50,647 bases of DNA from a bacterium (lineage in GTDB: Bacteria > Bdellovibrionota_C > UBA2361 > SZUA-149 > JAEUWB01): NCBI GenBank assembly GCA_016786595.1, contig JAEUWB010000006.1, positions 1 to 50,647 of the forward strand, written 5' to 3'. The position numbers and the translations under genes are program-made. This document shows, piece after piece, positions 1 to 50,647 of this stretch. The notes under the pieces were generated by a model. It saw nothing but the letters and a program-made list of their open reading frames with translations, was not told where the DNA came from and made no database searches. Within the stretch, counting starts at the first letter, position 1, and each line of letters begins with the position of its first letter.

Positions 1-300
1 GGTGGCAGAAATTTCCCCAGCAACAGAAACTCGCACTGGCGTTTCCCAAGTTGGAACGTTATTCGAGATCAGCCTTTTGCTAGAACGAATCTCAATATTC
101 GTCCCAGTATTATGTTCCCAGATCGAAGTTGCATTGCCCGACGTATCAACAGCCAGGTGCGGTCGGTTAGAATTAAATCCAGCATCCGACAAATTATTAA
201 CTGCTAAAGTCCAATCGCCGGCCACTGCTAGTGAAGCGGCATGAAAAATCAGCGCAGAGCAAAGAAAGATTTTTTTCAGGAAATTTTTTGTAGAATTCAT
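1..300 (-). CDS. Secreted repeat protein, N-terminal part only
   Basis: A reading frame starts with ATG at 300 and stays open to the window edge, giving 100 codons. The N-terminus has a signal peptide: a lysine-rich start (NFLKKIF), a hydrophobic stretch and an Ala-rich cleavage region ending near AVAG. The mature part reads like the first unit of a repeat protein with the pattern HLAVDTSGNATSIWEHNTG followed by an arginine-serine stretch and WETPVRVS. Proteins made of repeated V-D-x-x-G-N-A-x-x-x-W units are, from memory, predicted beta-propeller-like exported proteins of unknown function. The rest lies outside the window, so size and repeat number are unknown. The opposite-strand ORF at 2-244 is a shadow of this gene. 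Confidence 0.7.
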   Translation of the reverse strand, partial: MNSTKNFLKKIFLCSALIFHAASLAVAGDWTLAVNNLSDAGFNSNRPHLAVDTSGNATSIWEHNTGTNIEIRSSKRLISNNVPTWETPVRVSVAGEISAT

Positions 301-414
301 AAAAACTCAGTTAGTCGCAGAACCGTAACATTTTAATAATGCTAAATTCTACGACGTTACTGAGTTTAGATTCAAGAGAAATTATCAGATCGGCCAAAAG
401 CCTCGCCCAATCGT

Positions 415-1983
415 TTAATCTCTCACAATTACGCGCCCTTTCATATATGGATGTGGAGCGCAAAAGTAATCATAGGTCCCGCCTTTCGTCAGTACTTTCT
501 CATAAGACTCGCCGTGAGCAAGCAGTGCCGAGCCAAAGGCCTCAGGTGCGGTGTTTGTCACCACATTATGGAATCCAGCAAATTCTCCATCCATATAAGT
601 GAATACTTCTTCATTAATCCAGCGCACTTTTGTGCCCTCTGCAATATTCAGTACTTTCGGGTAGAAAGAATTTCCGATAATACGGACTCGCACTTCCTTC
701 TGCTCAGCTGAGACAAAATACGGTTCGTCCACATCCGTGCTACCAGGTTCAAAAGGAGAAAAAACGCGAATTGATTTTTTCTTGAGCTCTGCCCGTTCCT
801 GATCGCTAATCGCCGGCCCATCACTTAAGACAGTCAGCGGAGTTACTGCATTCTTATCGCCAGCGAGAATGCCAATCGCTCCACGATCCGTTGACCCAAC
901 AGCATGAGAAAGCATTAAGAAGTTACCCTCATCTGGTGGCATGCGGAATTCAACAACCCAAGAATCACTTGGTCCAGCCGTAACAGTCTGTCCGCCTTTA
1001 AAGGAGTTCTCCGGGATACCTTGCCAATAAGCGAAATCCCAAATAATTCCCACAATGTGAAAGGTCGAAAGCAAGTTCGGCCCAACGTTTAGGAAATTAA
1101 TACGCACATAGTCGCCTGGCTTAGCCTTGATTGGCTCTTCCACATAACGAAAGAGTTTGCCGTTAAACGTTACGTAAATTGGCTTCGCATCAATTGCGTC
1201 TTTTCCGTTCGCGTAAAACTCGTGTTGCGTGAGGAAAATCTCCACATCCGGTTTTTTATTGAGAATTTTTTCTAGTTTATATTTCTGTTTGGGGCGCACT
1301 ACCATCATGCCGTACTGACCAAAAATCACGTGCATTGGAATTGCGTGTCCGCCCGGTGCGCAGTGATACATATAGATACCAGGGTAGGTTGCACGAAAAA
1401 CCATTTTCTTTGATTCCCCTGCTTGAATCTTTCCAAGATACTTGGAAGTCTGGGTGTAGGCAGAGTGAATCGACGCGCCGTGCGGGACTAAGCCCTTATT
1501 GTTAACAGTAAATTCCACGACGTCACCTTCATCAACAATAATCGTCGGCCCGGGAACAGTATTATTCGTGAGAAAGCCTTTAAAGAAAACTCCTTTCCCT
1601 AGGTAGGCTTCGCCTTCATGTAGGTCGATTGAGACCTGCTTTGTTGGTTTTGTATCTTGCGGAACATAGCCGGTCTGAGGCATCGGCAGGGACTTGTCGC
1701 GGTTGATGATTTCAATAAATTCTTTGCGTTGTTCGGCATTAGGGTTATCTTTCCCCGCGACAAATTCAGGAGTTGCACCACCCATGTCAGCAGGTAGATT
1801 GACACCTTGATTTTTCATCGCCTTTGTTAATTCTTCACCAACCAATGTGCCTTTGCGGGTTGTTAGCATTTCGTTGTAAAGCGCCTGATTGCAAGAATCG
1901 CAAGCCCAAGCAGAACTTGTAATCAAAACTAAAAAGACTAACGCGATAATTATCGACTGCAAACGATACGTTATATTTCCCAT
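415..1983 (-). CDS. NirK-like multicopper protein with an extra C-terminal cupredoxin domain
   Basis: 522 residues with a Sec signal peptide (about 1-27), then an unusual Cys-x-x-Cys segment (28-31). Two cupredoxin domains of the copper nitrite reductase family follow. Alignment by eye to NirK gives type-1 copper ligands H168, C208 and H218, and type-2 ligands H173, H207 and H360; H309 matches the catalytic His. The axial type-1 Met is Gln (Q223, in HVIFGQYG), and the catalytic Asp between H168 and H173 is Ser (S171). A third, plastocyanin-like domain (about 430-522) has a full type-1 site: H472, C508, H511, M514. A strong GGAGG lies 4 nt before ATG. Divergent from an Rrf2 regulator. Periplasmic. 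It could be a nitrite reductase or another multicopper oxidase; the missing Asp argues for caution. Confidence 0.8.
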   Translation of the reverse strand: MGNITYRLQSIIIALVFLVLITSSAWACDSCNQALYNEMLTTRKGTLVGEELTKAMKNQGVNLPADMGGATPEFVAGKDNPNAEQRKEFIEIINRDKSLPMPQTGYVPQDTKPTKQVSIDLHEGEAYLGKGVFFKGFLTNNTVPGPTIIVDEGDVVEFTVNNKGLVPHGASIHSAYTQTSKYLGKIQAGESKKMVFRATYPGIYMYHCAPGGHAIPMHVIFGQYGMMVVRPKQKYKLEKILNKKPDVEIFLTQHEFYANGKDAIDAKPIYVTFNGKLFRYVEEPIKAKPGDYVRINFLNVGPNLLSTFHIVGIIWDFAYWQGIPENSFKGGQTVTAGPSDSWVVEFRMPPDEGNFLMLSHAVGSTDRGAIGILAGDKNAVTPLTVLSDGPAISDQERAELKKKSIRVFSPFEPGSTDVDEPYFVSAEQKEVRVRIIGNSFYPKVLNIAEGTKVRWINEEVFTYMDGEFAGFHNVVTNTAPEAFGSALLAHGESYEKVLTKGGTYDYFCAPHPYMKGRVIVRD

Positions 1984-1992
1984 ACGCCCTCC

Positions 1993-2022
1993 ATAATAAA
2001 GGATATATGCATCTTTTATTAT
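1993..2022. promoter_or_regulatory. 30-bp near-palindrome, candidate Rrf2/NsrR operator
   Basis: Between the divergent copper protein and the Rrf2 gene there is an inverted repeat of 30 bp in which 24 positions match their reverse complement; the outer eight bases (ATAATAAA / TTTATTAT) pair perfectly. Inside it, 2005-2015 read on the minus strand is AAGATGCATAT, one base from the 11-bp half-site AAGATGCATTT that I remember for E. coli NsrR. It sits 9 bp before the start codon of the copper gene and abuts its ribosome binding site, so binding would block that gene most directly. The assignment to the neighbouring Rrf2 protein is inference. Confidence 0.5.
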
Positions 2023-2064
2023 GATTTTGCAGTATTTGCAAGTAAATATTATAGTATTTTTGCT

Positions 2065-2475
2065 ATGCTAGAACTTTCAAGTAAATACGCAATTCGCGCG
2101 CTTTCGTACTTATCGACGTTACATTCCGATGACAATCAAAACACTTTCGTCCAAGTGCAGAGCATTGCTAAAAAAGTTCAAGTCCCCGCTCCCTATCTCG
2201 CTAAGTTACTCAAAGAACTTGGCCAAGCAGGAATATTAGAAACCAAAAAAGGTGTGCAGGGCGGAGTGCGCTTAGCGAAACGCCCGACTGGCAAATTATC
2301 ATTTTGGGAAATCTGCGCTAGCCTTTCCGATCCAATCACTCAGCCAAGCTGCTTACTAAATAAGGGCGCTTGTAACATTAACAGTCCTTGCCCCTTTCAT
2401 GAAGATTGGTCCAAGATTCAATGCTCTACAAATGAATTCCTCAAGAACTCGATCTTAAAAGTGCCGCGATGCTAA
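2065..2475 (+). CDS. Rrf2-family transcription regulator with Fe-S cluster cysteines
   Basis: 136 residues with the Rrf2 winged-helix layout: MLELSSKYAIRALSYLS at the start, the recognition region VPAPYLAKLLKELGQAGIL and the wing KKGVQGGVRLAKRP. Three cysteines C96, C103 and C109 (spacing x6 and x5) match the cluster-binding region of IscR and NsrR (IscR spacing x5, x5), so it probably binds an iron-sulfur cluster. It is the first gene before sufS-sufU and is divergent from the copper protein, which suits either an Fe-S homeostasis sensor or an NO/nitrite sensor. The start at 2065 has no clear Shine-Dalgarno, but the family N-terminus fits it exactly. Confidence 0.88.
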   Translation: MLELSSKYAIRALSYLSTLHSDDNQNTFVQVQSIAKKVQVPAPYLAKLLKELGQAGILETKKGVQGGVRLAKRPTGKLSFWEICASLSDPITQPSCLLNKGACNINSPCPFHEDWSKIQCSTNEFLKNSILKVPRC

Positions 2476-2506
2476 GCCGTACTGCAAAAAACATAACTGC
2501 AAAACA

Positions 2507-3724
2507 ATGACGCTTTCACTGCTCAACGCATCCAAGGAATTTCCAATCTTTAGACAAGACCCCAGCCTGGTCTATCTCGATAACGCTGCTACCATGCAAA
2601 AGCCCCAAATTGTACTGCACACACTCGACAGCTTCTACCAAAGTGCCAATGCTAATGTGCACCGCGGCCTATATAAACTAGCAGAAAAAAGCGATGCGCT
2701 TTACGACTCGGCACGCGAAACCGTTCAAAAATTCCTTAACGCTAAAGCTTCTTCTGAAATTATTTTTACACGGGGAACGACTGAAAGTATAAACCTCGTT
2801 GCCTCAAGCGTAAGTGCATCAGATCTAAAGCCTGGTGATGAAATCATTCTTTCCGTAGCTGACCACCATTCGCTAATCGTCCCCTGGGTAATGGCTGCCA
2901 AAAGAACGAATGCCCGCGTTAAGGTCGCTAAAATTAATTCCCAGGGAGAAATCGATCTCGAGCACTTACGAAGTTTGCTTTCGCCGCGCACAAAAATTAT
3001 CGCCTGCGCACATGTCAGCAATGTGCTGGGCTCGATCAACGAGATCAAAACAATCTGCAAGCTTGCCAAAAATGTTGGAGCCTGGACTGTAATCGACGGC
3101 GCACAAGCCGTCTCGCATCATCCAGTTGATGTACAGGATTTAGATTGTGATTTTTATGCCTTTAGCGCGCATAAAGCTTTTGGCCCAACGGGAATTGGCG
3201 TTTTATATGGCCGTGCCTCCAGATTGCAGGATCTCCCGCCATATCAAGTCGGCGGTGGCATGATCGCAGACGTTAGTTTCGATCAAATCACCTTTCTTGA
3301 TGCTCCGGGCAGATTCGAAGCGGGCACTCCCGCAATTGCCCAAGCAGTAGGACTTGGCGCGGCATTAAAATTTATTGATGCACTGGGCCGCAGCAACTTA
3401 GAAAATCATCTCAAGCTGCTCGGCAGCGAACTTCAGGAAAAGCTTAAATCAATTCCTGGTCTAAAAATATATGGCTCGAATCAGTGCAGTTCGGGAATTG
3501 CCTCTTTTACTCTCGAGGGGATTCATCCGCATGACATTGCCACAGTTTGCGCTGAGTATAACGTCGCAATTCGCGCTGGACATCACTGCTGTATGCCCCT
3601 GATCAAAGAGTTAAAAGTCGCGGCACTCGCCCGTGCTTCATTGGCGTTCTACAACACAAGTGCAGATATTGATCGCCTAGTGCAGGCCTTAACGCATGCG
3701 AAAAAGGTATTTGGATCGCGATGA
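2507..3724 (+). CDS. sufS: SufS-type cysteine desulfurase
   Basis: 405 residues, the usual length for group II cysteine desulfurases. It removes sulfur from cysteine as a protein-bound persulfide for Fe-S cluster assembly. The N-terminal YLDNAATMQKP, the PLP lysine K223 in FSAHKAFGPTGIGVLYG, and the persulfide-forming C361 in RAGHHCCMP are all present; the short loop around RAGHHC is typical of SufS rather than NifS/IscS. It is followed by sufU with overlapping stop and start codons, and preceded by an Rrf2 regulator 31 bp upstream, so the three probably form one operon. No sufBCD genes are visible here. Confidence 0.95.
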   Translation: MTLSLLNASKEFPIFRQDPSLVYLDNAATMQKPQIVLHTLDSFYQSANANVHRGLYKLAEKSDALYDSARETVQKFLNAKASSEIIFTRGTTESINLVASSVSASDLKPGDEIILSVADHHSLIVPWVMAAKRTNARVKVAKINSQGEIDLEHLRSLLSPRTKIIACAHVSNVLGSINEIKTICKLAKNVGAWTVIDGAQAVSHHPVDVQDLDCDFYAFSAHKAFGPTGIGVLYGRASRLQDLPPYQVGGGMIADVSFDQITFLDAPGRFEAGTPAIAQAVGLGAALKFIDALGRSNLENHLKLLGSELQEKLKSIPGLKIYGSNQCSSGIASFTLEGIHPHDIATVCAEYNVAIRAGHHCCMPLIKELKVAALARASLAFYNTSADIDRLVQALTHAKKVFGSR

Positions 3725-4155
3725 GTACAAGCGAACTCGCCCAACTCTATCAAGAAGAACTTTTAGCTCTAGCTAAAGATGGCTCGCATCGCTGCGAGTG
3801 TAAGGATTTTACGCATTTTAATCACGGCAAAAACCCGCTTTGTGGGGATACTGTGGAAATTTATTTTCGTGTAGATCAAGGCAAAATTCAAAAAGTTTGC
3901 CATGCCGGAGACGGTTGCGCGATTTCGCAAGCTTCAGCAGCGCTTGTCGCCCAAGTTTTAGAAGGACAGTTGCTTGATGCAGCCCTTGAAGCAATTGAAA
4001 CAATCAGCTCGGAACTAGCTCAGGAAACTAAAGCTTTAACTGGCATGCCGGCTGAAGTTTTAAGAATTTTAGGTGGCGTGCGTAAATTTCCGGTGCGCTT
4101 ACGCTGCGCACTACTAGCCTGGAAGTCAGCTGAATTGGCGTTAAAGGGCTCGTAG
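3721..4155 (+). CDS. sufU: SufU-type sulfur acceptor
   Basis: 144 residues of the SufU/IscU superfamily. The zinc-binding residues of SufU are visible: C41 and D43 (NPLCGD), C66 (GDGCAISQAS) and C129 (RLRCALLAW). In Gram-positive bacteria SufU takes the persulfide from SufS via its zinc site; the same role is likely here. The start codon overlaps the sufS stop (ATGA), which indicates translational coupling. The insert between the second and third ligands (residues 80-118) agrees with SufU rather than IscU. Two extra cysteines near the N-terminus (C25, C27) are not part of the family site. Confidence 0.93.
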   Translation: MSTSELAQLYQEELLALAKDGSHRCECKDFTHFNHGKNPLCGDTVEIYFRVDQGKIQKVCHAGDGCAISQASAALVAQVLEGQLLDAALEAIETISSELAQETKALTGMPAEVLRILGGVRKFPVRLRCALLAWKSAELALKGS

Positions 4156-4194
4156 GTGTGAGCTTAACCGGTTAAGGTCAAACAACTAGAGCCC
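4146..4194. terminator. Stem-loop at the end of sufU
   Basis: GGGCTC (4146-4151) pairs with GAGCCC (4189-4194) around a 14-bp perfect palindrome CTTAACCGGTTAAG (4163-4176). It overlaps the sufU stop codon and faces the end of a convergent gene at 4207. There is no U-run on either strand, so termination is only a guess. Confidence 0.4.
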
Positions 4195-4206
4195 AAGGCG
4201 TGGAGG

Positions 4207-4638
4207 TCACTGCATGATGTATCGGCCTCCTTTTTGCATGGCAGCAATCGTGTTTTGTACGACAGCGATACCTTGCAAAATTTCTCGACGACCGCCCACC
4301 TCAGATCCAACCCATCCACCGTACTCGATAAAGGACTTAATCAGCTCTTGAGCTGTTTGAGGCGGCTCTCCGATGGCGATAAAAGTAAAGCGTTGAAACT
4401 TCACCATCTTCGCCAAAAAGTCCTTCGCTCCTTCAAAGCTAGACTTCACTTGGAAGCCTCGTGCTCCAAATTCGCGGGCGATTTGAGACGGAAACGGCAC
4501 GTCAATGCCACCGTCACCAAAACCACCACTCGGGGATACACCAAGGAGACAAGCATAGGCTTTCTCCAAATTGGGACCCAAGATTTCCGACGAGATGTTT
4601 GGCCAATGTGCATGGCCGAAGATGCTAGTTACTGCCAT
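4207..4638 (-). CDS. Hypothetical protein with a possible PD-(D/E)xK-like motif
   Basis: I choose ATG at 4638 because AAGGAG stands 9 nt before it; the frame could also begin at 4680, adding 14 lysine-rich residues. The 143-residue product is not a family I recognise. The segment GFGDGGIDVPFP (D42, D46) followed by GARGFQVKSS (Q63, K65) has the order D ... QxK seen in Mrr-like and other divergent restriction-endonuclease folds, with alternating hydrophobic residues around it. This is suggestive only. It is convergent with sufU and lies between two copies of an 11-bp inverted repeat (4152-4162 and 4772-4782), so it may be an inserted cassette. Confidence 0.55.
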   Translation of the reverse strand: MAVTSIFGHAHWPNISSEILGPNLEKAYACLLGVSPSGGFGDGGIDVPFPSQIAREFGARGFQVKSSFEGAKDFLAKMVKFQRFTFIAIGEPPQTAQELIKSFIEYGGWVGSEVGGRREILQGIAVVQNTIAAMQKGGRYIMQ

Positions 4639-4870
4639 TTGCTTTTTCTCCTTGCCCTTGCTGGGCGATAGTTTCCCCATCTATTTATTTTAAAATCGAG
4701 AAACTACCGTCTTTTAGAGACAAGAAAGACAAGTTTGAACTGAGCCCGTTAAAAACTCTAAAAACCTTCTACTCACACCTACAATTACCCAATAACTGTT
4801 ATGCTAATTTGTTCTTCAGGCGTGACGCGGGCTATAAATCACTTTCGAATAACCATTCGGGAGAATTTTT

Positions 4871-5584
4871 ATGGCTCAAGCAACAATTCAATTCCTTGGA
4901 CATTCAACAACGTTAATTACTACCGAGGCCGGCAAAAAGGTGCTCGTTGATGCATTTTTATCCGAGAACCCAGCCTGTCCTGAGAACTTAAAAGACCCAG
5001 GGAAAATTGACTTGATCATTCTCACCCATGGTCACGCCGATCACACTGGCGATATAATCACACTTGCCAAGAAATACTCCCCAAAAATCTGCGCTGCCTA
5101 CGAACTACAATCGCTCTTAGTCCAGGATGGCATTCCCGAAACATTAATGGAGCGCATGAATAAAGGCGGGTCGGTTAAGATTGGTGATTTAAAAATCAGT
5201 TTAACTCAGGCCTTTCATTCTAGTTCGTACGATGCGCTGGATGGTAAGACTTATTATGCCGGCGAGCCTTGTGGCGTAGTTGTCACACTCGAGTCGGGAC
5301 GGACAATTTATCATGCCGGCGACACCGGACTTTTTTCAGACATGCGTCTAATCGGCGAGCGTTATCAACCAGAAGTTGCCTTACTACCCATTGGCGATCG
5401 TTTCACAATGGACCCGCACGATGCGGCAATTGCCACAAGCTTGATTAAGCCCAAGACTATCATTCCAATTCATCATTCAACTTTTGATATACTTACCGGC
5501 ACTACTGAAGATTTTAAAAATGAACTGGGAAATGCTGAAAGTAAGCTGCGGATTCTAGCGCCTGGAGAAATTTTTAAGTTCTAA
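4871..5584 (+). CDS. UPF0173-type metal-dependent hydrolase (metallo-beta-lactamase fold)
   Basis: 237 residues, close to the family length of about 225-230. The metal-binding motif THGHADHTGD is at residues 51-61, further metal ligands appear as FHSSSYD, YHAGDTGLFSDM and IPIHHSTFD. The start ATG follows GGGAG by 6 nt. The family is widespread and mostly uncharacterised; the cytoplasmic substrate is unknown. It stands alone between the nuclease-like gene and the toxin-antitoxin pair, with about 190 bp of upstream and 290 bp of downstream non-coding sequence in which I see no gene. Confidence 0.85.
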   Translation: MAQATIQFLGHSTTLITTEAGKKVLVDAFLSENPACPENLKDPGKIDLIILTHGHADHTGDIITLAKKYSPKICAAYELQSLLVQDGIPETLMERMNKGGSVKIGDLKISLTQAFHSSSYDALDGKTYYAGEPCGVVVTLESGRTIYHAGDTGLFSDMRLIGERYQPEVALLPIGDRFTMDPHDAAIATSLIKPKTIIPIHHSTFDILTGTTEDFKNELGNAESKLRILAPGEIFKF

Positions 5585-5852
5585 GATAAAAGCATGCATG
5601 AAAAACTCAATCCTCTTGGCAGCTTTAACTAAAACACCTGCTGAGCAAAGATTTGCAAATTGATTAACTAGCTTAAATATGATATTTCATGTTTTTGCCA
5701 AATTTATGGCCGCTTTCACATCTAGATCTTGAGTAGATTTTAACTTCATCCCCGAATTGCATCTTGGAAGTGCACCAGCGAACAAAGGTTATTCGTAACA
5801 AGCGTTTGCTGTGTGGCCTCTAAGACCCTTCTACTGTGAATTATAGTTTTAC

Positions 5853-5883
5853 TTGACTGATGTATATTAAGTGATGTATATTA
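5853..5883 (+). promoter_or_regulatory. Promoter and 12-bp direct repeats of the VapBC-type operon
   Basis: TTGACT (5853-5858) and TATATT (5877-5882) are separated by 18 bp and form a good sigma-70 promoter. The 12-mer TGATGTATATTA occurs twice in direct order, 5858-5869 and 5872-5883, with a 14-bp period, covering the spacer and the -10 element. Such direct repeats are a plausible binding site for the ribbon-helix-helix antitoxin, giving autorepression. Transcription would begin near 5889, only a few bases before the ATG at 5892. Confidence 0.6.
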
Positions 5884-5891
5884 CAATAACT

Positions 5892-6125
5892 ATGATACGC
5901 ACTCAAATATACCTTCCCGAAAATATCCATAAGCGCTTACTCGCGCTACGTGGTAGTCAGGGGAAATCTCTCGCACAAATTATACGCGAGGCAATCGAAA
6001 AGCAGTTTGCAGCAGATGAACCTTCTCAGGAAAATGATATCTTGAAACTTGCCGATCTAAAACTCAAGGGCGGACCAAAGGATCTGTCTAAAAATATCGA
6101 TCAGTATCTTTATGGTGAGAAGTGA
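5892..6125 (+). CDS. Ribbon-helix-helix antitoxin (VapB/CopG-like)
   Basis: 77 residues from ATG at 5892; an in-frame GTG at 5871 would add seven residues but would lie inside the promoter. The N-terminus MIRTQIYLPENIHKRL followed by RGSQGKSLAQIIREAIEK is a ribbon-helix-helix DNA-binding domain, with beta-strand RTQIYLP and two helices. The C-terminal tail (ILKLADLKLKGGPKDLS) would wrap the toxin. It overlaps the next gene by four bases (GTGA), the usual antitoxin-toxin arrangement, and probably represses its own promoter through the two direct repeats. Confidence 0.85.
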   Translation: MIRTQIYLPENIHKRLLALRGSQGKSLAQIIREAIEKQFAADEPSQENDILKLADLKLKGGPKDLSKNIDQYLYGEK

Positions 6126-6517
6126 AAATTCTCCTGGATACCGACGTGCTAATCGCCTTAGTCAAAGCAGATGATAGCAACCATAATCGGGTTATTAAAC
6201 TTTTTAAAAAACACAACAAAGCTGGTCTTTTTATATCTCAATTATGTATCGCAGAAGCTGCAACAGTATTATCTTACCGCCTATCACAAAATGCAGCCCG
6301 GTTATTTTTGGAAAATATTAGAAAGCGAAATATCCAAGAGTTGCTGCCATCTCTTGAGAGTATCAGATCCACAGACAAGATCTTCCTGTCCCAATCAGCA
6401 AATGGCACATCTTGGATTGATTGCCATAATGTCACGCTAATGCAGCTAGAAAAATTAGACGCAATAGCTTCATTTGATAAATTTTATAGCAAATTCAAAT
6501 TTACTATAATCAAATAA
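6122..6517 (+). CDS. PIN-domain toxin (VapC-like ribonuclease)
   Basis: 131 residues with a GTG start overlapping the antitoxin stop. PIN-domain acidic residues are in place: D6 and D8 in ILLDTDVLIAL, E45 in CIAEAATVL, D100 in SWIDCHNV and D119 in IASFDKFYSKF. Family members are Mg-dependent RNases that usually cut tRNA or rRNA and are neutralised by the upstream antitoxin. The C-terminus is complete. Base composition is AT-rich compared with the flanking housekeeping genes, which fits horizontal acquisition. Confidence 0.88.
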   Translation: MKILLDTDVLIALVKADDSNHNRVIKLFKKHNKAGLFISQLCIAEAATVLSYRLSQNAARLFLENIRKRNIQELLPSLESIRSTDKIFLSQSANGTSWIDCHNVTLMQLEKLDAIASFDKFYSKFKFTIIK

Positions 6518-6532
6518 ATTTCCTAATAAAAT

Positions 6533-6651
6533 TATTGTCGAGCTTGAGCCAAGGTCGCGGCGCGGGAATTTTTTCGATGCCGACTTTATTGTAATAAACG
6601 AGGGGGAGAAAAAATCTCCCGCAACGAAGAGATTGGCCAGGATCGACAATA
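6533..6651. other. Multi-stem intergenic structure between vapC-like gene and ispF
   Basis: A closing stem of TATTGTCGA (6533-6541) with TCGACAATA (6643-6651) encloses at least two hairpins: TTTATT-GT-AATAAA (6585-6598) and GGGAGA-AAAAA-TCTCCC (6604-6620). It lies between two convergent genes. On the minus strand the GGGAGA hairpin follows ispF and may help end its transcript. Confidence 0.45.
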
Positions 6652-6655
6652 CTGG

Positions 6656-7168
6656 CTAGCGTTTCTTTTCGATCAGCACAGTCGCAGTCGCCAAGATTCC
6701 TTCTTTGCGTCCGACAAACCCCAGCCCTTCTGCAGTTGTCGCCTTAATTCCAACAAACTCGTGGGAAACGCGGAGCATCCGGGCAATACTGTCTCGAATC
6801 TCATCGCGATAAGGCGAAATCTTTGGCTGCTCAGCCAGAATGCAAATATCGACATTCAAGATCATGTAATTACGCTGTAGCAATTCCGAAACAACAGCTT
6901 TGACAAAAAGTGTACTCGAAGCATCCTTCCACTGCGGGTCCGTATCAGGAAACCACGTGCCAATGTCTCCAGCGCTCATCGCTCCAAGCATCGCATCAAC
7001 GAGCGCGTGTAAAACAACATCGGCATCAGAATGCCCCTTAAGCCCAGTTGCCCCGTGAATTTCAACTCCGCCAAGAAACAACACCCGCCCTTCTTGAAAA
7101 GGGTGAATATCGATCCCATGCCCGATTCTTAACACTTTTTGCCCCGATTTATCAGCGACTTGAGACAT
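6656..7168 (-). CDS. ispF: 2-C-methyl-D-erythritol 2,4-cyclodiphosphate synthase
   Basis: 170 residues, typical length. The enzyme converts 4-diphosphocytidyl-2-C-methylerythritol 2-phosphate to the cyclodiphosphate in the non-mevalonate isoprenoid pathway. The zinc ligands are in GHGIDIHPF (D and H) and in SDADVVLHALVDAMLGA (H); the family signature SDADVxLHAxxDAxLGA is complete. The C-terminal TTAEGLGFVGRKEGI is also conserved. The gene stands alone; ispD, often fused or adjacent, is not in the window. The first 12 residues before VLRIGHGID are variable, so the exact start is less certain. Confidence 0.96.
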   Translation of the reverse strand: MSQVADKSGQKVLRIGHGIDIHPFQEGRVLFLGGVEIHGATGLKGHSDADVVLHALVDAMLGAMSAGDIGTWFPDTDPQWKDASSTLFVKAVVSELLQRNYMILNVDICILAEQPKISPYRDEIRDSIARMLRVSHEFVGIKATTAEGLGFVGRKEGILATATVLIEKKR

Positions 7169-7238
7169 ATAATATTTTTCTTGTGCGAAACGCTCGCAAA
7201 CGATATTTTTTATGCGTTAATTATTTTAGAGAGGTTAT

Positions 7239-7832
7239 ATGAAACAGAAGCATCTTGTCACTGCATTATTTACAGCCGGACTTGCTGTGTCTTTTTCAGC
7301 GTGCAGCAAAACCGTAAAAAGCGATGCAAGCTATTCTCAGTCAGGTTCAATTCTCCTCAGTTTTCAGATCCCTAAGACCACTGAAGCACTTGATACTGCT
7401 CCGTTGATCGGATTTGCACCAACAGAATTACAAGTCACAAGCTCTGAGTCGACCCAAGAAGTTACACCGATTGCAACAATCAGCTTGTCTCAAAAAACAA
7501 TCTCAAAATCTGATTCAAGTTCAACAATTCAACTCGCGGAAGAAATTAAACTCCCAGTTGGCAGACACGTCATATCCTCAATTGAAGAAAAACCACTCTG
7601 GACAGCACCTGAGTCTTACTTCGTTGAGAGACTCCTTGAAGTGCCTGCTCCGGAAGAACGCAATCTCTACGGCGCACTTGGACCAAAGGCATTAAAACTT
7701 GAATCCGGAGAGCTCATCCACACCGCCAACATTGCTAATCCAGAAGTCAGCGGAATTAGAGTTTCCACTCAACAATTCGAAGACTTGTTTGCAAAAACTC
7801 AAGCTGGAGCGGTGATTGAGGTTATAAATTAA
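7239..7832 (+). CDS. Putative lipoprotein of unknown function
   Basis: 197 residues. The N-terminus MKQKHLVTALFTAGLAVSFSAC is a signal sequence that ends in a lipobox-like stretch with C22 as the probable lipidated residue. AGAGG stands 5 nt before ATG. The rest is rich in Ser, Thr and Glu, with no family I recognise; the second half (LPVGRHVISSIEEKPLWTAP) looks like beta-sheet. It is divergent from ispF, about 70 bp apart, and is monocistronic. Exported to the cell envelope by inference. Confidence 0.75.
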   Translation: MKQKHLVTALFTAGLAVSFSACSKTVKSDASYSQSGSILLSFQIPKTTEALDTAPLIGFAPTELQVTSSESTQEVTPIATISLSQKTISKSDSSSTIQLAEEIKLPVGRHVISSIEEKPLWTAPESYFVERLLEVPAPEERNLYGALGPKALKLESGELIHTANIANPEVSGIRVSTQQFEDLFAKTQAGAVIEVIN

Positions 7833-7932
7833 TAAAGATCTCAAATACTTAGAGACTAAACAGAGTTCTAACAAAATTATCTACAAAAGGGGCTAAAATA
7901 AGCTCTTTTCGAATGATACAATTCTACTTGAT

Positions 7933-7961
7933 TTGACCATAACCCTGATACACGTCATAAG
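7933..7961 (+). promoter_or_regulatory. Possible sigma-70 promoter for the NYN-domain gene
   Basis: TTGACC (7933-7938), a 17-bp spacer and CATAAG (7956-7961) stand 33 bp before the start codon at 7995. The -35 matches five of six consensus bases, the -10 four of six. Confidence 0.35.
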
Positions 7962-7994
7962 AGTAAGGATTGCAGTAGGTAGTTAAAATTTCAT

Positions 7995-8639
7995 ATGGGT
8001 AAAGAAGAATATACGGACTTAGGTCGCGGTGTAATCAAACGAAAAGCTAAACGTCGTGTTGGTATTTTTATTGATGGCACTGGACTAGATCGCGCCACTC
8101 GCCGACTTGATCGCAAGGTCGACCTCTCCCGCTTACTTGCGGGTGTTAGTGCTGGACTCCAAACCGACTGCGTTCGTTACTACACTCTAATCCCCTACGA
8201 AGATGATGCTCGACAATTTTCATTTCTTGACGCCGTAGAGCGAGCTGGAATGGAAGTCGTAGTAAAACGCTTGCCGCCAAAAAATGTTAAGCGTCAAGTT
8301 TCCGTTGACGTCCTGATGGCTTCTGACATCATGGCTTTTAGCTACGGTTACTACGAGAAAGCTCAAGCAGCTTCACAAGCAGCAACTCAAGCGGCCACAG
8401 GCACCGATGGCGGTAATATTATTCAACTTTCACCAACGATTGTAGACCCTGCTGATACTAAACGTATCGCTGTAGTGGTTTGTCCTAATCGTGAATTAAG
8501 CTATGCAATCTACCTAGCGCACACGCTCGGGGTTGAAACTCACTTAGCTGACTTCGGCCTCTATGGCACATCAGACGGCTGGAAAGGCATTGATAAGTGG
8601 ATTGACTTGTCTACGTCAGTGACAATCTGGCGCGCTTAG
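7995..8639 (+). CDS. NYN-domain (LabA/DUF88-like) protein with an altered active site
   Basis: 214 residues. The fold signature of NYN (PIN-like) RNases is visible: RRVGIFIDGTGLDRA (D27), then SVDVLMASDIMAF (D105, D111). In the family the next strand carries a SGDSDF motif; here the matching strand reads IAVVVCPNRELSYAIY (157-172) and has no aspartate in that place. An Ala-Gln-Ser-Thr-rich insert (121-138) precedes it. The protein may be a catalytically altered RNase or an RNA-binding relative. It is followed after 26 bp by a strongly structured intergenic region (8665-8874) that could be its RNA partner; that link is only positional. Confidence 0.75.
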   Translation: MGKEEYTDLGRGVIKRKAKRRVGIFIDGTGLDRATRRLDRKVDLSRLLAGVSAGLQTDCVRYYTLIPYEDDARQFSFLDAVERAGMEVVVKRLPPKNVKRQVSVDVLMASDIMAFSYGYYEKAQAASQAATQAATGTDGGNIIQLSPTIVDPADTKRIAVVVCPNRELSYAIYLAHTLGVETHLADFGLYGTSDGWKGIDKWIDLSTSVTIWRA

Positions 8640-8664
8640 CAAGTTTAGGTATTTACGATTACCA

Positions 8665-8874
8665 AAGCGTTTCACGTTAAAGTCTAGCTATAAATGACTC
8701 GCCTATGGCGAGCAGAGATAATTTTATTATGAAACGCTTAAATTATACTGGTCAGGTAAAGACCAGTCTTTACCTGACATTACGGGGGCCAAATCGGCGT
8801 TTCGGCCCCCGCGACTGTTTTTCAAGCAGTCGCTAGAGCAGATCACTATCTGCTTCACAGATTTGTGATCTGCT
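8665..8874 (+). ncRNA. Candidate structured RNA: chain of five stem-loops, one nested
   Basis: Arms seen directly: AAGCGTTTCA (8665-8674) with TGAAACGCTT (8730-8739), enclosing CTCGCC-TAT... with GGCGAG (8698-8712); GTCAGGTAAAGA (8751-8762) with TCTTTACCTGAC (8767-8778), loop CCAG; GGGGGCC (8784-8790) with GGCCCCC; GCGACTG (8811-8817) with CAGTCGC (8827-8833); AGCAGATCAC (8837-8846) with GTGATCTGCT (8865-8874). Nearly all bases of the 210-nt gap between two + strand genes are in stems. No ORF fills it. Strand is not proven, because perfect hairpins fold on either strand. Confidence 0.55.
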
Positions 8875-8932
8875 CAAACGTAACAACCCTTGTGACTTGC
8901 TAGATCGATAAAAGCTCGATATCACCTATAGC

Positions 8933-9961
8933 GTGAAATCGTTCTTTCAAAACCTGCTACTTGCCTGCTTGAGCTTAATTGTCACTCTCACAGTCCTAGA
9001 AGGTGGCTTTCGCTTCATCAGTCAATATAGCAAAAAGCCTCCACAATGGAGTTCTCGCCCAAGTTTCTACTTTGCTCCAGAGCATACAAAAACTTTTCAA
9101 GACTACGCATATCAAACACCTAAACCAGAAAATACTTTCCGCATTGCTGTAATTGGCGATTCTTATACTTTCGCGCCATATATGCAGTTTACAGACACCT
9201 TCCCCAAAATCCTTGAGCGCATGCTCAGGCTCAACACTCCGGACGATCGGCAGCAGCTCCAGCGAATTGAGGTAATCAATTATGGCGTCCCCGCTTATTC
9301 AACAAGTCACGAAGTGCGCTCGGCTGTGCGCGCCCTGAAGGATGGTGCGGATTTAATAATTCTACAGATTACGCTAAATGATGCAGAGATTAAACCTTAT
9401 CGGCCCACCGGACTGAACACCACTAACGACCGTTTCGCAGCTCCAACGTTAACTGGATTCTGGTCCGTACTTACACATTCTAAGCTTGCTGGATTTTTAT
9501 TAACGCGCTGGCATAATGCACAGACAGTCAAAGCCTACACTAATTATTTCATTAACCTATTTGAGCATCCACGGAAGTGGAAAATTTTCTCAAAATCTGT
9601 CTTGAAAATTCGCGCACTTTGCAAAAAGCATAATGTTAAACTAGTCGCTACGGTTTTCCCGCTTTTCGGCCTAGCACTAGATCAGCACTATCCATTCAAG
9701 GGCATTACTGAGAAAATTTTGACTTTTCTTAAGGACAAAGACATTCCTGCGCTTGACCTTTTTCCAGCCTACCTAAATATTCCGCTCGAAATTTTACAAG
9801 TCATTCCAAGCGTCGACAGGCATCCAAATGAAATTGCGCACCGGATTGCTGCCGAACAGATTTATCTTTGGCTTGAAAAAAATTCTTTAATTCCTGAGAC
9901 TTTCCTGATCAAACGGCGTTTTCCGACTCGAATTAATAAAAATTTTGACTCAAACACTTGA
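8933..9961 (+). CDS. Membrane-anchored SGNH/GDSL hydrolase
   Basis: 342 residues with a GTG start. Residues 5-25 form a membrane anchor or uncleaved signal (LLLACLSLIVTLTVLEGG). The SGNH blocks are visible: AVIGDSYTF with Ser77 (block I), NYGVPAYST (block II Gly), QITLNDAE (block III Asn) and SVDRHPNEIAH, the Asp-x-x-His-like block V. Family members hydrolyse esters of sugars or lipids; bacterial ones with this anchor often act on acylated surface glycans. The substrate here is unknown. It is followed 40 bp later by a small secreted protein gene. Confidence 0.85.
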   Translation: MKSFFQNLLLACLSLIVTLTVLEGGFRFISQYSKKPPQWSSRPSFYFAPEHTKTFQDYAYQTPKPENTFRIAVIGDSYTFAPYMQFTDTFPKILERMLRLNTPDDRQQLQRIEVINYGVPAYSTSHEVRSAVRALKDGADLIILQITLNDAEIKPYRPTGLNTTNDRFAAPTLTGFWSVLTHSKLAGFLLTRWHNAQTVKAYTNYFINLFEHPRKWKIFSKSVLKIRALCKKHNVKLVATVFPLFGLALDQHYPFKGITEKILTFLKDKDIPALDLFPAYLNIPLEILQVIPSVDRHPNEIAHRIAAEQIYLWLEKNSLIPETFLIKRRFPTRINKNFDSNT

Positions 9962-10001
9962 ACTGCCTATAAGATGTTGTCTTAGATTTTTGGGGGTATA
10001 T

Positions 10002-10532
10002 ATGTATAAATTTCTAGCTTCACTAGCAATCATTTTTGGATTTGCCTTGGCAGCCAATGCTGAAATTAAAATGTGCACACAGAGTCCACGTTTTAAGCCC
10101 TGCGTCTGCTACAATACCGTGCCAAAGAGTATCAAGTATCGTCCATCTGATCCAAACTGCCCGATGTCGCGCTACCCTGGCGATACAAATAATCACGTTG
10201 CTTCAGTAATTTTAAGCGGCAAGTTCCAATCTGCTTTCAGCACGGTTGTTCGGACCCGCTCTAATGCTGACCGCAGCCCCCGCAATGACTGGTTTTCAAG
10301 AACACACTGCACTTTAGAAGAGCATAATGCTGGTGAACGTAAGTGTAGCGCTTGGAAAGTCCAGGATGAATACGATGGCGAAGGAGTGCGTGGCTTATGC
10401 TTTGGAGCTTCCGGGTATTCCAAGGTATTTGAGCAAATTCGCAGAATTACAATCAAGGCAACTTCGCGTCGCTTACATAAAGTCGGCGGTGGACGCTATT
10501 GCTTGAAGAAGCCAACTGTCAATTTAAATTAA
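10002..10532 (+). CDS. Small secreted cysteine-rich protein, unknown function
   Basis: ATG at 10002 is chosen because GGGGG lies 5 nt before it and it begins a clean signal peptide (MYKFLASLAIIFGFALAANA); the longer frame from 9945 overlaps the SGNH gene. The 176-residue precursor has several cysteines after the cleavage site, including MCTQSPRFKPCVCYN and, in the second half, CTLEEHNAGERKC, GLCFG and RYCLKK, suggesting disulfides in the periplasm or outside. Basic and aromatic content is high. I do not recognise the family. Confidence 0.7.
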   Translation: MYKFLASLAIIFGFALAANAEIKMCTQSPRFKPCVCYNTVPKSIKYRPSDPNCPMSRYPGDTNNHVASVILSGKFQSAFSTVVRTRSNADRSPRNDWFSRTHCTLEEHNAGERKCSAWKVQDEYDGEGVRGLCFGASGYSKVFEQIRRITIKATSRRLHKVGGGRYCLKKPTVNLN

Positions 10533-10571
10533 AACAATTCACAATCTATTGCGGCATGCCGCTAGCTTGTT

Positions 10572-10620
10572 AAAAAATGAGGGCAGTCTGTTTGGGTCTA
10601 AAACCTTAAGATGCTGCCCT
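10572..10620 (-). terminator. Rho-independent terminator of the five-HTH gene
   Basis: Read on the minus strand, AGGGCAG (10614-10620) and CTGCCCT (10580-10586) pair around a 27-nt loop and are followed by CATTTTTT (to 10572). The stem begins at the stop codon of the gene ending at 10619. The same stem also closes the preceding + strand gene's 3' region. Confidence 0.65.
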
Positions 10621-12046
10621 ACTTTTCAGATTCGAACTTCTCGCAGAGTAGCTCGAGTGGGATTTGATGCACGACGTAGCCTTCGGGCAGTGCGCTTTCC
10701 TCGAGCATGTGCTGCAGCAACGCTAGAGAATGAGCTTGAAGTGCGAGTCTACCGCTACGAATTTTTCGCACAGAGATTGCCTTAAGCCCAAGCACTTCCC
10801 CGAGTTCTGCATCAAGTTGATTGATGCGATTGACGTCAAGGCCAAGCCGCAAACCAAGGGCAATACAGACCTCATCTCGCGTCCATGCACTCGGAAGCTC
10901 GCCAAATGAGGCAAGTCCCATGGTTAACTTTCCGCAAGCGCGTAACTTCGCACGCAACCTCACTAGTGTTTGCTGGCTAGGGCTTTCACATCCAAGGCGA
11001 TAGCCTTGCATTGTCTTTGGAGCAAGGCCCCAAAACTCGGCAAGGATTCGATCGGATTCGTCAACAGCAGTAGCTTTGCTGCCAAGAGCATTTCGAATCA
11101 AGCTAGAGCAAGCCGTGCGTTGACGGCATAGTTCTGCCTGATCGAATTTCTCCTGCTCCAAGGCAACAGCACTGACGAAAAGTTCTCGCGGGAAGGACTC
11201 TTCGGTTTGAATCACTCCTGCTGCGCTAAGTAGCATCAGCGTATCTTGATCGAGAAAAGCCTCACGAAAGCGCACAAATGAGTGCGCCGATAAGACTTCA
11301 GTTCCGGTACGCACGCGCGAAAACTCAGCCGGCGAAATCCCAAGCGCTTCAGCAAAAAACCGATCGAGCTCGGAGAGATTCTTAAATTTGTGGCCTTTAA
11401 GCTTAGCCAAGTTCTTCAAGATCACTTCGCGACGCGCAGTCTCTGCTTGTTGCTGAATCAACTGATCTGCATTTTCAACAAAAACGTTGAAGTTAAAATC
11501 AGCACGATTCAACTTAGCTATCCAAAGAGCGTGAATGCCTTGCGGACTTTGCAAAAAATTCCAGATCTTTAAGAGCGTTCTCCTGCCGATCTGCTGCTGT
11601 CCATAACGCACAGCACTTAGATGCACAGCACTTAAGCCCAAGAACTTGGCCAGATCTTCGTCACGCTTTCGCCAGCTCTTTGCTCGAGAGCCAATCACTC
11701 GGGCAAGTCGCGCAAGGAAAGCATCCCGCGCCAAACGTTGTTTGGCTTTTACTGGATCTTTAAGCAATAAGTCTTGCGGATGAAGTAAGACATAAAATTC
11801 TTTTTCATTAAGCTCAAGTCCCCTGCGTTGCTTTGCGATCAAAGCCAAAAGCAGACCCAATCGCTTCGCCGAAAAATGCTTTCGTCCACGCCGGACTTCA
11901 CTTATCGTTTCTGCCTGCACTCGAAGATGCGTTGCAATCGTCCGATCATTCTCAACTGGTTCACCTAGCAAACCAAGAAGATCGTACAGACGTCGAAAAA
12001 CTGGCTCACGCTGAGCGGCCAGCTCCTTAACTTGTTCGTTATTCAT
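10619..12046 (-). CDS. Protein built of five HTH (XRE-like) repeats
   Basis: 475 residues with no family I can name. Five segments align with one another: about 33-73, 129-167, 228-267, 332-370 and 412-451. Each follows D-x-x-(L/I/F)-(A/G)-x-x-L-G-(L/I)-x-x-x-x-(hydrophobic)-x-x-(V/I/Y)-R-x-G, then x4-S-x-x-x-L-x-x-(L/I), as in DLAKFLGLSAVHLSAVRYG, FFAEALGISPAEFSRVRTG and ELGEVLGLKAISVRKIRSG. This is the helix-turn-helix core of Cro/XRE domains. Spacing is 80-104 residues, so the whole chain is a tandem array of modules with linker helices. Cytoplasmic, probably nucleic-acid binding. It has its own terminator and a hairpin-rich leader. No partner gene is adjacent. Confidence 0.75.
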   Translation of the reverse strand: MNNEQVKELAAQREPVFRRLYDLLGLLGEPVENDRTIATHLRVQAETISEVRRGRKHFSAKRLGLLLALIAKQRRGLELNEKEFYVLLHPQDLLLKDPVKAKQRLARDAFLARLARVIGSRAKSWRKRDEDLAKFLGLSAVHLSAVRYGQQQIGRRTLLKIWNFLQSPQGIHALWIAKLNRADFNFNVFVENADQLIQQQAETARREVILKNLAKLKGHKFKNLSELDRFFAEALGISPAEFSRVRTGTEVLSAHSFVRFREAFLDQDTLMLLSAAGVIQTEESFPRELFVSAVALEQEKFDQAELCRQRTACSSLIRNALGSKATAVDESDRILAEFWGLAPKTMQGYRLGCESPSQQTLVRLRAKLRACGKLTMGLASFGELPSAWTRDEVCIALGLRLGLDVNRINQLDAELGEVLGLKAISVRKIRSGRLALQAHSLALLQHMLEESALPEGYVVHQIPLELLCEKFESEK

Positions 12047-12056
12047 GGTTTGATTT

Positions 12057-12147
12057 GCGCAGAGCTAAAGAAAATCTGAGGTCTAAAACCTGGTTCCAGA
12101 CTGCGCCTCCAATAGGGAATCTATTGGAAGCTCAGACGAGCTCGTCT
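12057..12147. promoter_or_regulatory. Hairpin-rich leader of the five-HTH gene
   Basis: Three structures stand upstream of the start at 12046: GCGCAG (12057-12062) with CTGCGC (12101-12106), holding TCTG...CAGA and AGGT-CTAAA-ACCT (12079-12091); TCCAATAG (12108-12115) with CTATTGGA (12121-12128); and the perfect palindrome AGACGAGCTCGTCT (12134-12147). The 12-mer GGTCTAAAACCT at 12080-12091 also occurs after the gene, at 10595-10606. These may be operator sites or leader RNA. Confidence 0.4.
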
Positions 12148-12201
12148 ACACAGAGTCAAGTTTACTTTGCAGAAATGTAATAATCAAATTTTTAGAACAA
12201 T

Positions 12202-12253
12202 AAAAAGAGAGGTCGCGACGAAGGCTCTTAAACCTGAAAACTTAACCTCTCTT
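12202..12253 (-). terminator. Terminator-like hairpin after the zinc-ribbon ORF
   Basis: On the minus strand AAGAGAGGT (12245-12253) pairs with ACCTCTCTT (12205-12213) across a 31-nt loop and is followed by TTTTTA. It lies about 75 bp after the stop of the small ORF at 12327, which supports transcription of that ORF. Confidence 0.45.
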
Positions 12254-12326
12254 AATGACTATTCGACCTAAACTAGGTTGCTAGAAAACGCAGAAATTGC
12301 TCTCGATACGTTTCCTACTGGTCCCC

Positions 12327-12509
12327 TCAACAATGGCCAAATGTCTCTTGTCCTCCTTGCTGAGAAGCGCTCAGCTTTCCACCGTCGCTCGTTTGCCCAG
12401 TCCGGGTACTGCAAAACCCTCGCCCCGAACATTCCACACAACAGCCCCGGATGAGCTGAACCGGATCAAATAACTGTTTGCAACAGTTACAACATTCCTT
12501 CGTATCCAT
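12327..12509 (-). CDS. Possible small zinc-ribbon protein
   Basis: 60 codons. The first half has a zinc-ribbon arrangement: C7-x2-C10, then 13 residues and C24-x2-C27, within CCNCCKQLFDPVQL and RGCCVECSGRG. Small bacterial proteins of the form CxxCxxLFDPxQL-x3-G-x-CxxC are, from memory, a common zinc-finger type. The second half is polar and Gly/Gln-rich. AAGGA lies 13 nt before ATG, rather far. A terminator-like hairpin follows. An overlapping frame (12371-12625) has no such features. It could still be chance, as no relatives were checked. Confidence 0.4.
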   Translation of the reverse strand: MDTKECCNCCKQLFDPVQLIRGCCVECSGRGFCSTRTGQTSDGGKLSASQQGGQETFGHC

Positions 12510-13088
12510 CGTTTATTTCTGTCCTTATCGAAACAAGTCACACCTTCAAATTTCCTTGACATGCAACTCTCTGATTTTTGCCAATTGTTGTTGTAACAAG
12601 CAAAATTCAAAGAATCACACGTCACCTTCGCCTAGACCATCTCATGGAAAGAACCTCTGATCATAATTTAAGGAACTAGTTAACAATCCAAAAAATGGCC
12701 AAAACGCACAAACTACCCCTAACCAACAATGTCAAAGAACAACCTTCCTTAAGGTTAAAATTTAAAAACAACGATGTGTGAGAAATTAAATATATTAGGC
12801 CGGATGGCCTAGAATAATCAGCGTAAATAGGTGTAAAGACGCAGAATTCATAATTTGAATTATGCTTTATAGCTCAGTCCTAATAAAAATCAAGCGAAAA
12901 GTGAACTTTTATTAATTTTATGTTAAGCTTCAAAACCTCGACTTTGTTCTTTAAAAATATTTGCCTTGGGTAGATAGAGATTCAATTCTTCGGTCTTGAG
13001 GCATTTCTTGGTCAATTTCCCAGTTAAATTTTCAGTCACCATCTCTCCAGACCGGAGCATTTCGGTAAATCAAAAAGAAGGTTTTTAG
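12510..13088. other. Gene-free stretch with small palindromes
   Basis: About 580 bp in which I see no convincing gene. It holds TAGGCC-GGAT-GGCCTA (12796-12811), CATAAT-TTGA-ATTATG (12849-12864) and AAAAGT-GA-ACTTTT (12897-12910), and becomes AT-rich toward the next gene. AAGAAGG at 13074-13080 is the ribosome binding site for 13089. Confidence 0.5.
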
Positions 13089-13667
13089 ATGAAAGTGATT
13101 TCAATTCTTGGCATTTTGCTGTGCCTTGCTGGCATGGCCACGCCGCAAATTCCCGGAGTAGTCGGGGCGTTAGAAATAAAAGAATTTCGCGCCGATCTCA
13201 CAACGGCAACAGTGATCTGGCATCTTCCAGAACCGGTAAACGAATCCATTGCTTTGGGTAATCCAATCTTACGAGTTCAAGGGAAATTGGATGTATTCTT
13301 TGCGCCCTTCAAGAATCCGCAAGCAAACATCATCAAGCCCTATGGAAGAGCGCCAAAAGCTGCAGATTTGCAAAAGCACTTTATGCGGCATGCACTGCGC
13401 GGCAAAACGGAGACGTGGTCAAATCCCACAACTCCAGAGGTGTCGACTAATGAGAGAAAGGTCTCAATCGTGCGCTTTGACTTTAAGATCACTGGGAAAA
13501 GTGGGCTAATCACCTACTCCTATCCCGCTAAGGCGATCATCGCCTCAGGCTTTGGTGAATTCGCCTACTTCGTCTTATACCCGAGTTCTCAAAAACTCAC
13601 TGCGAAAGAATTTGCCGCTGGCGCAAACTCGCTTGCTAGCGACATTCGACTCATCGAGAGGCCTTAA
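13089..13667 (+). CDS. Secreted protein of unknown function (first of a pair)
   Basis: 192 residues with a signal peptide (MKVISILGILLCLAGMATPQ). The mature protein is beta-rich by pattern: ATVIWHLPEP, KLDVFFAPF, KVSIVRFDFKIT and GLITYSYPAKAIIA. I recognise no family. The gene after it, starting at 13705, has a similar length, signal peptide and layout (DLQKHF here, DLVKAF there; VSIVRFDF here, IVMLEYDV there; then a strand before a Leu/Tyr-Pro turn), so the two are probably distant paralogues in one operon, separated by 37 bp. Confidence 0.75.
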   Translation: MKVISILGILLCLAGMATPQIPGVVGALEIKEFRADLTTATVIWHLPEPVNESIALGNPILRVQGKLDVFFAPFKNPQANIIKPYGRAPKAADLQKHFMRHALRGKTETWSNPTTPEVSTNERKVSIVRFDFKITGKSGLITYSYPAKAIIASGFGEFAYFVLYPSSQKLTAKEFAAGANSLASDIRLIERP

Positions 13668-13704
13668 AACCTCAAAGACCAAAAAAACAAGGAAGAATCA
13701 GAAA

Positions 13705-14328
13705 ATGAAACTCCAAATTCTCGTCGCGGTCATGCTGATCGCACTTTTTTCGTCACTAGCGGGCGGCACCACTTTGGAGTCGTTCGCACCGGTGCAGGAT
13801 GCACCAAAGACCAAGGATGTTGAGCTAACGCTCGAAATGGCATTGAAAGTGACCTTCAAGGTCCCTGAGACTGCGGCAAGGCCACAGATTGATGCGGGTG
13901 GCAGTGTGATTGACGTCAATCGCGTTGCCGCGATTACCATACCCACACTTCCGCCTAAAGCCGCCGTGCAAGAGCGCTTTGGCGGTAAAGAACCAACTCC
14001 CGAGGACCTAGTCAAGGCTTTCAAAGACTGGACTTGGGCGTTGGATGGAGCGGAACGAAAAAACGTTCCGGAAAAGCCAACAATCATCACTCCTCAAAAA
14101 GGACCAAAGATTGTGATGCTTGAGTACGATGTCGTGCATGAGCGAAACGGCACCTCGCGTCAGGCGGCGTTGATGATCTACTTCGAGGAGCGCGTGATCT
14201 TCATCGTCTGCACTCTGATCCCGGATAAGCTCGCTGACAGGCTGCTTCTCACCGAAGAGCGCAAAGCGCTAAACTTCGGGAAGATGGTGTATGACATCAC
14301 CTCATCACTGAAGATCAGCAAGCTCTGA
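13705..14328 (+). CDS. Secreted protein of unknown function (second of a pair)
   Basis: ATG at 13705 is chosen because it begins a signal peptide (MKLQILVAVMLIALFSSLAG) and has AAGGAAG 9-15 nt before it; the longer frame from 13552 overlaps the preceding gene and starts with an unlikely Ser/Lys-rich segment. The 207-residue product has no family I know. Its layout matches the preceding gene (see there). It is richer in GC than the surrounding intergenic DNA. A branched RNA structure begins 24 bp after the stop. Confidence 0.72.
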   Translation: MKLQILVAVMLIALFSSLAGGTTLESFAPVQDAPKTKDVELTLEMALKVTFKVPETAARPQIDAGGSVIDVNRVAAITIPTLPPKAAVQERFGGKEPTPEDLVKAFKDWTWALDGAERKNVPEKPTIITPQKGPKIVMLEYDVVHERNGTSRQAALMIYFEERVIFIVCTLIPDKLADRLLLTEERKALNFGKMVYDITSSLKISKL

Positions 14329-14351
14329 GACCTGCGAACTCGAACACCCGC

Positions 14352-14429
14352 AAAAGAGGCCCGGAGTAAATCGGTTTTAGCTCACAAAGCTACAGGTTTT
14401 CCTGAACCGAAATGCTCCTGGCCTCTTTT
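14352..14429 (+). ncRNA. Branched RNA structure, possibly an elaborate terminator
   Basis: Outer stem: AAAAGAGGCC (14352-14361) with GGCCTCTTTT (14420-14429), continued by GGAG (14363-14366) with CTCC (14415-14418). Inside, CGGTT (14372-14376) with AACCG (14405-14409) encloses two adjacent hairpins, TAGCT-CACAA-AGCTA (14378-14392) and CAGG-TTTT-CCTG (14393-14404). The result is a compact three-way junction. The 3' end is TCTTTTCTAT, so termination of the upstream gene is plausible, but the internal branching is far more than a terminator needs. Confidence 0.65.
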
Positions 14430-14512
14430 CTATCCACTAAAATATCCGGATTTTATCGTATCAAATAAGGTTGAGAGACAGAATTTCACCTGAACTTACA
14501 ACCTAAAGGTCA

Positions 14513-14860
14513 CTAGACACGATTTTTAGCTTTTCCTCCTCCAGCACATCCAGGCGCAAACGCGAAATTCCGCGGCCCTTGCACTGAAAGGGTGATGCTC
14601 TCCACGTCTAAGGCATGCGCGATATTACCTCTGCCAGAAAGGATCGCATTACGCACGTCTGAGTCAGCATAAACCCGCACAAGATACTGCCGCTTGATTC
14701 GTGACACTTCGCATTGGCTCAGTAACTCACGCAAAGCATTATAAATGACTGTGCCGACACAATCAGTTCCGATATTCCGACCGACATAAACTTCAATCGT
14801 AAAATCGCTAGGCCTACCGTCGACGCGAACTGCAAAAACAAGATTATTTACATCTTCCAC
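14513..14860 (-). CDS. Hypothetical small protein with hairpin-masked start
   Basis: 115 residues from a GTG start at 14860. The initiation site is supported by GGTGAG 6 nt upstream on the minus strand, which itself lies inside a 16-bp hairpin (14863-14900). The product alternates hydrophobic and polar residues (LVFAVRVDGR, FTIEVYVGRN, KRQYLVRVYADSD, ESITLSVQGPR), suggesting a small beta-rich or mixed fold, and ends in a Gly/Lys-rich tail (AGGGKAKNRV). No signal peptide. I do not recognise the family; it is convergent with the secreted pair to its left. Confidence 0.55.
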   Translation of the reverse strand: MEDVNNLVFAVRVDGRPSDFTIEVYVGRNIGTDCVGTVIYNALRELLSQCEVSRIKRQYLVRVYADSDVRNAILSGRGNIAHALDVESITLSVQGPRNFAFAPGCAGGGKAKNRV

Positions 14861-14862
14861 GA

Positions 14863-14900
14863 TTTCTCACCGTTTAAAGATATTTTTAAACGGTGAGAAA
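14863..14900 (-). promoter_or_regulatory. Perfect 16-bp hairpin covering the Shine-Dalgarno of the 14860 gene
   Basis: TTTCTCACCGTTTAAA (14863-14878) and TTTAAACGGTGAGAAA (14885-14900) pair perfectly around a 6-nt loop. On the minus-strand transcript the downstream arm contains GGTGAG, the ribosome binding site of the GTG start at 14860, so folding would hide it. A second hairpin, TCTCTGAATCAAG with CTTGATTCAGAGA (14924-14960), stands just upstream. Confidence 0.6.
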
Positions 14901-15067
14901 AATTAAAAACCCAGATCTCTGTCTCTCTGAATCAAGCTTAACTTTGTCTTGATTCAGAGATCATTATCCAAACTTACTCATCTGCAGATTTTAAAAGATC
15001 AAACTGAATGTCCTCAAGGCTCTCTACCTTTATCACAGGATAAAACCTTTAGTGAGGACATCCGACG

Positions 15068-15325
15068 TCAACGGCCAAATCTGCGGTTGTTAGTGTTTTT
15101 CCAGATCTCGAGCTGCTCGCGATGCTCCCCTGCTTTCATGGCGTTCAGAATCCACGAAGCAAAAAAAATGCCGCAGCTGATCATGAAAAACCCGTGAACC
15201 CCAGAGTCGTTCTGTATCGGGAAGTTCGGGGCAATCTTGTACCAAACACAGGCACAGATTACCAGGGCAACGAAGGAGAACCATGCGTTAATGCGCGTTT
15301 TTTTGTATGCTTCTTGCAGTTTCAT
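15068..15325 (-). CDS. Small two-helix membrane protein
   Basis: 85 residues from ATG at 15325; a GTG two codons earlier is possible, but AGGGG stands 5 nt before the ATG. Two hydrophobic helices are visible: about 14-33 (WFSFVALVICACVWYKIAP) and about 45-65 (GFFMISCGIFFASWILNAM). The C-terminus is charged and probably cytoplasmic (KAGEHREQLEIWKN). No family recognised. A three-part hairpin lies directly before the ribosome binding site (15333-15387). Confidence 0.6.
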   Translation of the reverse strand: MKLQEAYKKTRINAWFSFVALVICACVWYKIAPNFPIQNDSGVHGFFMISCGIFFASWILNAMKAGEHREQLEIWKNTNNRRFGR

Positions 15326-15332
15326 TTTCACC

Positions 15333-15387
15333 CCTAGGAGTTTCCATTTAAGCCTTAATCACTAAGGCTTAACCAGAAACGCCTAGG
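15333..15387 (-). promoter_or_regulatory. Long hairpin abutting the ribosome binding site of the 15325 gene
   Basis: CCTAGG-A-GTTTC (15333-15344) pairs with GAAAC-G-CCTAGG (15376-15387), and inside it TTAAGCCTTA (15348-15357) pairs with TAAGGCTTAA (15363-15372), loop ATCAC. On the minus strand the last bases of the outer arm (AGG) run into the AGGGG Shine-Dalgarno, so stem and ribosome compete or stack. Confidence 0.55.
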
Positions 15388-15640
15388 AGGATGAACTTCT
15401 ACCTTACTTAGAGAGCCTTTTGGACCTTTAGATTCTAACGAAAAACTAACAAAACCTCAATTCTTGGCATTTTAGTGCTGTTATTATATAATCAAAAATC
15501 TTTAACTGATCTTTCTAAATCTCTATCTCGAGTAGTCTCATTTTAGCCTCCTCACAGTCTAAAAAGTTCTTTTTTCCTAGAGCTTTATCGACCGTGGGCG
15601 AGTGCTTGCATTCCCTACAGGTTTTAACAAGGAAAAACTC

Positions 15641-16087
15641 ATGCCAGATATCTACGGTCTCGCAATCATGTGGACAGCGCTTGCGCTTCTCACACTTGGT
15701 CTCGTCGCTCGCCAAAACCGCAAGGTTCACATCTCCAGCATGGTCTCGGGATTGACTCTGGTTTTTGCTCTTGTGCTGATTTTGCAAATCACTAAACGCG
15801 TTATCGGCAAAGTCGCCTCAGGTACGGTCAATGAAATGCCAGGCTGGCTGATGTCGATTCATGTCTCTCTAGCCGTGATTTTCATTGCGCTTTCTGTTGT
15901 AATGATTTCGACAGGAATTAAGAAAGCGCGAGGTTATCCCAATGGCCCTGACCGCCGCCTGCCTGCGATCCAGCGTCAACGCATCAACCGTCGGCATCGC
16001 GTCTGCGGCTTGATTGCCTACGGTGCAATGTGGGTTGTCGCGCTCACCGCACCTGGCTCGCTCATCGCGCAAATTTTGCCCAAGTAA
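15641..16087 (+). CDS. DUF420-like membrane protein with conserved histidines
   Basis: 148 residues from ATG at 15641 (AAGGA 8 nt before it; a frame start at 15602 is less likely). Four hydrophobic helices: about 6-22, 32-52, 68-90 and 124-145. Each of helices 2-4 begins next to a histidine (KVHISSM, SIHVSLAVI, RRHRVCGL), the pattern I remember for DUF420/YozB proteins, which lie near cytochrome oxidase genes in some genomes. No such genes are nearby. The family call is moderate, the membrane topology is clear. Confidence 0.6.
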   Translation: MPDIYGLAIMWTALALLTLGLVARQNRKVHISSMVSGLTLVFALVLILQITKRVIGKVASGTVNEMPGWLMSIHVSLAVIFIALSVVMISTGIKKARGYPNGPDRRLPAIQRQRINRRHRVCGLIAYGAMWVVALTAPGSLIAQILPK

Positions 16088-16191
16088 TTTACCCAGATAA
16101 TTTACGGGGCAAAGGTTCTTTTTCCGGGGATGCAACACTCCCCACTTTTATTCTACTTTTTTCTATTTTTTAGAACAACATTCCCTTCTTT

Positions 16192-16482
16192 GGCTTTGGC
16201 TTGAACTTAGACTTAACCTTCTCCTTTATTAGCTCCCTCGTCCCTCCTGTCATCCTGAGTGAGCGAAGTGCGAACATCAGTGAGCACCGAGCGAATCGAA
16301 TGGATCTCCAGCCTACGCGCGGTGAAAGCCAACTCCGGCTGGTATGTCAAACAACAGTTGTAGGGCAAATTGGAGATCTTTCGACTGCGCATGTATTCAT
16401 TCTGCCAAATGAATACATTGCTCGCTCAAGATGACAAGAGGGGGATAAAGGGGAAGGTTAAGTCTGAGTTCAAGCCTAAGCC
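16192..16482. repeat. 290-bp imperfect inverted-repeat element with a GTCATCCTGAG core
   Basis: The 38-bp ends 16192-16229 and 16445-16482 are inverted copies with 35 matches. Further in, TGTCATCCTGAGTGAGC (16248-16264) faces GCTCGCTCAAGATGACA (16420-16436), and GATCTCCA (16303-16310) faces TGGAGATC (16371-16378). Nested hairpins are CCAGCC/GGCTGG (16308-16342) and ATGTATTCATT/AATGAATACAT (16391-16418). The core GTCATCCTGAGYGAGCGAAG...GATCTC resembles a small repeat found between genes in many bacteria, from memory. No transposase is encoded. The ORFs in it are shadows. Confidence 0.8.
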
Positions 16483-16563
16483 TGAGTTTTTTTCAATTAC
16501 CGGACAGGCTCAGTCAAGCGCTCGGGTCGAAGGCAGGATGGCCCGTGGCCTTGCACTCCAAAC

Positions 16564-16596
16564 AAAAAAAGGCCCGGTCTTTTCGACCGAGCCTTT
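16564..16596 (-). terminator. Rho-independent terminator of the HU gene
   Basis: AAAGGC (16568-16573) pairs with GCCTTT (16591-16596), and inside GGTC (16576-16579) with GACC (16585-16588). On the minus strand the stem is followed by seven U (16570-16564). It begins 24 bp after the HU stop. Confidence 0.85.
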
Positions 16597-16619
16597 GCTT
16601 AAACAATCAAAAAATCAAA

Positions 16620-16949
16620 CTATAGTACTGATTCCTTGAATGCTTTGCTTGCTGTTAAGCGAATACGCTTACGAGCTGGAATGCGAATTGGCTCACCAGT
16701 TGCTGGGTTACGGCCCATACGCGCTTTGCTTTCACGCACAAGAATTTTTCCAATTCCTGGAAGTGGCACACGATAGCCTTTCTTAAGAGCAGAGTGAATC
16801 ATGCCAGCAAATCCGAAATAAACATCACGTGCTACGCGACGGCTATCAAGATCGCAGCAACCCTTAAGCTCTTCGAAAAGTTCGCTTTGAGTATATTGCT
16901 TGCCATTTTTTGGCTTATTTACTTTCACTTTCTTTGGTGTAATTGCCAT
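16620..16949 (-). CDS. HU/IHF-family DNA-binding protein
   Basis: 109 residues from ATG at 16949, chosen because GGGAG lies 8-9 nt before it and the extra 12 residues of a longer frame are atypical. The C-terminal part has the arm motif of the family (GRNPATGEPIRIPARKRIRLTASKAFKESVL region; RNPATGE and PARK are diagnostic). The N-terminus has a lysine-rich extension (PKKVKVNKPKNGKQ) of about 14 residues before the usual helix-1, plus two cysteines (GCCDLD). It bends and packages DNA as a dimer. Own promoter and terminator. Confidence 0.92.
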   Translation of the reverse strand: MAITPKKVKVNKPKNGKQYTQSELFEELKGCCDLDSRRVARDVYFGFAGMIHSALKKGYRVPLPGIGKILVRESKARMGRNPATGEPIRIPARKRIRLTASKAFKESVL

Positions 16950-17186
16950 GTGGTTTTTCTCCCTTATTAAAAATCGCCGAATCAAGCATTTGTAGAATTA
17001 TTCAAAAGTTCTAAAAACATTGATTTATCGGTGTTATATAAACTTCACGACAATTAAAGCAACAGCAAAATGTAAAAAATTGCCCATTTTTATTAATTTT
17101 TTCAGTGGTCTTAGTTCTACAATTTTCTAGTGGGACTCTATTTGACACGCTAAGGTCTTCATTTTATTGAATATTTTAAGGAATGT

Positions 17187-17648
17187 TTAAAAACATAGCT
17201 TTTCGCCAGCTGGACTCAAAGGCTTAAAACTTAGCAAACGCTTATCGTCTGAAAGTTCAAACTCAATGATTAAATCAAAATACTTTTGATAATGATTTAA
17301 ACGCTCAGGCCATTCCACAAAAGTCACTTTTGTCCGATCGTGAAGATAACTGCCTAACTCTTCATAATCAGACCCACTAGTTAATCGATACAAATCAAGA
17401 TGATGAATCTGATACAGAAGAGTTTGATTGCTTTCGTATATATGCTCGATCACATAGCTTGGACTTGAAACATGCGCGCCGGGATTTAGTGTTTGTAAAA
17501 TGCCGCGCACAAATTCAGTTTTTCCCGCTCCAAGCTCGCCACTTAAACCAATTACTTCGCCCCCAGATAGTTTGGTAGCTAATTTCGCTGCCAAGGCATG
17601 AGTTTCGCTGATGCTTTGAACGATCAATTTCTGGTTACTCTTGTCCAT
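17187..17648 (-). CDS. tsaE: tRNA t6A biosynthesis ATPase TsaE
   Basis: 153 residues. Walker A is GLSGELGAGKTEFVRGI (about 35-51); the switch region SSPSYVIEHIY and the conserved HLDLYRL and VTFVEWPERL follow. TsaE acts with TsaB and TsaD in making N6-threonylcarbamoyladenosine at tRNA position 37. It is the last gene of the minus-strand housekeeping operon, 6 bp after nnrD, an association seen in many genomes where yjeE and nnrD adjoin. Confidence 0.95.
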   Translation of the reverse strand: MDKSNQKLIVQSISETHALAAKLATKLSGGEVIGLSGELGAGKTEFVRGILQTLNPGAHVSSPSYVIEHIYESNQTLLYQIHHLDLYRLTSGSDYEELGSYLHDRTKVTFVEWPERLNHYQKYFDLIIEFELSDDKRLLSFKPLSPAGEKLCF

Positions 17649-17654
17649 TAAAAA

Positions 17655-19229
17655 TTACGCCCGCGGAAAAATACAAATAGCTTCAGGTTTTACTTCTTGT
17701 TGGCAAAGCAATCGATCGATTACGCGTGGACTAGCATCAGCAATTTCACGAGCAATTAATCCAAGTGAATAACCTTTTTCTTCACGTAATTGTTGCGCGG
17801 TTTCGCCGTGGATAAATGCCCCCAGCTTTGCTGCGGGCAAAGACTGAATGCCCCGTGCCAGTAGCGCCCCGAGAATGCCGCTTAAAACATCCCCGCTGCC
17901 TGCCGTTCCGAGATCGGGCTCTTCATGACAATCGAGTGAAGTTTGACCATTTGGCGCAGCAACAACAGTGCGTGCACCTTTAAGCACAACAACTGAGCCT
18001 GTAAGCTCTGCAAGTCGTTGCGCAGACTCAATCCGCCGCACTTGAATTTCTGCGATTGGTTTTTCAAGCAAGCGAGAGATCTCCCCAGGATGTGGCGTGA
18101 GAATAAAATTAGGGCCGAGTTGTTTTAACTCCGCAGCATTTGCAGCTAAAATATTTAGCGCGTCGGCATCAAGGACAGTGGGGATATTTTTTGCGCGTAA
18201 AATCTGAATGCTTTCAAGTACGATATTACTTTGCCATGTTGCTGAGCCAAATCCAGGACCTAAGACAATAGCATCTTTGTTAGTTAGAACTTCAGTAAGC
18301 TCGCTGGGCTTAATCTCAAGACACATCATTTCTAAGACGCCGTGCTGAACTCCAAGCAGGCCTTCGTGATTAAGCCCAAGCGTAACTAAACCTGCGCCAC
18401 AACGATGGGCCGCAAGACCTGTAAGCTTGGGGGCTCCATACTTGCCGCTTGAACCACCAATCACAAGGACGTGACCGCGAGTGCCCTTATGCGCGTCTGC
18501 CGTAAGTGGGTAACAAGATTTAGCTAGAGCTATCGCCTCTTCTGTAATCAGACACTCAAGCGGAAAATCACTTAGCAGTCGTTCTGGAATACCGATATCA
18601 ACACAGAATAATTTACCGACATATTTCCTAGCAGGATCAAGCAAGAGGCCAATTTTGGGAGTTTGCAGTGTAATCGTAATGTCAGCCTTGACGACCTCAC
18701 CAAGCACAGCACCGGTGGTTGCATCAATGCCACTGGGTTGATCGACTGCGATACAAAGATGCCCTGCGTTAGCTAATTTATTTGCTAACAAAATTAGCGC
18801 TAATATTTCAGCACTTGGAGCGTTGGCGCTTCCGGTTCCAAGAATTGCATCAACGATTAATCCGGCCTTACTTTGATGAGGATTAAATTCGGCTGTGCCA
18901 AGAGGAGAAATTGTAACGCCTGCTAACTCTGCTTTCTCGGCATGAAGCTTCGCTTCGTTGCGATATGCTGACACCTGCTGTGCAGCAATCACCTGCACGG
19001 GAATACCGCTCTCGGCACATAATCGCGCGACAACAAATCCATCGCCAGCGTTATTCCCTTTTCCACAAAGAATAATTACGCCCTGAGCAAGCTCTGCGGG
19101 AAATAACGCTTGAATCAGCTTGAAGATAGCTCTGCCGGCTTGATCCATCAAGCGTTCGGCCGCAATTGCCCCCGAGCTAATTACAGCCCGATCGACTTCC
19201 TGCATCTCTTCAGCGCTAAGTAATTTCAT
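17655..19229 (-). CDS. nnrDE: Bifunctional NAD(P)HX epimerase/dehydratase
   Basis: 524 residues, the normal size of the fused enzyme that repairs hydrated NAD(P)H. The N-terminal epimerase domain (about 1-215) carries LCGKGNNAGDGFVVARL and AVDQPSGIDATTG. The C-terminal ADP-dependent dehydratase domain (about 235-510) carries GGSSGKYGAPKLTGLAA, LGPGFGS, VLDADALNIL, LTPHPGE and GTAGSGDVLSGI, the nucleotide-binding loop. It lies 17 bp after glmM and 6 bp before tsaE, so it is co-transcribed with both. Confidence 0.95.
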   Translation of the reverse strand: MKLLSAEEMQEVDRAVISSGAIAAERLMDQAGRAIFKLIQALFPAELAQGVIILCGKGNNAGDGFVVARLCAESGIPVQVIAAQQVSAYRNEAKLHAEKAELAGVTISPLGTAEFNPHQSKAGLIVDAILGTGSANAPSAEILALILLANKLANAGHLCIAVDQPSGIDATTGAVLGEVVKADITITLQTPKIGLLLDPARKYVGKLFCVDIGIPERLLSDFPLECLITEEAIALAKSCYPLTADAHKGTRGHVLVIGGSSGKYGAPKLTGLAAHRCGAGLVTLGLNHEGLLGVQHGVLEMMCLEIKPSELTEVLTNKDAIVLGPGFGSATWQSNIVLESIQILRAKNIPTVLDADALNILAANAAELKQLGPNFILTPHPGEISRLLEKPIAEIQVRRIESAQRLAELTGSVVVLKGARTVVAAPNGQTSLDCHEEPDLGTAGSGDVLSGILGALLARGIQSLPAAKLGAFIHGETAQQLREEKGYSLGLIAREIADASPRVIDRLLCQQEVKPEAICIFPRA

Positions 19230-19246
19230 TAATTAGTGTCTAATTC

Positions 19247-20608
19247 TTAAGCAGTTGCTGCTAATTCAGCTTGCACTACTTCCGCAACTTCCTGGGCAAT
19301 TGCTTGACAGATCAGCTGATCATCAGCTTCGACCATCACGCGTGCTTTTGATTCTGTGCCAGAATAGCGTAAGAGCAATCGTCCGCGATCTTTTAATTTC
19401 TTTTCTGCGGCAGCGACAACTTTGCTGACTTTGGGTAAATCCATAAAAGGAATTTTTCGAGTTACAGCAATATTGAGCAATACTTGTGGAAAACGTTCAA
19501 TTAAGCGGTGAAAATCAGAAAGTGGGCGATCGGCTCTACGCATTGCCTCAAGCACTAAGAGCGACGTTAGTATGCCGTCTCCTGTAGTATTATGATCGAG
19601 CGCAATTACATGCCCAGACTGCTCGCCACCAAGATTCGCCCCGAGCTTTTGCATTTCGGCCAAGACATAACGATCGCCGACGTCTGCACGTGCCAAACTT
19701 AAGCCTAACTTGGCTAAGCTTTTCTCGAACCCATAATTACTCATCACCGTGCCAACGACAGTCTTACTCTTGAGCTTACCGCGTTTAATCCAATCATGCG
19801 CGAGGATCGCCAAAATCAAATCCCCATCAATCACTTTACCGTTTTCATCGCAGATAATCACCCGGTCGGCATCGCCATCAAAAGCAATTCCCAAAGCAGT
19901 CTTATTTTGCACCACAACATTCGCAACTGCCTGCGGATATAAACTCCCACACTGATCATTAATATTTGTGCCATTTGGCTCATCGCCAATAATCGAAAGT
20001 TTTGCGCCAAGTTCTTGAAAAACAAGTGGCGCAACTTTATACGCAGCTCCATTGGCCGCATCCAAAGCAAGCGTTAAACCTTCAAAACTTATTTCTCGGC
20101 TCACCGCTTCCTTGAGGAAAACAGCATAGCGCCCAATTGCATCATCAATACGCGCGGCTTTACCAATCAAACCTGGGACGGCACGAAGCTCGTCAAGGTG
20201 CCCCGGCTCCATTAAGCGCTCGATTTCAGCCTCAGTCTGATCAGCGAGCTTAAATCCATCTCCACCGAAAAACTTGATGCCGTTATCTTCATAACCATTG
20301 TGTGAAGCAGAAATCACTACCCCTGCATCGGCCCGCATGCTTTTTGTCATGTAAGCAATGCCCGGCGTTGGTAATGGGCCAACGAGCAATACGTCCACAC
20401 CCATCGAAGTGATGCCGGAAGCCAAGGCAGTTTCTAGCATATAGCCGGAAAGGCGCGTGTCTTTTCCAATTAGAATACGGTGATGTCCGCGGCTACGACG
20501 CAGGACATGCGCCGCGGCACGCCCTAGGCGCATCACAGTCTCAGAATCCATTGGAGCAAGATTAGCAACGCCTCTCACTCCGTCTGTGCCAAAAAGTTTT
20601 TCGTTCAT
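19247..20608 (-). CDS. glmM: Phosphoglucosamine mutase
   Basis: 453 residues, typical. It interconverts glucosamine 6-phosphate and glucosamine 1-phosphate for cell-wall precursors. The active serine lies in GVVISASHNGYEDNG, the Mg loop in AFDGDADRVI, the substrate loop in GGEQSGHVI and the phosphate-binding loop in LLRYSGTESK. The start MNEKLFGTDGVRGVAN is the family N-terminus. It lies one base after cdaR; the cdaA-cdaR-glmM order is well known, and in Gram-positive bacteria CdaA and GlmM interact. Confidence 0.97.
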   Translation of the reverse strand: MNEKLFGTDGVRGVANLAPMDSETVMRLGRAAAHVLRRSRGHHRILIGKDTRLSGYMLETALASGITSMGVDVLLVGPLPTPGIAYMTKSMRADAGVVISASHNGYEDNGIKFFGGDGFKLADQTEAEIERLMEPGHLDELRAVPGLIGKAARIDDAIGRYAVFLKEAVSREISFEGLTLALDAANGAAYKVAPLVFQELGAKLSIIGDEPNGTNINDQCGSLYPQAVANVVVQNKTALGIAFDGDADRVIICDENGKVIDGDLILAILAHDWIKRGKLKSKTVVGTVMSNYGFEKSLAKLGLSLARADVGDRYVLAEMQKLGANLGGEQSGHVIALDHNTTGDGILTSLLVLEAMRRADRPLSDFHRLIERFPQVLLNIAVTRKIPFMDLPKVSKVVAAAEKKLKDRGRLLLRYSGTESKARVMVEADDQLICQAIAQEVAEVVQAELAATA

Positions 20609-20609
20609 G

Positions 20610-21563
20610 CTAATTTGTAGCAGATTTATTAATATTCACAGTCACGCGGGATGGTGTTGTTGATACCAAATAGACACCCTCTTGAAGTCTTGAGTTACCA
20701 TCCAAAATCACTTCTGGATCAAGCTCTAAAACTCCAGCTTCATAGGATCGGCAATCGATTTCAAGTTTTAGTTCACGCGTATTGATTTTCTCTAATACTT
20801 CATTTGGGCCAGTAAGATCAACTTTGACACGACCCGGGCTAACTGCGGCAGCATAGCCATCTCGGGTCACAACTTGTACCGGGATCTTATCAAAGCTCTT
20901 CAGGGCTTGTTTCTTACGCACGCTCAGATAAGCATGCACTACACTGGTAGATAGCTTCACGGTTGCGCGTGGTGGGATGAGTTGCAATTCTAGAGACTGA
21001 TCCGCTTTAACTTTGGCCAAATCAATTGGTTCGGCACTAACCATTTGCACTGAACTTAATTCGCTCTCTGGACCAATCAAGGACACAAATCTTGGCGTAG
21101 CACGGATATCGCTAATAAATAAATCTTCGGTCAAAGCACCAACACGCTCGAGATCGACTGGGACTTCCTTACGCAACAATTTATCAAAACGTAATTCGAT
21201 CATCGATGGTCGGATCTCGACAATTTTCATTCCACTCGGGACGGGGACATCGAAGTTATTGAGCTTCACACTATAACTGCGACTTAAGCGGTTTGGTAAC
21301 GAAACAATGACTTTATCATCGGCACGCGAGAATTGATCAACTAGCGGGGCTGGTCCACGCACGGTTACCTGCACTGTCATGCCACGGTCAAAATCTACCG
21401 GAGAAACTACGACAAGGTCGTTTGGCAAATTCCTAAAATCTACCGCTAAATTAACATTGCGTACAACTGAATTGTCCGGACTGTAAAAGTATAACTCGAG
21501 TAAGAGCGCAATGATTACCGAAATTAACTTCAATCCAAGGTTTTCAGAGAAGAAGCGCTTCAT
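20610..21563 (-). CDS. cdaR: CdaR/YbbR-like regulator of diadenylate cyclase
   Basis: 317 residues. An N-terminal membrane helix (about 9-28, LGLKLISVIIALLLELYFY) is followed by three to four YbbR-type beta repeats, seen as recurring V-x-V-x-G-P (VTVRGPAPLVDQF, SLIGPESELSSV, VDLTGPNEVLEKI). The repeats face outside the cytoplasmic membrane and are thought to control CdaA. The start codon overlaps the cdaA stop (TAATG), so translation is coupled. Confidence 0.92.
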   Translation of the reverse strand: MKRFFSENLGLKLISVIIALLLELYFYSPDNSVVRNVNLAVDFRNLPNDLVVVSPVDFDRGMTVQVTVRGPAPLVDQFSRADDKVIVSLPNRLSRSYSVKLNNFDVPVPSGMKIVEIRPSMIELRFDKLLRKEVPVDLERVGALTEDLFISDIRATPRFVSLIGPESELSSVQMVSAEPIDLAKVKADQSLELQLIPPRATVKLSTSVVHAYLSVRKKQALKSFDKIPVQVVTRDGYAAAVSPGRVKVDLTGPNEVLEKINTRELKLEIDCRSYEAGVLELDPEVILDGNSRLQEGVYLVSTTPSRVTVNINKSATN

Positions 21564-22534
21564 TAAAGCACCTCCCGATTATTAGATATCAAGGCCCCTG
21601 GAGTTGTTGTCTCAGACTGCACTGTTTCAACCATGACCTCACTGGTCGGCTCACTTTTGGTGGCTTCAGAATCTTCATCAGGACGGCTTTTAGGGCGGCG
21701 TAAGATTCTTTTCAATAGTGCCTGATTACGCTTTTGCTCACGAATCACGATTAAGCGCGTAAGCGATGTGAGCAAAGACTTTTCATTTAAGTCACGGGTA
21801 ATCCGCCCTTCACGCACTAAAGAAATTGTGCCAGTTTCCTCAGATACTACAATCACCAGCGCATCCGACCGCTCAGAAACGCCAATTGCTGCGCGGTGAC
21901 GCGTGCCCAGGCCACGCGAGACATTGGGATTAAAGGTCAGTGGCAAAACAGAACCTGCGGCAATAATCTTATTGCCACTACAAACCACTGCGCCATCATG
22001 CAACGGCGAAGTTGGTAAGAAAATACTAATCATTAATTGGTAACTGATATCAGCATTAAGCTTAACTGCATTTTCAGTAAATTCTTCGAGCCCAACATCG
22101 CGCTGAATTACAATTAATGCGCCTAAGCGCCGCGAGCTCAGTTCTGCAGCGGCGCGGCAGATTTCTTTAAGCTTTTGCTCTACGCCTTTTCCCATGCCCA
22201 TTCCCAGGCCAGGTCCAAGCCCCATTTGAATCAAACCGCGGCGGATATCTTCCTGAAAGAGCACGACCACAACAAAAATTGCAGAGCCGAGAAAATTTCC
22301 TAAAATCCAAGTTAGGGTCACAAGCCCAAGTTCGCGTGCAACCACATAGATGAGAAAAATCATCGCCAGCCCAGCTAGCATTGGACCAGCGCGGGTACCT
22401 TTGACGAGAATTAAAATGCGGTAGACAACAAAGGAGACAACGATGACATCAATTAGTGAGCTTAAAATTGTCCAGTTAGGAAATAACATTCCAGCTTGAA
22501 TAACTTCTGCGGATGGAATGACAGGCGTGAACAA
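21563..22534 (-). CDS. cdaA: Diadenylate cyclase CdaA
   Basis: 323 residues. Three membrane helices occupy about 24-100, then the DAC domain that makes cyclic di-AMP from two ATP: GALIVIQRDVGLEEF, the catalytic DGA in SPLHDGAVVCSGNK and the RHR in GLGTRHRAAIGVSE, then VSEETGTIS. The first codon is TTG at 22534, supported by GGGAG 9 nt upstream; there is no better ATG. A Gly/Met-rich linker (GLGPGLGMGMGKGV) and a 50-residue acidic, Thr/Ser-rich tail after residue 275 are additions to the usual length. Confidence 0.95.
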   Translation of the reverse strand: MFTPVIPSAEVIQAGMLFPNWTILSSLIDVIVVSFVVYRILILVKGTRAGPMLAGLAMIFLIYVVARELGLVTLTWILGNFLGSAIFVVVVLFQEDIRRGLIQMGLGPGLGMGMGKGVEQKLKEICRAAAELSSRRLGALIVIQRDVGLEEFTENAVKLNADISYQLMISIFLPTSPLHDGAVVCSGNKIIAAGSVLPLTFNPNVSRGLGTRHRAAIGVSERSDALVIVVSEETGTISLVREGRITRDLNEKSLLTSLTRLIVIREQKRNQALLKRILRRPKSRPDEDSEATKSEPTSEVMVETVQSETTTPGALISNNREVL

Positions 22535-22580
22535 GTAAAAAATCTCCCTTAATATTTAAACTCAATTCCACAGAAAATCC

Positions 22581-24494
22581 TTAGGCGTTTCCGATTGGAG
22601 CGCCTTCCGTTATAGGTTTAAGATCTACCGTAGAATCATCATTGCCGTTACCTGATTCGGAACTTCCACCCGAAGAACCTCCGCGAGCGCCAGCTAAAAT
22701 CTTACTGACCTGCTCTGCATCAAGCGTTTCTTCTTCGAGTAAGCGTGTCGCTAAAGCATCGAGTTTTACTCGATTAGCGCGCAAAAATGTGCGCGATCGG
22801 TTCAATTGCTCTTCAATTAATCGCCTGATTTCTTCATCAATTAAATTTGCAGTCTCCTCGGAATAGTCACGAGTTGAAGTAATTTCACGTCCTAGAAAAA
22901 CCGCTTCATCGCGCTTACCGTAGGCCAGTGGGCCGAGACGATCGCTCATGCCCCACTCGCAAACCATGCGTCGTGCTGTGCGCGTGGCTTGAGTAATATC
23001 AGAACTTGCCCCAGAGCTGATTTCATTGAAAACAATTTCCTCAGCGGCGCGACCACCGAAGCAAACGCAAATCCAATCGAGATAATATTCCTTTGTATAA
23101 TGATAGCGATCGCCTTCTGGGAGTTGCTGCATTAAGCCCAGCGCAACTCCTCGCGGGACAATCGTAACTTTATGTACGGGGTCAGCATGCGGGCAAAGTT
23201 TGGCCACAAGCGCATGTCCTGCTTCGTGATAAGCTGTAATGCGCTTTTCTTTCTCGGTCATGGCCATGGAGCGGCGCTCTGAACCCATTAAAATTTTATC
23301 TTTGGCAAACTCGATATCCTTCATCGAAACATGCTCGGCATCATTTGCCGCTGCATAAAGCGCAGATTCATTGATGAGGTTGGCAAGATCGGCTCCGGCA
23401 AACCCCGGGGTGCCGCGTGCTATTTTGGCAAGGTCAACATCTGAGGCCAGCGGAACTTTCTTGGTATGAACTTTTAAAATCGCCTCACGTCCGCGCACAT
23501 CAGGAAGCGGCACGACTACAGTGCGGTCGAACCGTCCGGGGCGAAGCAGTGCTGGGTCCAAAACATCAGGACGGTTAGTTGCTGCAACTAAAATAACGCC
23601 TTCATTCGTTTCAAAGCCGTCCATTTCCACTAAGAGCTGATTGAGTGTCTGCTCACGTTCATCATGACCACCGCCGAGACCGGCACCACGGTGACGTCCG
23701 ACGGCATCGATTTCGTCGATAAAAACTATGCAAGGCGCATTTTTCTTGGCACGCAAAAACAAGTCGCGCACTCGTGAAGCACCAACGCCGACAAACATTT
23801 CAACGAAATCAGATCCAGAAATACTAAAAAATGGCACGCCTGCTTCGCCGGCAATTGCCTTAGCCAGTAGTGTTTTCCCCGTACCAGGACTGCCAGCAAG
23901 TAGCACACCCTTAGGAATGCGGCCGCCAAGTTTAGTGAATTTTTTGGGGTCTTTTAAAAATTGCACAATCGACTGCAATTCATGCTTACACTCTTCAATC
24001 CCTGCGACATCTTCAAAAGTAATTTTTCCGGGGCCTTCCTCCAGCATGCGCGCGCGGCTTTTTCCGAAACTTAAGGCCTTGCCGCCGCCAACCTGAACTT
24101 GTCGCATGAAAAAAATCCAAACTGCAATCAGCAATAGCATCGGCCCCCAATTGGCAAGAATCACTAAATACCAACTGTCTTCTTCCTTGGGCTTGGCTTC
24201 AACACGAACGCCAGCTTCGAGTAGTGTTTTCACGAGATCTTGATCGCTTTGCGGAGGCAGTTTAGTTAAAAACTCACTTTTCTCTTTGGCATCAGCTTTG
24301 AATTTATACTGACCCTTAATTTCACCTTCCTTAATCACGACTTCGCTGACGCGGCCTTCTTTTACGGCCGAACGGAAATCTGAGTATGGGATTTCGGTTG
24401 CGCCTTGATGTGGCTCGCGCATCACGTTGTAGAGCAGGCCCACCATTAGCGCTAAAAAGAGCCAAAGCAATAAATTTCTAGATAAATGATTCAA
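22581..24494 (-). CDS. ftsH: ATP-dependent membrane zinc protease FtsH
   Basis: 637 residues. Two membrane helices (about 7-24 and 108-128) flank a periplasmic domain. The AAA module has Walker [20 protein letters not shown], Walker [12 protein letters not shown] and the second region of homology ([20 protein letters not shown]). The zinc site is HEAGHALV. It degrades misfolded membrane proteins and short-lived cytoplasmic proteins. The C-terminus is Gly/Ser-rich ([15 protein letters not shown]). The gene is separated from tilS upstream by a 233-bp gap holding three perfect hairpins and from cdaA downstream by 46 bp. Confidence 0.98.
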
Positions 24495-24580
24495 CTGTTA
24501 AAATCCTTTGTCGTCTACCTGCAGATAAATCCACCTTAAGCCTTATAAGAAATAAGCGAAGTCTGCACAATCCTTGAGCA

Positions 24581-24694
24581 TTTAGACCGATCTAATCGGT
24601 CTAAATTGTCCAGTAAACAGATTTTACTGGACCAGTAATAAAAACGCATAGATATAAATTTCAAGTGATAACAAAAATTTATATCTATGCGTTT
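24581..24694. other. Three perfect hairpins in the tilS-ftsH gap
   Basis: Arms: TTTAGACCGAT (24581-24591) with ATCGGTCTAAA (24595-24605); GTCCAGTAAA (24608-24617) with TTTACTGGAC (24623-24632); a 20-bp perfect stem whose left arm is 24642-24661 (starting AAACGCATAG) and right arm 24675-24694 (ending CTATGCGTTT), loop of 13 nt. There is no U-run after them. The middle hairpin recurs at 45820-45844 with one changed base. Confidence 0.7.
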
Positions 24695-24727
24695 AATATA
24701 AAGATCTGCACCCCTTGGTGTCAACTT

Positions 24728-25738
24728 TTATGAACAAATCACTAGATCGTCTGCATTGCCAACAGAAAGAGACGTACCGTGTCCGAGTTCAATCACTGCA
24801 CCAGGCTTTGTGGGGCCGCTGCTTGCCAGCCATTCAGATGCTCTCACCCATGCAGAGTATCCGACTTTTAAGACTGAATGATGTTTGTTTTGATTCAATT
24901 TAGACTGAGAAATCATCTGATCTCTCAGCACGCGCCACTGCAGCGCCTTAGGTAGGGCTAATAAGTCACTGCGTTTGAGGGCGTTTACACTCGGTATTTT
25001 AGCGAGAATTTCATCGCTATAGCTATTAATCAATGCCTCATCGGCATGCATGCGCGCGACAAATTCGGAGAGCGCGCTATCGACTTGTGGGTTAATTTTA
25101 TTGCGGATTAAGGTCAATAGTTCGTGGCGAATAAAATTTCTCAGATAATACTGATCTTGGTTACTTGGGTCTTCGACGAAAGGAATTTCTAGCTCTGAAC
25201 AGTATGCGCTAAGTTCGGTTCGGCTTAAATCTAATGCCGGGCGAAAGAGTTTACGTTCTTGATCATACTCGGCGATGCACCCAGCCTGGGTGAGTAAGCG
25301 TCCAGTAAGCAAGCGACTTAAAAGTGTTTCGGCCTGGTCGTTCAGGTTATGTGCTGTGACGACCAGGTCTGCAGCTTGATTGAGGCGTACAGATTCTAAG
25401 AATTGATAACGTTTTTCTCTTGCCCATTCTTCGGTGCTGCGGCCTTGATCTTTTGCTGCCAAATTGACGGTGAAAAAATCAAGTCCATAGTGGCTTGTGC
25501 GATCTTGAACAAAGTTTTGGTCAGCATCACTTGTCGGGCGCAGTTTATGGTTTACGTGGGCGACACTGATTTTGATATTTTTTTGGACTTTAGAGACTTC
25601 AGAAAAAGCGTGTAGCAGAGCTGAGGAGTCTAAACCTCCGGACACAGCGAGCACTAAGCTAAGCTCCTTTTTTTTAAGGCGTGTGAGGAGCTCTTGGCAT
25701 TTGTCTCGAATTTTTCCGAAAACAATTTCTCTATACAT
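24728..25738 (-). CDS. tilS: tRNA(Ile)-lysidine synthetase
   Basis: 336 residues. It uses ATP and lysine to change C34 of the AUA-reading tRNA to lysidine. The PP-loop motif is LAVSGGLDSSALLHAF (about 30-45); further family motifs are HVNHKLR, TAHNLNDQAETLLSRLLTG and RPALDLSRTELSAYC, then EDPSNQDQYYLRNFIRHELL. The C-terminal half is short, so it is the smaller class without the full C-terminal TilS domain. First gene of the minus-strand housekeeping operon. Confidence 0.96.
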   Translation of the reverse strand: MYREIVFGKIRDKCQELLTRLKKKELSLVLAVSGGLDSSALLHAFSEVSKVQKNIKISVAHVNHKLRPTSDADQNFVQDRTSHYGLDFFTVNLAAKDQGRSTEEWAREKRYQFLESVRLNQAADLVVTAHNLNDQAETLLSRLLTGRLLTQAGCIAEYDQERKLFRPALDLSRTELSAYCSELEIPFVEDPSNQDQYYLRNFIRHELLTLIRNKINPQVDSALSEFVARMHADEALINSYSDEILAKIPSVNALKRSDLLALPKALQWRVLRDQMISQSKLNQNKHHSVLKVGYSAWVRASEWLASSGPTKPGAVIELGHGTSLSVGNADDLVICS

Positions 25739-26097
25739 TTTGCTGATATTTATGAATCAACAAGCACGGAGTTGCAAGAATGTAGGCCGTTCTAAAGTAA
25801 TTCATGGGTGTAAGCTCTACAAGCTTTGGCATTGAGTTGTTGTGAAAACTAACCCGATACGAGGGATAAATACCAGGGATTAAAATGACAAGGGCTTGAA
25901 TATGTTCTTTCTTAGCTATGGCACTGCGTTACTATAAGAATCGCTCAGTGTTTTCCGTAGCAACAACATGCAAGATTCCCTCAGGAATTAGGTCGCACTT
26001 AGAGTGCAAATCATAAACTACAGCGCAACATAAGGATTGCAACTTAAGAACCTGCTATAAAATGCCGATACTTCTTTCGAGAGCAATATGAGATCTT
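25739..26097. other. Gene-free stretch before the pilin gene
   Basis: About 360 bp between the divergent tilS and pilin genes. I see only the small hairpin GCACT-TAG-AGTGC (25995-26007). No convincing sigma-54 site or gene was found. Confidence 0.4.
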
Positions 26098-26580
26098 ATG
26101 GGAATGGGAGTTCTGGATCGAAAACAATTTGACAATTCTCGGGGTTTCACACTGGTCGAGTTATTAGTGTGCGTAGCTTGCATCAGCATTCTTTCAGCTG
26201 TTGCAATTCCCGAAGTTCAAACGCACATTGTCCGCACTAGAAATGCTAAGGCCGTTTCTAACATCCGTAATGCGATAACAGCACAAGAAGTTTATTATAC
26301 CGATAATTATACTTATGCAAATACGATTACTGAGTTAATTACTGTCGGGTTGAGAAAAAATGATGATATCCTAATGAGCATCAATGGAGCAATTGGTGGC
26401 ATGGGCGGGAGTTTCGTGACAGACACATTCTACGCCTTCACTGCTGTACATGACAAAGGCCAGTCAACTTTTAACACGACTCCTGGTTCGTACGCTTGTT
26501 ATAACTTTAGAAGTGACAGTGGCACCCTAACGAAAGCTACGGGTGGTCGCGGTGGAGTGGTGTGCGTAACGGGAGATTAA
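26098..26580 (+). CDS. Type IV pilin-like protein
   Basis: 160 residues. The type IV prepilin site is NSRG-FTLVELLVC: cleavage after G16, mature protein beginning with F17 and carrying the conserved Glu at position 5 (E21). The hydrophobic helix runs to about residue 42, followed by HIVRTRNAKAVSNIRN and a small globular head with one possible disulfide (YACYN and VVCVTGD). The aligned Tyr-rich segment QEVYYTDNYTYANT is common in major pilins of Deltaproteobacteria. It is encoded alone; assembly genes are not in the window. Confidence 0.88.
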   Translation: MGMGVLDRKQFDNSRGFTLVELLVCVACISILSAVAIPEVQTHIVRTRNAKAVSNIRNAITAQEVYYTDNYTYANTITELITVGLRKNDDILMSINGAIGGMGGSFVTDTFYAFTAVHDKGQSTFNTTPGSYACYNFRSDSGTLTKATGGRGGVVCVTGD

Positions 26581-26784
26581 ATTTTAGGGAAGTAACCCCG
26601 TAGCAAAGATGACGAGCAGGATAACACCAGTTTGTTCGATGGAAGCTTTCTGCTTAGCCATGGTATGGGATTATTTACTGAATAAAAGATTTTGTAAGCG
26701 TGGATTCTCGAGATGACGCAAACTTGTAATGCTTTTTCAATGCTTGATTATAAAAAGAGCCGAAGTAGTAATTAAAAACATTAT

Positions 26785-26824
26785 AAAAAAATTGGGAGGA
26801 GCAGTAATGCAATTGTGCTCCTCC
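26785..26824 (-). terminator. Rho-independent terminator of the alpha/beta hydrolase gene
   Basis: On the minus strand GGAGGAGCA (26816-26824) pairs with TGCTCCTCC (26795-26803) and is followed by CAATTTTTTT (to 26785). It begins 8 bp after the stop of the gene ending at 26833. Confidence 0.85.
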
Positions 26825-26832
26825 GGATTGGC

Positions 26833-27519
26833 TCAATTTTGGCTTACTTCTTGCAACGCAGTGCCGATGAGGCCCGGATGTTGAAGATAGCTATCGAGCT
26901 TATGACCGCCTGCGCTCTTAACTGTAACTACAGGAACCTTCTTGTTTGGTGCTCTGACCAAAAAGGGTTCGATGTAGACTACAGCAAGGCGATCAACTCT
27001 GTCGGGTTGTTCCTCGAGAACCTGATTTGCGACTTGTCTTGCAAACTGAGCACCTTGCGAGTGTCCAATTAAAATCACATAACGGCTTTTCGATTCGAGC
27101 ACGCGCTGAGCGAGTGCATCGGTCATATACGACGTCATTGGATCCTTGATGCCAGCAGCGTTGAGCGGATAGCCCCACGATACGACTTCAAACCAGTCAA
27201 AAATCCCCGCAGAATTATTCCGAAAACCATAGAACCTTACGTCCTGAAGCACTGGCTCAACTTCTTGAGCGGCCAAGGTGTCGACATGGCGTTGGAACTT
27301 GTCGTCGGTAGAATTTACGCCACCAATATAGATCACCTCATAGCGAGGAATCTTCTGGTCATAGGCCGCAGTCTTAACAGATGACGATGGTTCGACGAAC
27401 GCATAGCCATTCTTATTCATTGCTGCAATCAGACTAAAAAAAGTCGGGAACCCGAACAGGATCACTAGGATCCAGATCATCGCTTTCCTCCTTACATTTG
27501 ACTTCGTGTTGAGTTTCAT
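26833..27519 (-). CDS. Membrane-anchored or secreted alpha/beta hydrolase
   Basis: 228 residues from ATG at 27519, chosen because GGAGG stands 4 nt before it; a longer frame from 27582 would run through a 17-bp hairpin. The N-terminus has a basic stretch and a hydrophobic helix (about 14-31, IWILVILFGFPTFFSL). The nucleophile elbow is VILIGHSQGAQFARQ (GxSxG). A late His (SAGGHKLDS) may complete the triad. The first strand IYIGGVNSTDD suggests a lipase-like serine hydrolase acting outside the cytoplasm. It has a terminator and a structured leader. Confidence 0.75.
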   Translation of the reverse strand: MKLNTKSNVRRKAMIWILVILFGFPTFFSLIAAMNKNGYAFVEPSSSVKTAAYDQKIPRYEVIYIGGVNSTDDKFQRHVDTLAAQEVEPVLQDVRFYGFRNNSAGIFDWFEVVSWGYPLNAAGIKDPMTSYMTDALAQRVLESKSRYVILIGHSQGAQFARQVANQVLEEQPDRVDRLAVVYIEPFLVRAPNKKVPVVTVKSAGGHKLDSYLQHPGLIGTALQEVSQN

Positions 27520-27526
27520 AATTCCT

Positions 27527-27565
27527 CCAGAAATACCTTGAGATTTTTTCTCAAGGTATTTCTGG
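27527..27565 (-). promoter_or_regulatory. Perfect 17-bp hairpin abutting the ribosome binding site of the hydrolase gene
   Basis: CCAGAAATACCTTGAGA (27527-27543) pairs with TCTCAAGGTATTTCTGG (27549-27565), loop of five bases. On the minus strand the last two bases of the stem (GG) are the first two of the GGAGG Shine-Dalgarno, so the hairpin partly covers the ribosome binding site. No U-run follows, so it is not a normal terminator. Confidence 0.65.
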
Positions 27566-27582
27566 TTGTGAATGAAAGACAC

Positions 27583-28057
27583 GTTTAAAACCTGAAATTA
27601 CTACTTCGACTTTTTAAGCTTTAATCAGGCGCTAAGCGTAGGCTTAATTAAGACCGCTTAAACAGCCGAAGTTGGACAAACTACCTGGATTCAAATGTCA
27701 GAAATTAGCCAGAATCAAATCAGGCCTTATCCTCAATGTTATGGACGTTAAAAGCTTGGTGTGTCTTTTACAAAAAATAGCGCTCGTTTAATGCTCTTAA
27801 TCAACTTAGTATGAGTTTTTTCCATGGTACGGGGTTACTAGTAAAACAGCTCATAGCGCCATAAGTCATTGAAATCAATATAAAACTCCAATCTCATCTA
27901 AAATAATCAATTATCGATTCTTTTCCACTCAAGTCATCATCTAAACTAGGTCGATATTTCTTAAGCGGATTAATGAAATAGCTCATTAAATTAGCATACA
28001 CGAGCACTGCTTCAGGGCAGTTGCAAAGGCGTTTTTTAAACAGGTTTTTATCGCAAG
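27583..28057. other. Gene-free stretch between divergent hydrolase and kinase genes
   Basis: About 475 bp. I see one nested structure: CTTCG (27605-27609) with CGAAG (27667-27671) around TTTAAGC (27613-27619) with GCTTAAA (27656-27662), and inside it CTTAATTAAG (27643-27652). No gene is convincing here; the 64-codon minus ORF at 27894-28088 has no features. Confidence 0.4.
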
Positions 28058-29734
28058 ATGATCGCTCGCACGCTTGATACTGGATCACTTATCGCTGGTC
28101 GATACGAAGTTATCTCACTCGTCGGCACAGGCGGTATGGGCACTGTTTATAAAGTAATCGATCGCTCACTCGATAACACAATCATCGCTCTTAAATTTAT
28201 TCACCCGCACCTGGTCCAAGATTCTGTGCTCTTCGGACGTTTCCGCAATGAAGTACTCGTTGCTCGCGAATTACATCATGAAAATATCGTAAGTATCTAC
28301 GATCTCCAAGACACTGGAGAAGGCTCATACTTCATCTCTCTCGAGTTCATCGACGGTGAGAGTTTGAATAATCTCATTTATGATGAGCGAATCTCATTAA
28401 GTTTTCAAAATGTTTTATTACTACTAGAACAAATTGCAACAGGACTTGCGCATGCGCATTCACGTAACGTCATTCACCGCGATCTCAAACCTGATAACAT
28501 TCTTCTGCGCCGCGATGGCGTTGTAAAAATCACAGACTTCGGACTCGCTCGCATGCTCACCCATCAAAAGGGCTTTACCCTTAACGGCGAAACTGTCGGC
28601 ACACCCCACTACATGTCACCTGAGCAGATTCGCGGACACGATGTAGATACGCGTTCTGATATTTACTCTCTGGGAATGATTGCCTACGAATTGCTGCTGC
28701 GCAATCGCCCCTTCGAGGACCAGAGCTGGTTCAGCCTAGCCACCCGCCATCTGACTGAACCAATCCCTGACTTAAGGGAAAGCAAAGTCCCCGTGCCACG
28801 CTGGTTTGAACAGCTGTTCACACGTTGCGTTGCTAAAAATCGCGAAGAGCGCTGTAGTTCTGCCGAAGAATTTCTACAGATCATTCAATATTACAGCACA
28901 CACCCTGATGAATCGCTATCGACTGACTTCGTGATCGTCTCTGCCCCAAAGGGCGAGGAAACAACAATTGCAAAACCAGCCGAAGAAACAACAGTTCAAC
29001 AAGAACGCCCTGCCTCAAAAACACTCTCAGCAACAGATGTCGACGAAATTTGGAGAATTCGCCGTCCCGAATCATCGCTCCACCGCCAGTCTTCTCCATC
29101 AGTCCTAACAGCACTTGAAGCAATTACAGAACAGCCGCACGTCGAAGCACGCAGACAAACACTGGTCCGCAAAAAAGTTTCAAAAAGTGATGTCATATGG
29201 GACATTGTAGGTGTGGGGCTATTCTTATTGACTTCGGTTGGTGCTTACTTCTGGTGGAGTAGTAAGCAAACTGGCCCTGAAAATGTAATGCGCGCCGCAA
29301 CACCTGCCGCAAGTTTAGGCCAAAGCGAACAAGCTACTCAAGCAATGCTACCACAAGCAAGTGCTAAACTTGAAATCGGGACAATTGAATCAAACTGGAT
29401 CACGCTCGGTGACAGCGGAATCTTACGCTCAATTAAACTGCCCATTACCAACACTGGCAAAATTCCCGCTGAAAAGATTCTCGCTGAAATCACACTTCCC
29501 GATGGTGGAGTTGTCAGACGCCCAATCGTCGGAACAGTAGAGCCCGGAGCAACTGCAGAATTTCAAATTGAAGTTAAAGAAGCTTCCTCAAAACGTGGCA
29601 ACCCACAAGTCAAACTACGCTGTTTAAGCTGCGGCGACGATCGTCAGGAAGTCATGAAATTCATGAACCTACGCGCAACAGGATATGAAATTCATCGCAC
29701 GCCTCAGCAGCGCAAGGCCCCTCGCAAACACTGA
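28058..29734 (+). CDS. Membrane Ser/Thr protein kinase (Hanks type)
   Basis: 558 residues. Kinase domain 14-280: Gly loop LVGTGGMGTVYK, K46 in IIALKFI, catalytic HRDLKPDN (D142), DFG at 160-162, GTPHYMSPEQ and DIYSLGMIAYELL. A Ser/Thr/Glu-rich linker follows, then one membrane helix (383-401, IVGVGLFLLTSVGAYFWW). The outer part (about 420-540) reads as an Ig-like, CARDB-type domain (LPITNTGKIPAEKILAEI, GTVEPGATAEFQIEV) instead of PASTA repeats. The last 74 bp overlap the end of the opposite-strand methyltransferase gene. The PP2C phosphatase at 37779-40136 is a likely counterpart. Confidence 0.93.
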   Translation: MIARTLDTGSLIAGRYEVISLVGTGGMGTVYKVIDRSLDNTIIALKFIHPHLVQDSVLFGRFRNEVLVARELHHENIVSIYDLQDTGEGSYFISLEFIDGESLNNLIYDERISLSFQNVLLLLEQIATGLAHAHSRNVIHRDLKPDNILLRRDGVVKITDFGLARMLTHQKGFTLNGETVGTPHYMSPEQIRGHDVDTRSDIYSLGMIAYELLLRNRPFEDQSWFSLATRHLTEPIPDLRESKVPVPRWFEQLFTRCVAKNREERCSSAEEFLQIIQYYSTHPDESLSTDFVIVSAPKGEETTIAKPAEETTVQQERPASKTLSATDVDEIWRIRRPESSLHRQSSPSVLTALEAITEQPHVEARRQTLVRKKVSKSDVIWDIVGVGLFLLTSVGAYFWWSSKQTGPENVMRAATPAASLGQSEQATQAMLPQASAKLEIGTIESNWITLGDSGILRSIKLPITNTGKIPAEKILAEITLPDGGVVRRPIVGTVEPGATAEFQIEVKEASSKRGNPQVKLRCLSCGDDRQEVMKFMNLRATGYEIHRTPQQRKAPRKH

Positions 29735-30494
29735 GTCGACACACGTTCAGATCGATCCACTGCACTAGGGAAACTAAGTCTTGAGGTAAGAACACATGAT
29801 AGTGAATACTATAGTCAATCTTCACTAAATCGTGCGCCTTGGCAATCGCCTTCTCACGGGAAAGATCCTCCACGAAATTGGCATAGTCTACATAGTGCTC
29901 AAAATCTCGTTCAAGTGATGGGGCTTGGTAGTCAAGAATCAAATGTTCCAAAGTTGTGCGCACACGCTTAGCATCAAAGTTCATGCGCTTATCTGGTACT
30001 ACTAGATAGATCAACCCACCCGGCTTAACGACGCGATGCCAATGTTGCAATGCTTGAATTGGGTTTCGCATGTGCTCGATCACATGCGCTGCAATCAAAA
30101 AATCATACTTGGCATTCTCAACTGGCTGGAGCGTTTCAGCATCACCAATAATCGTCGGCTCAACTAGATCAAAGTCTCGTAGCTCCGCATAATGTTCGCG
30201 CATTTCTTTAACCGTTAGCCTGTCAATATAGTCCATTTGCATCCCCGCATGCGTTGGCATGGGTCGATGCAGTGGTCCAATCTCAAGGCCGCAGCCGCTG
30301 AGTTTATTAGTAAAATGACTGCGCCAATCAAGTGGCACAACGCGCTCATATGAGCGGTCGTCCATCACCGCTTGTGGCATTTGACATGGGACATGCAAGC
30401 GTTCCTGAACAAAACCTAGACCTTTGCCGATTTTTTTCCAAACGCGACCCAATGATGTGTTAGTGCAAGACTCTGATAAAATATATTCACGCAT
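29661..30494 (-). CDS. SAM-dependent methyltransferase (type 11)
   Basis: 277 residues. The class I methyltransferase core is visible: EIGPLHRP (motif I region), TIIGDAETLQP, then YDFLIAAHVIEHMRNPIQAL and HRVVKPGGLIYLVVPD, the post-motif loop of ubiquinone/menaquinone-type and glycan methyltransferases. The Cys-rich C-terminus (LSVCEGPCAAEACDEF) overlaps the end of the kinase gene by 74 bp. The substrate cannot be told. It stands alone, about 70 bp after the next gene's end at 30570. Confidence 0.85.
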   Translation of the reverse strand: MREYILSESCTNTSLGRVWKKIGKGLGFVQERLHVPCQMPQAVMDDRSYERVVPLDWRSHFTNKLSGCGLEIGPLHRPMPTHAGMQMDYIDRLTVKEMREHYAELRDFDLVEPTIIGDAETLQPVENAKYDFLIAAHVIEHMRNPIQALQHWHRVVKPGGLIYLVVPDKRMNFDAKRVRTTLEHLILDYQAPSLERDFEHYVDYANFVEDLSREKAIAKAHDLVKIDYSIHYHVFLPQDLVSLVQWIDLNVCRLSVCEGPCAAEACDEFHILLRVGS

Positions 30495-30569
30495 GCCAAA
30501 CTCATAGCATTGATTAAGCTAGAATTAAAGCCTTACGCTACTGGGAAAAACTATGTAAATGAGCAGCAG

Positions 30570-30860
30570 TTAATGCTTGCGCTGCTTACTTGCAATATAC
30601 TTAGCACGAGATTTTCGTGAACGCCGCGAACCTCCCGATGAGAGCAAGGAAAGTAGCAAAACTTCCCCTAATAGGTCGAATGCTAGAAAAGCTACAGCCC
30701 CTGAGACAACTCCTGCCAATCCAACTTTCATGTAGCGTTCTTTACACTCTGAAGTCTGACAAATTTGAGTTGCAGCTTCAGCAGTGTCTAAACGCTTGAA
30801 GCCAAAATAAACAACTCCAAGAGCAATCAAACAAAAAATTATAAAACGTTTTGTCTTCAT
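30570..30860 (-). CDS. Small membrane protein with a basic tail
   Basis: 96 residues. The N-terminus is a signal peptide or membrane helix (FIIFCLIALGVVYFGF), followed by a short outer segment with two cysteines (QICQTSECKER), a second helix (about 46-73, VGLAGVVSGAVAFLAFDLLGEVLLLSLL) and a strongly basic C-terminus (GGSRRSRKSRAKY). No family recognised. A five-base stem (CCAGA...TCTGG, 30863-30881) lies directly before the start codon. Confidence 0.6.
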   Translation of the reverse strand: MKTKRFIIFCLIALGVVYFGFKRLDTAEAATQICQTSECKERYMKVGLAGVVSGAVAFLAFDLLGEVLLLSLLSSGGSRRSRKSRAKYIASKQRKH

Positions 30861-30898
30861 AACCAGATTGTATCAGTCTGGGTATCGCTATTCTAGAG

Positions 30899-30933
30899 GG
30901 GTCTGTCGCGAAACTAAATTTCGCGACAGACCC
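30899..30933. terminator. Perfect 15-bp stem-loop after apaG
   Basis: GGGTCTGTCGCGAAA (30899-30913) pairs with TTTCGCGACAGACCC (30919-30933), loop CTAAA, flanked by CTAG-AG repeats that lengthen the stem. It lies between two minus-strand genes, 44 bp after apaG ends. No U-run, so its role as a terminator is uncertain. Confidence 0.5.
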
Positions 30934-30976
30934 TAGAGAGCTTCAACTTAAATTTATTAGAATAAATATTCGCTTT

Positions 30977-31378
30977 TTAATGGACAAGTTCGGGGTAAAT
31001 TAAGTCAAAACGCGGGATGTCGACATCAATCGATTCGCCGGCCCCAGTAGTTAGCGTGTAAGTGCCATGCATTGAACCTACGGGGTCAGGAATGACACAA
31101 CCTGAGGAATACTCGAAACCTTGCCCTGGGCCAATCACTGGCTGCTCACCGACAACACCATCACCTTGAACTTCCGTGTAAAGCACACCGCCAGAAAAAA
31201 CAAACCAATGCCTGCGCATTAACTGCACGGTTTCCTTGCTGACATTCTCAATCCTTACAGTGTAGGCATAGGCATATTCGTGCCGTGAAGGGTCAGACTG
31301 ATTGGGGACAAACTGGGGGAAAACGGTAATGCGGATATCGTTGGTAGTCAGGGAATATGAAAATAGATGCTCTTTCAT
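30977..31378 (-). CDS. apaG: ApaG family protein
   Basis: 133 residues, a little longer than the usual 125. The family signature is clear: YAYTVRIENVSKETVQLMRRHW, GDGVVGEQPVIGPGQGFEYSSGC, and PVGSMHGTY. ApaG is an Fn3-like beta-sandwich protein; its role is unclear, though it is linked to Co2+ tolerance and to Ap4A hydrolysis operons in E. coli. Here it is not near apaH. The start ATG at 31378 agrees with the family N-terminus. Confidence 0.95.
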   Translation of the reverse strand: MKEHLFSYSLTTNDIRITVFPQFVPNQSDPSRHEYAYAYTVRIENVSKETVQLMRRHWFVFSGGVLYTEVQGDGVVGEQPVIGPGQGFEYSSGCVIPDPVGSMHGTYTLTTGAGESIDVDIPRFDLIYPELVH

Positions 31379-31483
31379 CTAATTCAAGAATACCTTCCCT
31401 GATAGTCCCAGATCAAGGAAAAGTTTTTGGCACGCGACAAAGAAATTAGCCAAGATCGGACCTAATCAGAGCTTAGCTAGTGC

Positions 31484-32737
31484 TTAAGAGCCAATGTCGG
31501 TGCGGTAATAGATCCCATCAAAATGAACTTGTCTGACGGCAGCATAAGCCTTTTCTGCTGCTTCATGCATGGTTTGTCCGAGCGCAGAAACAGTCAAAAT
31601 TCTTCCACCTTTTGACCTGACATCAGCCCCGACCTTCCTTGTGCCTGCATGAAACACTGCAATCGTAGGAGAAATCTCTGGATTAATTTCAATCACCTTA
31701 TCGTCCTCAACTTGCCTTGGGTAGCCACGTGAAGCACAAACAATACAGACGCAGGCTTTCGGTGTCCAACGCAACTCCACAGTTTGCAATTTACCATCCA
31801 CAGCCGCATCAATTGTAGCAAGTAGATCGCTTTCTAAACGAGGCAAAATTACTTCCGTCTCCGGGTCGCCCAAACGGCAATTAAACTCCAAGACCCAAGC
31901 CTTACCCTGCGGGTCAATCATTAAGCCGGCGTATAGAAACCCTTTAAAGATAATTCCCCGTGCTTTAAGTTCAGCAAGCACCGGCACAAAAACTTCGGCT
32001 ACGATTTCTTCTAAACGCTCTTCTGCAAAAACAGGTGTGGGAGAAATCGCGCCCATACCTCCAGTATTTGGTCCACTATTACCTACCCCCAGACGCTTGT
32101 AATCTTGACTGACCGCAAGTGGCAGCACCACTTCGCCATCAACAATAGCAATCACAGATGCCTCGCGACCCTGGATTTTCTCTTCAATTACAACCTTACT
32201 GCCAGCCGAGCCAAAAGCGTTACCGCTAAGCATATCTTGAGTTACTGAAATTGCTTGAGCAATTGAATCAGTTACGACTACGCCCTTACCGGCCGCAAGC
32301 CCGTCGGCTTTAATGACCAATTCTGCAGCTTGTGAACGGATGTAGGCTACGGCCTGATCGGCATCCGTAAAGACTCTACCTGGGGCGGTCCGCACGCCAG
32401 CTTTGAGCATTACTTCTTTAGCAAAACTCTTAGACCATTCGAGCTGAGCTGCCTCTTTAGTTGGGCCAAAGATTCTCAGTCCACGTTCCTGGAACACGTC
32501 AACAATTCCCTCAGCCAGCGGCGCTTCAGGCCCGACAATTGTTAAGTCAATTTTATTTTCTAAAGCCCAAAGTGCAAGCATGACTGGGCTAGGCGGGTTA
32601 AGTTCGACAATTGTTGCCAGCTCTGCAATCCCGGCGTTGCCTGGGGCGCAGTATAATTCCTGCAATCTAGGACTTTGCTTCAATTTCCAGCAAATCGCAT
32701 GTTCACGAGCGCCGCTACCGATAACTAAGACTTTCAT
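31484..32737 (-). CDS. purD: Phosphoribosylamine-glycine ligase
   Basis: 417 residues from ATG at 32737; an ATG two codons earlier has its GGTGA too close, whereas this one has it 6 nt before. GARS joins glycine to phosphoribosylamine in purine synthesis. Motifs: MKVLVIGSGAREHAICWKL, VGPEAPLAEGIVD, KADGLAAGKGVVV, EASVIAIVDG, and the ATP-grasp residues in GFLYAGLMIDPQGKAWVLEFNCRLGDPETE (positions about 275-304). Alone in the window apart from purH, also minus, 3.1 kb away. Confidence 0.97.
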   Translation of the reverse strand: MKVLVIGSGAREHAICWKLKQSPRLQELYCAPGNAGIAELATIVELNPPSPVMLALWALENKIDLTIVGPEAPLAEGIVDVFQERGLRIFGPTKEAAQLEWSKSFAKEVMLKAGVRTAPGRVFTDADQAVAYIRSQAAELVIKADGLAAGKGVVVTDSIAQAISVTQDMLSGNAFGSAGSKVVIEEKIQGREASVIAIVDGEVVLPLAVSQDYKRLGVGNSGPNTGGMGAISPTPVFAEERLEEIVAEVFVPVLAELKARGIIFKGFLYAGLMIDPQGKAWVLEFNCRLGDPETEVILPRLESDLLATIDAAVDGKLQTVELRWTPKACVCIVCASRGYPRQVEDDKVIEINPEISPTIAVFHAGTRKVGADVRSKGGRILTVSALGQTMHEAAEKAYAAVRQVHFDGIYYRTDIGS

Positions 32738-32907
32738 TAACATTCACCGCTAAATAGTAAAATTTATTTTGAATGCAAATTAGCATCCTTTGTAAGGAGT
32801 GTCATCAGACTTGGAGTCACGCGAAAACCCCTAATTTATAGAGATTCCAACAGATTCAAACAGCAGAAAAACTGAAGCATAACCTAGTCTAGCAGGGAAT
32901 ATTAGGT

Positions 32908-34683
32908 ATGCGCGCATATCTGCTACAATTCGTATTGTTTTGCTTATCTCTAACTTTGTCTGCGTCTGCCGTTTTAAGTCAAGATGCAGGCAGCGGTGCG
33001 AGTGCATATCAACCACTTTCAAGTTATAATTTCCCGATCAATCTCGAGGACCCTGGCTCGGACCGTGAATACATTGAATCGATTTCATCTGAAATTTTCG
33101 AAAATCAAATAAATTCCTTGCCAGAGACTGTGCTTTCGGCAGAGCGAAAACAAATACTGCTCAGCCGACTTTTATATGAAGGCTATTTCTATTTATTACC
33201 AACTGAGCGTCTCGACTATCTAGCTTTGTGGACAGGCGATGTTAACGAAAAACAACTAATCAGAGGTCTCGAAGAGAGTGCAGCAGGTTCAATCACTTGG
33301 TTACTTAGCTGGTTGCCAGAGTCATGCAATCCTCTAGGGGGCGATGCGGTTGTCTGCGAGAAAGATCGTCCTTCAGAATCAGACCGCGCAGAGTCGGACA
33401 AAGAAGAGCTGAAACAACTTTTAGATGAATACATGCAGATCTGGGGACGGTTTGTACACTACGCAGTTACAGGCAATTGCATGCGCGACAATTATGGCAC
33501 AGCCAGAACACGACTGGCGATTAAGAAATGTTGGCGCGAAGTCGACCTCGAATTGCTCTATAACGAAATCTGGTCAGACCTCTACGAGTTCAGAAACTAC
33601 ACGTCTTTCACAAAAGAAGAACGCAAACGAATCGCTGATATTCACAAAATTTCCGCCGAATTACTAGCGCAAAGCGACCGTCAAGCCTGGATCAACATTG
33701 GACTCTTAGAGGTTGAAATACTCTCTTGGGTCATCCCGTTTCGCTTGGGCGGCCTAGCGAGCGCGCCGCTTAAAGCTGTCGGTCTTGCAGCCTTACGCAG
33801 CAGCAGACTGACACCTTGGGTTTATGGATTTGTAATCTGGTTTACACGGGCGGAAAAAGTCATGCATACGTTTAGTATTGGCTTGCTCAAGGGTGCACAA
33901 GTAAGCCTATCGGAGATGTTTTATTATTCCTCTGTACGTCTTAAGTCTAAACTGGCAAAAGATCTTGTCCAGACTTTTGGGTCAGTCGCACACAAACTAG
34001 GAACAGACGAGATGTTCCTGAGGATGCTGAAAGTGAATTCCAATAAGAATGAGGCGACTATTAGAAGTGAGCTAAGCCGGCGTGTTTCGAGTTTACTTTC
34101 GCAAACGAGATATATTAACCCCAAATATATTCGAAAAATTAAATCCCCGATCGCAAAACAACATGCTGAATATTTATTAGCAGAACGTCATGGTGGAATA
34201 TTCTCAATCGAAACTGATACAATCATGATTTCCGAAATCAGCCGACATCCTGGCAAAGCATTCCTGCATGAAATGCTTCACGGTCTTTCTCCTAACTTAG
34301 CCGCAGAATACCATCGTTTACCAAAAATTTACGAGGGAGCGACAGAATTTACTACGAATCGATTTTGGACAAAGTGGGGCTATCAACTACCACAGGAAAC
34401 AAGAGCATACGAGAGCGAGGTGGCAGTATGGAACTCAATTTTGAACGCAATTAAGCGCGGTCAAGGCAAAGGTATAATCCAAGATCTGACGCCAGCTGAC
34501 CAAATTGGCATGCGCTATCTTTTCGTTAAACCCATGTATGAAATCGATAGACTACTTACTCCAGGCCTGAAAAAATCAGCAAAGATTGATTCACCGATTA
34601 AGCATATTGAAAAATTATTAGAGCAAAATAACGGCTCAGCATGGGAGTCCGCGATGGATTTTATTGATGAGCTTTACCGTTAG
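32908..34683 (+). CDS. Secreted gluzincin-like metallopeptidase
   Basis: 591 residues with a signal peptide (MRAYLLQFVLFCLSLTLSASA). The HExxH zinc motif is FLHEMLHGLSP (H454, E455, H458), and the third ligand is probably in YEGATEF (E476, with E480) 18 residues later, the gluzincin pattern. The N-terminal 250 residues are helical and charged; a hydrophobic segment lies at about 271-297. I recognise no named family. It is divergent from purD and followed 16 bp later by a second secreted protein gene, with which it probably forms an operon. Confidence 0.7.
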   Translation: MRAYLLQFVLFCLSLTLSASAVLSQDAGSGASAYQPLSSYNFPINLEDPGSDREYIESISSEIFENQINSLPETVLSAERKQILLSRLLYEGYFYLLPTERLDYLALWTGDVNEKQLIRGLEESAAGSITWLLSWLPESCNPLGGDAVVCEKDRPSESDRAESDKEELKQLLDEYMQIWGRFVHYAVTGNCMRDNYGTARTRLAIKKCWREVDLELLYNEIWSDLYEFRNYTSFTKEERKRIADIHKISAELLAQSDRQAWINIGLLEVEILSWVIPFRLGGLASAPLKAVGLAALRSSRLTPWVYGFVIWFTRAEKVMHTFSIGLLKGAQVSLSEMFYYSSVRLKSKLAKDLVQTFGSVAHKLGTDEMFLRMLKVNSNKNEATIRSELSRRVSSLLSQTRYINPKYIRKIKSPIAKQHAEYLLAERHGGIFSIETDTIMISEISRHPGKAFLHEMLHGLSPNLAAEYHRLPKIYEGATEFTTNRFWTKWGYQLPQETRAYESEVAVWNSILNAIKRGQGKGIIQDLTPADQIGMRYLFVKPMYEIDRLLTPGLKKSAKIDSPIKHIEKLLEQNNGSAWESAMDFIDELYR

Positions 34684-34699
34684 TGAGATTACATCAGAT

Positions 34700-35851
34700 A
34701 TGAAATTAAAAAAATCTTCACATTGCTTTTTCTCCACATACTTAGTCTGCTTCTTTGCTAGCTCACTTCTAGCCCAAGACCAAGAAGTCATTAGCAAACC
34801 AAAAATCCATCTTAATTCACGTAGTGGCAATACGACCGCAACAAGCGATAACGCTGCCGTAGGTGCCTCAATTGTAATTGAGGCCATAGAAAGCGACTAC
34901 GATCTCGGTGCGCGTCTCGAAATTAAACCTAAAGACGTCGAGCATTACGACGTTGTAGCCTCTTACGCTCCTGATGGCGTTGGCGACGAAGTCAATAATG
35001 GCATTTGGACTTATACTGCAAATTACTTTGAAGTCGGTAAAGAATATGACATTCGTGCCAAGCTTTTTAGTCGTTCTGGCATTGAATCCGAGTATGCCGA
35101 AGCAAGCTTAAAAATGGAGCCTGCGGGGATATTGCCCTGCAGCGAGAACGAAATCGTCGATATCGAATTTGAAAATCTTGGTTCAGAAAAAAATCCCGTA
35201 ACTGCGCTAAGCTGGCGACCAGTCTGCGCACGTGGCAGTTGGGGGCTTCTATCAGCGACAAGCTATCAAATTTATAAAAACGGCGTACTGATGCCTGAAA
35301 TCGAACCGGGCAATACGGCTTATGTTTTTGAAGGCACTTTGGAGGGCGATAGCTTTGAAATCAAGGCCTACGGAGAAGAGCCTCCAAATACAAATCCAGG
35401 CGCAATCACCACCTGCCCACAGATTAAGCCGGCTTTTGCCACACGTGGCGCAAATGTTGAAGTAATCCGCTGCGAACGAGTTGGAAATTGGCTACGATCG
35501 ATTGTGAAATTTGCTCCTTGGGCTTCGGGCTCAGGAGTTACGCACCCAACCGGATGGCTCTCCATGTCTTATAATGCTAACCCTCCATGGTACAATTACC
35601 CGCTGGGCTTTATTGCTCACCCCACAAACCAAAGTTGGCAAATTGCAAATGCCTATGCTCTTTGCGCCTCAAATGAAAATACAAATACAGATCCTTGGCA
35701 GGCTGTAAGTTGGAATTGTCCGGACCCTGAGATCAATAGCGCTGTTTATCCGATTACTCAGTCAAACTACTATTGGGTAAATTTCGATCTGACGAGCTCA
35801 ACTTCAGGGGGTAATTCAGCTTGGCCAATCACAAAGACCGTGAGTCGCTAG
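34700..35851 (+). CDS. Secreted beta-sandwich (Fn3-like) protein, unknown function
   Basis: 383 residues from ATG at 34700, which begins a signal peptide (KSSHCFFSTYLVCFFASSLLAQ); a longer frame from 34664 would overlap the preceding gene. The mature part has an Fn3-like stretch (EVGKEYDIRAKLFSRSGIES, then EYAEASLKM) and a second one after SATSYQIYKNGVLMP, then a C-terminal half rich in Trp, Pro and Cys (WASGSGVTHPTGW, PPWYNYPLG). No family named. It follows the metallopeptidase gene and may be its substrate or partner. Confidence 0.65.
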   Translation: MKLKKSSHCFFSTYLVCFFASSLLAQDQEVISKPKIHLNSRSGNTTATSDNAAVGASIVIEAIESDYDLGARLEIKPKDVEHYDVVASYAPDGVGDEVNNGIWTYTANYFEVGKEYDIRAKLFSRSGIESEYAEASLKMEPAGILPCSENEIVDIEFENLGSEKNPVTALSWRPVCARGSWGLLSATSYQIYKNGVLMPEIEPGNTAYVFEGTLEGDSFEIKAYGEEPPNTNPGAITTCPQIKPAFATRGANVEVIRCERVGNWLRSIVKFAPWASGSGVTHPTGWLSMSYNANPPWYNYPLGFIAHPTNQSWQIANAYALCASNENTNTDPWQAVSWNCPDPEINSAVYPITQSNYYWVNFDLTSSTSGGNSAWPITKTVSR

Positions 35852-35862
35852 TCAAAGCTTCA

Positions 35863-37452
35863 TTAATGTCGAAAATGCCTCTCTCCGGTAAAGACCATTG
35901 CCACGTCTAACTCGTCCGCGCGGCAAATCACGTCTTCATCTTTAATTGAGCCGCCGGGCTGGACAAGAGATTTAATTCCAGCTGCAGCTAAATATTCAAG
36001 CGTATCAGAAAATGGTAAAAATGCATCCGATGCAGCAGCAGCGTCCTGGACATCAAAACCTTGGGCTTGGGCACGCTCAATTGCAAGTCGTGACGAATCA
36101 ACACGACTCATCTGCCCAGCACCAATTCCAATCGCCTTGCCATCTTTGGCAATCACAATGGCATTAGACTTAACGTGCTTACAGACAACCCAAGCGAGAC
36201 TTAAATCAGTGAGCTCTTGCGGCTTTGGTTTACGCTTCGTAACCTGACGCGCCTGAGTAAGGTCTACAAGCGCAGCATCGTTTTCTTGGAGTAAAATACG
36301 TCCAAAGACCAATCTTGGAGTCAGTTCGCCTTGAGAATACAGCTGATCGGTAATTTGGAGCACGCGCACGTTTTTCTTCTGCGCTAAAACTTCAAGCGCT
36401 TGCGGGGCAAATTTTGGTGCAATAATAACCTCAACAAAGCCTTCGATAATTGCCTGAGCTGTTAGCGCATCAAGCGTGCTTGTGGTTGCAATAATTCCAC
36501 CAAAAGCGCTGACGGGATCGCAAGCTCGCGCTGCCTGAAAGGCTTCCAGTAAAGTTTTGCCACAGGCAACACCGCATGGATTGAGGTGCTTAATAATTGC
36601 AATACTCGGCTCGCTTGCGGCAACTTGATTAAGTTCTCGAGCAAGCTGCCAAGCTGCATCTGCATCAAGCAAGTTATTATAGGAAAGCTCCTTACCTTGT
36701 AGCTGTTTTAGCTCCGGGGCAGAAGTAGTATTGGCGATCTCATAAAGTGCGGCCAACTGGTGTGGATTCTCACCATAGCGTAGAGCTTGCGACTGCTTGA
36801 GAGTAAAGTTTTCCACGCCACCAAGCGTCATTGCCTTGCCTTCGGCGTTAACTAATTTCTCGTTTAAGGATAAGTAGCGCGCAATTGCGCCATCATAGGC
36901 AGCAGTGAAAGTAAAAACCTTAGCGGCAAGCTCACGGCGTAGCTCCAAGGAGATTTTCCCTCCCGAGCTAAGCTCCAACTGCACCCGTGGGTAATCTTTT
37001 GGATCGATTAAGACCACTACGTCTTTGAAATTTTTTGCTGCAGCCCTTAACATTGCGGGGCCACCGATATCAATAAATTCAATTAAAGATTGATGCTCGG
37101 GATCGCCAGCATTAATCGTTTCACGGACTTTCTGCAAAAAGGGATAGAGATTAACGATCACATAATCAATTGGACCGGCATCAAGCGCTTGCAAATCTTG
37201 CATATGCTGCGCAGAGTCGCGTCGGGCTAAAATGCCGCCATGGATCTTCGGTGTCAGAGTCTTGACACGACCATCCATAATTTCGGGTTGTCCAGTATAC
37301 TCACTAACCGCTGTGACCGCCACACCTGAGTCACGTAATACTTCGGCAGTATTACCCGTAGAAAGAATCTTTACGCCGCGCTGCTCAAGAAATCTTGCAA
37401 ACTCAACCGCTCCGGACTTGTCGGTTAGACTTATTAATGCGTAACTATTCAT
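35863..37452 (-). CDS. purH: Bifunctional AICAR formyltransferase/IMP cyclohydrolase
   Basis: 529 residues, typical. The N-terminal IMP cyclohydrolase domain shows ALISLTDKSGAVEFARFL, LSTGNTAEVLRDSG and VKTLTPKIHGGILARRD. The C-terminal transformylase domain shows LRYGENPHQLAALY, KHLNPCGVACG, DPVSAFGGIIA, and VVCKHVKSNAIVIA. It performs the last two steps of IMP synthesis. The stop is 12 bp from the end of the convergent secreted-protein gene. The leader contains a hairpin-rich 290-bp block. Confidence 0.98.
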   Translation of the reverse strand: MNSYALISLTDKSGAVEFARFLEQRGVKILSTGNTAEVLRDSGVAVTAVSEYTGQPEIMDGRVKTLTPKIHGGILARRDSAQHMQDLQALDAGPIDYVIVNLYPFLQKVRETINAGDPEHQSLIEFIDIGGPAMLRAAAKNFKDVVVLIDPKDYPRVQLELSSGGKISLELRRELAAKVFTFTAAYDGAIARYLSLNEKLVNAEGKAMTLGGVENFTLKQSQALRYGENPHQLAALYEIANTTSAPELKQLQGKELSYNNLLDADAAWQLARELNQVAASEPSIAIIKHLNPCGVACGKTLLEAFQAARACDPVSAFGGIIATTSTLDALTAQAIIEGFVEVIIAPKFAPQALEVLAQKKNVRVLQITDQLYSQGELTPRLVFGRILLQENDAALVDLTQARQVTKRKPKPQELTDLSLAWVVCKHVKSNAIVIAKDGKAIGIGAGQMSRVDSSRLAIERAQAQGFDVQDAAAASDAFLPFSDTLEYLAAAGIKSLVQPGGSIKDEDVICRADELDVAMVFTGERHFRH

Positions 37453-37486
37453 TGCACTACCTTGATTGTGATTATACCAATTGCCA

Positions 37487-37756
37487 AAAAGTTTTCGGAT
37501 AACGAAACTTTCTTCAAGTTAAGACTAGCGTAAAACAGCAAAAATTTTAGGATCTTTCAAGCTTCCTCGAATAGACTTCTTTCGAATGAGGATTATAACA
37601 ACAGCTTAACATCTGGATATGATTGAGCAAATAAGGAAAATTTTTAAAAATTTTCAATCTTCTATCGAAAGAAGTCTATTTTGTTTTTTTCCATTTTTCT
37701 TGCGAAAAATGGATCATTAAACGTCTTTTGAATTTTTAATTCAAAAGACGTTTAAT
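37487..37756. other. Hairpin-rich block between the PP2C and purH genes
   Basis: AAAAGTTTTC (37487-37496) with GAAACTTTC (37504-37512), one bulge; a 16-bp stem AATAGACTTCTTTCGA (37570-37585) with TCGAAAGAAGTCTATT (37665-37680), holding the palindrome at 37636-37655 (GAAAATTTTT then its complement); CCATTTTTC-TTGC-GAAAAATGG (37691-37712); and a 19-bp perfect stem, 37716-37734 (ATTAAACGTCTTTTGAATT) with 37738-37756, loop TTT. On the + strand the 16-bp stem is followed by TTGTTTTTTT. No gene is present. Confidence 0.75.
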
Positions 37757-37778
37757 AAGCAGGGAGTCTGGGCAATCA

Positions 37779-40136
37779 CTAGGGTGCAAGTTGCTTGACG
37801 GCGCGCTCAAGGCGGAAACGTTGTTCCTCGGGATGTGGCACTTTATTAGTAAATTCTTTATAGCTTTTCAACAGGCCACTACGCTCTGCCAACAACTCGC
37901 GCTTGCGACTGGCGCGAATATCCGGTGGTAATACTCCGGTGCCCTTAATAATCCCGACTAAACGATTTAGCAAATCAACGCGACTCTGCAAGTCGCTCTT
38001 GATCAGCAGCGCATCAGCCATTTCAGTAGAAAATTTATTGAGCACCTGATCGACGCCTTTTTTCATGACTTGCTTGAACTTAGCCAATTCGGTTTCAAGT
38101 TCTCGACCAAGCTGCGCCATGCGAGCTGCAGCGGCATCATCACTTAAGTTGCTGCGCCAACGCTCGACCGCATCAAGATATTGCAAAGAAATTGTTTTAT
38201 AGGTCGCTCGCGCGCGCTCAACTTCAGCACTCTCCTGCGAAAGTTCTGGACCAAGTTGGTCGATTGCTTGTTGATCTAAATTTGTCTTGCGATCAAGCCA
38301 GAGGTAATAGCGCCTGCGTAAATCATCGTATTTCTTGGAGACTTGATCGCTGGCCTTACGTGTAGTCACAATTTCATCCTCAACTCTCGAAGCCAGGTCT
38401 TCCAATTGCTTTGGTTCTGTTAAATCAAGAAACTTCAAACGTTCATCAATTAAGGTAATGCGTGAACGGATATCGACCTTACTGGCTACTAGCGAGGACT
38501 TTTCTGCGTCTGACATAATGCCAACCCGAGGAGCATTTTGCGTGATCACCCGCGTGCGCTTCGCTGCTTCCTGATTCCAATCGACAAGCTCCACAGCAGA
38601 GTTATTACCAAACCAAGTCATCTCCGTAGGAGCAGATTCAGAAACGTCAAGCCTTGTAGCAGCAAGCATCGCACGCTCAACCGCAGGGTCGCGTGCCAGT
38701 GCAGCATCGATCAAGTCGTTTCCTTGTGGATTTGAAACTTCGGCACCTTCAGGAACAACGGCAACCTGAGGCCAGCTTTGCTCGCTTGCTGAATTCGGCA
38801 TTTCCGTAGTGGGAATTGGCGGAATTGGAGTGACATTAATCGGTAGCTGAGTTTGCTGAGTTGTTGTCGAATGCGCTTGGGGTTGGGTTACTTCCCCGAC
38901 ATTACTAACAGTTGAGCGGGCAATTTGGACTTGATTCTCACGGGCGCGTGGGTAGATCGCAATCACCGTTGCCAAGAGCGATAGCAATACTGCGCCGAGC
39001 ACAAAATATTGAATCCGCTCCAATTGCTCGACATGCTCGCGACGGACTTCTGTTTTTTCTTTGCCCGTCTTATCTTTCTGTTCCTTCTTACCGGATTCAA
39101 CTTCAGATTTCTCAATCCGTAAAGCTTCAACTTTTCCTTCTTTTGGCTTATGCGCCTGACTTGTACTCTTGGCCTGACCATTGGTTTCAAGTGTCGCCTG
39201 AGGTTTAGCTTGGACTGAGGCATCTTCAACTTGCTTAGCTTCCTCTTTTGGTGGGAGCTTAGGTTCAACTTCTACCGATTTTTGGTGATATTTAACTGTT
39301 GCTGAAGTGACAATCTCCAACTCATCTTCTTCGAGATCGGGCGCCGCTGAAGCGCCAAACCCTGTGACTTCAACCACCTCAACTGTGATGTTATCTGTTC
39401 CACCCCGCTGGTTTGCAACATCGACGAGATGCTTGGCTGCTTCACCTGGCTCATAATTGCCAATAATTTCGATCATCTCATCTGCAGTTACGAGATTATA
39501 TAGTCCGTCACAGCAAAGCAGGAACTTATCACCCTTTTCAACCGTTTGAGATAAGAGGCGTAGTTCGACTTCGATTGCAGCTGTCGGACCAAGTGAACGG
39601 CTGAGCATGTGTGCGATTGGATGATTTGCTGCCTCTTCTTCTGAGATTGCCCCCGAATCAACAAGCTCTTGCACTAGCGTGTGATCTCGCGTGAGCTGGT
39701 AAATCGTTCGCCCCCGCAACATATAAATACGAGAGTCGCCAACATGGGCAATCATTGCACGTTGGCCAATTAAGCCCAGCGCTACTAAGGTCGTGCCCAT
39801 TCCAGATAAATTTTCATTATCCTTACTGGCCTCAAAAATTGCGGAATTTGCTTTCTCGATCGAAGCACGCAGCGTCTGCTCCGTGATTAAACCGTCTTGG
39901 TTAACTGAATTTTTCGCTACGATATCAACCGCCATCGCAGAAGCCGTAGCCCCACCACGAGCCCCGCCCATTCCGTCGCAAACGATAAATAAATTTCCCT
40001 TAGTCGAACGCAAGTAGCCATAAGAATCTTGATTCTCGGTACGTTGCATCCCCACATCCGACTTGACGGCGAGCTTGAGCAGTAGATGCTCGGCACCTTG
40101 GGATTTAGCTGGGTCTTTTGTTAGGTCTTCTGCCAT
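37779..40136 (-). CDS. PP2C-family protein phosphatase with membrane helix and coiled-coil outer domain
   Basis: 785 residues. PP2C domain 20-257: D37 in QRTENQDSYG, D54 in VCDGMGGARGG, AHVGDSRIYMLR, RDHTLVQELVDSG, D210 in CCDGLYNLV and D248 in GGTDNITVEVV, so the metal site is complete. A Lys/Glu/Gln-rich linker leads to one membrane helix (375-395). The outer 390 residues are charged and helical, probably coiled coil (RSRITLIDERLKFLDLTEPK, ARMAQLGRELETELAKFKQ). It most likely dephosphorylates targets of the kinase at 28058, although the two genes are 8 kb apart. Confidence 0.93.
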   Translation of the reverse strand: MAEDLTKDPAKSQGAEHLLLKLAVKSDVGMQRTENQDSYGYLRSTKGNLFIVCDGMGGARGGATASAMAVDIVAKNSVNQDGLITEQTLRASIEKANSAIFEASKDNENLSGMGTTLVALGLIGQRAMIAHVGDSRIYMLRGRTIYQLTRDHTLVQELVDSGAISEEEAANHPIAHMLSRSLGPTAAIEVELRLLSQTVEKGDKFLLCCDGLYNLVTADEMIEIIGNYEPGEAAKHLVDVANQRGGTDNITVEVVEVTGFGASAAPDLEEDELEIVTSATVKYHQKSVEVEPKLPPKEEAKQVEDASVQAKPQATLETNGQAKSTSQAHKPKEGKVEALRIEKSEVESGKKEQKDKTGKEKTEVRREHVEQLERIQYFVLGAVLLSLLATVIAIYPRARENQVQIARSTVSNVGEVTQPQAHSTTTQQTQLPINVTPIPPIPTTEMPNSASEQSWPQVAVVPEGAEVSNPQGNDLIDAALARDPAVERAMLAATRLDVSESAPTEMTWFGNNSAVELVDWNQEAAKRTRVITQNAPRVGIMSDAEKSSLVASKVDIRSRITLIDERLKFLDLTEPKQLEDLASRVEDEIVTTRKASDQVSKKYDDLRRRYYLWLDRKTNLDQQAIDQLGPELSQESAEVERARATYKTISLQYLDAVERWRSNLSDDAAAARMAQLGRELETELAKFKQVMKKGVDQVLNKFSTEMADALLIKSDLQSRVDLLNRLVGIIKGTGVLPPDIRASRKRELLAERSGLLKSYKEFTNKVPHPEEQRFRLERAVKQLAP

Positions 40137-40163
40137 CTGTATTTAGACGACAAAACTAGCCGT

Positions 40164-40190
40164 AAAGGCTCACAAAAAGCTAGAGCCTTT
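40164..40190. terminator. Hairpin between SPOR and PP2C genes
   Basis: AAAGGCTC (40164-40171) pairs with GAGCCTTT (40183-40190). An alternative pairing CTAGC/GCTAG overlaps it (40156-40183). On the minus strand no U-run follows; it may be an attenuator or a weak terminator. Confidence 0.35.
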
Positions 40191-40267
40191 TCAATTTGAT
40201 TCTGATAATTTAAAACAACTCGTTTCAGCTGGTAACTAAGTGAGATTGCTATATTTTTTCGGAATAC

Positions 40268-41122
40268 CTAAGAAACCTTTCGGACATAGGGGATGTTTCG
40301 AGTAACTTGAGCGCCAGCAATTTTCTTACGCGCTTTCTCAGCTTCTTGGCTCGTCAGGAATCCAGGAACCGTGATTTTATAGTAGGTCTTACCGTTCGAA
40401 CGAGTCGGCACCATTGAAGCCGTATACCCAATCTTCTTTAAGCGTCGAACTGTAACCTCAGCTGATGACTTTGCCGGATCAGATGAAACTTGAATCGAAT
40501 ATGTTCCCTTCGATTTAACTTCAGACGTTTTGATTGTGCCTTGAGTGGTACTGCTTGCTGCTTGATTGACAAGGGCACTTTCCTGAGGACTGGGCTCCGC
40601 TGCAACCATTGCGCGCGCTTGCTTCAAATCGACTGCTTCAGCCTGGTGCTGCTCAGCGACAACTGTTTCAACAGGCTCTGTGCTAGCAGCCTTCATTTCT
40701 GGCACTACCTGGGCAGCTTCGATACTCGATACTGAAGATAATTGAACGGGCTTACTTGGCGCCAGGGTGGCTTCTTGTTGATGACTGGCGACTTGAATTG
40801 TCTGCGCCGGCAAAGTCGAAGCGTTGGAAATCGTCTGGGCTCCTGCTACTTGTGCCGGGGCATCGAGATTTGAAGTTGCAGCCTGATACTCTTCAGCAAT
40901 AGTTTTTGCAAGCTGAGTATGTTCCTGATTTCGTTCTACTGCAACCTCATTCAGTGGCAACTTCACGGCAAAACGCTCACTCTCTGAAAGCACTCGAGTC
41001 AAAGCCCTTTTTTCACCAGTTTCAAGGCCGATGAAAAAAACTACAGTTGCAGCAGCAACTGTTAGCAAACCAGTCATTAATACTTGTAGCCAGGTAATTG
41101 AAATTGAATCTGAAGTTTTCAC
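40268..41122 (-). CDS. SPOR-domain membrane protein
   Basis: 284 residues. One N-terminal membrane helix (about 9-31, WLQVLMTGLLTVAAATVVFFIG) is followed by an Ala/Gln/Val-rich periplasmic linker (about 60-205) and a C-terminal SPOR domain (about 208-284: GTYSIQVSSDPAKSSAEVTV, KIGYTASMVPT, KTYYKITVPGFLTSQEAEKA). SPOR domains bind denuded peptidoglycan glycan at division sites. It lies 78 bp after the ArgRS-like gene; an argS-SPOR gene pair is something I remember from deltaproteobacterial genomes. Confidence 0.9.
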   Translation of the reverse strand: MKTSDSISITWLQVLMTGLLTVAAATVVFFIGLETGEKRALTRVLSESERFAVKLPLNEVAVERNQEHTQLAKTIAEEYQAATSNLDAPAQVAGAQTISNASTLPAQTIQVASHQQEATLAPSKPVQLSSVSSIEAAQVVPEMKAASTEPVETVVAEQHQAEAVDLKQARAMVAAEPSPQESALVNQAASSTTQGTIKTSEVKSKGTYSIQVSSDPAKSSAEVTVRRLKKIGYTASMVPTRSNGKTYYKITVPGFLTSQEAEKARKKIAGAQVTRNIPYVRKVS

Positions 41123-41200
41123 GGCGTTTACTCCTCTCCGTTATGTGCCAACATGCTTAACCGATATAGTACGGAGCTGCTAGAGCTGACAAGGGCTAAA

Positions 41201-42151
41201 TTACTCAGAAATTTCTCGATAATTTACCCTCAGTGTCCGGAGCAAAAATCTAGCTAACTCATGGACGATATTAGTGATTAGACGGTATTTTGAGTTTGTA
41301 TTTAATGCTAACTCAGCTCGGACTTTTGGCGAATTATAGTAATAAAAGAACGCTCGCCCCAGATTTACAATTTCGCGGACCAAGATCTCGGGCTGGCGTA
41401 AGCGCTGTGCCAATTCAAAATTATGCCGCACCGCAAAAAGCGTTGTCCAAAGTGGTAAAAATTCTAAACAGCCAAAGAGCTGAAGAGGATTCAATCGACC
41501 AATGAGTTCACGCCGCGTTTTCTCATCGAGTGTATACTGACTGCTTTGATTTAAAAAATACTTAATAAACCACGGAATGTTTCTTCGCCCATTCAGATTT
41601 TTTAAATAGGCATTTGCATCCAGTTCGCGGTCTGCAATTAGCGCTAGTGCCATCAAATAATCATTGGCAGAAAAAGCTGCAACATCCCCGCGGACCTGCA
41701 CTAGCAATTCAAGTGGTTCAAAATTTATCGAGCGGATGAGTTGGCGCAAATCTATTGGACTTATCACTGCAGTGCTGACTTGTAATCGACTCAAGAGCGC
41801 TTCCCATGGTTGCTCTAACACTAAGAGCAAGAATTGCTGCTTCCAATTGTCTGTCGCAGTCGCATTGAGAAATCCCTGCCCTCCGCGCATTAATGTAAAA
41901 TTTTTGCTACCGGCAAAGCCTTGAATGATGCGCTCTGAAATTTCTACCGGCGATACAAGCCGTTGCAGTTGCGCGCGATATAGTTTGGCCAATTTAAACG
42001 GAGCACTCGAACTAATGTCACCCTCTCCAGGGATGTCACAAACACGCACTCCCGGAAATTCCGGCGTGCGCTTTAAGGTCTCTGCTTGCAATTCCTGGCC
42101 ATAGAGCGTAGCGATAATTGCACTTAATTCCTCGGCAAAATCGAGATGCAT
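41201..42151 (-). CDS. ArgRS-like protein without the catalytic core
   Basis: 316 residues, against about 560 for arginyl-tRNA synthetase. Residues 1-105 follow the ArgRS N-terminal (Add-1) domain: VCDIPGEGDISSSAPFKLAK, SPVEISERIIQGF, MRGGQGFLNATATDNW. Residues 190-316 follow its anticodon-binding (DALR) domain: RNIPWFIKYFL (ArgRS NPVxYVQYAHAR region), CLEFLPLWTTLF, IVNLGRAFFYYYNSPKV and YRLITNIVHELARFLLRTL. Only about 85 residues lie between, with no HIGH or KMSKS motif. It keeps an open frame and lies 5 bp after the CCA-enzyme gene, before SPOR. It may bind tRNA without charging it; eukaryotic DALRD3 is an analogous case. A degenerating argS is the alternative. Confidence 0.75.
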   Translation of the reverse strand: MHLDFAEELSAIIATLYGQELQAETLKRTPEFPGVRVCDIPGEGDISSSAPFKLAKLYRAQLQRLVSPVEISERIIQGFAGSKNFTLMRGGQGFLNATATDNWKQQFLLLVLEQPWEALLSRLQVSTAVISPIDLRQLIRSINFEPLELLVQVRGDVAAFSANDYLMALALIADRELDANAYLKNLNGRRNIPWFIKYFLNQSSQYTLDEKTRRELIGRLNPLQLFGCLEFLPLWTTLFAVRHNFELAQRLRQPEILVREIVNLGRAFFYYYNSPKVRAELALNTNSKYRLITNIVHELARFLLRTLRVNYREISE

Positions 42152-42156
42152 AAAAT

Positions 42157-43110
42157 TTAAACTTTTCCATGTAAGTCGAGCGCGATCTCTCGTTCAGACC
42201 TACTGACCTTTCCACTTAATAAAAATTCGAGTAATGCCGCTACAGGTAAATCTTTAAAAAGCTCCGCAAGCCAGCCAAGCCAACCCGTAGCATTCTCTTC
42301 GACTGTCAAACGATCGAGCCGCCCTAGATCAAGCTGCGGCAGGATTTGCTTGAGTATTCCACGCTGCGCCAAACTCTTGAGCACAACTAGAACCCTTTCT
42401 TCTTCTAAGCATTTTCTGAATTCAGAAAAAATTCGCTCCGGTGGCAGCCGTTTTATAAAATTTTGATTCACCGCCTGCGTAAATAAATCTTCGGTTTCGG
42501 TTGCAAAACTAAACCCTAAGCGCGTAGCAAAACGAATTCCCCGTAGCAGCCGCGCTGGGTCGTCCACAAAGCTTTGATCGTGAAGCACACGTAAAACTTT
42601 TAGCTGCAAGTCATGCTGCCCTGCGTGTAAATCAACGAGGGTAGTAAAATCCTCGGCCTTCAAGCTCAATGCCATCGCATTGATTGTAAAATCGCGTCGT
42701 GCCAAGTCTTGCGTTAAGTTTCCAGGAAAAACAATTGGCGGCAATCCCGCTTCCGGATATGTTTCACGGCGCGAACTAGCAAAATCAATTTCCTTAAAAT
42801 TCATTACCCAAGGATCTGCAAATTGAAATTTAACGGTATTGTAGCGCTTGAAACTAAGCATTTTTATTGACCTAGCAAGGCCTTGGCTCGTCTCGACAAA
42901 TATTTCCGTCCAACTCTCTTTTAGACTTGCGCACAGTTTCGCAGCATCACCTACTACTAATAAATCAATTTCGCGTGGCATTAACCCCAGCAGCAAATCG
43001 CGCACAGGGCCGCCTACTAAATAAAGGTCCGTTTGATTCCGAGCAAAAAAGTTGCCCAGGATTTTTAAGCTTGGCGCTAAATCATGCGGGATTTCAACTT
43101 TCTGCAGCAT
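42157..43110 (-). CDS. CCA-adding enzyme / poly(A) polymerase family nucleotidyltransferase
   Basis: 317 residues, short for the family. N-terminal motifs: LYLVGGPVRDLLLGL, then PREIDLLVVGDA where the family carries D-x-D (here E48-x-D50), ARRDFTINAMALSL, and DPARLLRGIRFATRLGF. The tail ends after about 60 residues beyond PERIFSEFRKCL, so the neck is present but the body and tail domains are shortened. Activity (CCA addition or polyadenylation) cannot be decided. The start codon is 1 bp after the mutS stop, so it is coupled to mutS; it precedes the ArgRS-like gene. Confidence 0.85.
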   Translation of the reverse strand: MLQKVEIPHDLAPSLKILGNFFARNQTDLYLVGGPVRDLLLGLMPREIDLLVVGDAAKLCASLKESWTEIFVETSQGLARSIKMLSFKRYNTVKFQFADPWVMNFKEIDFASSRRETYPEAGLPPIVFPGNLTQDLARRDFTINAMALSLKAEDFTTLVDLHAGQHDLQLKVLRVLHDQSFVDDPARLLRGIRFATRLGFSFATETEDLFTQAVNQNFIKRLPPERIFSEFRKCLEEERVLVVLKSLAQRGILKQILPQLDLGRLDRLTVEENATGWLGWLAELFKDLPVAALLEFLLSGKVSRSEREIALDLHGKV

Positions 43111-43111
43111 G

Positions 43112-45715
43112 CTAATTTAATTTACTCTCAGCCGTGATGTAAGACTTGGCGCGCTCGATAATTTTCTCAGGAACACCTGCAAGTTTTGCAACCTCAAGTC
43201 CATAACTCTTATCAGCCGCGCGGTCCTCGATGCGATGGGTGAAAACAAGATGCCCCGCCTGCTCGCGCACACCGACAGAAATACAAAATGCCGCACGCTT
43301 ACTTAAAGGCAAAGCATTTAGTTCATGAAAATGTGTCGCAAAAATTGTGAGGGCTTGGGCCTCGTCATGCAGCCACTCAGCAATCGAGCGAGCCAAAGCC
43401 AGACCATCACTAGTTGCTGTGCCACGGCCAATTTCATCAATTAAAACTAGTGACCGTGACGTGGCTTTGCGAATAATCGTGGCAGCCTCTCGCATTTCAA
43501 CCATAAAAGTTGAGTCCCCACGAGCCAAGTCATCGGCTGTTCCGATACGAGTGAAAATCCGGTCAACCAAGGACAAGCGTGCTTTTGTCGCAGGCACAAA
43601 AGATCCAATCTGAGCGAGCAATTGTATGACACCAATTTGTCGCAAATACGTAGACTTTCCACCCATATTAGGTCCGGAAAGCACGGCAAAACGTCGCTTC
43701 TCACCGTCGAGTTCGGCTTCGTTCGGCACGAATGCATGTGCACCAATAATATTTTCAACAACTGGATGCCGCCCACCAACAATACTAATCTTGGGTGCTT
43801 TACTAAATTCCGGACGCACGTAATTGCGACTGCGCGCGAGACTTGCAAAATTAGTAATCACATCAATCAGTGCAATCACCTGCGCAGACTGCTGGATTCG
43901 TGAAGCGTGCTGGGAAACTTCGCTGCGTAATGCAGTAAACAAATCGCGCTCAAGGTCGGCAGCTTTTCCCCGAGCAGAAAGTAGCTTAACTTCGATTTCT
44001 TTGAGCTCTTGTGTGACAAAACGCTCTGCGTTAACGAGTGTTTGCTTACGTTCAAAGTAATCAGGTATTTTTCCATCGGCTGGCTTCAAATGGGTTTTTG
44101 TGACTTCGATAAAATAACCAAAGACAGAGTTGTATTTGACTTTTAAACTCTGAATCCCCGTGGCTAAACGCTCCTTTTGCTCTAATCCAAGCAGGATGCT
44201 TTTCCCATCATCACAAAGCGTGCGCAGCTCATCGAGCTGGGAATTGTAGCCCGGATTAAAAATTCCCCCATCGCTAAGTTTTACAGGAGCATCTTCGCGA
44301 AGCGCAGTATTTAAAAGCGTTGCTAAATCCTCGAGCGCATCAAAATTTATCCCAAGTTGCTGCAGCAAATGTGCCTGTGAATTCTTAAATATCTCCTTAA
44401 GGCCTGGAAAAAGTCGTAGCGACTCTCCCAGCATTACTAAGTCTCTTGGACTAGCTCGACCATTTGTCACGCGGGTTAAGATTCTCTCCAAATCACGAAT
44501 TCCAGATAGAATCGCCTGGATTTTCTGCATGTCATGCAGACGGTTGACGAGTTCAGCAACTGCGTCAAGGCGGTTTTCAATTTCAGCAAGATTCGTGCTC
44601 GGAGCAAGAAGAACTGAACGTAAAAAACGATTGCCCATTGGGGTCTTAGTGCGATTGATATGCTCGAAAAGTGAATTTTTTCGCTCGCCATCAATTCGTG
44701 CCTCGAATAATTCCAAATTGCGACGCGTTGAAGCATCGATCACTGTGCCAGTGCTGCGATCAATTAAGCGTGCTTCGAAGATCGAAAATGGTTTACCACA
44801 AGCAGTTTCTTCGAGATAACTCACCAACGAGTCAACTAGGAGCGTGCGCTCGAGATCTGCATCTACCAGCAGCGATTTTAATCCACGGGTTGAGGCAAAT
44901 TTCTCAAGAACATCATGCTTTGGTCGTAAATTATAAGGGCGCAGCACAAATGGGATGTGCCGATCCGAAAAATACGTTTTTAATTCCTTAATCCACTCTG
45001 GCGCCGGGCTCGCATTAATTGTTGCCGGCAAAATTGCCTCGCGTGGAGAAATTTGCTCAATTAAATCCAATAATTCTTCTGGCGTTTCAGCGGTAGCAAG
45101 CTGCAAAGTTCCCAGTGAAATATCAATAAATCCTAGTTCAGCTCCCTTTCGTGCTGTGGGTAAAACCACGCAAAGAAAATTAAATTGCGTATCTGTGAGT
45201 CCGTCACCTTCAAAGCGCACCCCAGGGGTAACAATGCGTGTGATTTCACGGCGCACGATTGTCTTGCCTTTTGCGTTCAGCTCTGTTTCATCAAGTTGGG
45301 AAACAAACAAGCAACTAATTCCCGCATCGAGCAATTTGGGCACGTAATTATCAACGGCATGCAACGGAACCCCGCACATCGGCGTTGCACTCTCGTCATT
45401 CTTATCACGAGAAGTCAGTCGAATACTTAAAATTTCAGCGACTGTTTTTGCGTCTTCAAAAAAGATCTCGTAAAAATCTCCAACTTGATAAAGCACAACA
45501 TGGTTTGGGTTTGCGTTTTTAACTTCTAAATAATGCTTGAGCATCGGGGCCAGCTGGACTTGGTCGACTTGGCTCAATTCTTTTGTCGGCGAGAAGAGAT
45601 CGTCTGGGGCTGCTGCGGTCGTGGCTAGCGGTGGAAGCGCACTCTTTTGCACAGTATCTGGCTTTGCCTGCTTATTATTATGCTGAATTAATTCTTCAAA
45701 AGATAACTGCGACAT
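43112..45715 (-). CDS. mutS: DNA mismatch repair protein MutS
   Basis: 867 residues. The mismatch-contacting Phe-x-Glu is in VGDFYEIFFEDAK (domain I). The ATPase domain has Walker A SGPNMGGKSTYLRQI, the FMVEMREAA loop, Walker B LVLIDEIGRGTATSDGLALA and TIFATHFHEL. The composite motif at the C-terminus (ERAKSYI) is present, and the protein stops before the tetramerisation tail. The N-terminal 45 residues (SFEELIQHNNKQAKPD and a Pro/Ala-rich stretch) are an extension before the usual start. Followed directly by the CCA-family gene. Confidence 0.98.
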   Translation of the reverse strand: MSQLSFEELIQHNNKQAKPDTVQKSALPPLATTAAAPDDLFSPTKELSQVDQVQLAPMLKHYLEVKNANPNHVVLYQVGDFYEIFFEDAKTVAEILSIRLTSRDKNDESATPMCGVPLHAVDNYVPKLLDAGISCLFVSQLDETELNAKGKTIVRREITRIVTPGVRFEGDGLTDTQFNFLCVVLPTARKGAELGFIDISLGTLQLATAETPEELLDLIEQISPREAILPATINASPAPEWIKELKTYFSDRHIPFVLRPYNLRPKHDVLEKFASTRGLKSLLVDADLERTLLVDSLVSYLEETACGKPFSIFEARLIDRSTGTVIDASTRRNLELFEARIDGERKNSLFEHINRTKTPMGNRFLRSVLLAPSTNLAEIENRLDAVAELVNRLHDMQKIQAILSGIRDLERILTRVTNGRASPRDLVMLGESLRLFPGLKEIFKNSQAHLLQQLGINFDALEDLATLLNTALREDAPVKLSDGGIFNPGYNSQLDELRTLCDDGKSILLGLEQKERLATGIQSLKVKYNSVFGYFIEVTKTHLKPADGKIPDYFERKQTLVNAERFVTQELKEIEVKLLSARGKAADLERDLFTALRSEVSQHASRIQQSAQVIALIDVITNFASLARSRNYVRPEFSKAPKISIVGGRHPVVENIIGAHAFVPNEAELDGEKRRFAVLSGPNMGGKSTYLRQIGVIQLLAQIGSFVPATKARLSLVDRIFTRIGTADDLARGDSTFMVEMREAATIIRKATSRSLVLIDEIGRGTATSDGLALARSIAEWLHDEAQALTIFATHFHELNALPLSKRAAFCISVGVREQAGHLVFTHRIEDRAADKSYGLEVAKLAGVPEKIIERAKSYITAESKLN

Positions 45716-45763
45716 TGTAAGGTAACTTTATTTGCAATAACTCCGCTGTTGATTATATCTGCT

Positions 45764-45865
45764 ATACCCGTTGTCAAAAGTTTTCTCTGTTAACGAAACT
45801 TTCGTCAACGGGTATGTGTGTCCAGTAAAATCAGTTTACTGAACGGTTAGACTGAGTGCCTAACC
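45764..45865. other. Hairpin cluster before mutS
   Basis: ATACCCGTTG (45764-45773) with CAACGGGTAT (45806-45815) encloses AAAAGTTTTC (45777-45786) with GAAACTTTC (45795-45803). Next come GTCCAGTAAA (45820-45829) with TTTACTGAAC (45835-45844), one mismatch, and GGTTAG (45845-45850) with CTAACC (45860-45865). The first inner hairpin matches 37487-37512 and the second matches 24608-24632. It fills most of the 196-bp gap between the DUF192 gene and mutS. Confidence 0.7.
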
Positions 45866-45911
45866 CATAGCTTAAACAACAGATATTTTGGCACAGTCTA
45901 CACAAAATGTA

Positions 45912-46430
45912 TCAATATGCCCAGGGCAGCTCGCCTGCGAGCTGTAGCTTCGAGCCTGAATCAATCCCCTCCCGCTCAGCAATACCACCTAGCACTTCAA
46001 ATACAAATTTTGCTGGCCCAGTACTTTCTCGTGAAGTCGTCGAAAAAGGTTCCGCAGCATGCACAACATTGACAACGATCAGCTTGGAATCAATAAAAAT
46101 TAGGTCCAATGGGATCTCAGTATTTTTCATCCAAAATGATCGTTGCTCTTCCACCGGGAAAATAAAAAACATGCCATAGTTACTGGGCAAGCTCTGACGA
46201 AACATCAAACCGCGCTGGCGCTCCTCAGGGCTGCGTGCGAATTCAACATCGAATCGCTGCGATTGCTTACCCTGGGCATTTTCGAAATAGAGAAATTGCG
46301 TGTGGATTTTTTGCTTGGAAGCGTTATCCTCAGGAGCAAACGCGATCAACCACAGACCAAGCCCAAAGCTGACTAGCCCGAGCGTCACGTACTTGTAAAA
46401 TCTCTTATTGAGCAACTTTCTTGAGCTCAT
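45912..46430 (-). CDS. DUF192 family exported protein
   Basis: 172 residues with an N-terminal hydrophobic helix (about 14-31, YVTLGLVSFGLGLWLIAF), so exported or membrane anchored. The DUF192 core is complete: VEFARSPEERQRGLMFRQSL, MFFIFPVEEQRSFWMKNTEIPLD (split over strands), LIFIDSKLIVVNVVHAAEPF and FVFEVLGGIAEREGID. The function of the family is unknown. The first 26 bp overlap the end of etfA, which lies upstream on the same strand. Confidence 0.92.
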   Translation of the reverse strand: MSSRKLLNKRFYKYVTLGLVSFGLGLWLIAFAPEDNASKQKIHTQFLYFENAQGKQSQRFDVEFARSPEERQRGLMFRQSLPSNYGMFFIFPVEEQRSFWMKNTEIPLDLIFIDSKLIVVNVVHAAEPFSTTSRESTGPAKFVFEVLGGIAEREGIDSGSKLQLAGELPWAY

Positions 46431-47382
46431 TCATCAATTCAGGTACGGCAGTAAACAAGTCTGCCACCAAGCCATAATCTGCGACTTCAAAAATCGGCGC
46501 TTCAGGATCTTTATTAATTGCAACAACAACTTTAGAATCTTTCATGCCAGCTAAATGTTGAATTGCTCCTGAAATTCCAACGGCAAGATAAAGCTGTGGA
46601 GCCACAACCTTACCGGTCTGACCAACTTGCCAATCATTTGGGGCGTAACCGGAGTCAACCGCAGCTCGGCTTGCTCCAACAGCCGCGCCCAAGGCGTCAG
46701 CTAAAGGTACAATCACCTGGTCAAAGCTCTCCTTTGACTTAAGCGCACGTCCACCGCTGACAACGCGCTCTGCTTCTGTCAGCTCTGGGCGCTCACTCTT
46801 CAGGCCTTCAAATCGCACAAACTGCTGACTATTATTCGTAGCTAAATTCAAGAGTGCCGACTCGACTGACGCTACGCTAGATAGTTTCGGGGCAGGTTCA
46901 AATGCGGTCGATCGCACAGTAATCACCTGTCTTGGAGTTGTCAGTTCAACTGTGGCGATAATATTTCCTGCATACATCAATCGTTTGAACTGCCGGTTTG
47001 GCAAAAATGCGATCACGTCGCTGGCCTGAGCGCAATCAAATTGAGCAGCAACTCGTGGGGCCAAATCTTTTCCTCGCGCGGTTGCAAGAAAAAGCACCGC
47101 GTCGGCCTTTGTTTTCTCGACCACCTGCGCAACTGCGGCTTCATGAGTAAGTGCAAGATAGGGCTCGAGTGCAGCGTCTTCAGCGAAGAAAACTTGATCC
47201 AATCCATAACTGGCTAGTTCCTCAGCTAATGCTGGGGAATTACTTGCAGCTGGGATGAAAGCAATTAGACTTGAATATCCATGCACACTTTTTGCTTGTA
47301 ACGCTGCGCCAACAGTAGTTAAGGCTGACTTACTAAGCTTTGTACTACTGCCGCTGGCTTCAATATAAACTAATAACTTCAT
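46405..47382 (-). CDS. etfA: Electron transfer flavoprotein alpha subunit
   Basis: 325 residues. The FAD-binding C-terminal domain is clear: RVVSGGRALKSKESFDQVI, AAVGASRAAVDSGYAPNDWQVGQTGK (across 235-260), PQLYLAVGISGAIQHLAGM and VVAINKDPEAPIFEVADYGLVAD. With EtfB it takes electrons from acyl-CoA dehydrogenases and passes them to the quinone pool through ETF-quinone oxidoreductase, which is not in the window. It is 9 bp after etfB and overlaps the DUF192 gene. Confidence 0.97.
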   Translation of the reverse strand: MKLLVYIEASGSSTKLSKSALTTVGAALQAKSVHGYSSLIAFIPAASNSPALAEELASYGLDQVFFAEDAALEPYLALTHEAAVAQVVEKTKADAVLFLATARGKDLAPRVAAQFDCAQASDVIAFLPNRQFKRLMYAGNIIATVELTTPRQVITVRSTAFEPAPKLSSVASVESALLNLATNNSQQFVRFEGLKSERPELTEAERVVSGGRALKSKESFDQVIVPLADALGAAVGASRAAVDSGYAPNDWQVGQTGKVVAPQLYLAVGISGAIQHLAGMKDSKVVVAINKDPEAPIFEVADYGLVADLFTAVPELMNELKKVAQ

Positions 47383-47391
47383 ATCAACCTA

Positions 47392-48156
47392 CTAGATTAC
47401 CTTTGCCTCGTGATGTAAACGCTCAACTAACTCTTGAACAGACTGCACTTTAACGCCAGCCTTTCTACCTGCGGGCATTTCCAGTTTGAGAACTTTTACT
47501 TTAGGACCAAGCGCTGCGAGCCCCAAGGACTCAAGCGTATATGCATCGAGCGGCTTTTTCTTAGCTTTTACAATATTTGGTAGCGAAGGATAACGTGGCT
47601 CGTTCAAACGTAAGTCCGTAGTCACTACAGCTGGAAGTGAAATCTTAATTGTCTCAAGTCCGCCGTCGACTTCGCGAGTGACTTCTGCACTTGACCAATC
47701 TTCGGCAACTACAAGCTTAGAAGCAAAGGTTGCCTGTGCTTGATTAAGTCGGCACGCTAAAAGTTGTCCAGTTTGATTTGCATCAGAATCAATCGCCTGC
47801 TTGCCCATAATCACTAGTGCAGGAGCTTCTTTTCTTATCACTGCGGCAAGCACCTGCGAAGCAAAGTCGGAGTCAATCTCAAGATCGGTCAGCACATGAA
47901 TTGCGCGGTCTGCACCCATCGCCAAAGCAGATCGTAACTGCTCGCTCACAGCTTCCGCGCCCACGGTAGTCACAACCACCTCGCAATTGCCTCCGCGAGC
48001 TTCCTTAATGCGGATTGCTTCTTCAACTGCAATTTCATCAAAGGGGTTAATAATCCACTTAATGCCTTCGGTCTGGATGCCCGAACCATCGGGTTTAATT
48101 TTAATTTTGGCCTGGTAATCAGGGACGCGTTTAATCGGAACTAAAATTTTACTCAT
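47392..48156 (-). CDS. etfB: Electron transfer flavoprotein beta subunit
   Basis: 254 residues. Family motifs: KILVPIKRVPDYQAKIKI, NPFDEIAVEEAIRIKE, GADRAIHVLTD, the AMP-binding VIMGKQAIDSDANQTGQLLA, and LPAVVTTDLRLNEPRYPSLPNIVKAKKKP, the loop that docks dehydrogenases. It precedes etfA. The 75-bp gap to the decarboxylase gene upstream contains CATCGC (48186-48191) with GCGATG (48212-48217), a weak stem. Confidence 0.97.
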   Translation of the reverse strand: MSKILVPIKRVPDYQAKIKIKPDGSGIQTEGIKWIINPFDEIAVEEAIRIKEARGGNCEVVVTTVGAEAVSEQLRSALAMGADRAIHVLTDLEIDSDFASQVLAAVIRKEAPALVIMGKQAIDSDANQTGQLLACRLNQAQATFASKLVVAEDWSSAEVTREVDGGLETIKISLPAVVTTDLRLNEPRYPSLPNIVKAKKKPLDAYTLESLGLAALGPKVKVLKLEMPAGRKAGVKVQSVQELVERLHHEAKVI

Positions 48157-48231
48157 AAGTTATTTATTTTCTCAAAAGAACTCAGCATCGCGAGTGACCG
48201 CAGCTACTGTAGCGATGACAAGCTTCGTGAC

Positions 48232-49791
48232 TTACCGCATTATCAGTCGCTCTGCAATTTCTCGCTGTTCTCTGAGGACATCTTGGAGGTTTTTCTCACT
48301 CGTTAAGGGGTTAGCCAAAACAACTCGAAAAACCGTAGTCGGCTGGCCAGAAAATTCAATCTGCGTGCGCGAAACAAAACTTTTTCCGGCTTCACGCTGT
48401 TCTTTCTGTATTTGCACAGTGAGTTCATTTAATTGAGCATTTGACAGCGAACCATCTCCGCAAAAGCGATAAGTTAAAAGATTTAATTCCGGCGGGCTAA
48501 TCAGCTCAAAGTCTGCTTCAGCGTCAATCATTTCCGCAAAAAGCTTAGCTTTAGCAACGCCTTGATCGATCAACAAGGCATAACCTTGCTGACCAATAAT
48601 CTTTAAGGCCGCATCCACCAAGAGCGCCATTCCAGGTCGTGACCCTTCGAGGGACCTGCGCCCGAGATCTCGCGAACCTTCGCGAATAATATACTGCGCG
48701 CTTTGCTCAATTGCCTTTAAGGCTGTTGGATCTTTAAATAAAACCATGCCTGCACCCATCGGCACATAGAGTTGTTTATGCGCATCAATCGTTACAGAAT
48801 CTGCAGATTCAATCCCGGCTACGAGTTTACGATGCTGTTTTGAAAATAGCGTCGGTCCACCCCACGCGGCATCGACATGAAAGTGACAACGCTGTTCACG
48901 CGCAATCTCAGCCAACTCTGGCAGTGGATCAATATTCCCCGTCTCCGTTGTCCCGGCGATGCCGATGATGGCGAGTAATCCAACCTTTGAGTTTTTTAGT
49001 TGCGCGATTTGATCACGCAAAGCTTTGATCTCGATTTTATTTTGGGCATTTGTTGCGATGCGCACGAGATTGTTTTTTCCAAGCCCAAGTAAATCTATCG
49101 CCTTATCGAGTGAATAATGGCCGCGCTGGGAAACAAGGACGGCAAGCTGCTCCAGCCCGTGTGCCTTTAAGCCTGCAGCAAGACCATCTTCCATCACCCC
49201 GCGGAAATTCCTGCGCGGACAAAGGAGTTGATTTCGTGCAACCCAAAGTGCTGTCATATTTGCAATCGTGCCGCCCGAGCAAAAAACTCCGAGGCTCTTT
49301 TCGCGGTCTTGCTGGAAAGTGCGATAGAACTCTTCACTTTCAGCATAAACCAATCGGTGCAACATCCCGAGAACTTGCCGCTCAAGCGGGGTAAAAACTT
49401 TTGATGTTTCGACTTTAACTAAATTTTGATTGAGGGCGAGCATGATTTTAGCCAGCGGCAGCATGAAATACGGGACCGCCGAGGTCATGTGTCCGATAAA
49501 GCTTGGAGCGGCAGTATGTACTGAGTGCGGCACAACCTGCTCGAGCAAATAGTCGGCATGATCGGAAACAAATCGTGGGGCTTCAGGAATTACTGAATCC
49601 AAGAATTGACGCTCGATTTCTTCAATCGGGGTATTCGTTGCGACTAAATAGGTTTGCAGAAATTGCCCGACATTTTCGGAAATTTCACGCTCAATTTTAG
49701 CTAACGTCGAATTGCCTGATTCCGGCACAGTAAAAATTCTGTGCAGTGTCTCTAAGTTTGCAAGAGCAGGCTTTTCGAGTGGCGCATGCAT
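48232..49791 (-). CDS. panP: PLP-dependent decarboxylase, PanP-like aspartate decarboxylase
   Basis: 519 residues of the group II decarboxylase family (glutamate, tyrosine, aspartate decarboxylases). The PLP lysine lies in VTIDAHKQLYVPMGAGM; HFHVDAAWGGPTLFS holds the PLP-pairing Asp. The N-terminal block SFIGHMTSAVPYFMLPLAKIM, then LNQNLVKVETSKVFTPLERQ and GVFCSGGTIANMTALWVARN match what I remember of PanP, an aspartate 1-decarboxylase that supplies beta-alanine for pantothenate. The substrate is inferred from similarity. ATG overlaps the stop of the acyl-CoA dehydrogenase gene by one base (TAATG). Confidence 0.8.
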   Translation of the reverse strand: MHAPLEKPALANLETLHRIFTVPESGNSTLAKIEREISENVGQFLQTYLVATNTPIEEIERQFLDSVIPEAPRFVSDHADYLLEQVVPHSVHTAAPSFIGHMTSAVPYFMLPLAKIMLALNQNLVKVETSKVFTPLERQVLGMLHRLVYAESEEFYRTFQQDREKSLGVFCSGGTIANMTALWVARNQLLCPRRNFRGVMEDGLAAGLKAHGLEQLAVLVSQRGHYSLDKAIDLLGLGKNNLVRIATNAQNKIEIKALRDQIAQLKNSKVGLLAIIGIAGTTETGNIDPLPELAEIAREQRCHFHVDAAWGGPTLFSKQHRKLVAGIESADSVTIDAHKQLYVPMGAGMVLFKDPTALKAIEQSAQYIIREGSRDLGRRSLEGSRPGMALLVDAALKIIGQQGYALLIDQGVAKAKLFAEMIDAEADFELISPPELNLLTYRFCGDGSLSNAQLNELTVQIQKEQREAGKSFVSRTQIEFSGQPTTVFRVVLANPLTSEKNLQDVLREQREIAERLIMR

Positions 49792-50647
49792 TAACGTAAA
49801 AATTCTCTAGCAATCACTAAACGTTGGATTTGACTTGTGCCCTCGTAGATTTGCATCAATTTAGCATCTCGCATTAACTTCTCTACAGGGTAATCTTTAG
49901 TATAACCGTACCCACCAAAAATTTGCACAGCGTCTACTGCAACCTTCATCGCCGCATCCGCCGCAAAGCGTTTGGCCATCGAAGATTCTAAGGTATTCGG
50001 CTTAGCCGCATCAGCTAGAGCAGCAGCATTTAGCGATAATAGCCGCGATGCTTCAATTTCTGTGACCATATCTGCCAACATAAACTGAATGCCCTGAAAA
50101 TGCGCAATTGCTTCGCCAAATTGCTTACGGTCCAAGGCATAACTGCGCGCACATTCCACCGCACGAGCACCAATTCCAACCGCAATCATCGCTGTTAGTG
50201 GGCGCGTGATGTCAAGTGTCTGCATCGCGATCCTAAACCCTTCCCCTTCGTTGCCAATCCGCTGGTCCTCGGGAATAAAAACTTTATCAAAAATAATTGG
50301 TGTTGTGTTGGAGGCGCGCTGGCCAAGCTTGTCTTCGTGCTTGCCACGAGTCACGCCAACTGCACTTGCAGGAACAACAACGCAAGTAATGCCTTTATGT
50401 TTTAAGCTTTTATCGAGCGTTGCAAACACAGTGTACTGAGCTGCATAGCCGCCATTGGTAATCCACTGCTTTGCTCCAGTCAGGAGATACCCACCTTCGA
50501 CTTTATCAAGCTTAGTTGACATTCCCGCGACATCTGACCCCGCACCTGGTTCACTCAGACAAAAAGATGCCAAGTGCTTTTGTGCAGCAAGCTCGCCAAC
50601 AAATCGTTTTCTTTGCGCTGCTGTGCCCGCAAGCACAATCGGAGTCA
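49791..50647 (-). CDS. Acyl-CoA dehydrogenase, C-terminal part
   Basis: The frame is open to the window edge, so the N-terminus lies outside; about 285 residues are visible, beginning [15 protein letters not shown]. Family motifs: [17 protein letters not shown] (FAD/substrate loop), [55 protein letters not shown] and the catalytic Glu in [20 protein letters not shown]. It oxidises an acyl-CoA and passes electrons to EtfAB, encoded just downstream. Substrate chain length cannot be told. Translationally coupled to the decarboxylase gene. Confidence 0.95.

Follow-up and report, generated by a model that had tools for sequence, protein, structure and literature searches.

The window, a stretch of 50,647 nucleotides, was analysed around a gene that we call ARGL (Table 1). 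The frame is intact, as the initial annotation had described it, running on the minus strand from an ATG at 42151 to a stop codon at 41201-41203 with no internal stop. The same annotation had placed a nucleotidyltransferase gene upstream and a SPOR gene downstream, and both neighbours were recovered. The nucleotidyltransferase is a short one and is referred to as sNTase. The two genes sit in a longer block in the order mutS, another ORF in most species, sNTase, ARGL, SPOR, PP2C and purH, which occupies 35863-45715 of the window and is conserved phylum-wide. The functions encoded in this block look unrelated.

Table 1. Genes and protein domains at the ARGL locus, in positions of the window
Feature	Position	Strand	Basis and remarks
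SPOR-domain protein, conserved downstream neighbour	40268..41122	-	Pfam, neighbourhood comparison
ARGL, ArgRS-derived protein without catalytic core, 316 aa	41201..42151	-	profile, Pfam, model
ARGL C-terminal helical bundle / DALR-like domain, ~residues 161-316	41204..41671	-	Pfam, profile, model, hhalign
ARGL linker in place of the Rossmann core, ~residues 114-160	41672..41812	-	model pLDDT
ARGL Add-1-like N-terminal domain, ~residues 1-113	41813..42151	-	Pfam, profile, model
sNTase, class-II tRNA nucleotidyltransferase, 317 aa	42157..43110	-	5 bp upstream of ARGL; Pfam, profile
mutS, conserved upstream neighbour	43112..45715	-	1 bp from sNTase in the window; Pfam, neighbourhood comparison

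Relation of ARGL to arginyl-tRNA synthetase

The window protein was first searched as a single sequence. Arg_tRNA_synt_N matched residues 26-96 with 20.0 bits (E 0.001), which is below the Pfam cut-off of 21.5. Pfam gave no DALR match, the PDB search returned only noise, and the single protein found no match in the genome contigs. An alignment of 12 ARGL homologues (A1), one per genome and all from the order of the window, was also used; identity within the order is 21-26%, and no stretch of A1 was conserved well enough to serve for the contig scan. Among these members, Arg_tRNA_synt_N was matched by eight (best 2.7e-6) and DALR_1 by four (best 0.028, sub-threshold). The initial annotation had suggested a profile comparison with ArgRS structures. 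When the 12-member profile was run against 177,635 PDB sequences, the top eight matches were all ArgRS. The Add-1 stretch matched with E 2.6e-6 and the DALR stretch with E ~0.006 at the correct end of 5b63, 4oby and 5yym, and the two follow each other in the same order as in ArgRS. Using hhalign, the DALR end was also aligned with the full ArgRS of the order (P 8e-4). The AlphaFold model of ARGL (pLDDT 83, pTM 0.76) was compared with the PDB by Foldseek; ranks 1-13 were all ArgRS, each match being weak and none having E below 0.01. The claim that Add-1 and DALR of ArgRS are recognisable holds for the family profile, for Pfam on the members and for hhalign, while the single sequence reveals only the sub-threshold Add-1 match.

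PF00750 (tRNA-synt_1d) was not found by Pfam in the window protein or in the 12 members, and neither HIGH nor KMSK is present in any of the 12. In the same comparison, H-x-G-H was kept in 12 of 12 true argS. Loss of the Rossmann core, HIGH and KMSKS had been annotated correctly. The replacement had been put at 85 residues and is shorter: in the AlphaFold model the core gives way to about 40-60 residues of low-confidence linker, with pLDDT ~50-65 over residues 121-160. ARGL resembles ArgRS in having Add-1 and a C-terminal DALR-like bundle in this order, and in overall fold. It differs in lacking the catalytic core, HIGH and KMSKS, and is therefore not expected to act as a synthetase; the genome encodes a true argS at another place. 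Judging from the residues that are missing, arginine activation and transfer by ARGL are expected to be inactive. We consider it almost certain that ARGL is ArgRS-derived and core-less.

A second, full argS, which the initial annotation had proposed to look for, was found in the genome of the window (completeness 96.8%) at C18:20020-21057 (E 8e-77, 571-aa frame). Nearly all genomes of relatives also carry a full argS. The short ARGL form is present in 14 of the 15 species of the order, and every complete copy is an intact full-length ORF. In the fifteenth species (G005, 70% complete), SPOR lies directly after sNTase and no ARGL was found. Omega was ~0.18 for ARGL, a rough value from a single congeneric pair with dS near saturation (1.9). 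The expectation that relatives keep the short form with omega below 1 was borne out. Its presence in 14 of 15 species, under purifying selection, shows that the short form is no assembly artefact. An assembly deletion of argS was ruled out by the intact short form in many independent genomes and the full argS elsewhere. The initial annotation had named two outcomes that would count against it, a lack of ArgRS profile matches, or the lack of a second argS together with signs of such a deletion; neither was observed.

With sNTase as the guide, the locus was also sought in the other members of the class, which is here identical with the phylum; 46 species were covered. In the majority of the other families, an ORF of about 400-440 aa comes after sNTase, and SPOR, PP2C and purH come next. 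These ORFs from outside the order of the window were aligned (A5). The ~420-aa orthologues are ArgRS-like by profile search, and Arg_tRNA_synt_N was found by Pfam in 13 of 18. An AlphaFold model of this form (pLDDT 82.5, pTM 0.84) had 14 Foldseek matches in the PDB at E<=0.001, all of them ArgRS (best 5.8e-8), and hhalign against true ArgS gave P 2.7e-5. HIGH is absent from the expected site in all ~420-aa members; the sole HxGH string lies at residue 373 of one member, in the C-terminal part. Omega for the longer form was 0.12-0.30, with dS near saturation. ARGL as a pseudogene was ruled out by the intact frames and the omega range of 0.12-0.30.

The profiles of the short and the long form match each other (A1 against A5, P 1.3e-4) and both occupy the same locus position; judged by position and profile, the ~420-aa and ~320-aa forms are the same gene. 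According to the model, the ~420-aa form has an eroded core and would still fold like a whole ArgRS. Because this form at the same locus folds like a whole ArgRS but has no HIGH, the core appears to have eroded in steps, with the ~420-aa form as an intermediate stage and the order of the window carrying the end point of the reduction. We infer that the longer form is ancestral, because regaining a lost domain is difficult.

The upstream nucleotidyltransferase and its pairing with ARGL

sNTase consists of head, neck and part of the body, without a tail, and its nearest relatives are the Aquifex A-adding and Thermotoga CCA-adding enzymes (4wby/1vfg and 3h37). Pfam recognised head and neck only. 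In the profile search against the PDB, the Aquifex A-adding enzyme 4wby was the best match (E 1e-75). The alignment stops at residue 300 of 410, and PF13735 was not found in sNTase. It therefore differs from the Aquifex enzyme by lacking the tail domain, which anchors the tRNA elbow there (PMC3925840, PMC4810234). sNTase measures 279-356 aa in the order of the window; homologues in other phyla have mostly 400-1000 aa. The base-selecting residues D184/R187 are invariant in 12 of 12 sequences, and the first catalytic Asp of DxD is kept in 10 of the 11 members that have this region. Based on the nearness of its profile to the A-adding and CCA-adding enzymes, sNTase is predicted to add A, CC or CCA to tRNA. 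The sNTase of the window has Glu47 in place of the first DxD Asp (42970-42972, minus strand), a change seen in this species only, whose enzyme may as a result be less active or inactive.

Some bacteria divide the work between several nucleotidyltransferases. Two further PolyA_pol-family genes were found in most genomes; in the genome of the window these are a PcnB-like gene and a full-length HD CCA-type gene. CCA is not encoded in 17 of the 37 tRNA genes found in this genome (G000; L232-L258), and therefore 3'-end synthesis is needed. Among its tRNA-Arg genes, three of four are without encoded CCA.

In all 12 of the first genomes, sNTase lies directly upstream of ARGL, overlapping it or within 41 bp. 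The adjacency was also seen in G004, G011 and 19 genomes outside the order of the window. The new finding is that a pseudo-ArgRS gene directly follows the tail-less short sNTase in 33 of the 46 species of the phylum. In one further species (G022) it is located elsewhere, the pair being on different contigs; in G037 it is present without an assigned position; and G029 was left undecided, as the contig ends just after sNTase. No pseudo-ArgRS was found in the remaining ten of the 46 species, all with a short sNTase, namely six of family f15, G016, G015, G017 and G005. All six f15 species (L095, L096, L100, L105, L106, L120) have SPOR right after sNTase, and two f15 genomes (G020, G038) show argS matches at more than one place. 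Several candidates were discarded. A weak match in G038 (L148) proved to be an HD-domain response regulator, matches in G036 (L090) and G016 (L147) were true argS, and a 639-aa ORF after sNTase in G022 (L119) was set aside as it gave no alignment with the family. G045 carries two sNTase and pseudo-ArgRS pairs (L098, L124), for which 9% contamination may account. In G003, the gene that follows ARGL is not SPOR; its place is taken by a gene whose product matches the DNA methylase family N6_N4_Mtase (L018:7874-9067).

A natural fusion of sNTase and ARGL was not seen, and sNTase homologues in other phyla have no ArgRS-like neighbour. The initial annotation had described the position flanked by CCA and SPOR genes as one that argS takes in some deltaproteobacteria. 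This was not confirmed: the full argS found in the phylum lies away from the sNTase locus, and no argS was seen in the examined flank of any of 73 homologous nucleotidyltransferase loci that lack the pair, nearly all of them belonging to other phyla. The pair sits inside a longer conserved block, and the adjacency is therefore only moderate evidence.

Predicted tRNA binding and a possible partnership

In E. coli, the Add-1 domain of ArgRS reads A20 of the D-loop via F36, Q40, A78 and N84, with F82 stacking (PMC8975779). The motif GQGFLN, residues 91-96 of ARGL, was aligned to this A20/elbow pocket. N96 is invariant in 12 of 12 members and aligns to N84, which is central to the A20 contact. The equivalent of F82 is Phe, Tyr or His in all 12, that of A78 is small, and the Add-1 motif GxG[FYH]xN is conserved in the short form. 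At the positions of F36 and Q40, by contrast, the E. coli residues are not retained (the F36-Q40 stretch corresponds to residues 43-47 of the window protein). The f13 genus has lost the Asn at the N96 position in its longer forms. The tRNA-Arg genes of the window's genome have A at D-loop position 20, as seen by inspection. With the N84, F82 and A78 positions kept but not F36 and Q40, the pattern fits an ARGL that would still hold the tRNA elbow but may read A20 less strictly. ARGL may or may not be specific for tRNA-Arg. Net charge was dropped as evidence for RNA binding; ARGL is near neutral or acidic, and the true ArgRS encoded in these genomes are no less so. We regard it as very probable that ARGL retains tRNA binding. 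The best explanation of ARGL is an ancient ArgRS paralogue turned into a non-catalytic protein with predicted tRNA binding.

The missing tail of sNTase leaves the elbow free, and ARGL is therefore proposed to serve sNTase in trans. It would work with sNTase as a tRNA-gripping partner. Add-1 of ARGL would take the tRNA elbow, the site gripped by the tail in the Aquifex A-adding enzyme, and the DALR bundle would lean on the anticodon arm. The short sNTase could then position the 3' end of the tRNA so that A or CCA is added or the end is repaired, with tRNA in general or tRNA-Arg in particular as the substrate. The step from neighbour to partner is inferred, and we give the partnership about an even chance. 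Still more tentative, though possible, is a two-part tRNA nucleotidyltransferase in which a tail-less class-II enzyme uses a dead ArgRS as its tRNA-gripping subunit, as an invention of a whole phylum of uncultured bacteria. Ten species speak against a partner role, since they have a short sNTase and no ARGL was found in them. There, sNTase can do without ARGL or uses something else, and these lineages argue against strict dependence. In addition, the PcnB-like and HD CCA-type enzymes could make tRNA ends without sNTase.

Known systems and alternative roles

DALRD3, the vertebrate METTL2 cofactor, has an ArgRS-like DALR domain and no recognisable synthetase motif; reports of it come from vertebrates alone, and its N-terminal region was described as lacking a recognisable domain (PMC7237682). 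The initial annotation had compared ARGL with DALRD3. The likeness stands in so far as both are DALR-domain proteins without a synthetase core. In contrast to DALRD3, ARGL keeps Add-1, occurs in bacteria and is linked most tightly to a nucleotidyltransferase instead of a methyltransferase; the gene neighbourhoods compared show no conserved methyltransferase beside ARGL. The bacterial aaRS-like proteins described in a review have the catalytic domain as their basis (PMC9437257). In the ARGL lineage the reverse happened, the tRNA-binding ends being kept and the catalytic middle dropped, and likewise, independently, in vertebrate DALRD3. AS-A, GluQ-RS/YadB, PoxA and HisZ are bacterial synthetase paralogues on the catalytic domain. 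They share with ARGL a new role for a synthetase paralogue, whereas ARGL dropped the very domain they retain. To our knowledge, all known bacterial synthetase-like proteins reuse the catalytic domain.

In human mitochondria, the TRMT10C/SDR5C1 platform holds tRNA during CCA addition by TRNT1 (PMC11144196). This is a separate protein platform holding tRNA, as is proposed for ARGL; however, its proteins are unrelated to ARGL, and TRNT1 has its own tail and is active without the platform. In the open-access literature, neither a bacterial core-less ArgRS paralogue nor a split tRNA nucleotidyltransferase was found. We know of no earlier case in which a catalytic subunit and a borrowed subunit that holds the tRNA share the synthesis of tRNA 3' ends. 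If ARGL serves sNTase, this would be the first such division of labour known to us.

ARGL could instead be a tRNA-Arg adaptor or chaperone for another enzyme, as DALRD3 is for METTL2, or for ArgRS, with the sNTase adjacency as inherited gene order. Both tRNA-contacting domains are kept, N96 is invariant at the A20-reading position, tRNA-Arg genes carry A at this site and conservation extends to the entire gene block, all in favour of such an adaptor. Nevertheless, no modification enzyme is conserved beside ARGL, the equivalents of A20-reading F36 and Q40 are gone and the f13 genus lost the Asn in its longer forms. We rate this role as rather unlikely. A decayed, functionless argS on its way out would account for the strong divergence inside the order and for the gene missing in about ten species. 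It is most improbable: complete copies are all intact and full-length, both omega estimates are low (with dS near saturation), residues are invariant, and the gene is kept over the whole phylum. Unlikely, too, is an ArgRS-derived ARGL that now binds other RNA or nothing but protein and might, for instance, regulate the neighbouring block. Its near-neutral or acidic charge would agree with this, and the sequences of the family differ too much for secure conclusions on single residues; but the true ArgRS in these genomes show the same acidity, and the short form has conserved the GxG[FYH]xN motif of Add-1.
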